Shown piece by piece: positions 1-64,000 of a stretch of DNA of 64,000 bases; within the stretch, counting starts at the first letter, position 1, and each line of letters opens with the position of its first letter. The notes beneath the pieces were generated by a model that saw nothing but the letters and a program-made list of their open reading frames with translations, made no database searches and had not been told where the DNA came from. The stretch spans positions 5,270,430-5,334,429 of the forward strand of contig NZ_KQ031391.1 in assembly GCF_000966285.1 (NCBI RefSeq), in the 5' to 3' direction. This DNA comes from Pseudofrankia sp. DC12. Its GTDB lineage: Bacteria; Actinomycetota; Actinomycetes; Frankiales; Frankiaceae. The position numbers were made by a program, and so were the translations under genes.

Positions 1-777
1 GTGTTCCACCCCGCCGAGGGCCGCCAGCACTCCCAGTGGGTCGTCCGCGGTGACTCCGTCGGCCGCGGCGCGGCCGACCGCCCGGCTCACGACCTCGACC
101 TTGTGCGCGAGGGCCGCGTCGTCGATGCCGGTGCCGCGGCCGGTCACCGCGGCCGGGTCCGCGCCCAGCAGGGCCGCGACAAGCGCGGCCGACGGTGTGG
201 TGTTGGCGATGCCCATGTCGCCGGTCACCAGCAGGTCGTGCCCGTCGGCCAGCAGGCCTTCGGCCACCGCGGCACCGGCGGCGATCGCCCGGAGCGCCTC
301 GGCCCGGCTCATCGCCGGCTCGACCGTGATGTCGGCGGTACCGGCGCGCACGCTGCGGCGGTCCAGCCCGGGCAGCTCGGCGACGACGGCCGCGGCCTCC
401 GGCGACATGCCGACGTCGACCACGCGCACGGTCACGCCGACCTGGCGGGCGAGCGCGTTGACGACCGCTCCGCCGGCGAGGAAGTTCGCCACCATCTGCC
501 CGGTGACCTCGCGCGGCCACGGGGACACGCCCTGGGCATGCACCCCGTGGTCGCCGACGAACACGGCGACGGCGGGGGCAGCCGGGACGGGCGCGGGCAC
601 TGCCGCGGCCAGCGCGGCGAGCCGGACCGAGACGTCCTCCAGCTGGCCAAGCGATCCACGCGGCTTGGTGAGCCTGTCCTGGTGTTCGCGCGCGGCCTGC
701 GCGACGGTCGGGTCGGTCGCCTCGATCCGCGCGGTCAACGCGTCGAGCACGGCCGTGTCCGGCGGTTCGGGACTCAT
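1..777 (-). CDS. cobT: Nicotinate-nucleotide--dimethylbenzimidazole phosphoribosyltransferase (partial)
   Basis: The minus-strand frame is open from ATG at 777 to the window edge, giving the first 259 residues; the family is about 350 aa, so the C-terminus lies outside. Visible family landmarks are TKPRGSLGQLE near the N-terminus, GDHGVHAQGV, a glycine-rich GDMGIANTTPSAA stretch that matches the GEMGIGNTT signature, and VTGRGTGIDD. CobT transfers the phosphoribosyl group of nicotinate mononucleotide to 5,6-dimethylbenzimidazole to make the lower ligand nucleotide of cobalamin. It lies downstream of cobS and cobU on the same strand, so the three late nucleotide-loop genes are together. Family assignment is secure from the motifs. 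Confidence 0.93.
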   Translation of the reverse strand, partial: MSPEPPDTAVLDALTARIEATDPTVAQAAREHQDRLTKPRGSLGQLEDVSVRLAALAAAVPAPVPAAPAVAVFVGDHGVHAQGVSPWPREVTGQMVANFLAGGAVVNALARQVGVTVRVVDVGMSPEAAAVVAELPGLDRRSVRAGTADITVEPAMSRAEALRAIAAGAAVAEGLLADGHDLLVTGDMGIANTTPSAALVAALLGADPAAVTGRGTGIDDAALAHKVEVVSRAVGRAAADGVTADDPLGVLAALGGVEH

Positions 778-924
778 CTGGCGCCTCCCTCGGTTCGGCC
801 CGGACGCTACCGAAGGTCCACGGCCCGCGGCGGCCGAACGTGACCGACCAGCCGCGCTCCCCGAGCGCGGAGCGGTCCCGCCTCGCCGGTCGCGACGGGT
901 CCGGCCGCCGCGGGCCACCGCGGG

Positions 925-2226
925 CTAGATGCCGCCCCAGGCGATGATCGCCCCGACCGCCAGCAGGGTGACGGTGGTGGTGATCTCGATGACGGCGCCG
1001 AAGACGTCGCCGGTGATGCCGTCGAGCCGGCGGACGGCGTGCCAGGTCACCAGCCGGCCGGCGGCGAGTCCGACGAGAACGGCGAACGGCAGCCACAACG
1101 CCCGCGCGAGGCTTGTCTGGGTCAAGGCCAGGAGCAGCCACCCGAGCACCAGCGTGGCTCCCGCGGCGGTCGCCCGGACGGCCGCCGGGGCGGTCCCGGC
1201 GACGAGGCCGCCGAAGCCGCCGGGACGCGCAGGCGGGACGGCGGGACGCGCCGCGTCGAGCGCGGCCAGCCGGCCGGCGACCGCGGCGACCACCAGGACC
1301 ACCAGCCCCTGCGCCCGGCTCGCCGACGCCAGCACCGTCAGCACGCCGCCCAGCTGCAGCAGCAGGACGGCGATCAGCGCGGTCACCCCGAACGGCCCGA
1401 TGTCCGAGCGCCGCATGATCGCCAGCGCCTCCTCGGCGGGCCGGCGGCTACCGAGCCCGTCGGCGACGTCGGCCAGCCCGTCGAGGTGCAGCCCACGGGT
1501 GAGCAGCGCCATCACGCCGACCCAGGCCGCCGCTCCGAGGAAGCCGGCGCCGGAGCCGTAGCCACGCCAGAAGATCAGCGAGACGGCCCAGCCGGCCACC
1601 GCGAGCAGCCCGCCCAGCACAGGCAGCCAGCGCAGCGCCCAGCCGGCGAGACCGGCGTCGACGGCGTCCCGGCCGGCCCGGCGGGCCGGCACGGGAATCA
1701 CGGTGAACATGCCCACGGCGAGCGGGAGCGCGCGCAGCGCCGCCGGCTCGCCTCCCGGAGCGCGGCGCCGGCTCGCCGCCGGCGTCTCGGCCCGGCGGCT
1801 GCGCAGCGCCGTCACGCCGCCGGCGGCCCGGTCGCGCACCCAGCCGACGCCGTCGCCGACCCGACGGCCGAGAGCCGCCGTCGCCTGGGTCGGCGGGCGC
1901 TGCCCCGAGGCTGGGCGGGTCGAGGGGGCGTCGTCGGGATAGCCGTCGACGCGTGGCCGGGCCCGGTCACGGCCGGTCATCGGGGCCTTCCAGCCCCGCC
2001 GGGGCCGGCGCTGGTCGGGTAGGTCCGAGTCGCCGTAGGACATCAGGTCGTCCACGCCCACGTCCTCGGCGCCACCGTGCTGCCAGCCGCGGGCGCCGCC
2101 GGGTGCCGCGCCGCCGAGGGGCTGGGTGTAGTTGCCGGTGTCGTCGCCGGGGTCAAAGCCCGAATAGCGCTCGTTCGGGTAGCCGGGCTCGTCGCCGGGG
2201 CCGCCACCACCGTCAGGTGTCGTCAT
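925..2226 (-). CDS. cobS: Adenosylcobinamide-GDP ribazoletransferase (cobalamin synthase) with long N-terminal extension
   Basis: This 433-aa membrane protein joins adenosylcobinamide-GDP to alpha-ribazole in the last steps of cobalamin synthesis. The enzyme domain begins near residue 170 (ALPLAVGMFTVIPVP) and carries the HLDGLADVADGLGS metal-binding region, a following MRRSDIGPFG segment and several hydrophobic helices up to the C-terminus. The usual family length is about 250 aa. Residues 1-165 are extra: Gly/Asp/Pro/Arg rich, low complexity and probably disordered in the cytoplasm. The ATG at 2226 was chosen because GGCAGAGGAGGACC lies just upstream; a longer in-frame reading to 2322 has no such site. 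It sits between cobU and cobT. Confidence 0.9.
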   Translation of the reverse strand: MTTPDGGGGPGDEPGYPNERYSGFDPGDDTGNYTQPLGGAAPGGARGWQHGGAEDVGVDDLMSYGDSDLPDQRRPRRGWKAPMTGRDRARPRVDGYPDDAPSTRPASGQRPPTQATAALGRRVGDGVGWVRDRAAGGVTALRSRRAETPAASRRRAPGGEPAALRALPLAVGMFTVIPVPARRAGRDAVDAGLAGWALRWLPVLGGLLAVAGWAVSLIFWRGYGSGAGFLGAAAWVGVMALLTRGLHLDGLADVADGLGSRRPAEEALAIMRRSDIGPFGVTALIAVLLLQLGGVLTVLASASRAQGLVVLVVAAVAGRLAALDAARPAVPPARPGGFGGLVAGTAPAAVRATAAGATLVLGWLLLALTQTSLARALWLPFAVLVGLAAGRLVTWHAVRRLDGITGDVFGAVIEITTTVTLLAVGAIIAWGGI

Positions 2227-2379
2227 GGCCGGTCCTCCTCTGCCGCCGCGTTCGACGGTATCGACGTACAAGGTGGTTTTCGCGTGCCGTGCACGCTCCC
2301 GCGCCAGGTGGTACCTGATCATCCTGCCTCATCCCGGGCAGGCCGCCCAAGCCCGACACTCCTGCGAAGGTCGGCGAAG

Positions 2380-3006
2380 TCAGCGGATACGTAGTGGAAT
2401 ACCGGCCGTGCACAGCCAGACTTCGTCCGCGACCGAGGCCAGCCTCGTGTTGAGCCGGCCGAGCTCGTCGCGGAACCGGCGGCCGGACACCGTCGCCGGG
2501 ACGACCCCCGAACCGACCTCGTTGGTCACGGCCACGACGTCGGTTTTGGTGGCCGACCAGGCCGCTACCAGGCGATCCTCGGAGCGCGCGAGCGCCGTGT
2601 CCGCGGCGGAGACCGCTTCGGCGCCGGCCTCCGCGGCTGCCCAGAGCCCGCTGGCGTCCATCGCGGCCGTGAGCCAGGTGCCGACGCAGTCGAACAGCAC
2701 GGCGCGGGCAGTGCCGGGCATGGACGTCTCGGTGGCGAGGACTGCGGCGGCGTCCGCGGTCTCGACGGTGGTCCAACTCACTGGCCGGCGGGCCTGGTGC
2801 GCGGCGACGCGAGCCGACCACTCGAGGTCGCCAGCCGTGGGCACCGCGCCGGTCGCCAGGTAGACGACCTCGAGCCGGCTGGCGAGCATCTCCTCAGCCA
2901 GCTGGGACTTGCCGGACCGCGCGCCGCCGGTGATGAGCACCCGGCGGCCCTGCGCCGACGTGCGGGCGGCTCGGCGCGCGAAGGACGGAAAACGACGAAA
3001 GCTCAC
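2380..3006 (-). CDS. cobU: Adenosylcobinamide kinase / adenosylcobinamide-phosphate guanylyltransferase
   Basis: This 208-aa protein phosphorylates adenosylcobinamide and then transfers GMP to it, feeding CobS. The P-loop GGARSGKSQLAEE lies near residues 23-35, followed by VVYLATGAV, a DCVGTWLTA segment and the family motif VTNEVGSGVVP near the end, then GRRFRDELGRLN. Length fits the family (about 180-200 aa). GTG at 3006 is taken as start because its GTGA overlaps the stop of the upstream Ala-rich gene, which suggests translational coupling. In-frame sequence further upstream is low-complexity Arg/Gly and was not included. Confidence 0.92.
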   Translation of the reverse strand: MSFRRFPSFARRAARTSAQGRRVLITGGARSGKSQLAEEMLASRLEVVYLATGAVPTAGDLEWSARVAAHQARRPVSWTTVETADAAAVLATETSMPGTARAVLFDCVGTWLTAAMDASGLWAAAEAGAEAVSAADTALARSEDRLVAAWSATKTDVVAVTNEVGSGVVPATVSGRRFRDELGRLNTRLASVADEVWLCTAGIPLRIR

Positions 3007-3374
3007 CCGTCCGAGGATGCCTCCGACCGGCCGTCGACACGCACGGCGAGGGCGGCCGAGTGGGCGCGGACGGCGAGGGAGGCCGACGCGAGCGCCGCCG
3101 AGGCGGCCGCGACGGCCGCGGTGGCGGCCGCGACGGTGCTGGCGGTGACGCTCGCCGCGGCGGCGGCCGCACTCGACGAGGCGGAGACGGCGACGGCGGA
3201 TGCCGCGGAGGCGACCTCGGAGGCCGCGGCGGCGGCGACGCGCACGGTGAACGCGACGGCGGCGACCGAGCCGACGACGGCCGCCGCCGTGGCCGCGGAC
3301 ACGACGACCGTCGCGGTCGACACGGCAACGGCCGCCGTTCCTGCCGCTCGCCGCGCGGTGGCCACGCTCGCCAT
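3003..3374 (-). CDS. Small Ala/Val/Ser-rich protein, translationally coupled to cobU
   Basis: A 123-aa frame begins at ATG 3374 behind a textbook Shine-Dalgarno box (GGGAGG, 4 nt spacer) and stops at 3003 in a GTGA overlap with cobU. About half the residues are alanine, with valine, serine and threonine making up most of the rest; residues 1-55 hold two moderately hydrophobic stretches that could be membrane segments, followed by a long Ala/Ser region that could form a helix or coiled coil. I do not recognise a family. The RBS and the stop/start overlap argue that it is translated. Because high-GC Ala-rich frames arise easily by chance, this is not certain. A role in membrane tethering of the cobalamin enzymes is only a guess. 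Confidence 0.6.
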   Translation of the reverse strand: MASVATARRAAGTAAVAVSTATVVVSAATAAAVVGSVAAVAFTVRVAAAAASEVASAASAVAVSASSSAAAAAASVTASTVAAATAAVAAASAALASASLAVRAHSAALAVRVDGRSEASSDG

Positions 3375-3610
3375 CTGTCCTCCCGGGGCACGGGACTGCG
3401 CCGTCATCGACGCGTGCGCCGTTGTCGCCGAGAGCATCGTGACACGCGCGAGCCGACACCGGCAGGCGTTCGTCGGTGCCAGAGCGATCACTCGCGAACG
3501 CGCCGGCACCGGGAGGTGTGTCCGGGCGAGATACCGGCCCCGGACCGCCTCGACCACCGACGTCCGCGTGACTGGACATCGAGCGTTGGTCGGGCGCTGA
3601 GCGCCGGACC

Positions 3611-3644
3611 GGCTGAGGCGGCGGCGAATGCCGCCGCCTCAGCC
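3611..3644 (-). terminator. Hairpin terminator after the response regulator
   Basis: A perfect 15-bp inverted repeat (GGCTGAGGCGGCGGC and its complement, 4-nt loop GAAT) starts one base after the stop codon of the response regulator at 3645. No clear U-tract follows, as is common in GC-rich actinobacteria. It should separate the regulator from the Ala-rich/cobU/cobS/cobT genes downstream. Confidence 0.8.
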
Positions 3645-4364
3645 TCATTCGATGTCGAAGAGGCCCTGGCGGACGGCGTACATGACGGCTTCCATCCGGG
3701 AGTGCAGCTGCAGCTTGTCCAGGATGTTGCGGACGTGGTTCTTGACCGTGTTCTCGCTGATGAACAGCTTGCGCGCGATCTCGCGGTTGGCCCGGCCCTC
3801 GGCGACGAGCTTGAGCACCTCCAGCTCGCGGGCGGTCAGGTGCGGGGTGTGCAGCCGGGGCCGGTCATCCGTGCCGCGGGCGATGCTGGCGAACTCGGCC
3901 ATGAGCTTCGATGCCATCGAAGGGCTGATCAGGCTCTGGCCGTGGTGAACGGCGCGGACGGCGTCGGCGACCTCGTGCGGCGGGATCGACTTCAGCAGGT
4001 AGCCGACGGCACCCGCCTTGATCGCCTCGAAGAGGTCGTTCTCCTCGTCGCTGACCGTCAGCATCACGATCTTCACGCCCGGGACGGCCCGCTTCACGGC
4101 GCCGGTGGCGGCGATCCCGTCGCGCAGCGGCATCCGGACGTCCATGAGCACGAGGTCCGGCGTGGTCCCGGCGGCCAGCGAAACGGCCTCCTGACCGTTG
4201 CCGGCCCGGCCCACAACCCGGATGTCATCTTCTATCTCCAGGACGGTCTGCAGACCCTGTAGGAAGAGCTCATGATCGTCCACCACGAGAACCCGGATCG
4301 GACTCGCTTGACGGATCGGGTCGGCCTCGGTGGCGGCCGACGGCGGAACGACACTGGCCGTCAT
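3645..4364 (-). CDS. NarL/FixJ-type response regulator (LuxR DNA-binding domain)
   Basis: A 239-aa cytoplasmic transcription regulator. Residues about 22-140 form the receiver domain with the acidic pair D29-D30 and the phospho-acceptor D75 (LVLMDVRMP), plus the conserved lysine in GYLLKS. Residues about 170-235 form the LuxR helix-turn-helix: LTARELEVLKLVAEGRANREIA, then ISENTVKNHV. ATG 4364 is the start (the preceding GTG 4367 is less likely). There is no adjacent histidine kinase, so it is an orphan in this window. It is followed by a strong terminator hairpin. Target genes cannot be told from the sequence. Confidence 0.93.
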   Translation of the reverse strand: MTASVVPPSAATEADPIRQASPIRVLVVDDHELFLQGLQTVLEIEDDIRVVGRAGNGQEAVSLAAGTTPDLVLMDVRMPLRDGIAATGAVKRAVPGVKIVMLTVSDEENDLFEAIKAGAVGYLLKSIPPHEVADAVRAVHHGQSLISPSMASKLMAEFASIARGTDDRPRLHTPHLTARELEVLKLVAEGRANREIARKLFISENTVKNHVRNILDKLQLHSRMEAVMYAVRQGLFDIE

Positions 4365-5038
4365 CACACACCCGGAAATCTACGAACGGATCGTTCGGAA
4401 GTAACTAATGGGACTACCGGCGAATAGCGGTTCGAGTACCCGTCCACTCTACGTGATGAGGCGTGTACCAGTGGTTGCGTCGGCGTTCGTGCCGTGTCGT
4501 GCCACGAGTCCCGGTGGCTCGGCCGGTCTGAATCCCGCGTCATCAAAAGATGTCCGTCGGTAGCGTCAGCCGAGGCGCGACGATGCTGGTTGGCGGGCTG
4601 TGGCCGCCGCTGGACGCCCCCGGGTCGAACGCTTCCGACATGACCGGATGATACCTCTGTGAACCGGAATGTTTTGCCCACAACACGGCCAAGACGGGAC
4701 GGTTCGGCGGATTGGCGTGGACTGGCATGATCTCCGTCCCAAGTAGCCGTCGACGGGGCCCGTACCGGCTGGTGAGGACTCTCCGTGGCGGTGTGGGCGC
4801 AATGCTGGTCATCCGGCTTCCCGCCCAACGTCGACCCGTTGATCGTACCGGGAAGTAACCAGGCATCGTCTTTCTATGAGCCTTCTTTGAGTATTTGCTG
4901 CACTGGATGCCGAATTGCTTCGAGCCTTCGCGGACTCCCCGATCCCGGCGCTCGGCGGCAATATCACCGCGATCATTGGCTGATCGACTTCGCCCGCCCT
5001 GGATGGCGCGCCGACGCGATATGGCGCACCGTGCAGGC
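4365..5038. other. Divergent intergenic region, no gene supported
   Basis: This 674-bp stretch lies between the minus-strand response regulator and the plus-strand aldehyde dehydrogenase. Part of it (about 4840-4990) is noticeably less GC-rich than the genes on each side, as promoter regions often are. Frames through it have no ribosome-binding site and no recognisable protein, so it is taken as the divergent promoter region. Confidence 0.5.
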
Positions 5039-6670
5039 ATGGTTACCGCCGCCGGCGCACGTCGCGCCACCAGCACCATCGCCGGTGACAAGCCTGCCGG
5101 CGGGGTTGAATCCACCGCGAGCCGTCGCCTGCGCCTGAAGCCTGGGACTGGCTGGAACGACGTCCTTGCCCGCGCCGAGGCCGCCGCGCCCGAGGCGTTC
5201 CGTGACGGCCGGCTGCTCAACCTCTGGGGTGGCAGCTGGCGCCCGACCGGCGTCCCGCTGTCGAGCGCCGTCTCGCCCGTCGACGGCAGCCCGATCGCCG
5301 GTCCGCCGATGATCGAGCTCGGCGAGGCCCGGGAGGCGATCGGCGCCGCCCAGGCCGACCACCGAGCCTGGCGGGAGGTGCCGCTGGCCGAACGGCGTGC
5401 CCGGGTGGCCGCGACGGTCGAGGCCCTCGAGACCCACCGGGACACGCTGGCGCAGCTGCTCGTCTGGGAGATCGGCAAGCCGTGGCGGCTGGCCAGGACC
5501 GACGTCGACCGGGCGATCGACGGCGTCCGCTGGTACCTCGACGAGATCGGCGGGATGGTAGCCGGCCGCACCTCGCTGCCCGGGCCGGTCAGCAACATCG
5601 CCAGCTGGAACTATCCGATGAGCGTGCTCATGCACACCATGCTCGTGCAGGTCCTCGCCGGCAACGCCGCGATCGCCAAGACGCCGACCGACGGCGGCGC
5701 CGCCTGCCTGACGCTGGCCTGCGCGCTGGCCCACCAGGCCGGACTTCCGGTCTCGCTCGTGTCCGGCCCCGGCTCGCGGCTGTCCGGCGCGCTGGTCCGG
5801 GCCCCCGAGATCGGCGCGCTCGCCTTCGTCGGCGGCCGCTCGGCCGGCGGCCAGGTCGCGGCCGCGCTCGTCGACACAGGCAAGCGGCACTTCCTCGAGC
5901 AGGAGGGCCTCAACGCCTGGGGGATCTGGGAGTTCTCGCAGTGGGGCCTGCTGGCCGGCCACCTGCGCAAGGGCTTCGAGTACGCCAAGCAGCGCTGCAC
6001 GGCCTATCCGCGCTACGTGGTGCAGCGCCAGCTGTTCGACGAGTTCCTGAAGATGTACCTGCCGGTCGTCGAGTCGATCCGGTTCGGGCACCCGCTGGCG
6101 GTCGCCGCCGCCGACGAGGAGCTACCCGAGCTGGACTTCGGCCCACTGATCAACTCGGTGAAGGCCGCCGAGCTCGCCAGCCGGGTCGACGAGGCGATCG
6201 CGAAGGGCGGCGTCCCGCTGTACCGGGGCAGCCTGGCGGACGGCCGGTTCCTCCCCGGCCAGGACACCGCCGCCTACGCGACGCCGACGGCCATCCTGTC
6301 CCCGCCGACCTCGTGCGCGCTGCACCACGCCGAGCCTTTCGGGCCAGTTGACACGATCGTGCTGGTCGACTCGGAGGCCGAGCTGCTGGCCGCGATGAAC
6401 GCCTCGAACGGCGCGCTGGTCGCCTCACTCGCCTGTGACGACGAGGACAAGGCCAGGCGGATGTCCGCGGAGCTGGCCGCTTTCAAGATCGGAATCAACA
6501 AGCCCCGGTCCCGGGGTGACCGCGACGAGCCGTTCGGCGGCCGGGGCGCCTCCTGGAAGGGCGCCTTCGTCGGCGGCGAACACCTCGTCCACGCTGTCAC
6601 CGTCGGCGCCGACCCCCACGAACACCTCTACGGCAACTTCCCCTCGTATTCGCGCTACCCGGAGACGTAA
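5039..6670 (+). CDS. Aldehyde dehydrogenase family protein
   Basis: NAD(P)-dependent oxidation of an unknown aldehyde to its acid, in the cytoplasm. The protein is about 543 aa. Visible ALDH landmarks: the SWNYPMSVLMHTM oxyanion/cofactor segment, an AIAKTPTDGG stretch in place of the usual cofactor-binding K(P/T)SE, LAFVGGRSAGG, the general-base region LEQEGLNAWGIW and the catalytic cysteine in KQRCTAYPRYV; the C-terminus keeps EPFGPVDTIV. The LEQEG sequence differs from the common ELGGK form, so this belongs to a divergent subfamily. The start is uncertain: ATG 5039 is the last good candidate before the homologous part; in-frame starts reach back to 4895 without a ribosome-binding site. It is monocistronic and convergent with the ribokinase gene. 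Confidence 0.85.
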   Translation: MVTAAGARRATSTIAGDKPAGGVESTASRRLRLKPGTGWNDVLARAEAAAPEAFRDGRLLNLWGGSWRPTGVPLSSAVSPVDGSPIAGPPMIELGEAREAIGAAQADHRAWREVPLAERRARVAATVEALETHRDTLAQLLVWEIGKPWRLARTDVDRAIDGVRWYLDEIGGMVAGRTSLPGPVSNIASWNYPMSVLMHTMLVQVLAGNAAIAKTPTDGGAACLTLACALAHQAGLPVSLVSGPGSRLSGALVRAPEIGALAFVGGRSAGGQVAAALVDTGKRHFLEQEGLNAWGIWEFSQWGLLAGHLRKGFEYAKQRCTAYPRYVVQRQLFDEFLKMYLPVVESIRFGHPLAVAAADEELPELDFGPLINSVKAAELASRVDEAIAKGGVPLYRGSLADGRFLPGQDTAAYATPTAILSPPTSCALHHAEPFGPVDTIVLVDSEAELLAAMNASNGALVASLACDDEDKARRMSAELAAFKIGINKPRSRGDRDEPFGGRGASWKGAFVGGEHLVHAVTVGADPHEHLYGNFPSYSRYPET

Positions 6671-6780
6671 CCCGCCCCCATCCAGCCGGCCACGCTCACA
6701 CCGACACCCAACCGGCGATCTTCGGCTGGCGTCAGCGGCGACGTCAGGAATCCGGGACGGCTGGGACCGCTACCCGGAGG

Positions 6781-7734
6781 TCAGACCGCGCTGAGTGCGG
6801 CGTCGACCTCGGTCGCCGTGGGCATGGCGGGTCCGGCGCCGAAACGGCCGACAGCGAGGCCAGCGGCCGCGTTGGCTCGCGCCAGGGCCGCGGTGGCGGG
6901 CAGCCCGGCGGCCAGCGAGGCGCCGAACGCGCCGCAGAAGCAGTCGCCGGCGCCGGTCGTGTCGACCACCGGCCCGCGCCGGCCGGGCAGGGCCAGCACC
7001 TCGCCGCCGATCCGGGCCAGCGCGCCCTGCGCGCCGAGGGTCACCACGAGGTCGCCGACCGGCTGGCCGTTCGACGCGGTCAGCCCGGTGCGCAGCCGTT
7101 CGGCGATCGCCTCGGCCCCGGCGCGCGGGACCTCGACCAGCTCGGCGAACTCGGTCTCGTTGAGGATCAGCACGTCGGTCGCGGCCAGCAGCCCGGGGCT
7201 CGGCGGCCGGAACGGCGCGAGGTTGAGGACCGTGCGCGCACCGGCGGCCCTGGCCGCGAAGGCGGCGGCCTCGTTGGTCTCGCCAGGGATCTCGTCCTGC
7301 AGCAGCAGCACGTCCCCGGCCCGGATCGTCGCCTCGGCCACCCGGGCCGGGCTGACCGAACCGTTCGCCCCGGCCACCACGATCACGGTGTTCTCGCCGC
7401 CGCTGGCGACCGTGATCAGGGCCGTGCCCGACGGTCCGTGCTCCGTGCGGATTAACGAGGTGTCGATCCGCTCCGCGCCCAGGAATCCTGAGAGCACCGC
7501 GCCGAAGCCGTCGGCCCCCACCGCGCCCACCAGCGTCGTGGGGGCGCCGAGCCGGCGGGCGGCGACGGCCTGGTTCGCGCCCTTGCCGCCGGGCAGCTGG
7601 TGCACCGAGCCGCCGGCGACCGTCTCGCCGGGCAGCGGCATCCGCTCCACGGTGACGACGACGTCCATGTTGATCGAACCAATCACGACCACCCGCCCGC
7701 CCGGCCACCCGGCGGTCTGTTCGCGCTCAGCCAC
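6781..7734 (-). CDS. rbsK: Ribokinase (PfkB family)
   Basis: This 317-aa cytosolic sugar kinase phosphorylates ribose, or a related sugar or nucleoside, with ATP. The N-terminal signature GSINMDVVVTVERMP is typical of ribokinases, followed by the substrate-binding GGKGANQAVAA motif, NETEFAEL, and the C-terminal PfkB signature DTTGAGDCFCGAF with the catalytic aspartate. Length agrees with the family (about 300 aa). No transporter or repressor of a ribose operon adjoins it, so it probably serves salvage or an unlinked uptake system. Confidence 0.92.
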   Translation of the reverse strand: MAEREQTAGWPGGRVVVIGSINMDVVVTVERMPLPGETVAGGSVHQLPGGKGANQAVAARRLGAPTTLVGAVGADGFGAVLSGFLGAERIDTSLIRTEHGPSGTALITVASGGENTVIVVAGANGSVSPARVAEATIRAGDVLLLQDEIPGETNEAAAFAARAAGARTVLNLAPFRPPSPGLLAATDVLILNETEFAELVEVPRAGAEAIAERLRTGLTASNGQPVGDLVVTLGAQGALARIGGEVLALPGRRGPVVDTTGAGDCFCGAFGASLAAGLPATAALARANAAAGLAVGRFGAGPAMPTATEVDAALSAV

Positions 7735-7889
7735 GCCTCATCGTGAACCCTCCCGGCCGGCGCGCAAAGGCGAGGACACCGACACCTTCCGCGAAACCCG
7801 GTCCATCGGCGCTCGGCAGGGCCGGTTCCGCCGACGGTCAGGAAGCGCGATCGTCGCCCGGCACCCTTCGCCGGCCTGGCGCGCGACCG

Positions 7890-8429
7890 TCAGACGGCGC
7901 AGGTCAGGTCGCGCAGCGCCACAACGGTCCGCCAGTTGCGGGTGGTCCCGGTGACCGCGAGCTTCTTCTCGATGTTCGTGTTGTTGAGCTTCGTGCGCCC
8001 GTAGCCGTGCGGGCAGTGCAGGTAGACGTCCCGCCCGACGACCGAGACCTCCTCGCCCTCGCCGGCGAGGGCCGCGAGGCTGGCGGCCCGGCTCCGGCCC
8101 GGCTCCTCGGCGAGGAAGGTGACGTGCAGCTTGGTCGGATCGTCCTGCCGGCCGAGGAACGGGTTCGCGGCGGGGAGCGCGGCCAGCTCGTCGCGGGTGC
8201 GCAGCAGGACGGTGGTCCGGACACCGATCTCCCGGTTCAGGCGGGCCTCGATGTCCGCGGCCAGCGCGGCGGGCGGCGCCTCGGTGCCGAACAGCACGTT
8301 GCCGGACCGCAGGTAGGTGGAGATGCCGGCGAACCCGAGGCCGGCGAAGACGGCGTGCAGGTCCGCCATCGCGACGTTCGCGTGCCCGGCCACGTTGATC
8401 CCCCGCAACAGCGCCGCGTAGGTGGTCAC
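7890..8429 (-). CDS. DUF1697 family protein
   Basis: A 179-aa protein matching the DUF1697 family throughout: the start TTYAALLRGINVAGH, then FAGISTYLRSGNVLF, an NPFLG segment and the ending TKLNNTNIEKKL, TRNWRTV. The family has no established biochemical function. GTG 8429 is the start, with GGGAGGAGG five bases upstream. It is transcribed alone, away from the FhuF-like gene. Confidence 0.88.
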   Translation of the reverse strand: MTTYAALLRGINVAGHANVAMADLHAVFAGLGFAGISTYLRSGNVLFGTEAPPAALAADIEARLNREIGVRTTVLLRTRDELAALPAANPFLGRQDDPTKLHVTFLAEEPGRSRAASLAALAGEGEEVSVVGRDVYLHCPHGYGRTKLNNTNIEKKLAVTGTTRNWRTVVALRDLTCAV

Positions 8430-8853
8430 CGGCCTCCTCCCATCACCCCCCCGGTGAACCTTACGAGCACCGGCCGCGCGGTCCAGCGCATTCCGCCGAT
8501 CTCGCCAAGGCTTCACCGGCTTGTCACATGGCACGGGCGCCCGCCGCAGCGGATGCCCGGCCGTTCGCGCTGACCCGTCCGACGGCCCGTCGGGTGTCGC
8601 CACCACCGGCCAAGCGGGACGGGTGGTGTCCGCGTCGTTACACGTCCGCGGCTCGACAGTGCAGGTCAGCGGCCTGATCCGGACGTCGGCATGGTCCTCA
8701 CGCGCCCTGTCGTGTGTGTCCACCTGAGCCGGCGGGGCCAGGTGCGGCTGAAGGGGATGAGAGCCAGCGGTCCCGGCCGGGCGTGACCCGCTGGGCGGAC
8801 CGGCCCAGGCTCGGCCCCGCGAGGCCGGTCTGTCCCGAGTCGCCCGTCCTAGC
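8430..8853. other. Divergent intergenic region, nothing recognised
   Basis: This 424-bp region separates the divergent DUF1697 and FhuF-like genes. I see no convincing gene, RNA or repeat in it; presumably it holds both promoters. Confidence 0.4.
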
Positions 8854-9645
8854 ATGGGCGGCGTGCGGGACTACGCCGGCGAGCTGGGAGCGCGGTTCGG
8901 GCCGTACTTCGCGCTGGACCCGCTCCCGGATGGCGAGGTTCCGCCCGGCTGGGTGGTCCTCGCCGACCTCGCCGATCCCGCGACCGGCGCCTTCGACCGG
9001 CGGGTCCGCTCGGTCCGCGCGGCGCTCGCCGGCGCTCGGTCCGCGCCGCCCGACGCCGTCGAGGAACGGGTGGCCGTGTCGGTCGCCCAGCTCGGCCTGT
9101 GCGCCCGGCTGGTCGCGCCGGCGCTCGCGCTGACCGTGCTCACCGGCCAGCCGCCGTCGTTGGACCCACGCAGGCTCTATTGGCGGGACGTCCTCGGTGG
9201 CCCGTTCCCCCTCGCGCTCGGTGGCCCGCCGGAGATCACCGCGGGCGATGCCGCGGCATCCAAGGGGCCAGAGCGCCTGGCCACGGGGTTCGCGGCCGGG
9301 ACGCTGGCCCCGGTCATCACGCCCATCGTCGAGGCCGTCGCGCGCGGCTACCCGGTGTCGGAGAAGGTGCTGTGGGGCAACGTCGCCTCGGCCGTGGCCG
9401 GCGCGGCGAAGATGATCGGCCTCGCCGAGCCGGCCTTGGCCGAGCCGGCCTGGCGGGTCGTCGACGACCTGTGCGGTGGTGCCGGCGGCCCGTTGGTGAC
9501 CGCGGGCGGACGGGTCGGCCCCGCCCGGTTCCGCCGGCGCAGCTGCTGTCTGATCTACCGGCTGGCCGAGGGCGCCGGCCGGCCGGTGTGTGAGGACTGC
9601 GTGCTGGGCCCGGGACCCTCGGCACCCGGCCGCGCGCCGACGTGA
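8854..9645 (+). CDS. FhuF-like (2Fe-2S)-binding protein
   Basis: A 263-aa protein whose last 40 residues contain the FhuF-type cysteine arrangement: CC in RRRSCCLIYRL, ten residues, then CEDC. In FhuF this set of four cysteines holds a [2Fe-2S] cluster used in reducing ferric siderophores. The upstream part (KGPERLATGFAAG, EKVLWGNVASAVAG) also resembles the ferric reductase-like transporter-associated family found in actinobacteria. ATG 8854 or GTG 8863 may be the start; neither has a strong ribosome-binding site. No siderophore genes are adjacent. Confidence 0.8.
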   Translation: MGGVRDYAGELGARFGPYFALDPLPDGEVPPGWVVLADLADPATGAFDRRVRSVRAALAGARSAPPDAVEERVAVSVAQLGLCARLVAPALALTVLTGQPPSLDPRRLYWRDVLGGPFPLALGGPPEITAGDAAASKGPERLATGFAAGTLAPVITPIVEAVARGYPVSEKVLWGNVASAVAGAAKMIGLAEPALAEPAWRVVDDLCGGAGGPLVTAGGRVGPARFRRRSCCLIYRLAEGAGRPVCEDCVLGPGPSAPGRAPT

Positions 9646-9771
9646 CCGTTCGTCCCGGATAGCGATGACGGCCGGCGACAGGCTGGTGTCAAGGTCACTT
9701 CTGCCGGCGGGTTACAGTGACGGCCCCAGGGGCCACATTCCGGTCGGTGCTGGCGGAAGGGTACGAGCAGC

Positions 9772-10245
9772 GTGGACGCGGTCAGGCGTGGCTATTTGGG
9801 CCTGATGCTGTTCATCATCGCGTTGGTGCTGATGCCGCTGCTGGTCATCGACTACCACCGGCAGACGGAGAAGGACGACGGCGGGGTGAGGAATCGGGCG
9901 CTGGCCGGCGCCACGGCCACGCCCAGCCGCGGCGCGGGAGCGTCGAGCGCGCAGGTCGATCTCCGCCCGGCGATCGAGACGTTCCAGGGCGTCGAGGACG
10001 GCCAGACACTGCGTGGGGACGTCGCGATCACGCTGATCACGACGGGTGGCGTCGGCCCGATCAGCTACACCCTGGTTGGCTTCCCGGGCCAGTGGACGGC
10101 TGAGAGCTCGCCGTATCTCTTCTCGCCGCAGCCGGGTGGCTGGCGCACGTCGCAGGTCCCGAACGGCGACTACACGCTGATGGCGACGCCCATCAACACC
10201 CAGATCACTCCTCGCTCCGTGCACTTCCTGGTTCAGAATCCCTGA
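9772..10245 (+). CDS. Membrane-anchored extracytoplasmic protein of unknown function
   Basis: A 157-aa protein with one N-terminal hydrophobic helix (GLMLFIIALVLMPLLVI, about residues 9-26) preceded by basic residues, then a short Ser/Ala/Arg linker and an outward-facing domain rich in beta-type sequence (ISYTLVGFPGQW, NGDYTLMATPI). This may be a small Ig-like fold, but I recognise no named family. GTG 9772 has GGAAGG upstream. It lies just before oligoribonuclease on the same strand with a short gap. Confidence 0.7.
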   Translation: MDAVRRGYLGLMLFIIALVLMPLLVIDYHRQTEKDDGGVRNRALAGATATPSRGAGASSAQVDLRPAIETFQGVEDGQTLRGDVAITLITTGGVGPISYTLVGFPGQWTAESSPYLFSPQPGGWRTSQVPNGDYTLMATPINTQITPRSVHFLVQNP

Positions 10246-10326
10246 CCGGCCCGGACCGGCCGATCTGGGTGGCCGTCTGGTGGGGGCCGCGTGACGCTGG
10301 CGCGGGGAAACCCTAGGGTCAGACAG

Positions 10327-11025
10327 ATGGACCGCCTGGTTTGGATTGACTGCGAGATGACTGGCCTCGACCCGGCCTCGGACGTGCTGCTGGAGGTCGC
10401 CTGCCTGGTGACCGACGGGGAGCTCAATGTCGTCGGCGACGGGGTCGACCTGGTCATCTCGGCGCCGGACGCGGTTCTCGACACGATGGTGCCGGTGGTC
10501 CAGGACATGCACGCGGCCTCGGGCCTGACCGAGGCCGTCCGCGCCTCCACGCTCACTGTCGCCGAGGCCGAGCGGCAGATCCTCGCCTACGTCCGCACCC
10601 TTGTGCCGGAGAACCGGCGGGCGCCGCTGTGCGGGAACTCGATCGCCACCGACCGCACGTTTCTCGCCCGCTACATGCCCGAGCTCGACGACTACCTGCA
10701 CTACCGGATGATCGACGTCTCGTCGGTCAAGGAGCTGGCCCGGCGCTGGTTCCCGCGCGCCTATTACGCCGCCCCCGCCAAGCGCGGCGGGCACCGTGCC
10801 CTCGCCGACATCCGGGAGAGCATTGAGGAGCTGCGCTACTATCGCCGCACCGTCTTTGTCGGCGCACCCGGCCCCACGACCGACGAGGCGCGTGCGGCGG
10901 CCACCGAGACCCGGGCCGAATCCGACGCGGAACTGGCGGCGGCATCGTCGCTCAACGGCAGCGCCCACGACACGACGCCCTCGATCCCCGGAGCGACCGC
11001 GACAGCGGACCCGACCTCTGACTGA
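10327..11025 (+). CDS. orn: Oligoribonuclease
   Basis: This 232-aa DEDDh exonuclease degrades 2-5 nt RNAs, including pGpG, to mononucleotides in the cytosol. The catalytic residues are visible: [10 protein letters not shown] (first Asp and Glu), [11 protein letters not shown] (Asp) and [11 protein letters not shown] (His and Asp). ATG 10327 begins [10 protein letters not shown] as in relatives; the frame extends upstream without support. The last 45 residues (after YRRTVFV) are an Ala/Thr-rich tail beyond the usual 180-200 aa. The position just before tRNA-His is a common actinobacterial arrangement. Confidence 0.95.
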
Positions 11026-11195
11026 CGCGAAGTCGGCGCGGCGGTGCTCGGCATCGCGGGGATTCCTCGCGGCCGGGCCGTTCGCCTTGGAAGCAGGCCC
11101 TGGGATCCTGCGCCCAGAACTCGGGAGCAATCCGAGGCGCTGCTCCCGGTACGCTCCCAGGGGATCTTGCTAGATGATCGACATGCCCTCTGACC

Positions 11196-11272
11196 TGGGG
11201 TGGGTGACGGGACTTGAACCCGCGGCCACCGGGACCACAACCCGGTGCTCTACCAGCTGAGCTACACCCACC
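11196..11272 (-). tRNA. tRNA-His(GTG)
   Basis: The minus strand folds into a complete cloverleaf: acceptor GTGGGTG paired with CACCCAC, D-arm GCTCAGCTGGTAGAGC, anticodon GTG at 11238-11236 in loop TTGTGGT, and T-arm GCGGGTTCAAGTCCCGT. It has the tRNA-His identity features: an extra G at position -1 (11272) facing discriminator C73, and an encoded CCA at 11198-11196. Confidence 0.96.
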
Positions 11273-11976
11273 ATGCCTCGCCGGAGTGCCGGCAAGAGGG
11301 CCCGGCGAGGGGCGGCGCAAGACCGTCCTGACCGGGCTTCGCCATACTACCGGGCGGAACGGTCGGAGCGGCAACCGGGTTTCGAGCCGGCCCGGCCCGC
11401 GTTCCGGGCGGTGACCGGGCGCCGCGACGGCTGGCCCGGACGGGCCCGCCCGGGGGGGGGCAGACTGGCCGCGAGCTGCGTCAGCGCAGCCGGCGGCGGT
11501 CCGGGGGACGGGACGCGAGGTGCGCGCCACCGCGGTTGTCACGGGGGCGTTGGCGCCCACGTAGCCGGCTGACGCCCAGGATGCGTTCCTGGATGATCCG
11601 CTCTTGCCGTGAGCATCGGCGATCCACGTCCCCGAAGGTAGCGTTCCGTCGAGCATCCGGTGTCCATCGTCACACGGTGTTTACCAAAGTCCCGGCGGGT
11701 CATGAGCGACGCGGACCGGGTCATCACTCGCATTACCCATGCGCGGCGTAGTCCCCTGGTGCTCTGGCGCTACCCGGAGTGAGGCGGTCGCGCCTCGGAG
11801 ATGAGGCCGCCGTGCCGCACCCAGGTCTGACCCGAGGGCTGGCCCGGCTTCGAGCGTGACGTCGGGCCGGGCCGGGCGGTCTCGCTGGAGAACGGGCCTG
11901 GGGGACAAGGAAGCTAGGAGGGGCGACCGTCGTTACAGTGGTCGGTAGTTGCATGTGCAATCAAGGAGGATGTCCC
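11273..11976. other. Intergenic region before the pirin gene, no gene supported
   Basis: About 700 bp without a recognisable gene. It includes a poly-G run near 11451-11460. Short frames on both strands have neither ribosome-binding sites nor coherent protein sequence. The last 30 bp hold the operator-like palindrome and the Shine-Dalgarno box of the pirin gene. Confidence 0.45.
11949..11960 (+). promoter_or_regulatory. Operator-like inverted repeat before pirin gene
   Basis: TTGCATGTGCAA has 5-bp arms (TTGCA/TGCAA) around a 2-bp spacer. It ends two bases before the AAGGAGGA Shine-Dalgarno box and 16 bases before the ATG. The form resembles MarR-type operators, and a repressor bound here would cover the leader. 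The regulator is not identified; the assignment is inferential. Confidence 0.4.
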
Positions 11977-12945
11977 ATGCCCGCCGTCACCGCCGACCCC
12001 GTCTCGCTGCCTCGGCTTGCCGGGCCGGGGCTTGGGGACATCCCGCGCCCGGTCCGGAAGATCGCTACCGCGCCCCTCGGTTACGAGGGCGAGGGCTTCC
12101 CGGTCCGGCGCGCCTTCGCCGGGGTCAGCAAGGCCGACCTGGACCCGTTCGTCCACATGGACCAGATGGGCGAGGTCGAGTACGCCCCCGGCGAGCCCAA
12201 GGGAACACCGTGGCACCCGCACCGGGGCTTCGAGACCGTCACCTACCTGATCGACGGCACCTTCCAGCACCAGGACTCGCACGGCGGCGGCGGCATCATC
12301 ACCGACGGCGCGACCCAGTGGATGACGGCCGGCGCTGGCATCCTGCACATCGAGACGCCGCCGGCGGCACTCGTCGAGAGCGGCGGCCTGTTCCACGGCA
12401 TCCAGCTGTGGGTCAACCTGCCCGCCAAGGACAAGTTCGCCCCGCCGCGCTACCAGAACCTGGAGGGCGGCCAGGCGGGCCTGGTGACGACCGCGGACGG
12501 CGGCGCGCTGCTGCGGATCATCGCGGGCACGATCGGCGGCCACCGCGGACCGGGCTCGACCCACACCCCGATCACGCTGGCGCACGTGACCGTCAGCCCC
12601 GGCGCCCGGGTCGACATCCCGTGGAACCCCGAGTTCAACGCGCTCGCCTACGTGCTCGCGGGTGCCGGGACCGTCGGCCCGGCGGACGCGGCCGTCGAGA
12701 CCGGCCAGCTCGCCGTGCTCGGCGCCGGCGACCGGGTGGTGTTCGCGGCGAGCGCCCACCAGGACTCGCGCACCCCGAACCTGGAGGTCCTGCTGCTGGG
12801 GGGCCAGCCGATCCGCGAGCCGGTCGCCCAGTACGGCCCGTTCGTCATGAACACCCGCCAGGAGCTGGAGCAGGCCATCGAGGACTTCCAGAAGGGCAGG
12901 CTCGGCGTGATCCCGGCCAACGCCCTCATGCCGCACCGCGTCTGA
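11977..12945 (+). CDS. Pirin family protein
   Basis: A 322-aa bicupin of the pirin family; some members dioxygenate quercetin or act as redox-sensing co-regulators. The iron-binding region PWHPHRGFETVTYLIDG with the later HQDSHGG and GILHIE segments is intact in the N-terminal cupin; the C-terminal part has AHVTVSPGARVDIPW and a QDSRTPNLEVLLLGG stretch. ATG 11977 is preceded by AAGGAGGA with good spacing, making the start firm. A palindrome directly upstream may control it. Confidence 0.93.
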   Translation: MPAVTADPVSLPRLAGPGLGDIPRPVRKIATAPLGYEGEGFPVRRAFAGVSKADLDPFVHMDQMGEVEYAPGEPKGTPWHPHRGFETVTYLIDGTFQHQDSHGGGGIITDGATQWMTAGAGILHIETPPAALVESGGLFHGIQLWVNLPAKDKFAPPRYQNLEGGQAGLVTTADGGALLRIIAGTIGGHRGPGSTHTPITLAHVTVSPGARVDIPWNPEFNALAYVLAGAGTVGPADAAVETGQLAVLGAGDRVVFAASAHQDSRTPNLEVLLLGGQPIREPVAQYGPFVMNTRQELEQAIEDFQKGRLGVIPANALMPHRV

Positions 12946-13122
12946 CGGCCGGCCGCGGGCCGGGAGGGGCCACGTGGCCTGGGTGCCCCGTGGCCACCGG
13001 CTGGCCGATCCGTCGCGGTGCGGGTTCCGGAACTAGGCCACTATGGCTGGCTGTGTGGGCTTCGCGGCCTGGCCGCGTGCCGGCACCAGGGACGCGGCGG
13101 CTGGGCAGGCGCGGGGGGCACG

Positions 13123-13875
13123 GTGGGAGACCAGGACGCACAGGCGCACCGGTCGGCTGGGCCCGGCCGGCGTGACGACCGGCTGGCGGGCCTGCGCTGG
13201 CCCGAGCAGACGCTGCTCGGCCGGCTGCCGGCGGACTCGCAGGCGGGCATGCTCGCGCTCGGCGGGTTCCGCGAGTTCACTCCCGGCACACCGATCATGC
13301 GAGAGGGCGACCCGACGACGTTCGTCGCGGTGTTGCTGCGCGGCTGGACGAAGGTGACGGCGCTGACCGAGGACGGCGGCGTCGCGCTGCTCGCCGTCCG
13401 GCATGGCGGCGACGTCGTCGGCGAGTTCGCGGGCCTGGACTCCCAGCCGCGCTCCGCGACGGTGACCGCCGTCGGCAAGGTGCTCGCCAAGGTGATCAAG
13501 GCGGAGGAGTTCGCCGCCTACCTGGCCGGCGACCCGAGCGCGGCGGCGGCGATCAGCCAGAGCATCGTCGCGAAGACCCGGTTCAGCATCCGCCGGCGGG
13601 TCGAGTTCGCCGGCTGCTCGGTGGCCGTCCGGGTGGCCCGGGTGCTCGTCGAGCTGGACCGCGCCTACGGCGTCGACGACGGCGCCGGCCTACGGGCACT
13701 CGGCATGCCGCTGACCCAGGGGGAGCTCGCCGCCCTCGTCGGCGCCAAGGACCCGACGGTGCACAAGGCGCTGCGCGCGCTGCGCCGGGACGGCGTCATC
13801 GAGTGGGGCTACCGGTGCACGACGATCCGCGACCTGCCAGCCCTGCGCACCGCGGCCGGTCTGCCCCCCGGGTAA
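13123..13875 (+). CDS. Crp/Fnr family transcription regulator
   Basis: A cytoplasmic regulator of about 250 aa. Residues about 30-130 form the cyclic-nucleotide-binding-like beta-roll (FREFTPGTPIMREGDP, FVAVLLRGWTKVT, RHGGDVVGEFAGLDSQPRSAT), and the C-terminal 80 residues form a winged helix (MPLTQGELAALVGAKDPTVHKALRALRRDGVIEW). There are no N-terminal Fnr cysteines, so it does not look like an Fe-S oxygen sensor. GTG 13123 is the chosen start; the frame runs back to 13018. The next genes on the same strand are a HipA-like kinase and DUF3037. Confidence 0.9.
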   Translation: MGDQDAQAHRSAGPGRRDDRLAGLRWPEQTLLGRLPADSQAGMLALGGFREFTPGTPIMREGDPTTFVAVLLRGWTKVTALTEDGGVALLAVRHGGDVVGEFAGLDSQPRSATVTAVGKVLAKVIKAEEFAAYLAGDPSAAAAISQSIVAKTRFSIRRRVEFAGCSVAVRVARVLVELDRAYGVDDGAGLRALGMPLTQGELAALVGAKDPTVHKALRALRRDGVIEWGYRCTTIRDLPALRTAAGLPPG

Positions 13876-13998
13876 TCTTCGACGCCGACACGCTGGATCT
13901 CGGTGGGCGACCTGGGCCCGGGGGTCCCCGCCGGACCGCCCGCCCGCGCCGGGCTGGTGCCCACGGTGGAACGGCGTCGGCCCAGGCCTGGCGGATCG

Positions 13999-14904
13999 GT
14001 GGTGGCAGGCGTGCTGCGAGAGGTCCGCGCGATCCGGTACGCCACGCCGCTGCGCGAGGGCGGCAGCCTGCCCGGGATCATGGAGGCGGACGACCTCGGG
14101 ACCTGGGTGGTGAAGTTCCGCGGCGCGGGGCAGGGCGTGCGCTCGCTGGTCGCCGAGGTGATCGTCGGCGAGCTGGGCCGCGCGCTCGGGCTCCCGGTGC
14201 CGGAGCTCGTCGTCATCGACGTCGACCCGGTGCTCGGCCGGGTCGAGCCCGACCAGGAGATCCAGGACCTGCTGCGGGCCAGCGCCGGCGCGAACCTGGG
14301 GATCGACTACCTGCCCGGCTCGATCACCTACGACCCGCTCGCGTTCACGGTCGACCCGCAGCTCGCCGCCCGGGTGGTATGGCTGGACGCGCTGACGCTG
14401 AACGTCGACAGGTCGTGGCGTAACCCGAACCTGCTCGTCTGGGGCGGTCGGCTGTGGCTCATCGACCACGGCGCCGCCCTGTACCCGCACCACGGCTGGT
14501 CGGCCCGGGCAGCCGAGCGGGACCCCGCGCCCGGGCCACCCCCGGCGCCCGACCTGAGAGTCCTGCCTCGCTGGGAGGAGCACGTGCTGCTCCCAGCGCT
14601 GGGTGACGACCCGGCTGGGGCGCTGCGGGCCGCCGACGCCGCGCTCGCCCCGCTGGTCCGCCCCGGCCTGCTGGCCCCGGTGGTGGCCGCGGTCGCGGCT
14701 GGCTGGCTGGACGTCGACGCGGCGCGGTACGTCGACTGGCTCACCGCGCGATGCGCGGGCGACCGGCCCTGGCTGGAGGCGATGACGGCGGCCGACCCGG
14801 CGACCGTGGCCGCGGCGCGGGTGGAGGCGGACGCCGCCCGGTCCGCTCCGCCGGCGTGGCTGCGCCCGGCGCTCTCCCGGGCCCGGGAGGCCGGCCGTGG
14901 CTGA
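13999..14904 (+). CDS. HipA-like kinase family protein
   Basis: A protein of about 300 aa resembling the HipA-like kinase family of actinobacteria. Visible pieces are the glycine-rich start PLREGGSLPGIMEADD, the strand LGTWVVKFRGAGQG with the candidate ATP lysine, VVIDVDP, the catalytic-loop-like WLDALTLNVDRSWRNPNLL and the metal-binding-loop candidate WLIDHGAAL. Members may phosphorylate a protein partner as HipA phosphorylates GltX, but this branch is untested. Start codons GTG 13999, 14002 and 14011 are all possible. It overlaps the DUF3037 gene by 8 bp, so the two are probably made together. Confidence 0.8.
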   Translation: MVAGVLREVRAIRYATPLREGGSLPGIMEADDLGTWVVKFRGAGQGVRSLVAEVIVGELGRALGLPVPELVVIDVDPVLGRVEPDQEIQDLLRASAGANLGIDYLPGSITYDPLAFTVDPQLAARVVWLDALTLNVDRSWRNPNLLVWGGRLWLIDHGAALYPHHGWSARAAERDPAPGPPPAPDLRVLPRWEEHVLLPALGDDPAGALRAADAALAPLVRPGLLAPVVAAVAAGWLDVDAARYVDWLTARCAGDRPWLEAMTAADPATVAAARVEADAARSAPPAWLRPALSRAREAGRG

Positions 14905-15304
14905 GCTGTTCGAGTACGCGCTGGTGCGGGTCGTGCCGCGGGTGGAGCGCGGCGAGTGCATGAACGTCGGCGTGCTGCTGTGGTGCCAGAGCGCCGGCTA
15001 CCTGGAGCTGCGCTGCGTCCTTGACGGCGACCGGCTCACCGCGCTGGATCCGTTTCTCGACCTCGGCGCGGTGCGCACCCACCTGGACGCGCTGCACAGG
15101 GTGTGCGTCGGTGGCCTGGCGGCCGGCGCGGCCGGCGCGATGTCGCCGGGGGAGCGGTTCCGCTGGCTCACCGCGCCGCGCAGCACGGTGGTGCAGACCT
15201 CGCCGGTGCACACCGGCGTCACCGCCGACCCGGCGGCCGAGCTGGACCATCTCGTGGAGATCCTGGTCGACCGGCAGCGGCCACCCGGCGGTACGCCCGG
15301 TTGA
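14897..15304 (+). CDS. DUF3037 domain protein
   Basis: A 135-aa protein that matches DUF3037: start FEYALVRVVPRVERGECMNVGVLL, then LRCVLDGDRLTALDP and an end containing SPVHTGVTADP. GTG 14897 overlaps the stop of the upstream kinase gene. DUF3037 proteins are often found paired with HipA-like kinases, so a substrate or antitoxin role is conceivable; the function is unknown. Confidence 0.85.
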   Translation: MAELFEYALVRVVPRVERGECMNVGVLLWCQSAGYLELRCVLDGDRLTALDPFLDLGAVRTHLDALHRVCVGGLAAGAAGAMSPGERFRWLTAPRSTVVQTSPVHTGVTADPAAELDHLVEILVDRQRPPGGTPG

Positions 15305-15403
15305 GGCGGCACCCGGGTTGGCTTATTCTCGAACATGCGTTCGATGTCGGGCGCGGGTGGCTGCCTGACCGCCCGGACCTTCGGGGGCTCGAAGGACGAT
15401 GAC

Positions 15404-16198
15404 ATGGACCAGGAGGAGCGGGATTCCCTGGCCGCGCTGCGCCGCGCGCTGGCCGCGATCGAGCCTACGGCGCTGCAGCCCGAGGCCGCCGTCGAGCTGA
15501 TCGCCCAGCTGGTCGGCGTCGTGGCGGCCGCTCAGGCGGCGCTGGTGCGGGCGGTCGGCGCGGCGGCCGGCTCGCGTGCGCGGGCGGACGCCGCCGCGGC
15601 GCGGTCCGGCGACGACGCCGCGCCGGCGGCTGGCTGGCTCGCCCGGCGAGCCCGGCTGACCTGGGCCGCCGCGGCCGCGCTGCTCGTGGCGGCTCGGGCG
15701 CTGTCGGGCCTGCCCGTGCTCGCCGCGGCGTTCCGGCGCGGGGACGTGGGCCTCGACCACGTGCTCGCCCTGGCGATCCCGGCGACGTCCACGCCCAGGC
15801 TGGTCGCCCTGGCCGGACCGGCCGAGGCGGAGCTCACCGCGCTCGCCCGCCGGGCCGACCCGGGCGAGGTCCGCCTCGCCGTCGACCACTGGCTGCGCGA
15901 CGTCGACGCTCGGGGGGTGGCAAGTGACGTCGAGGCCGCCCGGCGGGCCCGGTCGCTGTCACTGCTGACGGTTCCGGCGGGTGCGGCCGGCCGCCCGGGC
16001 GGCCGGGTGACGATCCACGGGACGGTTCCCGTCGACGACGCCCGCACCTTGCTGGACGCGTTGCGCCTGGCGGCGCGGGTGACCGCTGGGCCGGGTGACT
16101 CCACGAGCCCGGCCCAGCGGCGCGCCGACGCGCTGCTCGCGATGGCGCGGTGCTACCGCGCCATCGCCGACCTCACCACAGCTGCGCGTAGCGGGTAG
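15404..16198 (+). CDS. DUF222 domain protein lacking an HNH domain
   Basis: A 264-aa protein with the DUF222 fold of actinobacterial 13E12-repeat proteins: RARLTWAAAAALLVAARAL, RRGDVGLDHVLALA, the VRLAVDHWLRDVDARG helix and RVTIHGTVPVDDARTLLDAL, ending RRADALLAMARCYRA. Relatives normally continue another 100-200 residues to a C-terminal HNH nuclease motif. Here a stop comes at 16196, and the last 26 bp overlap the convergent GH26-like gene. It is therefore a naturally short form or a truncated copy. ATG 15404 is the start. Confidence 0.75.
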   Translation: MDQEERDSLAALRRALAAIEPTALQPEAAVELIAQLVGVVAAAQAALVRAVGAAAGSRARADAAAARSGDDAAPAAGWLARRARLTWAAAAALLVAARALSGLPVLAAAFRRGDVGLDHVLALAIPATSTPRLVALAGPAEAELTALARRADPGEVRLAVDHWLRDVDARGVASDVEAARRARSLSLLTVPAGAAGRPGGRVTIHGTVPVDDARTLLDALRLAARVTAGPGDSTSPAQRRADALLAMARCYRAIADLTTAARSG

Positions 16199-18503
16199 CC
16201 GCCGCGGTGTTCTGGTAGAGGCAGTGGTCGCCGACCGGCCGGAAGAGGTTCGAGCCGACGTTCTCCATCTCGCAGTTGTTGAAGTACGCCTCGTAGTACA
16301 TGCCGTGGCCGGCCCGCGCGACCATCCAGTCGCGCATGAACTGGATGTAGTTGGCGTTGTCCCCGCCGCCGTCCTCGCCCGACCCGGAGGCCACGCCCCA
16401 CTCGGGGATGCCGAACAGCTTGCCGTGGGCTCGGGCGAAGTTGTACATCCAGGTGATGCCGCCCATGGCTGCGGCCTGGTTGTTGAACTGGTCGAGCGTG
16501 AACGACGGCGGGTAGTGGTCGTAGGCGTCGACCGAGACGATGTCGACCCACTGGTCGCCGGGGTACAGATCGGTCGGGACGTGGCTCGGCGGGTTCTGCG
16601 AGTAGTGGGCGTTGATCGTCCAGTCGAACTGCGGGCTGGTGGTAGCCGTGGACCGGATCGAGTTGACGATCTGGCGGTAGCAGTTGATGTAGTCCGACGC
16701 GTTCGTGCCGGACCACGGGTACCAGTCGCCGTTGGCCTCCCAGGCCAGCCGGACGATCGAGTTCTGGCGCCCGGTCGCGTTGAGCGTCCGGCCGAACTGC
16801 TGCCAGTTGCCGTTGTACGCGCCGGTCGCGCAGGTCCTCAGGTTGGAGGTTCCGTCCTCCGGGTACGGCGGGACGGTCAGCACCAGCTTGCCCGGCCAGC
16901 CGTTGAAGTTCGTCTCGGCGAAGGAGGGCTGGACGATCGACGACCAGCTGTCCCGCGCGACGAAGACCTGCGCGATGTCACACAGGTCGCCGCGGAAGGA
17001 GCAGAACCCGTCGACGTCCTGCGGGGTGATCAGTGGGTCGCCGTTCGCGCCGGACAGCCAGGGCTGGCCGGACCGGTTGCCGGTAGGCGTCCCCGGGTCC
17101 GTGCTCGCGGCGTTGTAGACCTCGGCGCGGTCGAACGACACCGCGAAGGCAGCCGAAGCGGAGTTGCGCTGGCCGATGTTCGTCACGACCGCGATGTGGT
17201 CGTCGAACGACAGCGATCCCGAGTCGTAGATCAGCGCGTTGCTGGAGGTCGGCGCGTACGTGTCGACGGTGGCGGTCGGCCGGCCGTCCACGCTCACGGT
17301 CAGCAGGCCGCCAGCCTGCTCCTTCACGCCGTAGATCAGGATGCGGGTCCCGGTCCAGCGGATGGTGGTCGTCGCGCCGGCGGTCAGCGAGTAGCGGAAG
17401 GACCTGTTCGGCGTGGACGGCACGCAGCCGCCGCACAGCGTCCAGTCCCCGTTGTAGACGACCTGGTTGTCGCCGGTACCGGTCGAGGTGTCCTCGATTG
17501 TCGTCTTGGTGCCGGTCGGCGGCGGGTTGGTCGAGCCGCCGCTGCCAGCGTTGGGATCGGTGAAGATCTCCGCGCGGTCGAACGAGACGGCGAACGCGGC
17601 CGCCGCGGCGTTGCGCTGTCCGATGTTGGTCAGGACCGCGGTGTGGACGCCGTTCGGCAGCGTTCCCGAGTCGTAGAGCAGCGCGTTACTGGAGGTGGAC
17701 GCGTACGTGTCGACTTTGTTGGTCGGCCCGTTGTCGACCTGCACGCTGGCTAGGCCGCCGGCCCGCTCCTTGACGCCGTAGATCCTGACCTGGGTGCCGG
17801 TGAACTGGACGGTGGCGGTATCGCCGGCGGCGAGGGAGTACCCGAACGAGCGGTTCGGGGTGGATGGCACACAGCGGCCGCAGACGGTCCAGTTGCCGCC
17901 GTAGCTGACCCGGCCGACGCCGGCCCCGACGTTCGTGTCCTCGATCACGGCCGACCGGGTGGCGGCGAGCGGAGTGATCCCACCGGTCTGGATCATCGTC
18001 CGCTGGAGGTCCTCGGCGGCCAGCGGCTCGGTGGCCGGCGAGGTGGTCGTGACGATCGGGAACCGCTGAATTCCGGCCGCGGCTGGCGGTTGGGCCGCGT
18101 TGCGCAGAATGCCGGGCAGCGTGCTCGGGTCCACGTCCGAGCTGGGAATTCCGGGCGCCGCGGCATAGACGGCGTTCGGGGTGACGACCGCGCCGAGCGT
18201 CAGCGCGACGGCCAGCACGGCCAGGCTGGTCACGCGGACGCGGGGCCGCAGCCGTGGCCGGCGGACCGCGGCGCGGCCGGCGGGGGCTGGCCCGGCGGGG
18301 GCTGGCCCGGCGGGGGCTGGCGCTGTGGAGCCTGGCGAGACTGGGGCGGCGGCAAGAGCGCTCAGCCAGGCGCGGATCGGCACGCTGCCCCGGCGGTGTC
18401 TCCCGGCGGGTACCGGCGGCCCGTCCCGTCTGGCCACCGGACCGCCGGCCGAGACCGGCGCAAAGGTGGGTTCGGTCGGCGCGCCGTCGACTCCCAGGGG
18501 CAC
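16173..18503 (-). CDS. Secreted GH26-like glycoside hydrolase with two tandem repeats
   Basis: A 776-aa exported protein. Residues 1-90 are Pro/Ala/Arg rich (three PAPAG units encoded by a 15-bp tandem repeat), residues 91-115 form a membrane or signal helix (VTSLAVLAVALTLGAVV) ending in AVYAAA. Two homologous modules follow, about 186-315 and 335-463, each with IEDT, a CGxCVPSTPNRSF segment, GTxxxIYGVKE and SFDRAE. Residues 480-776 resemble GH26 endo-mannanases: WEANGDWYPW (likely acid/base E589), VDAYDHYPP and GIPEWGVASG (likely nucleophile E701). It probably cleaves a beta-glycan outside the cell; the repeats may bind sugar. GTG 18503 is the chosen start; a later start nearer the signal helix is possible. 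Confidence 0.75.
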   Translation of the reverse strand: MPLGVDGAPTEPTFAPVSAGGPVARRDGPPVPAGRHRRGSVPIRAWLSALAAAPVSPGSTAPAPAGPAPAGPAPAGRAAVRRPRLRPRVRVTSLAVLAVALTLGAVVTPNAVYAAAPGIPSSDVDPSTLPGILRNAAQPPAAAGIQRFPIVTTTSPATEPLAAEDLQRTMIQTGGITPLAATRSAVIEDTNVGAGVGRVSYGGNWTVCGRCVPSTPNRSFGYSLAAGDTATVQFTGTQVRIYGVKERAGGLASVQVDNGPTNKVDTYASTSSNALLYDSGTLPNGVHTAVLTNIGQRNAAAAAFAVSFDRAEIFTDPNAGSGGSTNPPPTGTKTTIEDTSTGTGDNQVVYNGDWTLCGGCVPSTPNRSFRYSLTAGATTTIRWTGTRILIYGVKEQAGGLLTVSVDGRPTATVDTYAPTSSNALIYDSGSLSFDDHIAVVTNIGQRNSASAAFAVSFDRAEVYNAASTDPGTPTGNRSGQPWLSGANGDPLITPQDVDGFCSFRGDLCDIAQVFVARDSWSSIVQPSFAETNFNGWPGKLVLTVPPYPEDGTSNLRTCATGAYNGNWQQFGRTLNATGRQNSIVRLAWEANGDWYPWSGTNASDYINCYRQIVNSIRSTATTSPQFDWTINAHYSQNPPSHVPTDLYPGDQWVDIVSVDAYDHYPPSFTLDQFNNQAAAMGGITWMYNFARAHGKLFGIPEWGVASGSGEDGGGDNANYIQFMRDWMVARAGHGMYYEAYFNNCEMENVGSNLFRPVGDHCLYQNTAAATRYAQLW

Positions 18504-19021
18504 TGATCATCCCTTCGTCCCGGACCCGATGACTCTGGTTGGCCATCCGTAGGCCCGTTGCACTCACGAGCGCCGCGACCGTATACGCAGAGTCGCAATT
18601 GATTGCGCTAGGTAGTCAACGTTCGGCGGTTCGGGCTCGACACCCCACCCTTCGCCGTTACCTGGTCGGAGTGGCGCGTTCGGCCGCCATCGGTGCGCTC
18701 GGCGGCATGCCGACGCCAGAGGTCCGGTTCTTCGAGCGCCACGCCTCTGGCGGGCGGCCGCGCGTCGTCGCCGGTCGGCTCCCCGTGCCGGGCTGGCTGG
18801 CGACGCGGGCGCCCGGCGGGCCGGTGACGCGGGCGGTAGGCGGGCCGGTGACGCGGGCGGTAGGCGTCGCGGATGTCACACCGGAGGTGAGCGCCCGATC
18901 GGTTGCCCCAGCCGGCCGCAGGGCGGAAGCGTGTGCCGGGACCACGCTCTCGGGCCGGGCCGGCGCTCCCTGTCTCCGGCGGCGGGCCATGCTCAGACGG
19001 CAGTCAGTGGGAGGAAACCGG
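18504..19021. other. Divergent intergenic region with a 24-bp tandem repeat
   Basis: 518 bp between the divergent GH26-like and F420-oxidoreductase genes. It contains two perfect adjacent copies of a 24-bp unit (18817-18840, 18841-18864). The frame of the downstream gene happens to stay open through it, but no ribosome-binding site or homology supports that as coding. Confidence 0.5.
18817..18864. repeat. Two tandem copies of a 24-bp repeat
   Basis: The unit CGGGCCGGTGACGCGGGCGG followed by TAGG occurs twice with no gap and no mismatch. A related partial copy (GACGCGGGCGCCCGG) lies just before. The period is a multiple of three, but the region has no supported gene. Confidence 0.8.
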
Positions 19022-20038
19022 ATGAAGATCGACGCGAGCCTGCCCGACGACATCGGCGCCACACAGGCAGGGGCCGCGAAGATCGAGGATGACGGCTACG
19101 CCGGGGCGTGGACCTCCGAGACGAAGCACGACCCGTTCCTGCAGAGCCTGCAGGCCGCGATGGCAACCGAGTCGATCACCATCGGCACCGCCATCGCGAT
19201 CGGGTTCGCGCGCTCCCCGATGACGCTCGCCGCGACGAGCTACGACCTGGCCCGTTATGCGAAGGGCCGGTTCGTCCTGGGCCTGGGCTCCCAGATCAAG
19301 CCGCACATCGAGCGACGCTTCTCCATGCCATGGTCAGCGCCTGCGGCCCGGATGCGCGAGCTCATCCTGGCCACCAGGGCGATCTGGGCCACCTGGCACG
19401 AGGGCGTCAAGCTCGACTTCCGTGGTGACTTCTACACCCACACGCTGATGACCCCGTTCTTCACTCCCGAGCCGCACGAGTACGGACCGCCCCCGGTCTT
19501 CCTGGCCGCCGTGGGCGAGAAGATGACCGAGGTCGCGGGTGAGGTCGGGGATGGCTTCTTCGTCCACCCATTCACCACCATGCGGTACCTGGAGCAGGTG
19601 ACCGTCCCGGCGTTGCTGCGTGGGCGGGCGAAGGCCGGCAAGGACGGCCTGGACGGCTTCGTCATCAACGGCCCATCGTTCGTCACCGTCGGGCGTACCG
19701 AGGCGGAGCTGGCCAGCGCCATCCAGGGCACCAAGGCCCGGATCGCCTTCTACGGCTCGACGCCCGCCTACCGCCAGGTCCTCGAGCTGCACGGCTGGGG
19801 CGAGACCCAGGACGAGCTCAACGCACTGTCCAAACAGAGCCGCTGGGACGACATGGCGAACGTGATCACCGACGAGATGCTGCACGAGTTCTCCGTCGTC
19901 GGCACCCCCGCCGAGGTCGGGCCGAAGCTCGTCGCGAAGGTCGGCAAGGTCTTCGAGCGCCTCACGTTCTACAGCCCGTACGACGCCGAGCCGGCGCTGT
20001 GGTCGGAGCTGCTCGCCGCGGTGACCACAGCCGCCTGA
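19022..20038 (+). CDS. LLM-class F420-dependent oxidoreductase (TIGR03617-like)
   Basis: A 338-aa luciferase-like TIM-barrel enzyme expected to use coenzyme F420. Family features are DGYAGAWTSETKHDPFL, TIGTAIAIGFARSPM, the FVLGLGSQIKPHIERRFSMPW segment, FLAAVGEKMTEVAGEVGDGF and a C-terminal VVGTPAEVGPKL. ATG 19022 has GGGAGG nine bases upstream (GTGGGAGGAAACCGG). The substrate is unknown. A truncated paralogue lies at 43036-43536. Confidence 0.92.
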   Translation: MKIDASLPDDIGATQAGAAKIEDDGYAGAWTSETKHDPFLQSLQAAMATESITIGTAIAIGFARSPMTLAATSYDLARYAKGRFVLGLGSQIKPHIERRFSMPWSAPAARMRELILATRAIWATWHEGVKLDFRGDFYTHTLMTPFFTPEPHEYGPPPVFLAAVGEKMTEVAGEVGDGFFVHPFTTMRYLEQVTVPALLRGRAKAGKDGLDGFVINGPSFVTVGRTEAELASAIQGTKARIAFYGSTPAYRQVLELHGWGETQDELNALSKQSRWDDMANVITDEMLHEFSVVGTPAEVGPKLVAKVGKVFERLTFYSPYDAEPALWSELLAAVTTAA

Positions 20039-20289
20039 CCGCCGCTCTCGTCAGGCGCCACCTTCATCAGGCCCCGCCGCGAGGCGCCGCTCTCGTCAGT
20101 CGCCCACTGCCTGGCACGCTCTCGCCCGGCAGTGGGCGGCGCCGCCCTTCGGCCCGCCCGCCGCCGTTGAGATCACCAGGCGGCGAGCGGGCCGGAAAGC
20201 GGCGGCGTCCTGTGCTGGGGCGCTGGATGTCGGCGCTGGAAGAAGTTTGTTCGTCCAGACGGGGTCGTCTGGACCAGAAGGAGCTTTGT

Positions 20290-20760
20290 ATGGAGACGCG
20301 GGAGCGGGTGACGCCGGACCCGGGCCGCCGGGAACTGGCGCGATACCCGTGGGTGCACGAGATCCGCGCCAGGTTCGCCGACGTGGACAACCTGGGCCAC
20401 ATCAACAACGTCGCGGTCGTCTCGTACTACGAGGACGCCCGCGCCACCTTCAACAACGAGCTGCTCGGCCTGTTCAGCCTGCACGGCTCGGCGAAGGCCG
20501 GACCGTTCCATTTCCTGGTGGCCCAGTCCAGGGTCGACTACCTCGCCGAGGCGCACTACCCGGGCACCTTCCAGGTCGGCGTCGCGATCGGCTCGATCGG
20601 TAGGTCGTCAGTGGTCTACTACGCCGGGCTCTTCCGTGACGGCCGGTGCCTCGGACTGTGCGACGCGGTGCTGGTCCATCGGGTCGCGGGCTCGACTACG
20701 GCTGTCCCGCCGGACCGCCGGGCGCTGCTGGAGAAAATGGCCTTCCGGGCTGGGAATTGA
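20290..20760 (+). CDS. Acyl-CoA thioesterase (hotdog, 4HBT type)
   Basis: A 156-aa hotdog-fold enzyme likely to hydrolyse an acyl-CoA. The 4HBT signature is RARFADVDNLGHINNVAVVSY with the active-site Asp, followed by SRVDYLAEAHYPGTFQVGV. ATG 20290 is set by AAGGAGCTTTGT directly before it; the frame opens further upstream without support. It is followed by glutathione peroxidase on the same strand (76 bp gap). Confidence 0.88.
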   Translation: METRERVTPDPGRRELARYPWVHEIRARFADVDNLGHINNVAVVSYYEDARATFNNELLGLFSLHGSAKAGPFHFLVAQSRVDYLAEAHYPGTFQVGVAIGSIGRSSVVYYAGLFRDGRCLGLCDAVLVHRVAGSTTAVPPDRRALLEKMAFRAGN

Positions 20761-20836
20761 CCAGGGGCAGGTCGACGTTTCGTCCTTGACGTCAGGACTG
20801 TCAGTATTCGGAGTTTCGGGAGCGTCGGACCGCATC

Positions 20837-21373
20837 ATGAGTGTCTACGACTACACGGTCGCCACCGCCGACGGTGGAACCTGTTCGCTCGGTGAGTACG
20901 CCGGCAAGGCGCTGCTCATCGTCAACGTCGCCAGCAAGTGCGGCCTCACCCCGCAGTACGAGGGCCTCCAGTCGCTGTACCAGGATCTGCAGGGCAAGGG
21001 CCTGGAGATCCTCGGCTTCCCCTGCAACCAGTTCCTGGAGCAGGAGCCCGGCACCGACGCGGAGATCCAGGACTTCTGCCGGGCCACCTATGACGTGACC
21101 TTCCCGGTCTTCAGCAAGGTCGACGTGAACGGCTCGGGCGCCGCTCCCCTGTACGGCTATCTGCGGGCGGAGGCTCCGGGCGACTTCGGGCCGCAGTTCG
21201 GCGGCTTCTACGACTTCATCTCGAAGACCTTCCCGGACCGGATCGGAACCGACGAGATCAAGTGGAACTTCACCAAGTTCCTCGTCGGCGCTGACGGTCA
21301 GGTCATTCGCCGGTACGAGCCGTCGGTGACCCCGGACGAGATCCGCCCGGACCTCGAAGCCCTTCTCGGCTAG
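20837..21373 (+). CDS. Glutathione peroxidase family protein
   Basis: A 178-aa thiol peroxidase that reduces peroxides. The peroxidatic cysteine lies in NVASKCGLTPQYEGL, the second conserved motif is GFPCNQFLEQEPG, and the KWNFTKFLVG block completes the Cys-Gln-Trp-Asn active-site set. As actinomycetes of this kind lack glutathione, the reductant is more likely thioredoxin or mycothiol. ATG 20837 begins MSVYDYTV as in relatives. Confidence 0.94.
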   Translation: MSVYDYTVATADGGTCSLGEYAGKALLIVNVASKCGLTPQYEGLQSLYQDLQGKGLEILGFPCNQFLEQEPGTDAEIQDFCRATYDVTFPVFSKVDVNGSGAAPLYGYLRAEAPGDFGPQFGGFYDFISKTFPDRIGTDEIKWNFTKFLVGADGQVIRRYEPSVTPDEIRPDLEALLG

Positions 21374-21383
21374 CTCTCCCGCG

Positions 21384-21441
21384 CCACGGCCACCGCTGGC
21401 CTGTCTGGGCTGACTCAGGCCGGACGGCCAGGTGGCCGTGG
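21384..21441. terminator. Bidirectional terminator between convergent genes
   Basis: An 11-bp perfect inverted repeat, CCACGGCCACC (21384-21394) with GGTGGCCGTGG (21431-21441), extended by CTGGCC/GGCCAG with one bulge. It lies between the convergent glutathione peroxidase and membrane-glycosyltransferase genes, where a shared terminator is expected. Confidence 0.6.
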
Positions 21442-21473
21442 CCACCCATGCGCGCCCGCCGCGGCGGTTGTGG

Positions 21474-23843
21474 TCAGCGGGCTGTCGTCAGGTGGATCGG
21501 GGGCGCAGCCGGGTCGGGCGTGGCGGCGACCTGGCCGGTGGAGGCCAGGACGGTGACCTTGCCGTCGCGGCCGACAACGGTCGGGGCCAGCTCCCGGTCG
21601 ACCCACTGCTCCTTGCCGGACGCCGTGGGAGTCGTGTACAGCGCGAGGCTGACCAGGCGGCTGCCGGCTTTGCCGGCGGGCGCCTTCTCGTGCTTGAGCC
21701 ACCGGGGCGTGCCCCGCAGGCCGGTGGACGCCGTCAGGCCGCGCAGTGTCGTCCCGTTCGGGGTGATGACCAGCTGTCCGTGGACCGGTCGGGTCGGGTC
21801 GATCGGGTAGGAGATGTCGCCGAGATCGGTGGTGAGTACCAGCCGGGCGGCCTTCGCCGGGTCGTGCGACGGGTCGATGGTGACGTCCAGCGTCACCTCG
21901 TCGCCCACCTGGTTGGCCAGCCGTTCGAGCCGGGCACCGGCCGGCGCATCCGGCGTCCGGTTGTACGCGGCTGGGATGCGCAGGAGATAGGCGGGCCGGT
22001 GGGCGTTGTTGGCGAGCACCGCCTCGTCGGGTCCGCCGCCGCGAGTCACGGCCCACAGCACTCGGCCGTCGAGTCCCGGTGGGTTGGCGGCCAGCGAGGT
22101 CGGGTGCATCAGATAGAGCGGGTCGACGGAGAGAAAGATCAGCGGACGGCCTGGCAGCGCGTCGACGATCCTGTCGAGGTCGCGGTCATGGCGGGTCAGT
22201 GTCATGTTGGCCGGGACCGCCGTCGCCAGTACCAGACAGGTGAGTCCGGCGATCACCGTGATGGCGCCGACGCCGAGCCTCGGCCGCCAGGCCGCCAGGT
22301 CCACCAGCCCGCGGGCGCCCAGCTGGACCAGGACCGCTAGCACCGGCAGGACGTAGAACGGCCCCAGATAGCGGATGCCGCCCCATAGGAAGGCCGCGTT
22401 CCACCCGCCCCAGAAAGCGACGTATCCAGCCAGGAAGACCAGCGCGCCGATGCCGAGCATGACTCCGGCGCCGCCAATGCGGCGCCGGGCGAGCGCACCG
22501 ATGGCGCAGCCCAGCAGGACCACCCCGCCGCAGGCCCACCCGCCCAGCAGGAAGAGGTGGAGCCCGACCGACGACAGGCCGTCCAGCAGGGTGAAGTGGT
22601 GTGCTCGGTCCGTCGGGTAGAGGCGGCGTACCCCGAAGCCGATCTTGTCTTCGGATTCGAGGTAGGTGAAGGGCAGGCGAAAAGGCGATCCGGTCGCGGC
22701 CGCGTCAAAGGCGAGCAGCAACACCGCCGGCAAGGCGAGGCCGATGCCGGTTCGCCCGGCCAGCCACCACCGGCCACCTCGGGCCGTCACCAGGGCCCAC
22801 ACCGCCAGCGGCGCCAGCAGCGTCAGCACGTCGAAGGGCCGGACAGCAGCCGCGAAACCAGCCGACAGGCCCGCTACGACGAGCGCCCAGCCGTTCCGGT
22901 CCCGCCAGCCGCGCCGCGTCGCCGGCGCCCTGGCCGCTGCCACGCCGCGGAGCAGACCGATCACGGCCAGCTCGATCATCACCAGGACCGGCAGGTAGGC
23001 CAGCAGCATGCCGTCCAGCAGCACGACCAGGGGAGAGGTGGCCAACAACGTCGCGGCCACCCCCGCCACCCGCCGGTCCTCGAACAGCGCGAGGCCGAGC
23101 CGGTAGGTGACGACGACGGCGAGTGCGGCGATCACGGCGAGCCCGGGGCCGAAGCCGCCGGTTGCCAGCAGGCTGAGCGCGAAAAGTGCCGGCACGAACG
23201 GCGTGTACTTGAGGACGTAGTGGCCGTGAACGCCGACCGCGAGCCAGGGCGCGAACGACCCGGCCGGCGTTCCGGCTCGCGGGAACAGGTGGCCGGAGGC
23301 CAACGTCTGTGCCTGCAAGCGGTACAGCGCCTCGTCGTTGTTGACCGACAGGTGCGGGAACAGAAGGTATTTGACCAGCAGCGCGATCGCCGCGGCGACG
23401 AGAGCGAGCGCGGTCACGTACCAGCCGGTCGGGCTCACTGCCCTCACCCGGGTGGCGACGGCGGTCGTGAGCTGACGCGGGCCGGAGCGGGGACCGCCGG
23501 CGTTCAGAGGGCCGTCCGAGGCATGGCCGACCGCGGCGGGCCGGGGATCGCCGTCGGCGTCGTCGGTCGCGGGTCGGGCGGCTTCGCCGCCTCGTTCGGT
23601 GGGCAGCGTGACAGTCCGCCCTGGGTCGGCGGCCGCCGCGGCCTTCCCTTCCCGGTCATCCCGCACGCTCTCCACCAGGGTGAGCGTATCCGTCGAGCCT
23701 GCCCGCCTTGGAGCCGGGCGAGATGGTATCGATCGTGGCTTCTTGCCACGGTCGCGCCGGCCCGACTCCGTCCGGAGGCCGGGCGGCCGGCGCGTCGTCC
23801 CACGGATGGGTCGGGCGCCGGCCGTCTGGTGCGTCGTCGTCAC
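21474..23843 (-). CDS. Multi-spanning membrane glycosyltransferase (GT39/PMT-like)
   Basis: A membrane protein of about 789 aa. The first 130 residues are charged, low-complexity and cytoplasmic. A helix (GWYVTALALVAAAIALLVKYLLF) is followed by NNDEALYRLQAQ, where the Asp-Glu pair matches the catalytic loop of lipid-phospho-sugar-dependent glycosyltransferases, then about ten more helices and a 200-residue extracytoplasmic C-terminal domain of beta character. GTG 23843 was chosen because it lies two bases after the ssb stop with GAGGA upstream. It is probably co-transcribed with the ssb paralogue. The acceptor is unknown. Confidence 0.75.
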   Translation of the reverse strand: MTTTHQTAGARPIRGTTRRPPGLRTESGRRDRGKKPRSIPSRPAPRRAGSTDTLTLVESVRDDREGKAAAAADPGRTVTLPTERGGEAARPATDDADGDPRPAAVGHASDGPLNAGGPRSGPRQLTTAVATRVRAVSPTGWYVTALALVAAAIALLVKYLLFPHLSVNNDEALYRLQAQTLASGHLFPRAGTPAGSFAPWLAVGVHGHYVLKYTPFVPALFALSLLATGGFGPGLAVIAALAVVVTYRLGLALFEDRRVAGVAATLLATSPLVVLLDGMLLAYLPVLVMIELAVIGLLRGVAAARAPATRRGWRDRNGWALVVAGLSAGFAAAVRPFDVLTLLAPLAVWALVTARGGRWWLAGRTGIGLALPAVLLLAFDAAATGSPFRLPFTYLESEDKIGFGVRRLYPTDRAHHFTLLDGLSSVGLHLFLLGGWACGGVVLLGCAIGALARRRIGGAGVMLGIGALVFLAGYVAFWGGWNAAFLWGGIRYLGPFYVLPVLAVLVQLGARGLVDLAAWRPRLGVGAITVIAGLTCLVLATAVPANMTLTRHDRDLDRIVDALPGRPLIFLSVDPLYLMHPTSLAANPPGLDGRVLWAVTRGGGPDEAVLANNAHRPAYLLRIPAAYNRTPDAPAGARLERLANQVGDEVTLDVTIDPSHDPAKAARLVLTTDLGDISYPIDPTRPVHGQLVITPNGTTLRGLTASTGLRGTPRWLKHEKAPAGKAGSRLVSLALYTTPTASGKEQWVDRELAPTVVGRDGKVTVLASTGQVAATPDPAAPPIHLTTAR

Positions 23844-23845
23844 GG

Positions 23846-24448
23846 CTACCGGTCCTCGCCGATGGCGCCGACGGCCGCCCAACCCGGGCCGACCTCGCCG
23901 GTCAGCTCGTCGAGGCCGGCGTCTGGCGCGAATCCCTCGGCGGCCTCCGTCGACACCGCTCCATCGGCCCAGGGCGTGCCCGCGAGCTCGGCAGAACTGT
24001 CGAGGGTGACGGCATCCGGCGGGCCGGCGGGAACAGGGCCGACGCCGTCCGTCGCGCCGGGCTGGACTGCCATGGCGCCGTCGCCACGGACGGCTCGGTT
24101 GATCCGGGCCGGATGCCAGGTGAGCTCCACGCCGACCGCCTCCGCGTAGATCTCGTAGCGGCGGCGGCGTTCGCCCTGGAGAGTCTGGAACTCGTTCTGT
24201 TGCAGCCGGCCGGATACCAGCGCGCGGTCGCCCTTACCGAGGCTGGCGGCGACATGCTCGGCCAGCCGGCGCCAGCAGATGATGTCGATGAACAGCGGCT
24301 GACCGTCGACCCAGCGGTCCTCCGCGCGGTCGTACCGGCGCGCCGTCGACGCGAGCCGGAACGAGCACACATAGGCCCCGGTCGGGGTGACCCTCAGGTT
24401 GGGGTTGTCGATGAGGTTGCCGACCAAGTTGATGTTCGCGTCGAGCAT
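23846..24448 (-). CDS. Single-stranded DNA-binding protein (SSB paralogue)
   Basis: A 200-aa protein whose residues 1-115 are an SSB OB-fold (INLVGNLIDNPNLRVTPTGAYVCSFRLAST, LFIDIICWRRLAEHVAASLGKGDRALVSGRL). The tail, Ala/Gly/Pro rich, ends in IGEDR and lacks the acidic DDDIPF-type tip that housekeeping SSBs use to recruit partners, so this is likely an SsbB-type paralogue. ATG 24448 has GGGAGG five bases upstream. The next gene downstream, two bases after the stop, is a membrane glycosyltransferase, an odd partner. Confidence 0.9.
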   Translation of the reverse strand: MLDANINLVGNLIDNPNLRVTPTGAYVCSFRLASTARRYDRAEDRWVDGQPLFIDIICWRRLAEHVAASLGKGDRALVSGRLQQNEFQTLQGERRRRYEIYAEAVGVELTWHPARINRAVRGDGAMAVQPGATDGVGPVPAGPPDAVTLDSSAELAGTPWADGAVSTEAAEGFAPDAGLDELTGEVGPGWAAVGAIGEDR

Positions 24449-24913
24449 GCCGACCTCCCGGGACAGGGGTTTGTGACGACTGGTGCGCGGATGGGCTCGG
24501 ACCACCACGTTCGGTTGGTGGACCGTCCGGCGCGACGCCAGGATGGCCACTCGCGGAAGGCACGGGAAGTGAGTAGGCCCCGGCTGTGGACGGCGGCTTT
24601 GTGTCCACAGACTGGCCCGCTTGGCCAGCGCGATCTTGTCGAGCCGGGAACACTCACTCCGCAGGCGCGGTTGCCAGCGATTGGTGGTGGGCGCAGCCCC
24701 GCGGCGTGGACAGCAAGAGGCGTCAGGGCGCTGATTGCCTGGCCTGTCGCGTCGATAGGCGGGCACAGTCCGGTGCTCCGGGCGTCGGCGACGACAGTGC
24801 GGGGCACCGCCGTTGAGGACATAGCGGCTGAGCCGCTTTCGCGTCGCCGACCCCGCGGAACCAGAGTGGGCACCCGCGGCGCGGAGGCCTGTCAGACCAG
24901 TGAGAGGACGAAC
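24449..24913. other. Divergent intergenic region, nothing recognised
   Basis: 465 bp between the divergent ssb paralogue and the aldo/keto reductase gene. I see no supported gene; it should hold both promoters. Confidence 0.4.
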
Positions 24914-25795
24914 ATGTCGAGTGCGACGAGCACGTCACAGCCGTCGGCCATTGCCAGCGGGACGTTCCGGCTCGGCGGCGACCTGACCGTGAACCGGCTT
25001 GGCTATGGCGCGATGCAGATCACGGGTCCAGGCGTGTGGGGGCCTCCCGCTGACCCGGACGGCGCGGTCCGGGTGCTGCGCCGGTCCGTCGAGCTGGGCG
25101 TCAACTTCATCGACACCGCGGACTCGTACGGTCCGTACGTCAGCGAGGAACTGATCGCCAAGGCACTTCATCCGTACCCGGAAGACCTGGTGATCGCGAC
25201 GAAGGCCGGCCTCGTCCGGACCGGGCCGTCGGTCTGGGTCCCGCTCGCCCGCGGCGCGTACCTCCGCCAGGAGGTCGAGATGTCGCTGCGCCGGCTGAAG
25301 GTGGAACGCATCGACCTGTTCCAGCTGCACCGGATCGACCCGCGGACCCCGGTGGAGGAGTCGCTGGGTGAGCTGAAGAAGCTGCAGGAGGAGGGCAAGA
25401 TCCGCCACATCGGCCTGTCCGAGGTCACCGTCGACCAGCTGGCCCAGGCCCGGTCGATCGTTGACGTCGCCAGCGTGCAGAACAGGTACAACCTGGCGGA
25501 CCGCGCCTCCGAGGACGTGCTGGAGTACTCGGAGCGAGAGGGACTCGGCTTCATCCCCTGGTTCCCGGTCGGCACCGGCTCTCTCGCCCGGCCGGGCGGC
25601 CCGCTGGACGAGGCCTCCTCGGCGCACGGCGCGGCGCCGGCTCAGCTGGCGCTGGCCTGGCTGCTGCGCCGCTCGCCGGTGATGCTCCCGATTCCGGGCA
25701 CCAAGTCGGTCGCCCACCTCGAGGAGAACGTCGCCGCGGCGGACATCGTGCTCAGCGACGCGGAGTTCGAGAGCCTGGAGGCCGCCAGCCGTTGA
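24914..25795 (+). CDS. Aldo/keto reductase
   Basis: A 293-aa NADPH-dependent oxidoreductase of the AKR barrel fold. Catalytic tetrad elements are visible: FIDTADSYGPYVSEELIAKAL (Asp, Tyr), LVIATKAGL (Lys) and FQLHRIDP (His). The C-terminal cofactor-binding part is MLPIPGTKSVAHLEENVAA. ATG 24914 follows GAGAGGACGAAC. Substrate unknown. A strong hairpin terminator follows the stop. Confidence 0.94.
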   Translation: MSSATSTSQPSAIASGTFRLGGDLTVNRLGYGAMQITGPGVWGPPADPDGAVRVLRRSVELGVNFIDTADSYGPYVSEELIAKALHPYPEDLVIATKAGLVRTGPSVWVPLARGAYLRQEVEMSLRRLKVERIDLFQLHRIDPRTPVEESLGELKKLQEEGKIRHIGLSEVTVDQLAQARSIVDVASVQNRYNLADRASEDVLEYSEREGLGFIPWFPVGTGSLARPGGPLDEASSAHGAAPAQLALAWLLRRSPVMLPIPGTKSVAHLEENVAAADIVLSDAEFESLEAASR

Positions 25796-25815
25796 CGTAG
25801 GCAGACTGTGGCCCA

Positions 25816-25859
25816 CCCGTCCAAGGCCGGACGCCAGACGCGCGCCGGCCTTGGACGGG
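25816..25859 (+). terminator. Hairpin terminator after the aldo/keto reductase
   Basis: A perfect 15-bp inverted repeat, CCCGTCCAAGGCCGG (25816-25830) with CCGGCCTTGGACGGG (25845-25859), and a 14-nt loop. It starts 21 bp after the aldo/keto reductase stop codon. Confidence 0.8.
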
Positions 25860-26121
25860 GCGGAAAATGCTGACAGGGTGATCGAGACTGGGCCAGGTGG
25901 GCTCACGCGTCGGGACCTTTAGCCTGTGGCGCGAGGGCCTCTGTACGGGCATCATCGGCGTGGCCCACACGAGGGCGTCGGAAGCACCTGTTCTGAGCGC
26001 TCTCTGGGTCCCAGCCAGCCGCCTCGGATCGCGTCGAGCGACCCGACATTCCGGGCTGGCGCGGACGCGGGTCGTCTCGTCCCACGGTGTGGTGAACGCG
26101 AGGCCGCACAATGGAACATGA
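25860..26121. other. Intergenic region before tRNA-Arg, nothing recognised
   Basis: About 260 bp between the terminator hairpin and tRNA-Arg. No gene or repeat is evident. The tRNA promoter should be in its last part. Confidence 0.4.
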
Positions 26122-26197
26122 GCGCCCGTAGCTCAGCGGATAGAGCGAGTGCCTTCTAAGCACTGGGTCGCAGGTTCGATCCCTGCCGGGCGCACCA
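26122..26197 (+). tRNA. tRNA-Arg(TCT)
   Basis: A full cloverleaf: acceptor GCGCCCG pairs with CGGGCGC, D-arm GCTCAGCGGATAGAGC, anticodon stem AGTGC/GCACT with loop CTTCTAA giving anticodon TCT (26155-26157), T-arm GCAGGTTCGATCCCTGC, discriminator A and encoded CCA (26195-26197). It marks the left edge of the IS-rich island, and the frame of the adjacent recombinase ends inside it. Confidence 0.97.
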
Positions 26198-27290
26198 ATC
26201 CAGGCAAGGTGCGAACCTGCGTACCGTCACCGCGCCTGTGCGTACGGCTGCGAAGATCGTCCTGATCTGTGTGGGTCGCGGCCGGACGTTCGGCCTCCGG
26301 GCTGTATGTCGGGATGCGGAAGATCGGTTCGATCTTGTGGCGGCCGGTCACGCGAATCTCGGAGACGAGGGAGCCGGTCAACCGGCGCAGGGTGGTGGGG
26401 TCGCCGTGCTTGATTGCTTCGCTGATCAGGTTGGACAACTGGTCGAGGTCGTCGACAGTCGGGGCTGAGGGCTGGGGGCCGTCCTCGGCGATGAGGCACG
26501 AGAGTTCGCCGCGCCGCTCCTGTAGTTCTCTGATCCTGAGGGTCAGTCGCTCAACGCGTTGTCCTGTGGTCGTGTCCGAGAGGGCGCCGGACTCGAAGGC
26601 TGCGAAGTAGCGGTCGATGGCCGTGGTGGCCTTGGCGAGTTCGGCGTCGAGGGTGAGGAGTTCGTCACGGCGGGCGCTGTGCGTGGCCGTGACCGCATCG
26701 GTGAGTGCCTCGGCGGCTTCTGCGGCGAGCGCGCTGTCTGCGTAAGTCTCGATCATGGCTGCGAGGATGGCGGCGTCGAGTTGGTCGGCGGGTATGCGTT
26801 CAGCGGGGCAGCGGGCGGTGCCGTGGCGGATTCGGCTCCAGCAGGTGTAGTAGCGGTACCGGTAGAGGTTTCCGCGGGCGGCGGTGCCGACGTAGTGCTT
26901 GCCACAGATCGTGCAGATGATCTTCCCGCTGAGGAGGTAGTCGGAGCCAGTCGCCGCGTGCTTCGCTGTGGCGTCGTCAGCTCGGGCTTCGAGGATCTCC
27001 TGGGCCTCGTCGAAGAGTGCTCTGTCGATGATGTGAGCGTGCGGCGCCGGGTAGTCGACGCCGCGGAAGCTGATCTCGCCGATGTAGGCGCGGTTTCGTA
27101 GGACGGTGACGATGGCGGCGCCCGACCAGTGGTTGCCGGTCTTGGTACGCAGCCCTTCTTTGCTGAGCGCACGCGCGATTGCTTGGCTGCCGAGGCGGCG
27201 GCTGACGTATTCGCGAAAGATTCTCCGGACTATGGGGGATTCGGCCTCGTCGATGACGAGGTGGTCGGTCAGTGGGTCGATCTGGTAGCC
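26133..27290 (-). pseudogene. Large serine recombinase, N-terminal catalytic domain removed by an IS
   Basis: The frame encodes the C-terminal two thirds of a large serine recombinase of the phage/ICE integrase type. GYQIDPLTDHLVIDEAE with IVRRIFREYVSRRLGSQAIARALS is the Recombinase domain, the CTICGKHYVG ... C ... C part is the zinc ribbon, and a coiled coil follows (LTLDAELAKATTAIDRYFAAFE, TLRIRELQERRGEL). The N-terminal resolvase domain with the catalytic serine is absent: homology stops exactly at the inverted repeat of the IS at 27291. The stop codon lies inside tRNA-Arg, so the last 20 or so residues are antisense tRNA, as expected at an attachment junction. It should be inactive. Confidence 0.85.
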
Positions 27291-28526
27291 TGTGGGTGCC
27301 CGATATCGGATCCGGTCATGCTGCCTGCAGGTATTCGTGGACGAGACCGTCGAGTCGGTCCCGTCGAACCACGGCGGCTGCTGGTTCTGGTGGCGGGCCG
27401 GTCGCGGCGGGTGGCCGCTGGTGGAGTGATCGATGGGGTCGGTGTGCGTTGTAATGATCGACAAAGTCCGTGAGGACAGCGGTCAGGTGACGTTCGCCGA
27501 GGATGAGCAGGTGGTCGAGGCATTCGCGTCGGACGGTGCCGACCCAGCGTTCGGCGTAGGCGTTCGCGACCGGCGCCTGGACGGGGGTACGGAGGATCGT
27601 GATGTTGTCGGCGGTGAAGACCGCGTCGAACGCGGTGGTGAACTTCGTGTCCCGGTCTCTGATCAGGTAGCGGATCGGCGATGGTCGCAGGTCGTGGTCG
27701 ATCAGGAGGTTGCGGGCTTGCTGGGTGACCCAGGCGCCGGTGGGGTGGCGGGTGACCCCGGCCAGATGGACGCGGCGACGGTCAAGCTCGAGGAAGAACA
27801 GTATGTACAGCCGGGTCAACCGCACCGTGTCGACGGTGAAGAAGTCGCAGGCGACGATGCCGCGGGCCTGCGCGTGTAGGAACTGGCGCCAGGTCGGACC
27901 GGCCCGGCGGGGCGACGGGTCGATTCCGGCCGTCCGCAGGATCTTCCAGACAGTGGAGGCACCGATCCGGTGACCGAGCCCGACCAGCTCGCCATGAACG
28001 CGCCGGTATCCCCACGGGGGGTTTTCCCGGGCGAGCCGCAACACGAGCGCGCGAACCTCCGCCGCGGTCGAGGGCCGGCCAACCCGGCGATACGGCTGGG
28101 TCCAGTGTCGGCGGGCCAGCTGGCGATGCCACCGCAGGATCGTTTCGGGCCGCACGGGCAGAACCGGCCAGGACGCCCGGGGAAGCAGCCGCGCCAGCGC
28201 GGCGAACACCGCCCGATCCGCCCAGGTCAACCGTGGCCGGGCCACCTGACGGCGTAGAACGACCAGCTCATGCCGCAGCAGAAGGATCTCGGCGTCCTTC
28301 GACGCGGAACTCCGCGCGAACAGCGCCAGCCAGCCGGTCAACCAGCGCACAGCGAGATAGACCAACCGCAACGCCACAACCACGATCATGAAACCGTAGC
28401 CGCCGGCGCGGACACCAGACGACTACCAGACCACGCCGAGACGACACAGCCCGAACCTCGCGCCACCGCTGGGCCCGCGGCGAAAACCCCAGGTCAGCAC
28501 CCACGATCTAATATCGGGCACCCACA
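27291..28526. mobile_element. Insertion sequence with rve-type transposase
   Basis: A 1236-bp element bounded by perfect 16-bp inverted repeats, TGTGGGTGCCCGATAT at 27291-27306 and its complement at 28511-28526; the symmetry continues two more bases (CC/GG) outward. It contains one transposase gene. No target duplication is visible on the flanks, and the rest of the interrupted recombinase is not found to the right, which suggests a deletion next to the insertion. Confidence 0.85.
27316..28389 (-). CDS. Transposase with integrase core (rve) domain
   Basis: A 357-aa single-frame transposase. The N-terminus carries a hydrophobic stretch then an HTH-like region (SKDAEILLLRHELVVLRRQ; PETILRWHRQL), an HTH_21-like PPWGYRRVHGELVGLGH, and the catalytic core with the DDE triad in VACDFFTVD, IRDRDTKF and NAYAERWVGTVRRE. 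It ends HRPHRSLHQRPP. This is the layout of IS3/IS481-like retroviral-integrase transposases; I cannot assign a precise IS family. The frame is intact, so the element may still be active. Confidence 0.85.
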   Translation of the reverse strand: MIVVVALRLVYLAVRWLTGWLALFARSSASKDAEILLLRHELVVLRRQVARPRLTWADRAVFAALARLLPRASWPVLPVRPETILRWHRQLARRHWTQPYRRVGRPSTAAEVRALVLRLARENPPWGYRRVHGELVGLGHRIGASTVWKILRTAGIDPSPRRAGPTWRQFLHAQARGIVACDFFTVDTVRLTRLYILFFLELDRRRVHLAGVTRHPTGAWVTQQARNLLIDHDLRPSPIRYLIRDRDTKFTTAFDAVFTADNITILRTPVQAPVANAYAERWVGTVRRECLDHLLILGERHLTAVLTDFVDHYNAHRPHRSLHQRPPAATGPPPEPAAAVVRRDRLDGLVHEYLQAA

Positions 28527-28622
28527 GGTCCTCAGCGTTACTCCAACGAGTACCTGCGGCTGACCCCGACTCGGGGCATGTCCGACATGACGGATCTTTG
28601 CTCGACGCGAGTACCACCGCGC

Positions 28623-28844
28623 CACCTGACCGAGCAGCGAAACCGCAGGTGAGCCGATCACGGCAGGTTGAAGGCACGGCTACGGCCGATGCGGGGGCTG
28701 AAACGGCTGCGCTCCGCCCAGGTGATCGGCTCCGGGCACGCCTTCGTCCAGAATCTCCGCCGCGGCCACTACGCACTCGGCCTCGACACCGAACCCCACC
28801 ACCGACTCGCAGCAGCGTTCACCGAGCTCGCCCTGGCTCTCTGA
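28623..28844 (+). pseudogene. IS6-family transposase remnant (C-terminal end)
   Basis: The frame reads HLTEQRNRR, a stop at 28650, then ADHGRLKARLRPMRGLK, HAFVQNLRRGHYAL and HRLAAAFTELALAL, ending at TGA 28842. This corresponds to the conserved end of IS6-type transposases (EQ..NNR.EADHGRLK, RPMRGLK, GHAFVQN). Everything upstream of HLTEQ is missing, so it is a dead fragment. Confidence 0.75.
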
Positions 28845-29006
28845 CCAGGCAACCAGCCCACTCCAGCCCTACCCCGGACCAACTCAATGCAACAGCGCCG
28901 TTCGATCCTCCCGACCGTGCGCCTCCGGCGCGGCGCACGGGCGACATAGGACGTGGGCGTGAGCGGCTTTCGTGGACACGCTCTGACTGGCCGAGTGAGC
29001 CTCAAA

Positions 29007-29393
29007 TCAGCGCCGCCGGGGGTCGCTTGCGCGCGGCACGAGGTTCGACGCTCCCGCCGCGTGTTGGGGGCACGGGTGGCGGGTCGAATCGACCGAAACC
29101 TCCCAGGTGATCAGACTGGCGGCATCCGTCCGAGACCGCAGCGCGTTCAACGCTCTGTTCCACGTCCCATCGCGATGCCAGTCCAAGAACAGCCCGTAGA
29201 CGGTGCGCCAATGCCCATAGCGGGCCGGCATGTCACGCCACGGCGCACCGGTCCGCGTCCGCCATCGGATCCCGTCGATCAACTGTCGCCGCGACCACGT
29301 CCGTGGACGACCCGGCTTCTTCTTATCCGTCTCCGAGGGCAGTAACGGCTCGAGCACAGCCCACTGCTCGTTTGTAAGGTCACCCCGTGCCAC
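29007..29393 (-). pseudogene. IS5-family transposase, truncated
   Basis: The first 128 residues of an IS5-type transposase: LTNEQWAVLEPLLP, GRPRTWSRRQLIDGIRWRTR, GAPWRDMPARYGHWRTVYGLF and the start of the catalytic core WEVSVDSTRHP with QHAAGA. Homology stops there; relatives need about 130 more residues or a second frame. GTG 29393 is the start. No inverted repeats were found, so this is a fragment. Confidence 0.8.
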
Positions 29394-29737
29394 AATAGCT
29401 GATCTTCCAAGTCAGATCACGCCAGTTCACCAGCGCCGACAGACACCAGACAGCTCGCAAATATGCCCTAAAAGCCTTCACTGAACCGATGTGAGAGATG
29501 ACTCGGAGAGAGCTTACAGGCCACGTCATCCTGATTCCTTAGGGTTTCCATGACGGTTGATGATAACCCTCATTGTGGGGAAGCATATTGAGTTTTGATC
29601 TCGCCGGTCAGTACGGTGGTTCTAACAGCTCCGGTAAGCAGGTCGGGCAGGCGTGCAGTAGCCGGCATAGGGACATTCGAATTCCAGCCGGTGCGCCATA
29701 CGTAATCGCACATACCGAAGTCAACGGGTGTGTCTGG
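29394..29737. other. Lower-GC intergenic region, nothing recognised
   Basis: About 340 bp of lower GC content than the backbone, in the island. I see no supported gene. It probably includes debris from the neighbouring IS fragments. Confidence 0.4.
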
Positions 29738-29995
29738 CTACCCTGTTGGGGCCCGTTCCAACAGCAGTAATAGTATCCCGAGCGCCATCAGTGCCAATCC
29801 GGTTGCTGTCGCCAGGATCCGCCGGCGCCGATGTCGACTGATGGCCCGATCCAAGGGGGGAGGGAGTCGATGGATCTCACGTATTATCGAGGCTTTCCCG
29901 GCACGCAGGTACTTCTCGACCTCGACGGTTGAGTCCCAGTTCGCGTCCGAGGATGCGGCCCGGAAGACATGACACGGGTCGATATCGTCATTCAT
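29738..29995 (-). CDS. Small single-pass membrane protein
   Basis: An 85-aa protein with a charged cytoplasmic N-terminus (residues 1-58) and one C-terminal transmembrane helix (ILATATGLALMALGILLLLL) followed by a five- or six-residue tail, so tail-anchored in form. ATG 29995 follows an AGAGAAGG-type site. I know no family. It stands alone between an IS5 fragment and a P450 remnant. Confidence 0.5.
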   Translation of the reverse strand: MNDDIDPCHVFRAASSDANWDSTVEVEKYLRAGKASIIREIHRLPPPLDRAISRHRRRRILATATGLALMALGILLLLLERAPTG

Positions 29996-30140
29996 GAGGC
30001 CTTCTCTTCTCTACCGCCACGCGGCCGGCGATGCGCCGGAGGGATGCTCGACCAGAACGCACAAATCGACCTGCGAGATCACCTTCGATGACCGCTGGCC
30101 GCCCGCGCCTGGCTCCTGACCAAACCGTCGGGAACACCGT

Positions 30141-31244
30141 TCACGGAAGGGGCCTTGCCCTTGCCGAGAGTCGTTTGATGCCGTTGACGGAGATCGAGCG
30201 AAGGAACTCGGGCTCGCCGGTAATGGTGAGTTCAGGCAGCTGGCGGAAGGCTTCGCGAAAGATCGCAATGATCTCGGCACGTGCAAGTTGGGCGCCGAGA
30301 CAGAAGTGGGGACCGGGTCCTCCGAATGCGAGGTGGGAGTTCGGGGCTCGGGTTAGGTCCAGCCGATCGGGCTCGCGAAAGACCTGTTCATCGCGGTTGG
30401 CGGCGGCATAGAATAGCAAGATCTTGTCGCCTTTCGCGAGACGGTGGCCGTTGAGGGTGGTGTCCCGGGTAGCAGTGCGGCGCATGGTCGCGACGGGTGT
30501 GGTGTAGCGGAGGATTTCGTCGACGGCGGTGGGGTGCATCCGTTCAAAGTCGGCGACCCAGGCGTCGCGCGCGTGGCGATTATTGTGGAGGGTCCAGATA
30601 CCGAGACTGATCGCGTTGCGTGTGGTCTCTTGGCCCGCGAATGCCAATAGGACGAAGAAGGAGGAGATTTCCCGCGTCGTGAGGTGGATCCCGTCGACCT
30701 CGGCTTGGACGAGGGCAGTCAGCAGGTCGTCGGTGGGCCTGCGCCTGCGCTGCTCGGCGAGATCGGTTGCTAGGTCGGCGAGGCTGGCGCCAGCATCGAG
30801 GAACGCGTTGACCGGATCCTGTTGGTGGGGCACGAAGTCGGGATCGCCTCCGGAGACGATCACGTTGGACACCGTCTGGACGCTGGCCCGGTGGCTTTCT
30901 GGAATACCGACAAGGTCGCATATGACCGTGAGTGGGAAGGGCGCGGCCAGGTCGGCGACGATGTCGATATCGCCGCGCAGAGCGGCAGCGGCGACGGTCG
31001 CGGCAGCTGTGCGCTGGATGTCGTAATCCAGGCGGCGCAGGGTGCGGGGAGTGAACGCGGCAGCGACGATCCGGCGGAGCTGGAGGTGTCGAGGGCTATC
31101 GAGGTTGATGATCGAGCCAAAGAACTCGTTGAACTCGGGACTGAGATCATTGACCCACAGGGCACCCTGACCGGAGCAGAAATCAGCCGGGCGGCGGGAG
31201 ACCTCGATGATGTCGCCGTGTCTGACTGTCAAGTGATGCTGCAC
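30141..31244 (-). pseudogene. Cytochrome P450, N-terminus missing
   Basis: The 367-aa frame carries nearly all of a bacterial P450: the I-helix LLAFAGQETTRNAIS, the ExxR region (DEILRYTTP preceded by the K-helix), RDTTLNGHRLAKGDKILLFYAAANRD, and the haem-binding FGGPGPHFCLGAQLAR with its cysteine. It also has the DSPRHLQLRRIVAAAFTPRTL segment. Family members are about 400-415 aa; the first 40-60 residues before RHGDIIEVSRRPADF are missing, and the sequence upstream of 31244 is open but contains no start or homology. GTG 31244 may give a shortened product, likely unfolded. It is followed by no ferredoxin gene. Confidence 0.75.
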
Positions 31245-31986
31245 GCTACAGGGAAAGATGGGACGTTGGACGGCGGCAGAGACTTTTGCCCGATTTGTTT
31301 TCCAAACAATCCCAATACTGCTACGCGGCTTCCGCGGTCCGTGGCCACGCGAAGCTGCTGGTCGTGGGGTTTAGCTGGAAAAGGGTGTGCGGGCGCGCCA
31401 GGCGCCATGGTCGAGACTCTTGTGTCATGGTAGATGGTTTGTGCTGTGGTGGTGGTTCTGGGGTGCATAACTGTCCTTCTGGCGTGAGAGTATGTGATCG
31501 TTCAGTGCCTGCATGGGGGTTTTCGGGCCCTGCGAGGGCCGTTGTTGAGAGTGGCAGCGACCGCCGCGAGGTCACGGACACTAAGTTTGACTAGGTCGGG
31601 GCTGGGGCGGCGTAGATCGTGACTCACCGCGGAAGGGCTCCTGGGACATCGAGCACGTCGGGCCCGCACACGACGAGTCCGGGCTGAATAACTTCCGCGG
31701 TGTGGTGCGGCAGCGGCTGGCCGCAGGGGCGAGGTGAGCTTGATCTGGGCCTGGACGCTCGGACGCGAGTGGATCGTTGCCGATCACGTCATCGAGGCTA
31801 GGTCACTTGGTCGACGCGTTCGGTCGCGTCTACGACACCTCGGGTTCCCAAGGCCACAGGGCGACGAGGTCTCCCGCCAACCGGCGCCGGCACTCATCAT
31901 TGAGCCGAGCTTTCCAAGCAAGCCCAATCACCTGGTGAGCGGGTGGGATGATCTGTGTCGTGGTGGTGGAGGCATGGGCGGCCTAG
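31245..31986. other. Gene-poor stretch of the island, no gene supported
   Basis: About 740 bp between the P450 remnant and the IS701 remnant. Frames on both strands are short and incoherent. A 9-bp inverted repeat (CCGCGGAAG/CTTCCGCGG) occurs near 31638-31700. It reads like decayed sequence. Confidence 0.45.
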
Positions 31987-32481
31987 CTGGAGAGACTGTG
32001 TTCGCTGGTTGGGGGCCGGTTCGGGCGAGCGGCGCCGCGGCGGCGGGTGGCCGAGTATGTGTCGGGGCTGGTCGCGGGGTTGGATCGCAAGGATGGCTGG
32101 ACGTTGGCGGAGCGCGCGGTGAGGTCTCGCCGGACGGGATGCCGCAGTTGCTGCGCCGCGCTGACTGAGACGTCGACGGCGTCCGCGACGACGTCCGTGA
32201 TCATGTCGTGGAGCGGCTGGGTGACCCGAAAGCGATGTTGGTCATTGATGACACCGGGTTCCTGAAATAGGGGACTCGGTCGGCTTGGGTGCAGGGCAGT
32301 ACTTGGGGACGGCGGGCCGGACGGAGAACGGCCAGGTCGGAACGTTTGTTGCCTATCGGTCCCGGTTCGGGCATGCGCTGACCGATCGCCAGCTCTACCT
32401 GCCTCAGGCGTGGACCGCTGATCGGAAACGCTGCCGTAAGGCGGGAACGACGAGGAGGTGGCGTTCGCGACCAAGTGTTGA
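31987..32481 (+). pseudogene. IS701-family transposase remnant
   Basis: Across shifting frames the sequence spells an IS701-type transposase: LERLCSLVGGRFGRAAPRRR, VAEYVSGLVAGLDRKDGWTLAER, SPDGMPQLLRRAD, DHVVERLGDPKAMLVIDDTGF, then an in-frame stop, AGRTENGQVGTFVAYRSRFGHAL, DRQLYLPQAWTADRKRCR and a final EVAFATKC with a stop. At least two frameshifts and two stops are present, and the C-terminal part is absent. Confidence 0.75.
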
Positions 32482-32763
32482 GCGGCACTCTGGACGCTCA
32501 GGTCGAGGCGGAATCGGGCGTTGAGCGTGCCGACGGTCGAGACCAGTTCCCTCGTTCGTCGGCGGCGGCAGCTCGCCGACGAACGTCCCGCGCGCGGTGG
32601 GTGCTGCGATGTCGCTGGAACGACGGCGCGACAGTGTCGGCGCGGTGTCGCCTCCGGTGTCGGGCACGGGCGGCTTGCCCCGACCGGTGGTCGAGGGCCA
32701 GGGTGCAACACCAGCCGCCCCTTCGGAGACCCGGCGGCAAGGCCAGAACCGGACGGGATGGAC

Positions 32764-33345
32764 GATGATCGGGGTGTTCGACCCGGCGGCGGCTCGCCAG
32801 GCGCTGGCACGGCGGCTGCGCTGCCCGGACTGCGGTGCGCCGCTGGCGCCGTGGGGCCGGGCCAGGCTCCGTACCGTGCGCGACCGGGGCGGCCAGGAGC
32901 GCACGCGCCCGGACCGGGCGCGCGGCCTGCGCAGCGACGAGATCTGCCGGCTGTGCCTTGGCTGCAGCCGCTGGCAACACAACGGCTCCCTGGCGCCCGG
33001 CGACGCCCGCGACGTCCTCGCCCCGGGACGCCGTCTGACTGCTCGACGTGCCGGTCCCCAAGACCGGGACCGCGTTCACCGAACCGGTCGACCCGATCAT
33101 CGGCCAGGCCATCGAGGCCTGATATGCCCTGCGGCCGGCCCAGCCCCAGCGCCTGGACCGCAAGACCAACGAGTGCGTCGACCTGCTGTTCAGTATCGGC
33201 GCTCACCTGGTCGCCAAGTACTACATCAACATCAACCGCACGATCATCCCGGCGCTCTGCCGCAAGGCCGGTGTCCCCACCGCGGACATCCGCGGCAACA
33301 TCACCAGCCACCGCGCCCGTCGACGATCGCCAGCCAGGGGGCTGG
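32764..33345 (+). pseudogene. Mosaic: DUF6431-like N-terminus joined to a tyrosine integrase remnant
   Basis: From ATG 32764 the frame begins FDPAAARQALARRLRCPDCGAPLAPWGRAR, like the zinc-finger start of DUF6431 proteins. It then passes into GLRSDEICRLCLGCSRWQH, and in another frame LLDVPVPKTGTAFTEPVDP, RKTNECVDLLFSIGAH and CRKAGVPTADIRGNITSHRAR with STIASQ after a further shift. These latter pieces match a common actinobacterial site-specific integrase, C-terminal catalytic half. Stops occur after GRR and in place of a Trp codon (EA-stop-YALRP). The active-site Tyr is not reached. Confidence 0.65.
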
Positions 33346-33365
33346 ACGGCAGACGCGGGGATCGG

Positions 33366-33806
33366 CTACCCGCCGCGGTCGCCGCGTCCTTTTGCCAGCT
33401 CGATCGTGACTCGCTGGTCCGGCCCGGTGGAGCTGCCGACCTCGCCGGCCAGCGCGCTTAGCACGGTCCAGGCGAACGTGTCCTTCGACGGCGGCTCGCC
33501 GTCAAGGCTGTCGACCGAGACGGTGACCCGCATGAGGCGTGGCGACAGCGTGAAGACGCACTCCAGCGCCGATTCCGGGACTGCGGAGATCAATAGCAGG
33601 GCGGAGGCCTCGTCCACGGCGATCCGCAGGTCCTCGATGTCGTCAAGGGTGAAGTCCGCCCGCGCGGCCAACGACGCGGTCGCGGTGCGCAGGACGACCA
33701 GGTCAGCGCCGGCGGCGGGGATGGTGAGCCGCACGACGTCGCGCGGGCCGCCACCGTGGACATCGCCGGAGTTGCCCGCGCCATCGGCTGAAGGCGTCGG
33801 ATCCAC
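33366..33806 (-). CDS. RsbW-like anti-sigma factor / ATP-binding kinase
   Basis: A 146-aa protein of the HATPase_c_2 (RsbW/SpoIIAB) class that would bind an alternative sigma factor or phosphorylate an antagonist. Characteristic is DIEDLRIAVDEASALLLIS, holding the N-box region, and DTFAWTVLSALAGEV near the end. The G-boxes are not obvious. GTG 33806 has GGGGGTAG upstream. In most actinobacteria the gene lies next to a sigma-B/F gene; here it lies between an integrase remnant and a low-GC gene with no sigma factor in reach. Confidence 0.75.
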   Translation of the reverse strand: MDPTPSADGAGNSGDVHGGGPRDVVRLTIPAAGADLVVLRTATASLAARADFTLDDIEDLRIAVDEASALLLISAVPESALECVFTLSPRLMRVTVSVDSLDGEPPSKDTFAWTVLSALAGEVGSSTGPDQRVTIELAKGRGDRGG

Positions 33807-34098
33807 GTTTCTACCCCCAGTGCTGGGTCATTCGCTCCGAGACTCGTCGCCAGCGTCGAGTTCGAGTTGTCCGCCGCCCGCCGGGCACGTACCCGCCCGG
33901 TGGGCTGTTGCCTACATCATCCCGCCACCACTCTGCCGGTTCGTCGTGGGCCATCACCGGCCCCCTTGACCCGCCGACCTACCACGACCTGTGGTTCCAC
34001 TCGCCACCGTCGACACCCGGATCACCCGGGTGTCGATGGACGACGACACCTTCCCCGCGGGCGCCGGCCAGCTCGCCCTGCACTATCGAGTCAGGACA

Positions 34099-34806
34099 CT
34101 AGCCAAGCCATTCCCTAAGCAAGTTAGCCTCTATCCCCGCATCGAGAAGAATAGCTGCACCAATGCCACCATCGTCACCAAGAATTCCCATAAGCAGATC
34201 CTCGGCTAGGACTTGACTGTGGCCCCTCCTTTGGGCTTCTTTTATCATCAGTACGGTAATCACCGTCTGTGCGCGAGGCGTAAGCGTATGGGGAAAGTTC
34301 TCTACACCAGTTCGTTCTCGTGCAGGCGAAACGGCTTTCTTTGCCGCATCCCTGACGGATTCCAAAGGTACTCCAATTCCATTTATCGCTTTGGCCGCAG
34401 AGTTATTTTGATCAGACAGCAACCCAAGAACGAGATGTTCAGTACCGACAAGTTCATGCCCAAATCCGAAAGCTTCAGCGTTTGCGGCTTGCATCACCGG
34501 ATTAAGCTCCGGAGACAGGGAAAGAGGGAGTCTCATCTTGGGAAAAGTGACCTCAGTCGATTTCCTACCCCCAAAGCGCTGCTGCGCCGCCTGCTTGGTT
34601 ACACCAAGACTCTGCCCGATATAGGTCCAGGAAAGATTGGATTCTCTCGCCTCTTGAACGAAATGAAGAATGAGTCGATCAGAGAGGTCCGCAAGACGTT
34701 CAGATATAAAAGAGGCATGATAGAGCTTAAAGCCTATCGCGCCATTCTGCGTCTGACTTTCAACGGAGGAGATAAGATCTTCAAGCGATTCCATAATGGT
34801 GACCAT
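34099..34806 (-). CDS. HTH / Clp N-terminal domain protein, low GC
   Basis: A 235-aa protein with two parts. Residues about 45-85 hold a helix-turn-helix-like segment (LSWTYIGQSLGVTKQAAQQRFGG). Residues about 105-235 resemble the double Clp-N repeat of ClpC/ClpA (ANAEAFGFGHELVGTEHLVLGLL; RAQTVITVLMIKEAQRRGHSQVLAEDLLMGIL). No AAA+ module follows, so it is not a ClpC unfoldase; it may link transcription control to Clp substrates or mimic the ClpC docking face. Base composition is much lower in GC than the rest of the window and codon use is mixed, which points to recent transfer. ATG 34806 is the start. Confidence 0.75.
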   Translation of the reverse strand: MVTIMESLEDLISSVESQTQNGAIGFKLYHASFISERLADLSDRLILHFVQEARESNLSWTYIGQSLGVTKQAAQQRFGGRKSTEVTFPKMRLPLSLSPELNPVMQAANAEAFGFGHELVGTEHLVLGLLSDQNNSAAKAINGIGVPLESVRDAAKKAVSPARERTGVENFPHTLTPRAQTVITVLMIKEAQRRGHSQVLAEDLLMGILGDDGGIGAAILLDAGIEANLLREWLG

Positions 34807-35008
34807 AGCTTATGGCGGACGCCTCGTCAAGGCTCCATTGACGAGGCGTCTTCCTTAGAGCGGAACCCGTGGGTGGGTGTACCCGGCGCCGCGCATCTGA
34901 TGGGGCCAGGTTCCTACCTGGCCTTGTTTCTCCTGGCCACGAGGCCCGTAGACGCTCCGGGGTCCAGGATGGCTTGGAGGGCCGCCGCCGTCAGGCGGGC
35001 CGCTATCG

Positions 35009-35621
35009 ATGAAGGCCGTCGAGTCGACGGCTCTGCGGGCCGAGGCGGAGCGGATCGTCGAGTTGGAGAACGAAATGAAGATCCTTCGGAAGGCGGCGGC
35101 GGTCGAGCGGGTGGTGCCCCCCAAAGCACGGTTCGCTCTCGTGGCGGAACTCGCCGCTGAGGGCGTCCCGGTCAAGCAGGCGTGTCTGATCCTCGGGGTC
35201 TCCCGCTCGGGTTTCTACGACGCGAAGAGCCGGCCGCCGTCGGCCCGGGCGATCCGCCAGGTCTGGCTGACCGATCAGATCACCGCGGTGTTCGAGGCGT
35301 GGCGGCAGACCTACGGTGCGCCCCGGGTCCGCGCCGAACTGGTCCTCGGCCAGGGCGTGGTCGTGTCTCGTAAGACGGTCGCGGGGTTGATGCGCAGGGC
35401 ACGGCTCGCTGGGCTGCCGCTGCGACGGGTGGCGAGGAAGGTGCCTACAGCGGCCACGGTCACCGACCTGGTGCGCCGGGACTTCCACCACGACGGGCCG
35501 AACGAGCTGTGGGTTACCGACATCACCGAACACCCGACCCGGGAAGGCAAGGTCTACTGCTGCCTCGTGTTGGACGTCTTCTCACGTCGAGTCGTCGGCT
35601 GGGCGATCGATTCCCGGGCAT
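35009..35621 (+). pseudogene. IS3-family transposase, 5' part (split by IS66)
   Basis: The 5' piece of an IS3-type orfB: LRAEAERIVELENEMKILRKAA (coiled coil from the orfA end), FALVAELAAEGVPVKQACLILGVSRSGFY, the HTH_21-like TYGAPRVRAELV, and NELWVTDITEHPTREGKVYCCLVLDVFSRRVVGW with the first catalytic Asp. It is cut at 35629 by the IS66 element; the 3' part is at 37250-37626. A proper orfA is not seen upstream. Confidence 0.88.
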
Positions 35622-35629
35622 GCGCGGAG
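35622..35629. repeat. Target site duplication of IS66 (left copy)
   Basis: GCGCGGAG lies directly before the left inverted repeat and is repeated at 37242-37249 directly after the right one; eight bases is the normal IS66 duplication. Confidence 0.9.
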
Positions 35630-37241
35630 GTAACTAGTCAGGCCTCCTGATCTTTTGCTGTTGTCGCAGGTCGGGTCGTTTTGGTGACGATCGGTGTGGG
35701 CGCGGGGTGGGTGCGGTGGGTGACCGTCTCGTAGGTTGATCGTGTGTCTTCCGTCGATCAGCCCGCGCCGTCGTATGACGAGCTCGCGGTGCTGGTCGTG
35801 GCGCAGGCCGCGCAGGTCGCCGGGTTGCGGGCCGCGTTGGAGAAGGCGCACGCCGAGATCGAGGCGTTGCGGGCCCAGGTGGCGACGAGCTCGCGGAACT
35901 CCTCGAAGCCGCCGAGCTCGGACGGGCTGGGGAAGCCGGACCCGAAGTCGCGGCGTGCGCGGACCGGCCGGAAGCCGGGGGGTCAGGAAGGGCATGAGGG
36001 GTCGACGCTGAGGCTGGCCGCGGACCCGGGCCGGGTCGTGACCCATGAGCCGGCGGTGTGTCGGGGCTGCGGGGACGGGCTGGTGCTGGCGGCGGTCACC
36101 TCGGTCGAGCGGCGCCAGGTCGTGGACCTGCCGGAACCGGTCCCGCTGGTCGTCGAGCACCGGTTGGTCGAGCGGGAGTGCGCCTGCTGCGGGACCCGGA
36201 CCCGGGCGGCGGCACCGCGCGGGGCCGACGCCCCGGTCCAGTACGGCCCGCGGGTCGAGGCGACGGTCCTCTATCTCTATGGCGGCCAGTTCCTGGCGCG
36301 CGACCGGGCCGCCGCCGCGATGGCCGAACTGTTCGGCACGCCGCTGTCGGCGGGCACGGTCGCCGCGATGCTCGCCCGCGCCGCGGCCCGCCTGGCCAAG
36401 GAGTTCCTCCCGAGGGTCCGCGACGAGATCGCGGCGGCGCCGGTCGCCGGGTTCGACGAGACCGGGCTGCGCGTCGCCGGGAAGCTGCACTGGGTGCACT
36501 GCGCCCGCACCGAGAAGTACACCCTGCTCGTCTGCCACCTCCGCCGCGGCGTCGAGGGGATGGCCTACCTGGGCGTGCTGCCCGGCTACACCGGGGTCGC
36601 GGTGCACGACTGCTGGTCGCCGTATGACACCTACGTCCAGACGGATCACCAGCTCTGCTGTGCCCACGTGGCGCGGGAGTTGACCGCGGTCGCAGACACG
36701 TCGCCGCCCGACGGCTGGTGCTGGGCGACGCAGGCCGGCGAGGCGCTCGTCGACCTCGAGCGGCTCGCCGCCGACGCCCGCGCCGCCGGCGCCACCGCCC
36801 TCGCTCCCGAAGCGACCGCCGAGCCGCTGCGCCGGCTGCGCCACGCCGTCCAGATCGGGATCAGCCAGACCCAGGCCCGCTCGACGAAGCTGATGCGTAA
36901 GCACAACGCCCTGGCCCGCCGCCTCGCCGACCGCGAGGCCGACTACCTGCGCTTCCTGAACAACCTGGCCATCCCACCAGACAACAACGGGCCGGAGCGC
37001 GACATCAGAATGGTCAAGCTGAGACAGAAGGTCTCCGGCTGCCTGCGCTCCCTCACCGGCGCCCGCCAGTTCTGCGCACTGCGCAGCTACCTCTCGACCA
37101 CCGCCAAACACGGCCTCGCCATGCTCGACGCCCTCGTCCAACTCGCCGAGGGCCGCCCCTGGCTGCCCACCAACACCCAAGCCCCCACCGCCACCGCGTG
37201 ACAACCAGTAACCGTCAGCCAAGAAACACCTGACTAGTTAC
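35630..37241. mobile_element. IS66-family insertion sequence inserted in an IS3 element
   Basis: A 1612-bp element with 13-bp perfect inverted ends, GTAACTAGTCAGG (35630-35642) and its complement (37229-37241), flanked by an exact 8-bp duplication. It carries a single tnpC-type transposase and no tnpA/tnpB, so it is a minimal ISBst12-like form. Intact ends, gene and duplication indicate a recent insertion. Confidence 0.93.
35744..37201 (+). CDS. IS66-family transposase (TnpC type)
   Basis: A 485-aa transposase. Order: an N-terminal leucine-rich coiled coil (LAVLVVAQAAQVAGLRAALEK), the KPPSSDGLGKPDPKSRR basic region with GRKPGGQEGHEG, a zinc-binding CRGCGDG ... CACCGTRT, then the catalytic core with FDETGLRV, VHDCWSPYDTY and the C-terminal FLNNLAIPPDNNGPERDIRMVKLRQKVSG carrying the final Glu, and RSYLSTTAKHG. 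GTG 35744 is the start. The gene is full length. Confidence 0.93.
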   Translation: MSSVDQPAPSYDELAVLVVAQAAQVAGLRAALEKAHAEIEALRAQVATSSRNSSKPPSSDGLGKPDPKSRRARTGRKPGGQEGHEGSTLRLAADPGRVVTHEPAVCRGCGDGLVLAAVTSVERRQVVDLPEPVPLVVEHRLVERECACCGTRTRAAAPRGADAPVQYGPRVEATVLYLYGGQFLARDRAAAAMAELFGTPLSAGTVAAMLARAAARLAKEFLPRVRDEIAAAPVAGFDETGLRVAGKLHWVHCARTEKYTLLVCHLRRGVEGMAYLGVLPGYTGVAVHDCWSPYDTYVQTDHQLCCAHVARELTAVADTSPPDGWCWATQAGEALVDLERLAADARAAGATALAPEATAEPLRRLRHAVQIGISQTQARSTKLMRKHNALARRLADREADYLRFLNNLAIPPDNNGPERDIRMVKLRQKVSGCLRSLTGARQFCALRSYLSTTAKHGLAMLDALVQLAEGRPWLPTNTQAPTATA

Positions 37242-37249
37242 GCGCGGAG
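37242..37249. repeat. Target site duplication of IS66 (right copy)
   Basis: Second copy of GCGCGGAG, matching 35622-35629. Confidence 0.9.
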
Positions 37250-37626
37250 TTGGCGACCTGTGCGCTCGGGATGGCGATCGAGTCCGTGGCAGCGACGGGC
37301 AGATTCCCTGCGGGATCATCCACGCCGACCACAGGACGCAGTTCACCTCGTGGACGTTCACCGAACGGGCCCATCAGGCCGGGCTTCTACCCTCGTTGGG
37401 CACCGTCGGGGATGCCTACGACAACGCGGTCGCGGAGGCGTTCTGGGCACGCATGCAGACCGAGTTGCTCAACCGGCAACGCTGGAACACCCGGATCGAG
37501 CTCGCCAACGCCATCTTCGAGTACATCGAGGGGTTCTATAACCGCCGTCGACGCCACTCCGCCCTCGACTGGCAGACCCCGCTCCAGTACGAGACCGTCA
37601 ACCGCCAGCCGACCGCGAACTCCTGA
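37250..37626 (+). pseudogene. IS3-family transposase, 3' part
   Basis: Continuation of the IS3 gene beyond the IS66. Reading across the duplication restores ACAELATCALGMAIES, then a one-base shift gives GSDGQIPCGIIHADHRTQFTS (second catalytic Asp; HADHR instead of the usual HADHG) and VGDAYDNAVAEAFWARMQTELL with the Glu, ending FYNRRRRHSALDWQTPLQY. The frameshift near 37280 shows the IS3 copy was probably already dead or has decayed since. Confidence 0.88.
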
Positions 37627-37886
37627 CCAGCGTGTCCGCTGAACGGGGGCAACATGCTGGTGTCCGTGCTCAAGGGCCGAGCTCAGCCTCGGTCGTCGGC
37701 TCCACCAGACCATCCAGCCGCGCACAGGCTGACCAGCACGGCGCAGGACCGTACACGCCGGCTGGAGATCCGACCGCGGATCAAGAAGCCAGCCAAAGGC
37801 TCGTGGACAGCGCCGAGCTGCTCGTTGCTGTATGGGACGGCCAGCCCAGCCGCGATTTCGGTGCCGGCGGACGTCGTCGCATACGC

Positions 37887-38123
37887 CTACAACACCGGAA
37901 AGACCGTCGACATCGTGTGGCCATCTAGCGCGCAACGGCCATAACGGCACCCGTCGAGGCGGTAGCAGAACTGGTGCCTGTTGGCGCGGCGGCGGTAGCG
38001 ATTGCGTAGCGGGCGGACCTCGGCGTCGACGATGGCTCGGCAGACGGTAGCGAAGGCGGGCCAGGCTGGGTCGGCGGGTTCGGGTGCCGATGGCGGCGGA
38101 GCCCAGTCGGGCTGCGCTGACAT
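37887..38123 (-). CDS. Small Cys/His-containing protein, unknown
   Basis: A 78-aa frame starting at ATG 38123 behind a clear GGGAGGA site. Its start is Pro/Ala rich (PDWAPPPSAPEPADPAWP), the middle is basic, and the C-terminal third contains HQFCYRLDGCRYGRCALDGH with three cysteines and two histidines, which could bind a metal. I recognise no family. It is the last of three small minus-strand genes after the sigma-like remnant and the membrane protein. Confidence 0.5.
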   Translation of the reverse strand: MSAQPDWAPPPSAPEPADPAWPAFATVCRAIVDAEVRPLRNRYRRRANRHQFCYRLDGCRYGRCALDGHTMSTVFPVL

Positions 38124-38188
38124 AGGCCGATCCTCCCGATTGCCCGCCCCCGCAACCGGCCCACGGCCGCGGATCGAGTTCTGGCGCG

Positions 38189-38539
38189 CTACAGGAGGCA
38201 GGTATCCGGCGGTGGCTGTGTGTAGGTATTTTGCGCATCTCGGTCTGGCCGGATCTCCCGGCGCCGTCGCGCTGGCGCGGCCGGCGGATTGGGCACGGCG
38301 CGGATCACCCTCGGCAGGACGATCCCCACGCCGACGGCCAGCAATCCCGCGGCGAGCAACGCTGGTACCAGCGCGTGTGCCCGTCTGCGGTATCTGCGTT
38401 CCAGGTCTGGTGTTGCCGTGTTTCGCGTAGGGCGGTCATCCCGCGCGTGGTGGAAGACGGGTGGAGGCTCCGTTTCGGGAGTCACCAGGTCAGCGGACGC
38501 GTGGGTGGCGTCACGCAGGCGGTTTTCTAGGGAAGACAT
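38189..38539 (-). CDS. Small single-pass membrane protein next to a sigma-like gene
   Basis: A 116-aa protein: cytoplasmic start LENRLRDATHASADLVTPETEPPP, a basic stop-transfer (RRYRRRAHALV), one membrane helix (PALLAAGLLAVGVGIVLP) and a Pro/Arg-rich outer tail. The N-terminal form resembles the short membrane proteins encoded after SigE-type ECF sigma factors in actinobacteria, some of which act as anti-sigma factors. ATG 38539 has GAGGAGAG six bases upstream and overlaps the end of the sigma-like frame. Confidence 0.65.
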   Translation of the reverse strand: MSSLENRLRDATHASADLVTPETEPPPVFHHARDDRPTRNTATPDLERRYRRRAHALVPALLAAGLLAVGVGIVLPRVIRAVPNPPAAPARRRREIRPDRDAQNTYTQPPPDTCLL

Positions 38540-38823
38540 CGGCTCTCCTCTTCGAGGGACCGGCCAGTGCGCGCGTCAGCCGGCTCGCGGTGAAACGGAC
38601 CGTCGCCGGGCTGATCATGAGCGTCTCGGGTGATCACCTCGTCCGGCAGGGCGTGGTAGTGGCGCAGGATGTGAACTCTCTGGTGGGGTGCTGCGAGGCG
38701 GCATAGCGCGGCTTTCATGCCGCGGCGCTCCTCGTCCGGCAGCGCCGCAGCCACGTCCGACCCAAACGGAAATGGATGCATAACCCAGAGATGCGCAACC
38801 AACCCGATCTGCTGCTCGCTCAC
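38511..38823 (-). pseudogene. Sigma-70 region 4-like regulator, frameshifted
   Basis: From GTG 38823 (GGGAGA upstream) the frame reads SEQQIGLVAHLWVMHPFPFGS, KAALCRLAAPHQRVHILRHYHALPDEVIT, which resembles region 4 of a SigE-like ECF sigma factor. About 38614-38625 one extra C shifts the frame; the other frame continues ETLMISPATVRFTASRLTRAL, the recognition helix and its end, to TGA 38511. Without the extra base a single protein of about 103 aa would result. It lacks region 2, so it is a region-4-only protein or a remnant. Confidence 0.6.
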
Positions 38824-39307
38824 CTGGACTTTCTCCCTGCTCCGCGCACGCCGACGATCGCCAGTGTCGTGACTCAGGCCTGCCCCCTTGCCTGCGGAAC
38901 TGGCCTGTGAACGGCGCAGGCACTCGATCCCGCAGGTCAGGGGACGCCGTGTCCCACGCGGAACCCTTGCGTCGATCGCCACCCACACCCGGCGCGGGAC
39001 AACCCATCAGAACCACCCTCGGCACTCACGACCGGCCTGACACTCCCGGCGCGGGGCGTGAGGTGGCGCTGAGCGAGCTGGCCGCCGGTGGCGCGAGTAC
39101 GCCGCCCGACAACCGGGAGTGAGCGACGGGTGCGGCCTCTCGCCTGCGAGGGCCAGGCGTCCACCGCAACCGCGATCCGCCAGCTTGGAGTCGCCACGTA
39201 GATCCGATCATACAACGACCTGTAGGGATCGGATCTACGTGGCGAATCGCCGTCGTCGTTGGCGAGCGGATAGCGAGCGCCGCGATAGTTGGCGAGCGAG
39301 CGTCAAC
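38824..39307. other. Intergenic region with long inverted repeat
   Basis: About 480 bp between the divergent sigma-like gene and the acetyltransferase gene. The main structure is the 19-bp perfect inverted repeat at 39191-39245. An 11-bp direct repeat, GTTGGCGAGCG, occurs at 39258-39268 and 39288-39298, just before the ATG. No gene is supported. Confidence 0.5.
39191..39245. repeat. Perfect 19-bp inverted repeat with 17-nt spacer
   Basis: TCGCCACGTAGATCCGATC (39191-39209) and its exact complement (39227-39245) flank ATACAACGACCTGTAGG. This is the longest perfect short-range palindrome I found in the island. It is AT-richer than a typical GC terminator and no T-run follows. It could be a stable RNA hairpin in the leader of the acetyltransferase gene, or a recombinase or regulator site. 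Confidence 0.85.
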
Positions 39308-39748
39308 ATGGGTGCTGCGTGGCAGGCTGCTTACATGGCGCCCGGTAGACCGTCCCAGGCTGACGGAGCAGTGCTGGTCGTGCGTCCTGGCCTGACGTAC
39401 GCCGAGCTCAACGGGCTGTTCGGCGCGTCGTGGCCGGGCCGCGGACCTGCGTCGTTCGCGCCAGTGCTGTCTCGCAGTCTTACGTGGATCGCGGCGCGTC
39501 GAGGAGAGCGGCTGGTAGGTTTCGTCAACGTCGTCGGTGACGGCGGCGTGCACGCTTTCATCCTGGACACCACCGTGCACCCGGACGTCCGCCGCCAGGG
39601 ACTCGGGATACGCCTGGTGCTAGCTGCCGCGGACGAGGCGAGGGCTCGCGGCGCCGAGTGGCTGCACGTCGACTACGAACCACATCTGAAACCCTTCTAC
39701 CAGCGATGCGGGTTCCGCCAGACTGCTGCGGGCCTCCTGCAGCTGTGA
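39308..39748 (+). CDS. GNAT family N-acetyltransferase
   Basis: A 146-aa GNAT enzyme that transfers an acetyl group from acetyl-CoA. The acetyl-CoA-binding motif A is VHPDVRRQGLGIRLVLAAADEA, preceded by LVGFVNVVGDGGVHAFILDTTV and followed by GAEWLHVDYEPHLKPFYQRCGFR. ATG 39308 is one of several starts (39335 also possible). It lies behind a long inverted repeat in the island. Substrate unknown; a drug or small amine is possible. Confidence 0.88.
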   Translation: MGAAWQAAYMAPGRPSQADGAVLVVRPGLTYAELNGLFGASWPGRGPASFAPVLSRSLTWIAARRGERLVGFVNVVGDGGVHAFILDTTVHPDVRRQGLGIRLVLAAADEARARGAEWLHVDYEPHLKPFYQRCGFRQTAAGLLQL

Positions 39749-40454
39749 GGCCGATTGTGAGCTTGGCCCCTGAAGACGGACACCTCGTGCATGCGGTTCG
39801 AGCGGTTCGATCGGCGATTCGTGGACCGAGGTCGGTGGATATAATGGAACCTAGATCTCACTTCGGCCCCCATCCGTCTGGGTGCGCCCGGCAGTGCGCG
39901 GCGTCGCCGCTTGGTGGCGAGGCCGGGGGCGTCGACCGCTGTCGTTAGTAACGGTGTGTTACATCATCGGCTGGGTCGGATTCAGTGTTTCGTTCGTTGT
40001 CATGTTGGATCGGGTTGTTCGTTTGTGCAGGTCGTGCGCGCCAGTGGGTGTTGCCGAGGTAGCCGCCGCGGCGGATCTTGGTGTGTGTGGCGGGGATGGC
40101 GATGGTTGGGCCGGTGACGCTCGGTAGGTTCGCATTGATGGCGGTCGGGTGCACAAACCCTTGTCTTGCAGGGCAGCTGGCGCAAAGTCGATCAAGGTCG
40201 GGCAGCCCGCGGGTTAGCGTAGGCCACAGGGTTCAAGGCGCATGCCCCCCTGTGGGACGTTACTAACAAGGTGTGTTCTGCTGCCCGTAGACCCCCGCGG
40301 CTGGCCGTCACCGTCCGTGACATCGTCCGGGACGTGTAGGTGGGCGATGACGCTATCGATGATCCGTACCGCCACGAGAGGAATAGTCAAGACCTGTTGA
40401 TCGGCGTGTCACGTGACTTGCTGATCACCATCCTCTGATTCGTCGGGTCGTTCG
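39749..40454. other. Gene-poor stretch with 9-bp inverted ends
   Basis: About 700 bp without a supported gene. GTTAGTAAC (39944-39952) and its complement GTTACTAAC (40259-40267) bound a 324-bp block of slightly lower GC, and GGTGTGTT follows both copies. This could be a small non-coding element or chance. Confidence 0.35.
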
Positions 40455-41190
40455 ATGAGCTTGCCGTTCTTGAATACCGAGCCCGGCTACGACGAGGCGC
40501 TGCGTAACTCGGTGTTCTTCGAGCGTGGTCTGCTCGCGACGTCCATCTGCGGCGCGGTCGGCGCCGCGGTGGCCGTGGCGATGCTGCAGGGGCAGGACGA
40601 GGCGGGGGTCGCCTCCGCCGCCGGCATCGCGGCCAGCATGGGCGCCGGCCTGCTGGCGGCCAACCGCACCGGCGGGACCGCCAAGTGGGTCCACCGCGGC
40701 TGGGCCGCGCACTGCGGCGTGGCGGCGGCCGACCTGGCCCGGGACCGGCTCACCGGCCGGCCGACCGTGCTGGAGGGCCGCTTCGGGTTCCTGCAGGCGT
40801 TCTGCGGCGACCGGCGCCCACCCGGACGCCGTCGGCCGCGGCCTGGGCACGGACTGGGAGCTGCCGCGCGTGGTCTTCAAGCCGTACCCGTGCAACCACG
40901 TCACCCACGCGAGCGTGGACGCCGCCCTGCGGCTGCGGGGGGGGCCAGGGGCTCGCCCCCCGCCGACGTCACAGCGATCGAGCTGGGCGTCGCCAAGCCC
41001 GTCCTGCGCACGATCGCCGAGCCACCCGAGGAGCTGGCGAGGAAGTTCCACGACAACGCCGTGAGGTCCCTCCCGGAGGGGCGCGCGGCCGGGCTCGCGG
41101 CCCGGCCGCTCGCCCTTCCTGACGCTCAGAGCGTCGAGGATCTCACCGCGCTGCTGACCTCGGCGGGGGAGTCAGATGACGATCTTGACC
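40455..41190 (+). pseudogene. MmgE/PrpD family gene, broken
   Basis: Pieces of an MmgE/PrpD protein (2-methylcitrate dehydratase-like). From about 40530: ATSICGAVGAAVAVA, ASAAGIAASMGAGLL, ANRTGGTAKWVHRGWAAH, VLEGRFGFLQAFCGD in one frame, then AHPDAVGRGLGTDWELPRVVFKPYPCNHVTHASVDAALRLR in another, and back for DVTAIELGVAKPVLRTIAEP. That runs directly into LARKFHDNAVRSLP, so about 80 family residues are deleted. The first third of the protein is missing. It is non-functional. Confidence 0.78.
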
Positions 41191-41374
41191 CTTGTCGGCG
41201 GCCGTCGCCGACCGCGAGCAACGGCGCGGCCATGCCACGGCGCTTACAGCCGCGGCGCAGATCGAGCCACGACTCGGTCGATACGCGGTGCCCGTCGCCA
41301 AGCGCGATGAGTGGGAGCAGCCCACGTGCTTCTGGCGGCGCGCAAGGCGGCCCCCGAGAACGGGCCCTTCGTCG

Positions 41375-42280
41375 TCAGCCGTTGATCGCCCATTCGTCCG
41401 CGGCGGTGCGTGACCCCGCAACGCCACTCGGCTGATCGTGGCGGGCGGGCCGCCGGGACTGGGCGGGCAGCAGCCCGGCCGGCCAGAGGCGGCGCCGCGA
41501 GGCCGCGATGGCCCAGCTGCCCAGCTCGGCCAGCGCCAGCAGGACGACCGCGACGATCCCGTCGGCCCAGTAGTGGTTGGCCGTGACGACGACGACGAAG
41601 GTCGTCAGGACCGGGTGGACGGCGATGAGCCAGCGCCAGCGGCTGGGGCTGGCCCGGATCACCTCGACGGCGATGAGGAACGCCCAGGCGACGTGTACCG
41701 ACGGCATGGCCGACAGCTGCGCGGCCACGCCGCCGCCGAACTCCCCGTACACCGACTGGCCGAGCTGCACCGCCTCGTCGACGAAGCCGACCGAGGTGAG
41801 CATCCGCGGCGGAGCCACCGGCAGGAACACCTGGATGAGCAGACACGAGCCGGTCAGCAGCACGATCGAGTTGCGCGCCGACGGGTAGCTCTGCCGGTGC
41901 CGGATGAACAGCCAGCACAGAAAGGCGATCATGGCCGGGAAGTGCACGGTGCTGTAGAAGGTGTTGGCCAGGTGGAGCGCTCCCTCGTGCCGGAGCATGA
42001 ACCGCTCCAGGGTGAGCTCGCTGGGCAGGTGAGCCCGCTGCTCCGCGTGCCAGATCCACTCCCCGTTGCGGATCCCGCCGGCGACCCGGGTGATCGCGAG
42101 AATGCGCACGACCTGCCACAGCCCGAACAGCGCGAGGATGATCCCCGACTCCCGGGCGGCTGCCGAGACGATCTCCACCGCCCGGTGCGGCCAGTAGCTG
42201 TTGGCGATCGAGCCGATCAGCGCCCCCGCCAGCAGGACGGCCGCCACGATGACGGCCGCCTGCCAGGTCAAGATCAGCAT
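41375..42280 (-). CDS. PAP2-superfamily membrane phosphatase/transferase
   Basis: A 301-aa membrane protein with about six helices, of the inositolphosphotransferase (Aur1/Ipt1)-like PAP2 branch. Visible active-site parts are LPVAPPRM, the PSVHVAWAF motif with its histidine, and TANHYWADGIVAV with the second histidine and aspartate. It likely acts on lipid phosphates on the outer face of the membrane. ATG 42280 has GGGAG six bases upstream. The C-terminal 45 residues are a polar tail. It lies at the edge of the island and is itself intact. Confidence 0.85.
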   Translation of the reverse strand: MLILTWQAAVIVAAVLLAGALIGSIANSYWPHRAVEIVSAAARESGIILALFGLWQVVRILAITRVAGGIRNGEWIWHAEQRAHLPSELTLERFMLRHEGALHLANTFYSTVHFPAMIAFLCWLFIRHRQSYPSARNSIVLLTGSCLLIQVFLPVAPPRMLTSVGFVDEAVQLGQSVYGEFGGGVAAQLSAMPSVHVAWAFLIAVEVIRASPSRWRWLIAVHPVLTTFVVVVTANHYWADGIVAVVLLALAELGSWAIAASRRRLWPAGLLPAQSRRPARHDQPSGVAGSRTAADEWAING

Positions 42281-42659
42281 TCGACTCCCGTCGCCGTCGA
42301 CCACCGGTCACCGAGCCAGCCGCGGTGCGCGTGCTCGCAGACCCGTCGTCGGCCGCGGAAGGTCGGACAGGCGACGGTTCCCCTGTTCGTCACCGTACGT
42401 TCGTTTTGGGCGACGCGTCACCGGTCGCCGCCGCCGGCGGCCCTAACCGGGCTGGCGCGCTCGCGGCCTCGTCCGGAGGTCCTGCGCTCCTGGCGGACCG
42501 GCGACCGCGAACCGTCCGCCTTCAGTCGCCGGACGCTCACGGCACGGCCTCGCTTCACCGCGTTCCGTGAAGATGCGGGCCGCCGGGCTGTCTATCGTGG
42601 TCGTCGTCATCCCGGCCGGGCGGTGCCACCTGCCGCGCAGGAGTTACCGAGGAGAGGCG
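42281..42659. other. Divergent intergenic region, nothing recognised
   Basis: About 380 bp between the divergent PAP2 and SnoaL-like genes. No supported gene or clear repeat. Confidence 0.4.
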
Positions 42660-43133
42660 ATGCCCGACTCACCCCGCCCGCCGCTGCCGCCGTTCACCGA
42701 GGAGAGCGCCCGGGAGAAGGTGCGCCGGGCCGAGGACGCCTGGAACAGCCGCGATCCCGGCGCGGTCGCCCTGGGCTACTCGCAGGACAGCCGGTGGCGG
42801 AACCGCGCCGAGTTCGTCACCGGCCGCGCGGAGATCGTCGAGTTCCTGGCCCGCAAGTGGACCAGGGAGCTGGACTACCGCCTCATCAAGGAGCTGTGGG
42901 CGTTCGGCGCGAACAGGATCGCGGTCCGGTTCGCCTACGAGTGCCACGACGACTCGGGTCAGTGGTACCGCTCGTACGGCAACGAGAACTGGGAGTTCAA
43001 CGCCGACGGCCTGATGGTCCGCCGGCACGCCAGCATCAACGATCTGCCGATCGCGGAGTCCGACCGGCTCTGCCACTGGCCGATCGGCCGCCGGCCGGAC
43101 GACCACCCTGGGCTGAGCGATCTGGGCCTTTGA
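42660..43133 (+). CDS. DUF1348 / SnoaL-like nuclear transport factor 2 family protein
   Basis: A 157-aa protein of the DUF1348 family with an NTF2-like fold: [84 protein letters not shown] and [11 protein letters not shown]. No function is established. ATG 42660 follows GAGGAGAGGCG. Its 3' end overlaps the tail of the convergent truncated oxidoreductase frame. Confidence 0.9.
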
Positions 43134-43536
43134 GGCCCTCGAAGGCGAGTGGCGTGCCCTGCTCCCAGCTCGACCACGCCGCCCGCATCGCGAGCACGAA
43201 CTCCCGCATCTGCGCCGCGGGCCGGCTCCAGGGCATCGAGAACCGCCGGGTGATGTGGGCCTTCACCTGCGAGCCGAGGCCGAGTGAGAACCGCCCGCCC
43301 GAGAAGCGCTGCAGGTCGTTGGCCGTGTAGGCGAGCGCCACGGGGGAACGGGCCAGCGCCACCGCGATCGACGTGCCCAGCCCCAGCCGGGACGTCGCCG
43401 GGGTCGCGACTGCCAGTAGCAGGAACGGGTCCGAGCTGACCTCGCCGGTCCACACCCCGTCGTAGCCCGCGGCCTTCGCCGCGATCGCCTGGCTCGCCGC
43501 CGTCTCCAGGCCGCCGAGTGTGCCGTTTACCCGCAC
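43036..43536 (-). pseudogene. LLM-class F420-dependent oxidoreductase, C-terminal two thirds lost
   Basis: The first 130 or so residues match the oxidoreductase at 19022-20038 closely: GYDGVWTGEVSSDPFLLL, GLGTSIAVALARSPVALAYTANDLQRFSGGRFSLGLGSQVKAHI and RRFSMPWSRPAAQMREF. Homology ends at AFEG near 43140, at the stop codon of the convergent DUF1348 gene; the remaining 35 residues are antisense to that gene. GTG 43536 with GGGAGG upstream is intact. It looks as if the DUF1348 segment joined here and cut the gene. Confidence 0.8.
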
Positions 43537-43573
43537 CCGCCACCTCCCGCGCTCCCTGCGTGTCCGCGACCGT

Positions 43574-44506
43574 TCACCAGTCTGTCGGTTCCGCCTCGAC
43601 GGTGCGCCGGTTGCCGTAGGGCTCGCCATAGGGGACGTCTCGGTAGGTCTCGCCGTACTGGCCGGGCACCGGTCGTGCGGGTGCCGTTCGTCTGGGCGCG
43701 GTCCGTGCGGGCGCGACCGGCGCCGCGGCGTCGCGGGCCTGGACGTCGGCCCCGGTCCATGCCAGGTAGGCGACGAGGGCGGCGATCAGGACCGCGGCGA
43801 TGACGGTGACCGTCCCGTCGCCGTAGCCCAGGCCGTGCAGCTTCTTGTCCTTGCCGAGCCAGTCGGCGATCGACGCCCCCAACGGGCGGGTGAGCACGTA
43901 GGCGAACCAGAACGCGACGACCTCGTTCATCCAACGCATCCGGTAGGCGACGAGCGGCACCAGGATCAGAACCGCGTAGAGGACGATGGACGCCCCGAAG
44001 CCCAGGTTCAGCGTGAACGCGGTGAGGTCACCCGCGGCCGTGCCGAGGGCGAACGTCGCCAGCACGGTCAGCCAGTAGAAGACCTCACGCCGGCGGCTGT
44101 TGATGCTGTGGATCGACAGTGTGCCCTCGGACCGGTTCCACAGATAGAAGATCACGGCCAGGGCTATCGCATAGCCGGTGGTCACCACCGGGTACGGCAG
44201 GCCGATCAGCTTGTGGAAGCCGTCGGCCGCCATCGTGCCGAACACGGCCACCATCGCGACCGCGAACCAGTAGACGGCGGTGACATACCTGCGGGTGCGC
44301 AGCTGCAGCACCATGCCGACGGCGAACCCGAGCAGCCCGAGCGCGGCGGCCACCGGGACGCTCTTGTTGGCGAGAAAGTCGGATGCGGCCTCACCCATTC
44401 CCGTCGTGAGGACCTTCACGATCCAGAACATGACGGTGATCTCGGGCACCTTCACCGCGATCTGCCGTGCCGCGTGCCGCCTCCCGCCTCGGGATGACGA
44501 AGTCAT
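43574..44506 (-). CDS. COG4705-type integral membrane protein (paralogue A)
   Basis: A 310-aa protein starting KVPEITVMFWIVKVLTTGMGEAASDFLA, with about eight helices and the family motifs RSEGTLSIHSINSRRREVFYWLTVLATFALGTAAGDLTA and FWFAYVLTRPLGASIADWL. The C-terminal 60 residues are Ala/Pro/Arg rich, ending in Tyr/Gly-rich repeats (GQYGETYRDVPYGEPYGN). The family is annotated as uncharacterised membrane proteins. ATG 44506 follows GAAGGGAACGTA. A divergent paralogue starts 192 bp away. Confidence 0.85.
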   Translation of the reverse strand: MTSSSRGGRRHAARQIAVKVPEITVMFWIVKVLTTGMGEAASDFLANKSVPVAAALGLLGFAVGMVLQLRTRRYVTAVYWFAVAMVAVFGTMAADGFHKLIGLPYPVVTTGYAIALAVIFYLWNRSEGTLSIHSINSRRREVFYWLTVLATFALGTAAGDLTAFTLNLGFGASIVLYAVLILVPLVAYRMRWMNEVVAFWFAYVLTRPLGASIADWLGKDKKLHGLGYGDGTVTVIAAVLIAALVAYLAWTGADVQARDAAAPVAPARTAPRRTAPARPVPGQYGETYRDVPYGEPYGNRRTVEAEPTDW

Positions 44507-44697
44507 TACGTTCCCTTCGGTTTCTGCGCCGATGCCGGCCGCGCGGTCGCGGCGCACCATGCAGGTCTTCGGTCTTGTCAGTGAAATGCCGCGCGAACAT
44601 ATACATATCAGCGTGCCGGAGCCGGTCCGGGCCCAGGCCCGGCGCCAGCCGACGCTGGTCAGGTTGTTTTCAGGTCGGCGGTGAAAGCGTCTCCAGC

Positions 44698-45612
44698 GTG
44701 AACCTGACAAACTCGGCTGGAAGCCGGCGGCGCGCGGGCCGGACGATGTTCAACAAGGTCCCGGAGATAACCGTCTACTTCTGGATAATCAAGGTCCTCT
44801 GTACGACGGTCGGGGAAAGCGCGGCCGACTACATCAACAGCACGCTGGGTTTCGGCCTCGGTAGGACGACGCTGCTGATGGCGGTGCTGCTCGTCATCGC
44901 CCTGGTCGCCCAGTTCCGGCTCGACCGGTATGTCCCGGGCGTCTACTGGACGGCGGTGGTGCTGATCAGCGTCGTCGGCACACTGGTGACCGACAACCTC
45001 ACCGACGGCGCGCACGTGAGCCTGATCGTCAGCACGATCGCCTTCTCCGCGCTGCTGGCGCTGACCTTCGTGTCCTGGTACCGGTCCGAGGGCACACTGT
45101 CGATCCACAGCATCGTGACCAGCCGGCGTGAGGCGTACTACTGGCTCGTCGTGCTGTTCACTTTCGCCCTCGGCACGGCATCGGGCGACCTGCTGGTCGA
45201 CCGGCTGAGCTTCACCCCGCTGACCGCGGTCATCACCTTCGCCGCCGCGATCGCGGTCGTGTTCGTGGCGCACCAGTTCTTCGGCCTCGGGCCGATGGTG
45301 TCGTTCTGGATCGCCTACGTGCTGACCCGCCCGCTCGGTGGCTCGACCGGGGACTACCTCAGCGGCGCCCCCGACGAGGGTGGCTCGGGCCTCGGCACGC
45401 TGGGCACGAGCCTGCTGTTCCTGGCCGCGATCATCCTCACGGTGGTCTACCTGACCGTCACAGGGAGAGACCGCACGGAGGTCCAGGCGGGCAGGGCGGA
45501 CGGTGCCGCCGTCGCTGACCCGGCGGTCATCCCGACGGCCCGGGACTACGCCGCGGCGTCGGAGGACGGCGCCTGGGCGGACGAGGCGGCTGGCCGGTTC
45601 GGCCAGCGCTAG
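44698..45612 (+). CDS. COG4705-type integral membrane protein (paralogue B)
   Basis: A 304-aa paralogue of the divergent neighbour: KVPEITVYFWIIKVLCTTVGESAADYI, RSEGTLSIHSIVTSRREAYYWLVVLFTFALGTASGDLL and FWIAYVLTRPLGGSTGDYLS. About eight helices and a C-terminal acidic tail. GTG 44698 or ATG 44746 is the start. The pair probably arose by inverted duplication and may form a heteromeric membrane complex; this is inference. Confidence 0.85.
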   Translation: MNLTNSAGSRRRAGRTMFNKVPEITVYFWIIKVLCTTVGESAADYINSTLGFGLGRTTLLMAVLLVIALVAQFRLDRYVPGVYWTAVVLISVVGTLVTDNLTDGAHVSLIVSTIAFSALLALTFVSWYRSEGTLSIHSIVTSRREAYYWLVVLFTFALGTASGDLLVDRLSFTPLTAVITFAAAIAVVFVAHQFFGLGPMVSFWIAYVLTRPLGGSTGDYLSGAPDEGGSGLGTLGTSLLFLAAIILTVVYLTVTGRDRTEVQAGRADGAAVADPAVIPTARDYAAASEDGAWADEAAGRFGQR

Positions 45613-45623
45613 ACGGCGGCCGG

Positions 45624-47036
45624 TCATCCGGTCGCTCCCACCTCGCGGCCGCTGGCGCCCTGCCCTCCCAGGGTGCTGGCGGCGGCGAGCGGCGGTCTGG
45701 TGGTGCCGAGCCCGGCGTCGTCCCAGCCGGCGTCCGGGAGCGCGGGCAACGTGAGGACCACGTGGCCGCGTGCCTCGGGAACCACCCGGACGTCGCCGCC
45801 CGCGAGGCGAGCAAGCCTGCGGGCCAACGGGAGGCCGAGCCCGGCGCCGTCGCCGGTCGAGGCGGCCCCCCGGTAGCCCGGCTCGAATACCGCCTCCGCC
45901 TCACCGGCGGCGAACCCCGGCCCGTCGTCGAGGACGGCGAGCCGGACCGCCGCCCGGCCGCCGGCGGTCACGCCGGGCCGGTCCAGGCGCAGGGCGACCG
46001 ACCCGCGGGCGTAGCGCAGCGCGTTGGCCACGATCGGCGCCAGCATCCGTTCCGCCAGTTCCGGGTCGCAGAGGGCCACGCCGGCGGTCCCGTTGACGGT
46101 CACCGGCGTCCCGGACGGCGCGGCCCGCGCGACCCGGTGGGCGACGGCGACGAGATCGACCTCGCCGGTGGTCGCCGAGCCGCCGTGTGCCTTCAGCAGG
46201 GTCTCGACGACGCCGGTGAGCTGGTCGACCTCGTCGACGACCTGGCCCAGCGTGGCGCGCAGCGGCTCGCTGCGCGTGTCGTAGCGGGCGGAGGTCTCCG
46301 CGACGGCACGCAGCCGGGTCAGCGGTGCCTTCAGCTCATGGGCGATCTGCGAGGTGACCAGCGCCTCGTGGCGAAGGCTCGCCGCGAGCCTGGTGAGCAG
46401 CCCGTCCAGGGTCGCCGCGAGGCCGGTGATCTCGTCGCGCGGTGGGCCGAGGCCGAACCGCTGGTCCGGGACGTGCGCGCCCCACGCGCGGGCACACGCC
46501 GTCATCGCCGCCACCGGGCGCAGTGCCGAGCCGACCAGCCGGCGGGCGAGCAGCGCCGCGCCGGCCAACACCAGGACGTCGAGCAGCGCCGCCGCGCCGA
46601 GGGCCAGCCGCTCGCTGTGCGTGTACGGAGCAAGGCTCAAGGCGACCACGACCATGCCGACATGGCGAGTCCCGTCCTGGACCGTCATGGCACGCAGCTC
46701 CACCTGGCCGACGACCCGAGTGCCCGGACCGCCGGAGGCCAACGCCCGGGTGGCCTGGTCGAGCGAGCGATCGCCGGGCGGGCGGGCGACCAGCGTCAGC
46801 CCGGGGTCGTACAGCCAGAGCGCCGGCTCCACCGCCTCGTCGCCCGGGGTCTCCTCGAGTACCAGCCGACCGGCGTCGACGGCGACCAGCGCCGTGGCGG
46901 CCCGCGCCCGCGAGGCGAGCAGAACGCCGGCGTCGTGACGCAGCCAGCCGTGCAGCAGCAGCCAGAACGCGACCGTGAACAGGGCGAGTGAGGCCGCCAG
47001 CACCGTGACGGTGAGCAGCACCAGCCGGCGCCGCAT
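45624..47036 (-). CDS. Membrane sensor histidine kinase
   Basis: A 470-aa kinase. Helix 1 (VLLTVTVLAASLALFTVAFWLLL), an extracytoplasmic sensor of about 120 residues, helix 2 (LGAAALLDVLVLAGAALL), HAMP-like linker, and the H-box SQIAHELKAPLTRLRA. The ATPase part has NALRYA (N-box), LDDGPGF (G1) and GAGLGLPLARRLARLAGG (G2). ATG 47036 overlaps the response-regulator stop (ATGA), so the two are translated together. Confidence 0.93.
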   Translation of the reverse strand: MRRRLVLLTVTVLAASLALFTVAFWLLLHGWLRHDAGVLLASRARAATALVAVDAGRLVLEETPGDEAVEPALWLYDPGLTLVARPPGDRSLDQATRALASGGPGTRVVGQVELRAMTVQDGTRHVGMVVVALSLAPYTHSERLALGAAALLDVLVLAGAALLARRLVGSALRPVAAMTACARAWGAHVPDQRFGLGPPRDEITGLAATLDGLLTRLAASLRHEALVTSQIAHELKAPLTRLRAVAETSARYDTRSEPLRATLGQVVDEVDQLTGVVETLLKAHGGSATTGEVDLVAVAHRVARAAPSGTPVTVNGTAGVALCDPELAERMLAPIVANALRYARGSVALRLDRPGVTAGGRAAVRLAVLDDGPGFAAGEAEAVFEPGYRGAASTGDGAGLGLPLARRLARLAGGDVRVVPEARGHVVLTLPALPDAGWDDAGLGTTRPPLAAASTLGGQGASGREVGATG

Positions 47037-47698
47037 CAGTCGAGCCGGTAGCCGACGCCGCGGGCGGTGGCGATCGACGACGTCGCTCCGATGACGCGCA
47101 GGGTGCGCCGCAGCCTCGTGACGTAGCTGTCCAGGGTGTTCTCCCGGACCACCGCGCCAGGCGGCCACGCGCTGGAGATCAGGCTCGCCCGCCGGACCAC
47201 CTCGCCCTGCCGGCTGACCAGCGCGGCGAGCAGGCGGTACTCGGTCGGCGAAAGCGGGGCCGCCGCGGCCGGCCCGGCGACGATGTGGCGGACCGGGTCG
47301 AGCAGCAGCTCCCGGGCCGCGGGGACGGGGGAGCGGCGCACGAGCACGTCGAGGCGCGCGAGCAGCTCGTCGATCGCGAACGGCTTCGTCAGGTAGTCGT
47401 CGGCGCCGGCGCCGAAGCCGAGCATCTTGTCGGCTGTCGAGCCCTTGGCGGACAGCAGCAGCGCCGGCGCGGCGACGCCACGGCCGCGCAGCGCGCCCAG
47501 CAGGTCGCGACCGTCGGTGTCGGGCAGCGTGATGTCCAGAAGCAACGCGTCCGGTCGCGCGGCGCCCTCCGCCCGGCGCAGCGCCTCGTCTCCGCTACCG
47601 GCGGACCAGGCGACGGCGAACCCCTCGAGCCGCAGCACCCGGACGATCGTCGCGCACAGGACGTGGTCGTCGTCGACGACGGCGACGGTCCCGCGCAT
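47036..47698 (-). CDS. OmpR-type response regulator
   Basis: A 220-aa regulator. Receiver: VAVVDDDHVL acidic residues, LLLDITLPDTDG phospho-acceptor, DDYLTKPF lysine. DNA-binding winged helix: LSPTEYRLLAALVSRQGEVVRRASL and NTLDSYVTRLRRTL with the C-terminal ATARGVGYRL. ATG 47698 has GGGAG six bases upstream. It is the first gene of a two-gene operon with the kinase. Direct repeats about 130 bp upstream may be its own binding site. Confidence 0.93.
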   Translation of the reverse strand: MRGTVAVVDDDHVLCATIVRVLRLEGFAVAWSAGSGDEALRRAEGAARPDALLLDITLPDTDGRDLLGALRGRGVAAPALLLSAKGSTADKMLGFGAGADDYLTKPFAIDELLARLDVLVRRSPVPAARELLLDPVRHIVAGPAAAAPLSPTEYRLLAALVSRQGEVVRRASLISSAWPPGAVVRENTLDSYVTRLRRTLRVIGATSSIATARGVGYRLD

Positions 47699-48098
47699 CA
47701 CGCGCTCCCGCACGCGGCCCGCTCGCGGCGTGGGTGGCCGGCTGGTTGTCCATCTTCAGTGGCCGGCGGCGACAAGGCCCTGTCACGCACCACGATCGTC
47801 TCCGCCCGTCGTCCCGCCTGGACTACTACAAACTACTACGTCAGTCGGGCGAACGATTGTCGGGGTGACCTGGTGTCGAGGTTCCGTCCGGTCGGCCGCG
47901 GTGGGTGCGGCTTCGGCGGCAAGTCTCGCGGTCACTGTCTGTGTTCGGCTGCCGCTTTCCGGGGAAGGACGCTTCCCGTGAGACTGAGTCGGAGCGTCAC
48001 CGTCGGTTGACGGACCGTCGCCATTCAGTCGCGCGGGAAGTCGTGGCGACCGTCGTGACCGTCGCGACGGCGCGCCTGTGGGCGCGAAGGGAGAGGCC
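47699..48098. other. Divergent promoter region of the two-component operon
   Basis: 400 bp between the response regulator (minus) and DUF4232 protein (plus). It contains two direct copies of ACTACTAC ten bases apart (47822-47829, 47832-47839), a spacing of one helical turn. No gene is supported. Confidence 0.5.
47822..47839. promoter_or_regulatory. Direct repeat, candidate OmpR-type binding site
   Basis: ACTACTACAAACTACTAC: two 8-bp copies with a 10-bp period, AT-richer than the surroundings. OmpR-class regulators bind tandem repeats with this period, and such a regulator starts 124 bp away. Inferential. Confidence 0.4.
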
Positions 48099-48635
48099 AT
48101 GCGATGGATCAGTCAGTCTGTGGTGGCCGCAGCCCTGTCGGCTGGCGTCGTGTGCGCCGCCGCTACCGGAGCCGCCGCGGGCCGGCCGCCGGCCCAGCGC
48201 CCGGTCCCCGAGCACCGAGGGTTTCCCTGCGCGGCGCTGAGCCCGTCGGTCACCGAGACCGAAGGCGCCGCCGGCAGCACCTACTGGACGATCACCTACA
48301 CCAACGTCGGTGGGCGGACCTGCTTCGTGAGCGGCTATCCGGGTGTGGCGTTCGTGGACGGGCGCGGTCGCCAGCTCGGTGCCACGGCCGCCCGCACCGG
48401 TGGCCCGCCCAAGGTCGTGACGCTCCGGCCCGGCGGGAAGGCGAGGATCACGCTGCGCGAGGTCCACGCGGGCCTGCAGGTCGGCTGTGACACCGCGAAG
48501 ACGTACCGACCCGCGGCTGGCCTGCGGATCACCGCTCCGCGCGGCGGCTTCCCGCGCTATCTGTCGGCCAAGGGCACGAACGCCTGCCTGAACCGTTCGG
48601 TCCAGCAGCTCACCGTCGGCCCGATCATGGGCTGA
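48099..48635 (+). CDS. Secreted DUF4232 protein
   Basis: A 178-aa exported protein. Signal peptide: WISQSVVAAALSAGVVCAAATGAAA, cleavage about residue 27. The rest is a DUF4232 domain (GSTYWTITYTNVGGRTCFVSGYPGVAFVD, VTLRPGGKARITLR, LRITAPRG) with four cysteines likely to form two disulfides. ATG 48099 has GGAGAGG before it. Function unknown; it faces the two-component operon and could be its target. Confidence 0.88.
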   Translation: MRWISQSVVAAALSAGVVCAAATGAAAGRPPAQRPVPEHRGFPCAALSPSVTETEGAAGSTYWTITYTNVGGRTCFVSGYPGVAFVDGRGRQLGATAARTGGPPKVVTLRPGGKARITLREVHAGLQVGCDTAKTYRPAAGLRITAPRGGFPRYLSAKGTNACLNRSVQQLTVGPIMG

Positions 48636-48894
48636 CCCGACGGGGCAGGTGGCTCCGGGACGTCTGACGGTGTCCCGGAGCCGCCCGGCCCCGCCCGCCG
48701 AGCCGGCAGACGATCACCGATCGAGCCCGGCCACCCGCCGCTTCCAGCCTGTCCGCTGGACGACCGACGCGCGCAGGGCCTTCTGCTAGATATGTCGGCG
48801 TAGGGTCGTGGACAGTGGAAAACCCCGCGTGAGCAGTGGTGAAGACGAGCACTGCCGAGAGCGATGGACGGCGGGGTGCGGCGGGAGGGCTGAG

Positions 48895-50124
48895 ATGTCG
48901 GATGCGTTGAACCTCGGTGGGCCACTGACGCCGCCGACCGTCACCACGACCAAGCCCGGCGTGAACCCGGTTCAGCTGACGCCGCCGGCACCGGTGGCCG
49001 TGATTCCGGACGACCAGGTCGACAGCCTGGTCCCGATCGACGAGTCGACGCGGGCCCAGCTGCGCCAGCGGGCCGCTGCCTTCGCGGACGAGCTCGCGAG
49101 CCAGGATCCGCGCAGCCCCGCCTTCCAGGAGAAGGTCAACGACATCGCCCGGATGGGGGAGCGGGAGATCGTCGCGTCGGCCCGGGTGTCGAACCGGATG
49201 CTCGACCGGCCGGCGGCGGCGATGAAGGCCAGCCGCGGCCGTGGCGGGCCGGTCGGCGACGCGCAGACCCGGGTGGCCGGCACGCTCGTCGAGCTGCGGC
49301 AGACGGTGACCGACCTGGACCCGGGCCGCGCCGACCTCAAGGGCGCTCGCAAGCTGCTCGGCATGGTGCCGATGGGCAACAAGATCGCCGCCTACTTCCA
49401 GCGTTACCAGTCGGCCCAGAAGCAGCTCGACGCGATCATCACCGCGCTCGGCTCGGGCCAGGACGAGCTGCGCCAGGACAACGCTGCCATCGAGCAGGAG
49501 AAGGCGAACCTGTGGACGGCGATGGGCAAGCTCACCGAGTACGCGACCCTGGCCAAGGCGCTGGACGGCGCGGTCTCGACGAAGGTCGAGCAGCTGCGGT
49601 ACACCGACCCGAAGGCCGCCGAGTCGCTCAGCTCCGACGCGCTGTTCCCCATCCGCCAGCGCCAGCAGGACCTGCTCACCCAGCTGGCCGTCAGCGTGCA
49701 GGGCTACCTGGCCCTCGACCTGGTCCGCAAGAACAACATCGAGCTGATCAAGGGCGTCGACCGGGCGCAGACGACCACCGTCGCCGCGCTGCGCACCGCG
49801 GTGATCGTCGCGCAGGCGCTGGCGAACCAGAAGCTGGTGCTCGACCAGATCAACGCGCTGAACGCCACGACGAACGACATGATCGTGCGAACCAGCGAGC
49901 TGCTGCGCACCCAGTCGGCCGAGATCCAGGAGCAGGCCGCCTCCAGCACGGTCAGCGTGGAGGCGCTGCAGACCGCGTTCGACAACATCTTCGCGACGAT
50001 GGACGCGATCGACACCTACCGCGCGAAGGCGGTCGACAGCATGGCGACGACGGTCGCGGCGCTGGAGACCCAGGTGGGGCGGTCGAGGTCGTACCTGGAA
50101 CGGGCCCGGGCGAACGAGCGCTGA
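48895..50124 (+). CDS. TelA-like toxic anion resistance protein
   Basis: A 409-aa mainly helical protein of the TelA/YaaN (KlaA) family: FQEKVNDIARMGEREIVASARVSNRML, DLKGARKLLGMVPMGNKIAAYFQRYQSAQKQLDAII, NAAIEQEKANLW and LALDLVRKNNIELIKGVDRAQTTTVAALRTAVIVAQAL. Members are linked to tellurite and other envelope stress. ATG 48895 follows GAGGGCTGAG. It heads a three-gene plus-strand cluster. Confidence 0.92.
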   Translation: MSDALNLGGPLTPPTVTTTKPGVNPVQLTPPAPVAVIPDDQVDSLVPIDESTRAQLRQRAAAFADELASQDPRSPAFQEKVNDIARMGEREIVASARVSNRMLDRPAAAMKASRGRGGPVGDAQTRVAGTLVELRQTVTDLDPGRADLKGARKLLGMVPMGNKIAAYFQRYQSAQKQLDAIITALGSGQDELRQDNAAIEQEKANLWTAMGKLTEYATLAKALDGAVSTKVEQLRYTDPKAAESLSSDALFPIRQRQQDLLTQLAVSVQGYLALDLVRKNNIELIKGVDRAQTTTVAALRTAVIVAQALANQKLVLDQINALNATTNDMIVRTSELLRTQSAEIQEQAASSTVSVEALQTAFDNIFATMDAIDTYRAKAVDSMATTVAALETQVGRSRSYLERARANER

Positions 50125-50192
50125 GCGCGGGCGAGGACTGACCACGGCCGGCACGGCGCCCCGCTCGGCCTGAGGGACGGACAGGAGGAGCG

Positions 50193-50705
50193 GTGTTCCG
50201 GCGACGGCGAGACGAGGCGGAACCCGGCAGCGGCGCCCGCGTCACCCCAGGCGAGGAGGACCCGCGGTCGCAGGCCGCCGGGCGGGCTCGCGAGCTGGGG
50301 GCCGAGCTCGCCGGGATCGTCGCCCAGGCGGACCGGGACGGCGCCCGGCTGCCACCCGGCGCGGTGCCGGTGGTGCGCGACATCGACGACGTGCTGCGCC
50401 CGCTGCTGCGCTACATCGAGGCCCGGTCCGCCCAGGCCGAGGAGCTGCGCAACCTCACCGCGATCATCAACGACTACCTGCCCCGCGCCCTCGGTGACTA
50501 CCTGGCGCTGCCGGCGCGGTACGCCGAACGGCCGGGCGTCACCGGCAGCTCGCCCGCCGACGACCTGATCCGCCAGCTGGTGCTGCTCGACGAAGGCGTG
50601 AACGAGCTGCAGGATCTCGTGTACACCGGAGATGCCGCGAAGCTCGCGATCCAGGCGCGCTTCCTGGACGCCAAGTTCCGCCGCTCCGACCTCGACCTCG
50701 ACTGA
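50193..50705 (+). CDS. Hypothetical helical protein in TelA/TerD cluster (XpaC-like?)
   Basis: A 170-aa soluble, helix-rich protein (RPLLRYIEARSAQAEELRNLTAIINDYLPRALGDYLALP; LIRQLVLLDEGVNELQDLVYTGD). The position next to TelA and the pattern of a helical bundle with NDYLP recall XpaC-type proteins that accompany TelA in other bacteria; this is inference, not a firm match. GTG 50193 has CAGGAGGAG upstream. Confidence 0.7.
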   Translation: MFRRRRDEAEPGSGARVTPGEEDPRSQAAGRARELGAELAGIVAQADRDGARLPPGAVPVVRDIDDVLRPLLRYIEARSAQAEELRNLTAIINDYLPRALGDYLALPARYAERPGVTGSSPADDLIRQLVLLDEGVNELQDLVYTGDAAKLAIQARFLDAKFRRSDLDLD

Positions 50706-50859
50706 CCGGGCGACCTGCCTTGACCACTGAAGACCTGGACCGTCGACGTCCGCGCCCCGTCGTCCGCGCGAGGACGACGGCGTGGCTGCCCGATCCCGCG
50801 GGCGGGGCGCGGGCCGGCGCCCGCGACCGGGCCGGCGCCCCCGACCGGGCCGGCGCCCG

Positions 50860-52848
50860 ATGAGCGTGACCCTGCCGAAGGGCGGCAACCTGCGGCTGAC
50901 CGACGCCGCCCCGGGCATCGAACAGGTCCGCGTCGAGCTCGGCTGGCGCGACCAGCCCGGCGGCGCGGCCGCCCTGGAGGTGGACGGCGTCATCGTCGTC
51001 GACCAGTCCGGCACGGACGGCGGCTCGCCTGGGGTGCTGCTCGCCCACCAGACGCCGAACCCGGCGGAGGGCGTGGCCACCAGGGCGACCGCCGGCCATG
51101 CCGACGTCGTCGACGTGGAGACGCTCGTCGTCACCCTGGCCGCGATCCCGCCAGCAGTCGCCCGCCTGCGGCTCGGCGCGGCCATCTTCGACGCCGCCGC
51201 CCGGCGGCAGACGTTCCGGCTGGTGGGCGGCCCCTACATCCGGGTGCTGAACCAAGCCGACGGCGTCGAGATCGCCCGGCACGACGTCACCCCGGAGACC
51301 GGCCGGGAGACCGCGATGGTCTTCGGCGAGCTCTACCGTCACGCCGGGACCTGGAAGTTCCGCGCCGTCGGGCAGGGCTACACCAACGGTCTGCCGGGCC
51401 TGGCCGAGAACGGGCACGAGGTCGCCGCCGCCCGTCCGGCCGACGTCGCGGCATTCGTGACCCGGTCGTCGCCGACCCGGTCCCGGCGCAAGGTCGCAGA
51501 CCATCTGCACCCGCCGCCGCACGCCGCGCCGGCTGCTGTTCCGGCGCGGCCCGGGCCGGCGGGGCAGACGGCGGGCGGTCACCAGCCCCGGCCGGCCGTG
51601 ACCGCGCGGTCAGGCGAGCGAGGCCCGGTGTTCTCCCGCCCACCGGTGACGCCGCGCCCGCCGGCCGCGCCGCCCCGGCCCGTCCCGCCCGCGCCGGCCA
51701 GGCCGGCGCCACCGCCCGCGCCGACCTCTCGGCCAGCCGCGCCTGCGCCGGCGAGGCCGGCGCCACCGCCCGCGCCGACCGCTCAGCCTGGGCCGCCCGC
51801 GGCGGGCCGGCCGGCGGCCGGGTCACCGCTCGACCTGGACGAGGCCAGCCCGCTGCCCGCCGGGCCCTCCTCGCCGGGAGGTCGTTCCGCGCTCGACCTG
51901 GGTGGCAGCGCGCAGGCGCCACCACCGGCCGTCGGTCGGCCCGCTGGGGGCCGCTCGTCACTCGACCTCGACGATGAGACCGCTGGCGGGTCGCCCGCGG
52001 CTGGGCAGGCGCCTTCCCCGGGCAGCGGCGCGTCGCTGGATCTTGGCAGCGGCTCCTACGCCGCAGGGCCGGGCGCGGGTCAGGCGCCCGGGCACTCGGC
52101 GCTCGACCTCGGTGGCCGGCCGGCAGCTGGTGGCCAGCCGGGAGGCGGTGGCCAGCCGGGAGCGGCCGGCTCGGGCCGATCGGCGGGCGACGGGCCGCGC
52201 GCCGTGGTCTTCGGTGAGCGTTCGGCCCGTTACCGGCAGCGGCTCGAACATGTCACCGTGCTCGATGAGGGCCACCCCGCGACCGCCTGGACCGCCGAGA
52301 AACGCGGCTCGGGCTCGCTTACCGTCACGCTGCGCTGGACCGCGCTGACCACCAGGACCGGGCTGCCGCGCCCGAGCGACCTTCAGCTCGGCTGCCTGTG
52401 GCAGTCGCTCGACGGCAGCTCCGGCGTTCTGCAGACCCTCGGCGGCGCCACCAGCGCGCCCGGCTCCGGCGTGTCCGGCCGCCAGGTCCTGGCCCTCACC
52501 CCGCGCGACGAGCACGAGGGCCAGACGACGTTCGTCGACCTGCACGCGCTGGCCACGTTCAAGCGGTTCTTCGCCTTCGCCTACGGGCTGCACGGAGCGC
52601 CGGAATGGGACCTGCTGCGGCCGGTCCTCACCGTCGGCGCGCGCACCGGCGAGAACCTCGAGATTCGCCTCGGTGCGGCGCCGGCCGGGTCGCGGACCTG
52701 CGTCGTCGCGTCCTTCCACGTCGCCCAGGACGACCTGGTCATCCGGCGAGAGGATGAGTTCCTGGCTGGGCCGCAGGCGGAGGCCGCACTGCGCTACGGC
52801 TGGTCGCTCGACTGGAACCCCGACGGAATGAGCCTCCGCGACCGGTGA
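50860..52848 (+). CDS. TerD-family protein with long linker and second TerD-like domain
   Basis: A protein of 662 aa. Residues 1-185 are a TerD domain (MSVTLPKGGNLRLTD; LEVDGVIVVDQSGTDGGS; LRLGAAIFDAAAR; ETAMVFGELYRHAGTWKFRAVGQGY). A linker of about 250 residues is Pro/Ala/Gly rich and contains five copies of an LDL motif (SPLDLDE, SALDLGG, SSLDLDD, ASLDLGS, SALDLGG). The last 200 residues form a second, TerA-like domain (GSLTVTLRWTAL, DLQLGCLWQSLDG, TFVDLHALATFKRFFAFAYG). ATG 50860 was chosen because TerD proteins begin there; GTG 50782 is the other option. TerD domains bind calcium; the role in the cluster is stress- or envelope-related. Confidence 0.88.
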   Translation: MSVTLPKGGNLRLTDAAPGIEQVRVELGWRDQPGGAAALEVDGVIVVDQSGTDGGSPGVLLAHQTPNPAEGVATRATAGHADVVDVETLVVTLAAIPPAVARLRLGAAIFDAAARRQTFRLVGGPYIRVLNQADGVEIARHDVTPETGRETAMVFGELYRHAGTWKFRAVGQGYTNGLPGLAENGHEVAAARPADVAAFVTRSSPTRSRRKVADHLHPPPHAAPAAVPARPGPAGQTAGGHQPRPAVTARSGERGPVFSRPPVTPRPPAAPPRPVPPAPARPAPPPAPTSRPAAPAPARPAPPPAPTAQPGPPAAGRPAAGSPLDLDEASPLPAGPSSPGGRSALDLGGSAQAPPPAVGRPAGGRSSLDLDDETAGGSPAAGQAPSPGSGASLDLGSGSYAAGPGAGQAPGHSALDLGGRPAAGGQPGGGGQPGAAGSGRSAGDGPRAVVFGERSARYRQRLEHVTVLDEGHPATAWTAEKRGSGSLTVTLRWTALTTRTGLPRPSDLQLGCLWQSLDGSSGVLQTLGGATSAPGSGVSGRQVLALTPRDEHEGQTTFVDLHALATFKRFFAFAYGLHGAPEWDLLRPVLTVGARTGENLEIRLGAAPAGSRTCVVASFHVAQDDLVIRREDEFLAGPQAEAALRYGWSLDWNPDGMSLRDR

Positions 52849-52972
52849 CGCAGCCCACGCCGCGGCAGCGGGCCCGGCCTGGACCGTCGCAGCGGGCGCG
52901 CGGTCCGCACGCCGGGCGAGGCGAACCCCGACCACGGCACATGACTGGGCTGGGGCTGCTTGGCGCAGGCTC

Positions 52973-53638
52973 CTACTCAGCCGCCTCCGAGGCGCCGTAG
53001 GCGACGACGGAGAGGAAGCGGATTGGTAGGGAGATCAGCTCCTGCGGGCCGTGGACGCCCTCGCCGTCGAGCTGGAGGGCGTCCCCAGGGCGAAGCGTGT
53101 AGCTGGAGCCACCGTGGCTGTAGACCATCTCGCCGTCGAGCATGTAGAGCAGCTCGGTGCCGGCGTGCTGGAACAGGGGGAAGGTCTCGCTGCGCTCGGT
53201 GAGGGTGACCAGGTGGGCCTCCATCCGCTTGTGCGGGCCGCGCAGGCCGCCGAGCAACGTGTAGTCGTGGCCGATCCGGGTGCCGCGGGCGACGATCCTG
53301 CCGCCCGCGCCGGCCGGGGTGAAGACGGCCTCACGCTGGTCGTCGGCGCCGCGGAACAGCGCGGTGACCGGCACGTCGAGGGCGTCGGCCAGCCGGGCGA
53401 GCGTGGTCAGGCTGCAGCTGGTGTTCGCGTTCTCGATCTTGGAGAGCATGGGCTTGGAGATGCCGCTGCGGGTGGCGAACTCGGCGAGCGTGAGCCCGGC
53501 GGCCTGGCGCAGCCGGCGCACCTGGGCCGCGATGAGCCGTTCGAGCCGGCCCTCCTGGGACGGGGCGGCGTCGACCTCCCGGGCCGCCGGGCCCGCCGCC
53601 GGCTGCGCGGCCAGATCCGCTGGCTCGTCGTCACGCAC
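52973..53638 (-). CDS. XRE-family regulator with cupin domain
   Basis: A 221-aa regulator. The HTH occupies about residues 35-95 (RRLRQAAGLTLAEFATRSGISKPMLSKIENANTSCSLTTLARLADAL), and a C-terminal cupin about 130-215 (HAGTELLYMLDGEMVYSHGGSSYTLRPGDALQLDGEGVHGP). This is the PuuR/SutR-like design that senses small amines or amino acids. GTG 53638 is the start. It is the last gene of the minus-strand amine operon and probably regulates it. Confidence 0.9.
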   Translation of the reverse strand: MRDDEPADLAAQPAAGPAAREVDAAPSQEGRLERLIAAQVRRLRQAAGLTLAEFATRSGISKPMLSKIENANTSCSLTTLARLADALDVPVTALFRGADDQREAVFTPAGAGGRIVARGTRIGHDYTLLGGLRGPHKRMEAHLVTLTERSETFPLFQHAGTELLYMLDGEMVYSHGGSSYTLRPGDALQLDGEGVHGPQELISLPIRFLSVVAYGASEAAE

Positions 53639-53752
53639 GCTGGCCGTCCATGATCGAAGGATAGGTGCCCACGGCCAGTCGAGGCCGGTCGTCAGCCTGG
53701 GCGGGCCCCCGGGCAGATCCGGGACGCCGTGGGGCAGGTGCGAGCGGGTGGG

Positions 53753-54940
53753 TCAGCGCATCTCACCCGCGCCGACGTAGGGGTGCGGACTGCGCAACAG
53801 GTCGTTCTCGGCGAAGCGGGTGAACCGGAAGTCGGACTCGGGAATCCGCGGGTCGTGGCTGCGGCCGTCGACGACCAGGTCCGCGACCAGCCGCCCGACC
53901 GCGGGAGAGATCTTGAACCCGTGGCCGCTGAAGCCAGCCGCGATGACCAGCCCGTCGAAAGGGCCCATCGAGATCACCGGGTTGAAGTCGGGGGTGACGT
54001 CGTAGCAGCCGGCGTAGCTGCTGGCGACGCCCGCGCCCGCCAGGCCCGGGAACCGGTGGGTCATCTTGGCGGCGGCCCGTTCCAGGCACGCCTCGGTCGC
54101 CTGGTTGGAGTACGTGTCCGGGTCCGCGGGAGACGGCTCGGACAGGTCGCTGTTGCCGAACAGGATCTCCCCGGAGGCCTCCGGCCGGACGTACTGGAGG
54201 GACACCAGGTCGGAGAAGACGGGCACGCTGCCGAGGCCGGCGCCCGGGTCGACCAGGACGATCTCCTCCCGGTGGACCGTGATCGGCAGGTCGATCCCTT
54301 GCGCCGCCAGGAGCGGGACGGACCAGGGCCCGGCCGAGAGCACGACGGCGCCGGCCCCGATCGCCGAGCCGTCCGCCAGCCGCACGCCGGTCGCCCGGCC
54401 GTCGGCGACGAGGATCTCCGTCACCGGGCAGTCCTGCCGCACGGTCACCCCGGCCCGCCGCGCCGCCGCCGCGTAGGCCTGCGCGGTGGAATACGCGTCG
54501 CCGTACCCACCGCGCCGCTCCCAGGCGAACGCGGCGAAGTCGTCGAGCCGGGCCGCCGGCCACAGCCGGGCGACCTCGCTCGCGTCGATCTCCTCGGTGT
54601 CGACGCCGACCGCGCGCTGCGCGGCGAGGCTGGCCCGCAGCGCGCTGACATTGGTCTCGCCGACACCGACGACGTAGCCGGTCTGGTGGAAGCCGATCTC
54701 GGTGCCGAGCAGCTCGGCGGCGTTCTCGAACAGCTCCAGGCTGTCCGCCGCCATCGCGGCCAGCGACGAGACCCCGTAGTGGCAGCGCACGATCCCGCTG
54801 GACTTCCCCGTGCCGCCGGAGCCGACCGTGGCGCGCTCGCACACGACGACGTCGGTGACGCCCTGGCGGGTCAGGTTCCAGGCCGCCGACGTGCCCTCCA
54901 GCCCACCGCCGACGATGACGACGTCCGCCGTCAAGGTCAC
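53753..54940 (-). CDS. FAD-dependent amine oxidoreductase (DAO / sarcosine oxidase-like)
   Basis: A 395-aa flavoprotein. The dinucleotide-binding motif is DVVIVGGGLEGTSAAWNL at residues 6-23, then GSGGTGKSSGIVRCHYG, a typical FAD-contact region, DFNPVISMGPFDGLVIAAGFSGHGFKISPAVGR near the C-terminus. It would oxidise an N-methyl or secondary amine such as sarcosine or N-methylglutamate. GTG 54940 overlaps the upstream stop codon (GTGA). The gene follows the glutamate-synthase-like gene and is a plausible catabolic partner. Confidence 0.9.
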   Translation of the reverse strand: MTLTADVVIVGGGLEGTSAAWNLTRQGVTDVVVCERATVGSGGTGKSSGIVRCHYGVSSLAAMAADSLELFENAAELLGTEIGFHQTGYVVGVGETNVSALRASLAAQRAVGVDTEEIDASEVARLWPAARLDDFAAFAWERRGGYGDAYSTAQAYAAAARRAGVTVRQDCPVTEILVADGRATGVRLADGSAIGAGAVVLSAGPWSVPLLAAQGIDLPITVHREEIVLVDPGAGLGSVPVFSDLVSLQYVRPEASGEILFGNSDLSEPSPADPDTYSNQATEACLERAAAKMTHRFPGLAGAGVASSYAGCYDVTPDFNPVISMGPFDGLVIAAGFSGHGFKISPAVGRLVADLVVDGRSHDPRIPESDFRFTRFAENDLLRSPHPYVGAGEMR

Positions 54941-56394
54941 CGGCCCTGCCCGGGAATCCAGTCGGTGCCGGCGAGCGGGACCCGGGCCATCGCGGCGGCC
55001 TCGATGGTGAGGGCGACGAGGTCCTCGGGCTCCAGGTTGCGCAGGTGCGACTTGCCGCAGGCCCGCGCGATGGCCTGGGCCTCCATCGTCAGGACCCGCA
55101 GGTAGTTGGCGATCCGCCGCCCGCCGTCGACCGGGTCGAGGCGGCTGGCGAGCTCCGGGTCCTGGGTGGTGATGCCGGCCGGGTCGCGGCCGTCCTGGTA
55201 GTCGTCGTAGAACCCGGCCGCCGAGCCGAGCGCCGCGTACTCGTCGGCGTGACGCGGATCGTTGTCGCCGAGCGCGATCAGTGCCGCGGTGCCGATCGCC
55301 ACCGCGTCCGCGCCGAGCGCCATCGCCTTGGCGACGTCGGCCCCGGTCCGGATCCCGCCGGAGACGACGAGCTGGACCTTGCGGTGCAGGCCCAGCTCCT
55401 GGAGGGCCTGGACGGCCTGCGGGATCGCGGCCAGCGTCGGGAGTCCGACGTGCTCGATGAAGACGTCCTGGGTCGCGGCGGTCCCGCCCTGCATGCCGTC
55501 GACGACGACCACGTCGGCGCCGGCCGCGACCGCGAGCTTCACGTCGTAGTAGGTGCGTGATCCGCCGATCTTGATGTAGATCGGCTTCTCCCAGTCGGTG
55601 ATCTCGCGCAGTTCGAGGATCTTGATGGTGAGGTCGTCGGGCCCGGTCCAGTCGGGGTGGCGGCTGGCCGAGCGCTGGTCGATCCCGGGCGGCAGGGTCC
55701 GCATCCCGGCGACCCGGTCGGAGATCTTCTGGCCGAGCAGCATGCCGCCGCCGCCCGGCTTCGCGCCCTGGCCGAGCACGACCTCGATCGCGTCGGCCCG
55801 GCGCAGGTCGGCCGGGTTCATGCCGTACCGGGACGGCAGGTACTGGTAGACGAGGTGCTTGGACTGGCCACGTTCCTCGGGCGTCATCCCGCCGTCGCCG
55901 GTGGTGGTGGAGGTGCCGATCTCGGACGCGCCCCGGCCCAGGGCCTCCTTGGCCTGCGCGGACAGCGCGCCGAAGCTCATCCCGGCGATCGTCACCGGGA
56001 TCGCCAGCCGCAAGGGGTACCGGGCGTTGCGGTCGCCGAGGATGACGTCGGTGCCGCACCTCTCGCGGTAGCCCTCCAGCGGATAGCGGGACATCGACGA
56101 GCCGAGGAAGAGCAGGTCGTCGAAATGGGGGAGCCGGCGCTTGGCGCCCCCGCCCCGGATGTCGTAGACCCCGGTCGCCGCGGCGCGCTGGATGCCGGCG
56201 ATCGTGGCCCGGTCGAAGGTGTAGGACTCCCGCAGGCCGAGCGAGGCCGGGTCCGGCCCGCGACCGCCCGTAGCCCGCCTGGGCCCGTACGTGGCCTCTG
56301 GCGACGCCGGCCCGTCTGTGGCCTCAAGCGACTCGGGCCCGCTTGTGGCCTCAGGTGACTCGGGCCCGTTCGTGGCCTCAGGTGACGCTGCCAT
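54937..56394 (-). CDS. Glutamate synthase-like FMN protein (GlxD / MgsC type)
   Basis: A 485-aa protein with the FMN-binding glutamate synthase central domain alone: LRLAIPVTIAGMSFGALSAQAKEALGRGA, GDGGMTPEERGQSKHLVYQYLPSRYG, the long GQGAKPGGGGMLLGQKIS loop, IKIGGSRTYYDVKLAVAAGADVVVVDGMQGGTAAT and VVSGGIRTGADVAKAMALGADAVAIGTAAL. Residues 4-39 are four 9-residue repeats of the form SPEATxGPx, unusual for the family. ATG 56394 has AGGAGCG upstream, overlapping the previous stop region. It takes ammonia from the amidotransferase partner and transfers it to an acceptor such as 2-oxoglutarate. Confidence 0.92.
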   Translation of the reverse strand: MAASPEATNGPESPEATSGPESLEATDGPASPEATYGPRRATGGRGPDPASLGLRESYTFDRATIAGIQRAAATGVYDIRGGGAKRRLPHFDDLLFLGSSMSRYPLEGYRERCGTDVILGDRNARYPLRLAIPVTIAGMSFGALSAQAKEALGRGASEIGTSTTTGDGGMTPEERGQSKHLVYQYLPSRYGMNPADLRRADAIEVVLGQGAKPGGGGMLLGQKISDRVAGMRTLPPGIDQRSASRHPDWTGPDDLTIKILELREITDWEKPIYIKIGGSRTYYDVKLAVAAGADVVVVDGMQGGTAATQDVFIEHVGLPTLAAIPQAVQALQELGLHRKVQLVVSGGIRTGADVAKAMALGADAVAIGTAALIALGDNDPRHADEYAALGSAAGFYDDYQDGRDPAGITTQDPELASRLDPVDGGRRIANYLRVLTMEAQAIARACGKSHLRNLEPEDLVALTIEAAAMARVPLAGTDWIPGQGR

Positions 56395-56403
56395 GGAACG
56401 CTC

Positions 56404-57300
56404 CTAGTAGGCGGCCGAGTTGCCCGCGGCGAAGTGGTAGAGCCCACGGGCGGAGCCGAAGCGGCGGAACCGTTCGGGCGCGAGCTCACCGGCCGGCTCG
56501 ATGCCGGCGGCCAGGAGCAGCGCGGCCAGCTCCGCCACGTGCTCGGCGCGCAGCTCCTTCTCGACGCAGTCCGCCCCGAGGGAGCCGACCTTGCCGCGCA
56601 CGTAGATCCGCGCCTCGTAGATCGAGTCGCCGAGGCCGTCGCCCGCGTCGCCGCAGACGACGAGTCGCCCGGCCTGCGCCATGAACGCGCTCATCGGGCC
56701 GATGTCGCCGCCGACGACGATGTCGACACCCTTCATCGAGATCCCGCAGCGCATCGAGGCGGAGCCCTCGATCACCAGCAGGCCGCCGTGCCCGGTCGCG
56801 CCGGCCGACTGCGACGCGTCGCCGCGGACCCGCACGACGCCGGACATCATGTTCTCGGCGACGCCGGTGCCGACGTTGCCGTGCACGGTGATCGTCGCGC
56901 CGTCGTTCATGCCGGCGCAGTAGTAGCCGGCATGGCCTCGCACGTCGATCGCCAACGGCGCGTGCACCCCGGCGGCGATCGCGTGCGCCCCCTGCGGACG
57001 CAAGACCTCATAGCACCGCGCCGTCGGAGCGTGCAGCTCGCTGTTCAGCTCCCGCAGCGGGCTCGTGGCGAGATCGAACGTGACGGTCCCGGTGTCGCCG
57101 ACGACCGGACCGCTCGGTGTCTCTGCTTCGCTCCGTCGACCGCGAGCTACGGCCTCGTCCTCGTCCCTCGGACAAGACCTCCGCTCGCGATCTCCTCCGC
57201 TCGGTGTCTCTGCTTCGCTCCGTCGACCGCGAGCTACGGCCTCGTCCTCGTCCCTCGGACAAGACCTCCGCTCGCGATCTCCTCCGCTCAGCGGCGCCAT
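56404..57300 (-). CDS. GXGXG-domain protein (glutamate synthase C-terminal domain; GlxC / MgsB type)
   Basis: Residues about 68-298 are a right-handed helix of GXGXG repeats: GYYCAGMNDGATITVHGNVGTGVAENMMSGVVRVRGDASQS, GLLVIEGSASMRCGISMKGVDIVVGGD and DAGDGLGDSIYEARIYVRGKVGSLG. It is the scaffold subunit between amidotransferase and FMN subunit. Residues 1-65 are unusual: they are encoded by two tandem 87-bp repeats (57112-57285), giving two copies of GGDRERRSCPRDEDEAVARG. ATG 57300 is the only start upstream of TFDLATSPLRELN, and lies inside the last codons of the amidotransferase gene. Confidence 0.85.
   Translation of the reverse strand: MAPLSGGDRERRSCPRDEDEAVARGRRSEAETPSGGDRERRSCPRDEDEAVARGRRSEAETPSGPVVGDTGTVTFDLATSPLRELNSELHAPTARCYEVLRPQGAHAIAAGVHAPLAIDVRGHAGYYCAGMNDGATITVHGNVGTGVAENMMSGVVRVRGDASQSAGATGHGGLLVIEGSASMRCGISMKGVDIVVGGDIGPMSAFMAQAGRLVVCGDAGDGLGDSIYEARIYVRGKVGSLGADCVEKELRAEHVAELAALLLAAGIEPAGELAPERFRRFGSARGLYHFAAGNSAAY
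57112..57285. repeat. Two perfect tandem copies of an 87-bp repeat in the glxC-like gene
   Basis: Copies 57112-57198 and 57199-57285 are identical. The unit begins GCTCGGTGTCTCTGCTTCGC on the plus strand. 87 is a multiple of three, so the frame of the minus-strand gene stays open and the repeat encodes 29 residues twice. It lies directly after the start codon region. Confidence 0.95.
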
Positions 57301-58208
57301 GCGTAGACCCTTTCGGGCTCGGGCTCGTAGATCCGGGCGGTGTCGATGCCGGGGAGGTCGGCCAGGGCTCGGAACTCCGACGCCATCGCGACCCAGGCGC
57401 CGGTCTCGGCGATGATCGCGGGCTTGCAGGCGATGGCGTCGCGCACGACCGCGAAGCCGTCGTCGCTGGTGACGAGCAGGGTGTAGAAACCGTCGAACCG
57501 GTCGCAGAGCAGGCGCAGCGCCTTGTCCAGATCGTCGCCGTCGGCGAGCCGGGCCGCGACGAACCTGGCGCCGACCTCGGAGTCGTTCTCCGAGTCGAAC
57601 TGGACGCCCTCGGCGATCAGCTCCCGGCGGATCGTCGCGTGGTTGGCGAAGGAGCCGTTGTGCACGAGGCACTGGTCCGGGCCGACCGAGAACGGGTGGC
57701 AGCCTTCCGGCACCACGGCGGACTCGGTGGCCATCCGGGTGTGCGCGAGGCCCTGCCAGCCCTGGGCGTTCGCCAGGTCGTAGGTGGCGGCGAGCTTCCT
57801 GGGGCTCCCGATGCCCTTGTAGACGGTGAGGTCCCGGCCCACCCCGACGATGAGGGCCGCGGGGGCGGACCGGCGGACCGCGTCTTCGAGCACGTCGTGG
57901 GCGACGGGAGCGGCGAGGACGGTGGTTGCCCCGGCCGCCGTCACGAGGATCTCCGGGGTGCCTGGCAACGCGGCTCGCACGGCGGCTTCGAGGCCCGCCC
58001 GGGCCGGATCGGAGGGCTGGCCGCCGCCCGGCAGCAGCACCGACACGGCGGTGTGGCCCGCCGGGCAGCGGCGGCGGTCACCGTAGACGGCGACGCCGGC
58101 CGAGTCGGGGCCACGCTCGGCGACCTGGCCCAGCATGGTCTCCAGCAGGCGGCCGAGCTGGGGATACAGCTCCGGGTCGCGCAGATGAAGCCCGACGATC
58201 CCGCACAC
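57288..58208 (-). CDS. Class II glutamine amidotransferase (GlxB / MgsA type)
   Basis: A 306-aa Ntn-type glutaminase. Cys2 after the initiator (MCGIVGLHL) is the nucleophile; AERGPDSAGVAVYG, LAHTRMATES, HPFSVGPDQCLVHNGSFANH and the DSEVGARFVA region complete the glutamine site. It releases ammonia from glutamine for the FMN subunit. GTG 58208 is the start. The last codons overlap the start of the next gene by 13 bp. Confidence 0.93.
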   Translation of the reverse strand: MCGIVGLHLRDPELYPQLGRLLETMLGQVAERGPDSAGVAVYGDRRRCPAGHTAVSVLLPGGGQPSDPARAGLEAAVRAALPGTPEILVTAAGATTVLAAPVAHDVLEDAVRRSAPAALIVGVGRDLTVYKGIGSPRKLAATYDLANAQGWQGLAHTRMATESAVVPEGCHPFSVGPDQCLVHNGSFANHATIRRELIAEGVQFDSENDSEVGARFVAARLADGDDLDKALRLLCDRFDGFYTLLVTSDDGFAVVRDAIACKPAIIAETGAWVAMASEFRALADLPGIDTARIYEPEPERVYAWRR

Positions 58209-58266
58209 GGGCCCGCTCTCCCTTCGATGGTCAGCGTTCCGCCGGTCTCGGCGGTCAGCGGGGGGT

Positions 58267-59631
58267 TCAGAAGGCGGTCAGGTAGCGGTCGTGCTCCCAG
58301 GCGCCGACGTGAGAGTGCCACTCGAAGAACTCGGCCCGCTTGAGGGCCGCGAAGTAGTCGGCGACGCCGGGCCCGGCGGCGTCCAGCCCGGCGGTGACGA
58401 CCGGGTCGGCGCCCAGCGCCTCCACCGCGTGCAGCAGGGTCGGCGGCAGGTCCGGCCGGGCCGGGCCGCCGTCGCCGGGCAGGCCCGGGTCCAGCGCCCG
58501 CTCGACACCGTCGAGCCCGGCGGCGAGCACCGCGGCCAGCGCGAGGTAGGGGTTCGCGGAGCCGTCGCCGCCGCGCAGCTCGATGCGGTCGCGGTCCGGG
58601 ATCCGCACGTAGTGGGTGCGGTCGTTGCCGCCGTAGGTGGCTCGGCGCGGCGACCAGGTCGCGCCCGAGCGGGTCGACGTGGCGCCGGTGCGCTTGTAGG
58701 AGTTGACCGTCGGCGCGAGCACCGCCTGCAGGGCCGGCGCGTGCTCCAGGATGCCGGCGAGGAAGCGGTGGGCCACGTCGGACAGGCCGAACGGCGCGGC
58801 GGGGTCGCCGGCCGGGAACAGCGGTGTGCCCGCGTGCCACAGCGACAGGTGCAGGTGCATCCCGGAGCCGGTCCGGTCGGCGAACGGCTTGGGCATGTAC
58901 GTCGCCGTCATGGCGCGCCGCTCGGCCAGCACCGAGATCAGGTATCGGGCTGTGATGACGCGGTCGGCGGTGGTCAGCGCGTCGGCATAGGCGAAGTTCT
59001 GCTCGAACTGGCCGTTGGCGTCCTCGTGGTCGTTGGCGTAGTTCGACCAGCCGAGCGTGTTCATCGCCGTCGACACCTCGGTGAGGTGGTCGTACATCCG
59101 GGTCAGGCCCCGCGCGTCGTAACAGGGGCGGGCCGCGACGTCGAGCGGGTCGGCCAGCCGCAGCACGCCGTCCGCGCCCCGGTCGACGAGGAAGTACTCG
59201 ATCTCCGCGCCCGCGAACAGCTCCAGGCGCCGTTCGTGGGCGGCGGCGAGCAGCGACTTGAGGATCACCCGCGGCGCGTAGTGCCAGGGCCGCCCCTCGA
59301 CGTGCGGGTCGCAGTGCACCAGGGCGAGGCCCTCCCTGACCCAGGGCAGCGGGGCGTAACTGGCCGGGTCCGGGATGGCCATCAGGTCGGGGTCGGACGG
59401 CTGCTGGCCGATCGCCCCCACCGCGTAGCCGGCGAACCCGACGCCGTCCGTGACCAGCGCGTCGACCGCCTCGATCGGTACGAGCTTGGCGCACGGCTTG
59501 CCGACGAGGTCGACGAACATCGCGAGGATGAACCGGATCCCGTCCGCGCGGGCACGCTCGGCGAGATCGGTCCTGGCGGGCGTGGCCGCGCCGCTGGGGT
59601 CGGTGAGGGGGGCGCTTCCGTCGATCGTCAC
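58267..59631 (-). CDS. Glutamine synthetase-like ligase, type III (GlnT / gamma-glutamylmethylamide synthetase-like)
   Basis: A 454-aa GS-fold ligase: ADGIRFILAMFVDLVGKPCAKLVP at the start, GAEIEYFLVD (metal-binding Glu), NYANDHEDANGQFEQNFAYADAL, KPFADRTGSGMHLHLSLW, NSYKRTGATSTRSGATWSPRRATYGG and ELRGGDGSANPYLALAAVLAAGLDG. Such proteins ligate glutamate to ammonia or methylamine. GTG 59631 has GGAG six bases upstream; a longer frame to 59727 is less likely. First gene of the operon that continues with the amidotransferase, GXGXG and FMN subunits. Confidence 0.9.
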   Translation of the reverse strand: MTIDGSAPLTDPSGAATPARTDLAERARADGIRFILAMFVDLVGKPCAKLVPIEAVDALVTDGVGFAGYAVGAIGQQPSDPDLMAIPDPASYAPLPWVREGLALVHCDPHVEGRPWHYAPRVILKSLLAAAHERRLELFAGAEIEYFLVDRGADGVLRLADPLDVAARPCYDARGLTRMYDHLTEVSTAMNTLGWSNYANDHEDANGQFEQNFAYADALTTADRVITARYLISVLAERRAMTATYMPKPFADRTGSGMHLHLSLWHAGTPLFPAGDPAAPFGLSDVAHRFLAGILEHAPALQAVLAPTVNSYKRTGATSTRSGATWSPRRATYGGNDRTHYVRIPDRDRIELRGGDGSANPYLALAAVLAAGLDGVERALDPGLPGDGGPARPDLPPTLLHAVEALGADPVVTAGLDAAGPGVADYFAALKRAEFFEWHSHVGAWEHDRYLTAF

Positions 59632-59851
59632 GTCAGGCTCCAGCGGCTCCGGACCGAGGGCGGATCCACGCCTCGCCAGCGGGGCGCGTCCTAGCGAGAA
59701 ACAAGGTATCTGTGGAGGAAACCCCACGGGTTACGCGAGAATGACGATTCGCGACCTGTCTAGACCGGGACGCCGGCGCGCTGGCGCGGCCCGCCGCCGG
59801 CCGCCCCAGGTCCCCGGAAGGACGCCAGGTCCCCGGAAGGAGAGGAGCCCG

Positions 59852-60460
59852 ATGCCCGCCACACGGATCGTGCTCGCGTCGGGCTCGCCGCGCCGCCGCG
59901 AGCTACTCGCGGCCATGGGGATCCCGTTCGAGGTGCTGACCAGCGATGTCGACGAGACGGTCGCCGCCTACGACGGCCCGGCGGACTTCGCGCTCCAGCT
60001 CGCGCGGCGCAAGGCCCACGCGGTGGCCGGCCGGGTGGCCGACGCGCTCGTGATCGGCGGGGACACCGTGGTCGAGCTCGACGGGACGATCTTCGGCAAG
60101 CCCGCCGACGAGGCCGCGGCGCTCGCGACGCTCGGCCGGCTGTCCGGGCGGGCCCATCACGTCGTGACCGGGCTCGCCGTCCTCGACACCGCGACGGGCC
60201 TGCTTCGGCAGGAGGCGGCGACGTCCACGGTCCGGATGCGCGTGCTCGCCGACGACGAGATCAGGGCCTACGTCGCGTCCGGCGAGCCGTTCGACAAGGC
60301 CGGCGCCTACACCGTCCAGGGGCTCGGCGGCCGGCTGGTCGCCGCCGTCGACGGGGACCTGGACAACGTCATCGGCCTGCCGACCAGGACGCTGCGCCGG
60401 CTGCTCGCCGGCTTCGGCGTCGAGGTCTCCGCGCCCCAGACCCCCGCGACCCAGGCCTGA
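59852..60460 (+). CDS. maf: Maf-like nucleotide pyrophosphatase
   Basis: A 202-aa house-cleaning enzyme that hydrolyses non-canonical or modified nucleoside triphosphates. LASGSPRRRELLAAMGIPFEV, SDVDET, ALVIGGDTVVELDG, FGKPADEAAALATLGRLSGRAHHVVTG and GEPFDKAGAYTVQGLGG are all characteristic. ATG 59852 follows GGAAGGAGAGGAG. Just upstream, the 17-bp CCAGGTCCCCGGAAGGA occurs twice (59807-59823, 59826-59842), giving a duplicated ribosome-binding region. Confidence 0.95.
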   Translation: MPATRIVLASGSPRRRELLAAMGIPFEVLTSDVDETVAAYDGPADFALQLARRKAHAVAGRVADALVIGGDTVVELDGTIFGKPADEAAALATLGRLSGRAHHVVTGLAVLDTATGLLRQEAATSTVRMRVLADDEIRAYVASGEPFDKAGAYTVQGLGGRLVAAVDGDLDNVIGLPTRTLRRLLAGFGVEVSAPQTPATQA

Positions 60461-60475
60461 CCGGGGCCGGTCCGG

Positions 60476-61504
60476 TCAGCCGGCCGCGACCCAGGACTCG
60501 ATCATCGTGCGGGCGATCGACATGCGGCCGGGCAGCAGCAGCTGGCCGTCGTCGGCGGGCACGCCCCAGTCGCCACGCTTCAGGGCCTCCAGCAGATCGC
60601 CCCGGTGCAGCCACCTCGCCTCGGCGATCTCGTCGCCGTCCAGCCGGATCGGCTGCGCCGGGTCCGCCACGGCCTGGAAGCCGACCATGAGCGAGCGGGG
60701 GAACGGCCAAGCCTGGCTGCCCAGATAGCCGACGTCGCGGACGTCGACCCCGACCTCCTCTGCGATCTCCCGGGCGACGCAGGCCTCCAGCGACTCGCCT
60801 GCCTCGACGAAGCCGGCGAGCACCGACATCCGGCCGGCTGGCCACGTGGTCTGGCGGGCGAGCAGCACCTGGTCGGCCCCGTCGTGGACCAGGCAGATGA
60901 TCGCCGGGTCCGTGCGGGGGAACTCCTCGTGGTTCTCGGCGGCACATTCGCGGGCCCAGCCTGCCTTCGTCGGCCGGGTCGGCGAGCCGTCCCTGGCGCA
61001 GAACCGGGCCCGGTCGTGCCAGGTCAGCAGCGCGATCGCCGTCGTCAGCAGGGCGGCGTCCAGCGGTGCCAGCTCCCCGCCGACCGTGAACAGGCTCAGC
61101 CAGCGCGCGTCTCCCGCGAGCTCGGCCGGCTCGACGCGCAGCGCCCAGTAGAGGACACCGTCGGCCTCGCCGAGCAGCACGGCGTCAGGCGGCGGCGTGT
61201 CGCCGAGCTCGGTCGCCGGGCGGGTCACCAGCCGGGCCCGGCCCTCGACCGCGTCGCCCAGCTCGCCGGGACGCCGGACCGCCGGCGGGGCCGGCAGCTC
61301 GACCGGGGTCCGCCCCGTGGCGTCGAGCACGACGACCCGGGCCTGGGCCCAGCCGGTCTGCTGGCGCGCGGCGTCCAGGCGCAGGAACTCGTCGCGGATG
61401 ACGGTCGCGCTCGCCAGTGGCGGCGGCTCGACCAGCTCGAAGGCCCGCGTGGGGTCGCCCACTCGCTCCGCCGGGTCGCTCGTCTGCTCAGTCGCCGCGG
61501 TCAC
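60476..61504 (-). CDS. nudC: NudC-type NAD(H) pyrophosphatase
   Basis: A 342-aa Nudix hydrolase that cleaves NAD(H) and can remove NAD caps from RNA. The Nudix box is GFVEAGESLEACVAREIAEEVGVD, followed by the NudC marker SQAWPFPRSLMVGF (usually SQPWPFP). The middle zinc ribbon, normally four cysteines, is degenerate: FCARDGSPTRPTKAGWARECAA keeps two. GTG 61504 is the start. A short unexplained coding-like tail precedes it. Confidence 0.92.
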   Translation of the reverse strand: MTAATEQTSDPAERVGDPTRAFELVEPPPLASATVIRDEFLRLDAARQQTGWAQARVVVLDATGRTPVELPAPPAVRRPGELGDAVEGRARLVTRPATELGDTPPPDAVLLGEADGVLYWALRVEPAELAGDARWLSLFTVGGELAPLDAALLTTAIALLTWHDRARFCARDGSPTRPTKAGWARECAAENHEEFPRTDPAIICLVHDGADQVLLARQTTWPAGRMSVLAGFVEAGESLEACVAREIAEEVGVDVRDVGYLGSQAWPFPRSLMVGFQAVADPAQPIRLDGDEIAEARWLHRGDLLEALKRGDWGVPADDGQLLLPGRMSIARTMIESWVAAG

Positions 61505-61537
61505 CTGGGAATCGTCCCTCTCGGTGGGGACGGATGG

Positions 61538-61642
61538 CTACTGCGAGTCGAGGATGTGACGCAGGATGGCGATCAGCACCGGGAGCTTCGCCGCCGCGGA
61601 CGTCTCGTAGGTGTCCAGCGCGGGGAAGCAGCGGATCGCCGG
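61538..61642 (-). pseudogene. Short orphan coding tail upstream of nudC
   Basis: A 34-codon minus-strand frame without a start, between TGA at 61643-61645 and TAG at 61538. It reads CFPALDTYETSAAAKLPVLIAI and ends RHILDSQ, with the strong third-position GC of real genes. It may be the last part of a gene whose remainder was replaced by the sequence carrying the S58 peptidase. I do not recognise it. Confidence 0.3.
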
Positions 61643-61699
61643 TCACATCGGCCGCGCAGGACTGTCGCCACCCGGCCCGGCCCGGCAGGATCGAGACTC

Positions 61700-62851
61700 G
61701 TGGCTGAGCCTCGCCGACGGGCCCGTGAGCACGGCATACCCTTCGATGGGACGCCGGGACCGTTCAACGCGATCACCGACGTCCCGGGCGTCGAGGTCGG
61801 CTACTCGACGCTGATCAGCGGTGACGGGCCGCTGCGGGTTGGCGACGGGCCGGTGCGGACCGGGGTCACCGCGATCCTGCCGGCCGGCCGCGGCGCGATC
61901 GGCTCGGCCGTCGCCGCCGGCGTGCACGCGTTCAACGCCAACGGCGAGATGACGGGCAACGCCTGGCTTACGGAGACCGGGAGCCTCTCACTGCCGGTCA
62001 TGATCACCAATACCCACGCCGTCGGTCCCTGCCACCGCGGCGTGATCGACTGGGTGGTCGCCAACCGGCCGGACCTGGCCCGCGGCTGGCTGCTCCCGGT
62101 GGTCGCCGAGACCTGGGACGGGTATCTCAACGACATCAACGGCGCGCACGTCACCCCGGCCCACGCGATGGCCGCGATCGACGCGGCGGTCGGCGGGCCG
62201 GTCCCCGAAGGCATCGTCGGCGGCGGCACCGGAATGATGTGCTACGGCTTCAAGGGCGGCAGCGGCACGGCGTCCCGGGTCGTGCCCTACGGCCCGGACA
62301 CCTACACCGTGGCCGCCTTCGTCCAGGCCAACTTCGGCCGTCGCGACGAGCTGCGGATCGCCGGTGTTCCGGTAGGTCGCCTGCTCGCCGACGCCGACGC
62401 CGACGCCGACGCACGCGGGTGGGACGGCGACTGGGCGGCGCCACCCGGCGCCGGCAGCTGCATCGCGGTCCTCGCGACCGACGCGCCGCTGCTGCCCGGC
62501 CAGTGCACGTCGCTGGCCCGCCGCGCGCCGCTGGGGCTCGCCCGCACCGGGACCACCGGCTCGCACTTCTCCGGCGACCTCGTTCTCGCCTTCTCCACCG
62601 CGAATCGCGGCGCCCTGACCAGCACCTTCCCGACGGCGGACCCGACCGCCGACGACTACGCGGCCCTGCGGTTCATCCCCTGGGGCCGGCTCGACGCCTT
62701 CTACGAGGCGGCGGTGCAGGCCGTCGAGGAAGCGGTCGTCAACGTCCTGACCACCGCCACCTCGCTGACCGGCCGGGACGACCACCACGCCGAGGCACTG
62801 CCGGTCGGTCGGGTCGAGGACCTGCTGTCCCGCCGGCTCGGGCGAGCCTAG
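61700..62851 (+). CDS. P1 family peptidase (DmpA/S58, self-processing aminopeptidase-like)
   Basis: A 383-aa Ntn-fold hydrolase of the DmpA/peptidase S58 type that cleaves itself before the catalytic serine. The start NAITDVPGVEVGYSTL, then GVTAILPAGRGAIGSAVAAGVHAFNANGEMTG, ITNTHAVGPCHRGVIDW, IVGGGTGMMCYGFKGGSGTASRVV, and the cleavage/nucleophile region GAGSCIAVLATDAPLLPGQ with Ser in GSC. A run of Ala-Asp repeats (ADADADADA) lies before it. GTG 61700 with AGGA upstream is the chosen start. Substrate: N-terminal D-amino or beta-peptides in known members. Confidence 0.92.
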   Translation: MAEPRRRAREHGIPFDGTPGPFNAITDVPGVEVGYSTLISGDGPLRVGDGPVRTGVTAILPAGRGAIGSAVAAGVHAFNANGEMTGNAWLTETGSLSLPVMITNTHAVGPCHRGVIDWVVANRPDLARGWLLPVVAETWDGYLNDINGAHVTPAHAMAAIDAAVGGPVPEGIVGGGTGMMCYGFKGGSGTASRVVPYGPDTYTVAAFVQANFGRRDELRIAGVPVGRLLADADADADARGWDGDWAAPPGAGSCIAVLATDAPLLPGQCTSLARRAPLGLARTGTTGSHFSGDLVLAFSTANRGALTSTFPTADPTADDYAALRFIPWGRLDAFYEAAVQAVEEAVVNVLTTATSLTGRDDHHAEALPVGRVEDLLSRRLGRA

Positions 62852-62872
62852 GGCCGCGGCCGAGCCTGGTCG

Positions 62873-63586
62873 TCAGCCGAAGGCGAGGCGGGCGGCCACG
62901 AACAGCATGGTGAGGCCGATCCCGAGGTCCAGGATGCGCCAGGTTCTGGGGCTGGAAAGGGCGGGCGACGCGAGGCGAGCGCCGTAGCCCAGACAGACGA
63001 ACCACAGGATGCTCGCGACACCCGCGCCGGCGGCGAACCACCAGCGCCCCGTCGGCCCCGACCGTCCGCCGACCGTGCCGAGCACCAGCACGGTGTCGAC
63101 GTAGACATGAGGATTGAGCCAGGTGAGGGCGGCGCAGCGCGCGGCGACAGCCGCCCGCGCCGATCCGACCGGGCCGGCCAGCTTGTGCCTGTCGGTCGCC
63201 ACCTGGAGGGTCGCCACCTGGCGGCCGGCGCCGACGGAGGCCCTGACACCTGGGTCGCGTTGGCCTTCCCGGTCTCCTCCCATCGACCGGACGGACGGGC
63301 GCGCGGCGCGGCGCAGCGAGCCGGCGGCGAACCACAGGATGAAGACGACGCCCAGCCAGCGGACGGCGACCAGCAGCGGCGCGGCGCGGGCCAGCAGGCC
63401 GGCGACGCCGCCGACCCCGGCCGTGATCAGGGCCAGGTCCGAGCCGGCGCAGATCACGACGACCGTCCCGACCCGGTGGCGGGCGAGCCCCTGCTGTAGG
63501 ACGTAGGCGTTCTGCGCCCCGATGGCGACGATTAGCGAGAACCCGGTCAGCAGACCGGTGGCGGCGGCGGCGAGCACGGCCGCCAC
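62873..63586 (-). CDS. LysE/ArgO family amino acid exporter
   Basis: A 237-aa membrane exporter with about six helices. The family start is GLLTGFSLIVAIGAQNAYVLQQGL, LTWLNPHVYVDTVLVLG follows in the middle, and the end is ILDLGIGLTMLFVAARLAFG. The loop of residues 93-145 is longer than usual. It exports basic amino acids such as lysine or arginine. GTG 63586 is the start. The divergent LysR gene is its likely activator. Confidence 0.92.
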   Translation of the reverse strand: MAAVLAAAATGLLTGFSLIVAIGAQNAYVLQQGLARHRVGTVVVICAGSDLALITAGVGGVAGLLARAAPLLVAVRWLGVVFILWFAAGSLRRAARPSVRSMGGDREGQRDPGVRASVGAGRQVATLQVATDRHKLAGPVGSARAAVAARCAALTWLNPHVYVDTVLVLGTVGGRSGPTGRWWFAAGAGVASILWFVCLGYGARLASPALSSPRTWRILDLGIGLTMLFVAARLAFG

Positions 63587-63619
63587 GCTAGGCGGCGGAC
63601 TTCCTGAAGGCCAACGAAA

Positions 63620-63633
63620 GATTCTTCAGAATC
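63620..63633. promoter_or_regulatory. Inverted repeat in the lysE / LysR divergent region
   Basis: GATTCTTCAGAATC: 6-bp arms (GATTCT/AGAATC) with a 2-bp spacer, halfway between the divergent starts (63586 and 63648). It contains the T-N11-A type symmetry of LysR operators and is the only AT-rich palindrome there. Confidence 0.45.
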
Positions 63634-63647
63634 ATTAGCATCACTTC

Positions 63648-64000
63648 ATGGACCCGGAGCTGCCGCCCGCCCAGCTGGCCACGCTCGTCGCGATCGTCGA
63701 GCTGGGCAGCTTCGACGCGGCCGCCCGCCACCTGCACCTGACGCCGAGCGCCGTCAGCCAGCGGATCCGCGCGCTGGAGTCGGCCGCCGGGCAGGTTCTC
63801 GTGCGACGTTCACTGCCGTGCCGGCCCACCGCCGCCGGCGAGGCGCTGCTGCGGCTCGCGCGCCAGACCAGGTTGCTGCACGCCGAGGCCGTCGAGGCGC
63901 TTGGCGGCAGCCCGTCGGGCCGGGTCGAGCTGTCGGTGGCCGTGAACGCGGACTCGCTCGAGACCTGGTTCCGCGACGTCGTCGCCGAGATCGCGCGCTG
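63648..64000 (+). CDS. LysR family regulator, ArgP-like (partial)
   Basis: The first 117 residues of a LysR regulator; the rest lies beyond the window. The HTH covers QLATLVAIVELGSFDAAARHLHLTPSAVSQRIRALESAAG, followed by VLVRRSLPCRPTAAGEALLR and the start of the effector domain. The QRIRALE recognition helix end and divergence from lysE match ArgP/LysG. ATG 63648 is 61 bp from the lysE start. Confidence 0.9.
   Translation, partial: MDPELPPAQLATLVAIVELGSFDAAARHLHLTPSAVSQRIRALESAAGQVLVRRSLPCRPTAAGEALLRLARQTRLLHAEAVEALGGSPSGRVELSVAVNADSLETWFRDVVAEIAR

Follow-up and report, generated by a model that had tools for sequence, protein, structure and literature searches.

A divergent ClpC2-family protein of probable foreign origin in Pseudofrankia sp. 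DC12, and an operator shared by HTH fusions to two Clp docking domains

Introduction

Mycobacterial ClpC is a drug target. Its AAA+-free relative ClpC2 (Rv2667 and M. smegmatis ClpC2; structures 8ADA, 8AD9 and 8B9O) joins a helix-turn-helix (HTH)-type N-domain to a ClpC1-like C-terminal domain. The mycobacterial protein is an autorepressor; cyclomarin, bound by the ClpC1-like domain, releases it from the DNA, and it accumulates as a sponge (PMC10030653). The operator, CGTCAAC-n5-GTTGACG, overlaps the -35 and -10 boxes, and leaderless clpC2 transcripts were inferred in the same study. There, DNA binding was assigned to the C-terminal domain because its surface charge is conserved and an R185A/R189A variant binds more weakly; the crystallized N-domain held residues 4-72 because of proteolysis. 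In M. smegmatis, clpC2 mRNA rose 2.0-fold in the matching arginine variant, 4.6-fold in the dimerisation variant R57A and 263-fold with cyclomarin (PMC10030653). In PMC12913811, three peptides were tested and all bind M. tuberculosis ClpC2, yet induction is reported for the cyclomarin alone, which would make release from DNA ligand specific.

A second described system is the antitoxin RelI (9SDC; PMC13284704), which has a homologous N-domain with the HTH, carries no Clp_N and neutralises the toxin RelS. That source already notes HTH relatives as well as fusions with DUF3887 and with DUF2812, and derives RelI from ClpC2. In this report, we analysed a gene in a 64,000-nucleotide stretch of contig NZ_KQ031391.1 of Pseudofrankia sp. 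DC12, hereafter the window. It shares with ClpC2 the two-domain architecture without AAA+, the operator core over the promoter and the leaderless layout, but differs from it in its low GC, its replaced cyclomarin contacts, a single clear operator where two are usual, and a position outside the main clade.

Results

An intact, low-GC gene for an HTH domain fused to a free ClpC-type N-domain

The open frame is intact over 235 codons on the minus strand (34806-34099). Because the ATG at 34806 falls within what is probably the -10 box, a start at 34794 is likelier, and the probable coding sequence (34099-34794, minus strand) encodes 231 residues plus a stop; the -10 box, the ATG spacing and an operator at -48, as in canonical clpC2, all enter into this choice. 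Domain residue numbers are counted from 34794. Clp_N is matched in two stretches (Pfam, E=3e-19), and the frame ends after this part, without an AAA+ segment. The gene has a GC of 0.50 and a GC3 of 0.47, against 0.715 GC for the window, whereas a second clpC2 gene of the same genome has GC 0.73 and GC3 0.96. The first-pass annotation, which had described a low-GC gene of foreign composition encoding an HTH-type segment and a ClpC N-domain without AAA+, thus holds on the Pfam and phmmer matches, the end of the frame and the base composition.

The C-terminal part is a ClpC-type N-domain with two Clp_N repeats (residues 90-231; 34102-34527, minus strand). ClpC N-domains match it in phmmer (best 2y1q, query 103-232, E=6.1e-17), and the predicted fold, which was to be the check on the Clp_N match, agrees: VIA-align places residues 89-231 on 6pbs_B, a ClpC1 N-domain, at 1.4 A over 139 residues (Z 22.9), and the Clp_N model on 8ad9_B at 2.5 A over 140 (Z 20.0). 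This is the fold of the ClpC1/ClpC N-domains (6PBS, 3FH2, 2Y1Q), except that here it is unattached to ATPase modules. Prediction of the whole protein gave a mean pLDDT of 89.7 and a pTM of 0.66.

The N-terminal domain (residues 1-79; 34558-34794, minus strand; pLDDT 93.6, four helices) is homologous to the ClpC2 N-domain and RelI. With phmmer, residues 8-69 match 8ADA, the solved N-domain of ClpC2 (E=5.3e-6), and a profile of the domain retrieves 8ADA (5.8e-26) and RelI 9SDC (2.5e-14). Its HTH consists of residues 56-63 and a recognition helix at 67-74 (TKQAAQQR; 34573-34629, minus strand), helices that appear in both models. No Pfam HTH family reached its curated cut-off on the window protein, the best being of HTH_AsnC type with 15.2 against 27 bits. 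Structure searches with the N-domain model were weak: Foldseek gave zero matches at E<=0.001, and VIA-align placed Fis on top (Z 4.6, 3.5 A over 68 residues) in a listing of mostly DNA-binding proteins with weak scores, from which 8ADA is missing although sequence profiles retrieve it. The HTH-like segment does belong to a known family, that of the ClpC2 and RelI N-domains, but not to one of unrelated function, the two halves of an objection that the first-pass annotation had raised against itself.

One clear operator lies over the promoter

Upstream of the gene we read a probable -35 box TTGACG (34825-34830), 17 bases, a probable -10 box TATGGT (34802-34807), which includes the ATG at 34806, and 7 bases before the ATG at 34794 (all minus strand), a layout in which the transcript is likely leaderless. 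The operator, CGTCAATGGAGCCTTGACG (34825-34843, minus strand), matches CGTCAA-n7-TTGACG exactly, and its right half is the -35 box, so that the core overlaps this box. Twelve of the 14 letters specified in the published operator are present; the outer six of each half are exact and the inner C and G differ, half-site position 7 being T and G where relatives mostly have C. The site stands at -48 from the ATG, the place of the distal operator in most relatives. Most relatives have two clear sites and the window gene one; at the proximal place (34797-34815, minus strand) there is a degenerate remnant with 11/19 consensus letters against 5/19 at both neighbouring offsets, a weak signal partly driven by the -10 box. 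As a separate observation, the operator symmetry extends to 13-bp perfect arms (34818-34850), and symmetry of at least 8 bp beyond the GTCA/TGAC core occurs in 3/105 sites of the relatives set, the window site included. No RNA family reached its gathering threshold in 33300-35800.

In the 6.88-Mb genome the exact core CGTCAA-n7-TTGACG occurs at three places only. The other two are 28 bp apart, just before the second, canonical clpC2 (L042, from 6553786). Allowing up to one mismatch gives 18 places against 5 for a reversed-pattern control: the three exact ones, two before a ClpX zinc-finger gene described below, and 13 elsewhere. These 13 all lie within some open frame of at least 80 aa, a location that says little in GC-rich DNA, and a start codon of some frame follows within 60 nt in nine of them; a wider regulon beyond these two kinds of gene may exist. 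Within the window alone, 3 matches have up to two mismatches, no enrichment over shuffles (mean 1.97), and for this reason we put weight on the exact site alone.

A divergent ClpC2-family member, probably acquired

We collected 59 relatives with HTH and Clp_N in one set and a further 80, the best 80 of 553 loci found via a recognition-helix pattern, so that other helices were not sampled in the latter set. The fusion, taken at first for an unusual and undescribed system, has the known architecture of ClpC2. Left out before counting were ClpC itself, which has no HTH region (L041, L115), a locus at the same place as another (L043, as L034) and ClpX itself (L089-L090); L252-L256 are also outside the counts. 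Identity to relatives is about 30-41% over most of the length, and no full-length relative above about 41% was found among viral contigs, genome contigs, plasmids, phages and protein relatives. Scans of the viral contigs and the first scan of genome contigs with the window protein, by exact short peptides and so reaching close relatives only, found none. The plasmids gave 13 records, all below 60% identity, five of them covering at least 80% of the query; the phages gave five, matched in the Clp_N part only, of which none covers 80%.

The window protein is, by its sequence, a divergent member of the ClpC2 family. In a tree of 78 of the 140 proteins it stands on a long branch outside a clade of 69/78 rows (99/98). 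This clade holds the second ClpC2 of the genome, which, unlike the window protein, groups with clpC2 genes of related genomes. Given that branch and an identity of 36% between the two, the window gene is not a recent copy of the second clpC2. Base composition and the distant branch together make horizontal acquisition likely, and the gene was probably acquired in this way. A join of the window protein with L113 in the tree (88/67) was set aside as long branches meeting with unsettled bootstrap.

The seven neighbouring frames scanned comprise five of transposase or integrase families, one P450 and one without a match. Two integrase pieces (35009-35650 and 37396-37626) flank an IS66 transposase gene (35744-37201), an arrangement that would fit insertion of IS66 into an older IS3-type element. 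The P450-family frame (30141-31241, Pfam E=2.3e-20) is within the same insertion-sequence-rich stretch, near the two ends of which are a predicted tRNA-Arg (26122-26197) and a predicted tRNA-Ala (41063-41147) that might mark integration ends.

The same kind of site precedes most relatives

GTCA-n9-TGAC is present within 400 nt upstream of the HTH in 65/80 loci of the best 80 of 553 (at least two sites in 56, one in nine), and these loci carry 121 sites in 32,000 nt upstream against 8 in 367,514 nt elsewhere. The exact site is missing within this distance in 15/80; five of the 15 were inspected, and four have a site with three mismatches and one (L152) none. In the set of 59, with the window left out, 54/59 have a site. 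Those that do not are L035, L036, L044, L104 and L113, the last with another kind of repeat instead. L035 and L044 (genomes G002 and G001), which thus lack GTCA-n9-TGAC upstream, also stand apart in the recognition helix of their HTH and Clp_N proteins, IGHRAARERF, and may use another operator.

The same HTH occurs with a ClpX domain and in gene pairs

Allowing one operator mismatch led to another HTH gene in the genome (1597771-1597400, minus strand; L058:1124-1498), with two operators of CGTCAGG/CGTCAAG type 27 bp apart just before its start. In its product, Pfam recognises a ClpX C4 zinc finger (E=1.6e-17); Clp_N is absent, and the HTH is 58% identical to that of the window protein over 33 residues. 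A protein search gave 28 loci with this fusion of a ClpX zinc-binding domain (ZBD) and HTH (L061-L088), in which the ZBD replaces Clp_N; GTCA-n9-TGAC stands before the gene in 25/28, the exceptions being L085, L087 and L088, the first of which also lacks the C4 motif. A search of the open-access literature found no report of such a protein among the papers listed.

Among 21 further HTH loci, hand-picked from a longer list plus L050, GTCA-n8/9-TGAC is found up to 500 nt upstream in 18 (at 379-387 nt upstream of the HTH in L233 and L239) and there is no site at L232, L238 and L242. In nine of the 21, a small HTH frame adjoins a Clp_N frame that is separate but on the same strand, and eight of these nine have n8 sites. 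These pairs (L050 and L265, 6771000-6773500 in the same genome; L242-L247, L250, L251) are, judged from their sequences, ClpC2 modules divided between two genes with TGTCA-n8-TGACA-like sites upstream. TGTCA-n8-TGACA occurs once in the genome and its reversed control also once; only the place of the match before an HTH/Clp_N pair carries meaning. Two other kinds of frame carry this HTH. Proteins of about 120-149 aa (L234-L238) begin WPYPSY...WLGG and have the HTH at their end, with an n8 site upstream in 4/5; frames of 200-212 aa (L248, L249; family f18, whose Streptomyces-like label is a guess) have it mid-protein, with a GTCAAGA-type n9 site before the start.

Residues of the recognition helix track operator position 7

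Where the helix has QK, operator position 7 is C in 404/414 half-sites; where it has QQ, in 17/32; and in the ClpX-ZBD-HTH proteins, with WE, it is G in 96/96. Counted per protein with sites, a half-site without C is seen in 7/110 QK proteins against 8/8 QQ proteins (p=9e-9, kinship ignored); the window protein has QQ, with T and G at this position. Since related sequences are not independent, this covariation is suggestive and not proof. The 8ADA chain stops at residue 72, just short of the recognition helix, and the C-terminal arginines of ClpC2 (R185/R189) are K and R in the window protein. The DNA reader of ClpC2-type proteins is probably the N-terminal HTH and not, as published, the C-terminal domain: the same HTH goes with sites also without a fused Clp_N, helix residues track position 7, and the published crystal ends before the helix concerned. 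The C-terminal domain may take part as well, because R185A/R189A binds DNA more weakly (PMC10030653).

The cyclomarin contacts are replaced

The contact residues F96, F172 and E181 are P, L and T in the window protein. Of 139 relatives, 127 keep F at F96, 134 have F or Y at F172 and 121 keep E at E181, and all three are missing also in a few other divergent members (L091, L107, L113). Binding of cyclomarin in the published manner is unlikely for a pocket of this composition. These replacements make a ligand other than cyclomarin probable, and another ligand, or lost sensing, is possible. They also suggest that ClpC2-type pockets vary between members.

Discussion

While the ClpC2 architecture, autorepression and the cyclomarin sponge were already known (PMC10030653), this study adds a divergent foreign member of the family, an attribution of the DNA-reading role to the HTH, and an operator common to fusions with the docking domains of two Clp unfoldases. 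We consider it likely that the window protein is an acquired ClpC2-family protein that represses its own gene and, as a decoy, imitates the docking surface of ClpC, with a ligand that is probably not cyclomarin. We infer each of its activities by analogy with mycobacterial ClpC2, for which repression, release and protection are published (PMC10030653). The N-terminal domain would dimerise, and its HTH would read the palindrome GTCA-n9-TGAC over its own -35 box, the dimer on the operator repressing the gene's own leaderless transcript. The ClpC-type N-domain would present the docking surface of ClpC in free form and be bound by an agent that targets this surface. Binding would lift repression, and the accumulating protein would soak up the agent and protect ClpC. 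A decoy had been among the possible roles in the first-pass annotation, and the published sponge role of ClpC2 favours it by analogy.

The alternative that survives best, though we regard it as improbable, is a plain autorepressor and holdase that responds, under stress, to ClpC substrates left unfolded or unassembled, with no toxic ligand. The replaced cyclomarin contacts would fit it, as would the approximately twofold induction of clpC2 by heat and the protection of casein by excess ClpC2 (PMC10030653), but the reported heat induction is small. Less probable still is a decaying transposon passenger that has retained DNA binding and lost ligand sensing. Insertion-sequence genes on both sides, one degenerate operator place, the long branch and the replaced pocket all point that way, as against an intact frame, a confident model, and a promoter and operator in register; no second, closely related copy of the gene was found. 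An adaptor that delivers DNA-bound proteins to ClpCP, the other role first suggested, is very unlikely. It would explain why DNA-binding and ClpC-like modules share one chain, but the protein is a copy of the ClpC N-domain and not a ligand of it, and would compete for adaptors and substrates, while the exact operator core, confined in this genome to the places before two clpC2-type genes, gives delivery no support. Finally, we hardly credit membership in a RelS-RelI-like toxin-antitoxin system with the Clp_N part as an extra, for beyond the homology of the N-domain to RelI, no toxin family, the RelS/BrnT type included, was seen in the seven neighbouring frames scanned, which gave mobile-element families, a P450 and one frame without a match.

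Returning to the self-repressor and decoy, the other HTH fusions and gene pairs lead us to a wider but tentative proposal. Actinobacteria may possess AAA+-free guards of Clp unfoldases in which one autoregulated HTH, reading GTCA-n8/9-TGAC, is combined with a ClpC N-domain or a ClpX zinc-binding domain in cis, or with Clp_N in trans. Each guard would sense and soak up agents, whether peptide antibiotics or proteins of phages and mobile elements, directed against the corresponding docking domain. The window protein would be a foreign guard, and its changed pocket and partly changed operator imply that it would face another agent. Literature on ClpC and anti-phage functions held nothing useful among the matches listed.

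These findings matter for the ClpC2 family in three ways. First, they indicate that DNA reading may have been misassigned in ClpC2, as the probable reader is the HTH at the N-terminus and not the C-terminal domain. Second, they predict for ClpX an equivalent of ClpC2 that is controlled in the same way. Third, since their pockets seem to vary, ClpC2-type proteins may reveal as yet unknown agents that target ClpC.
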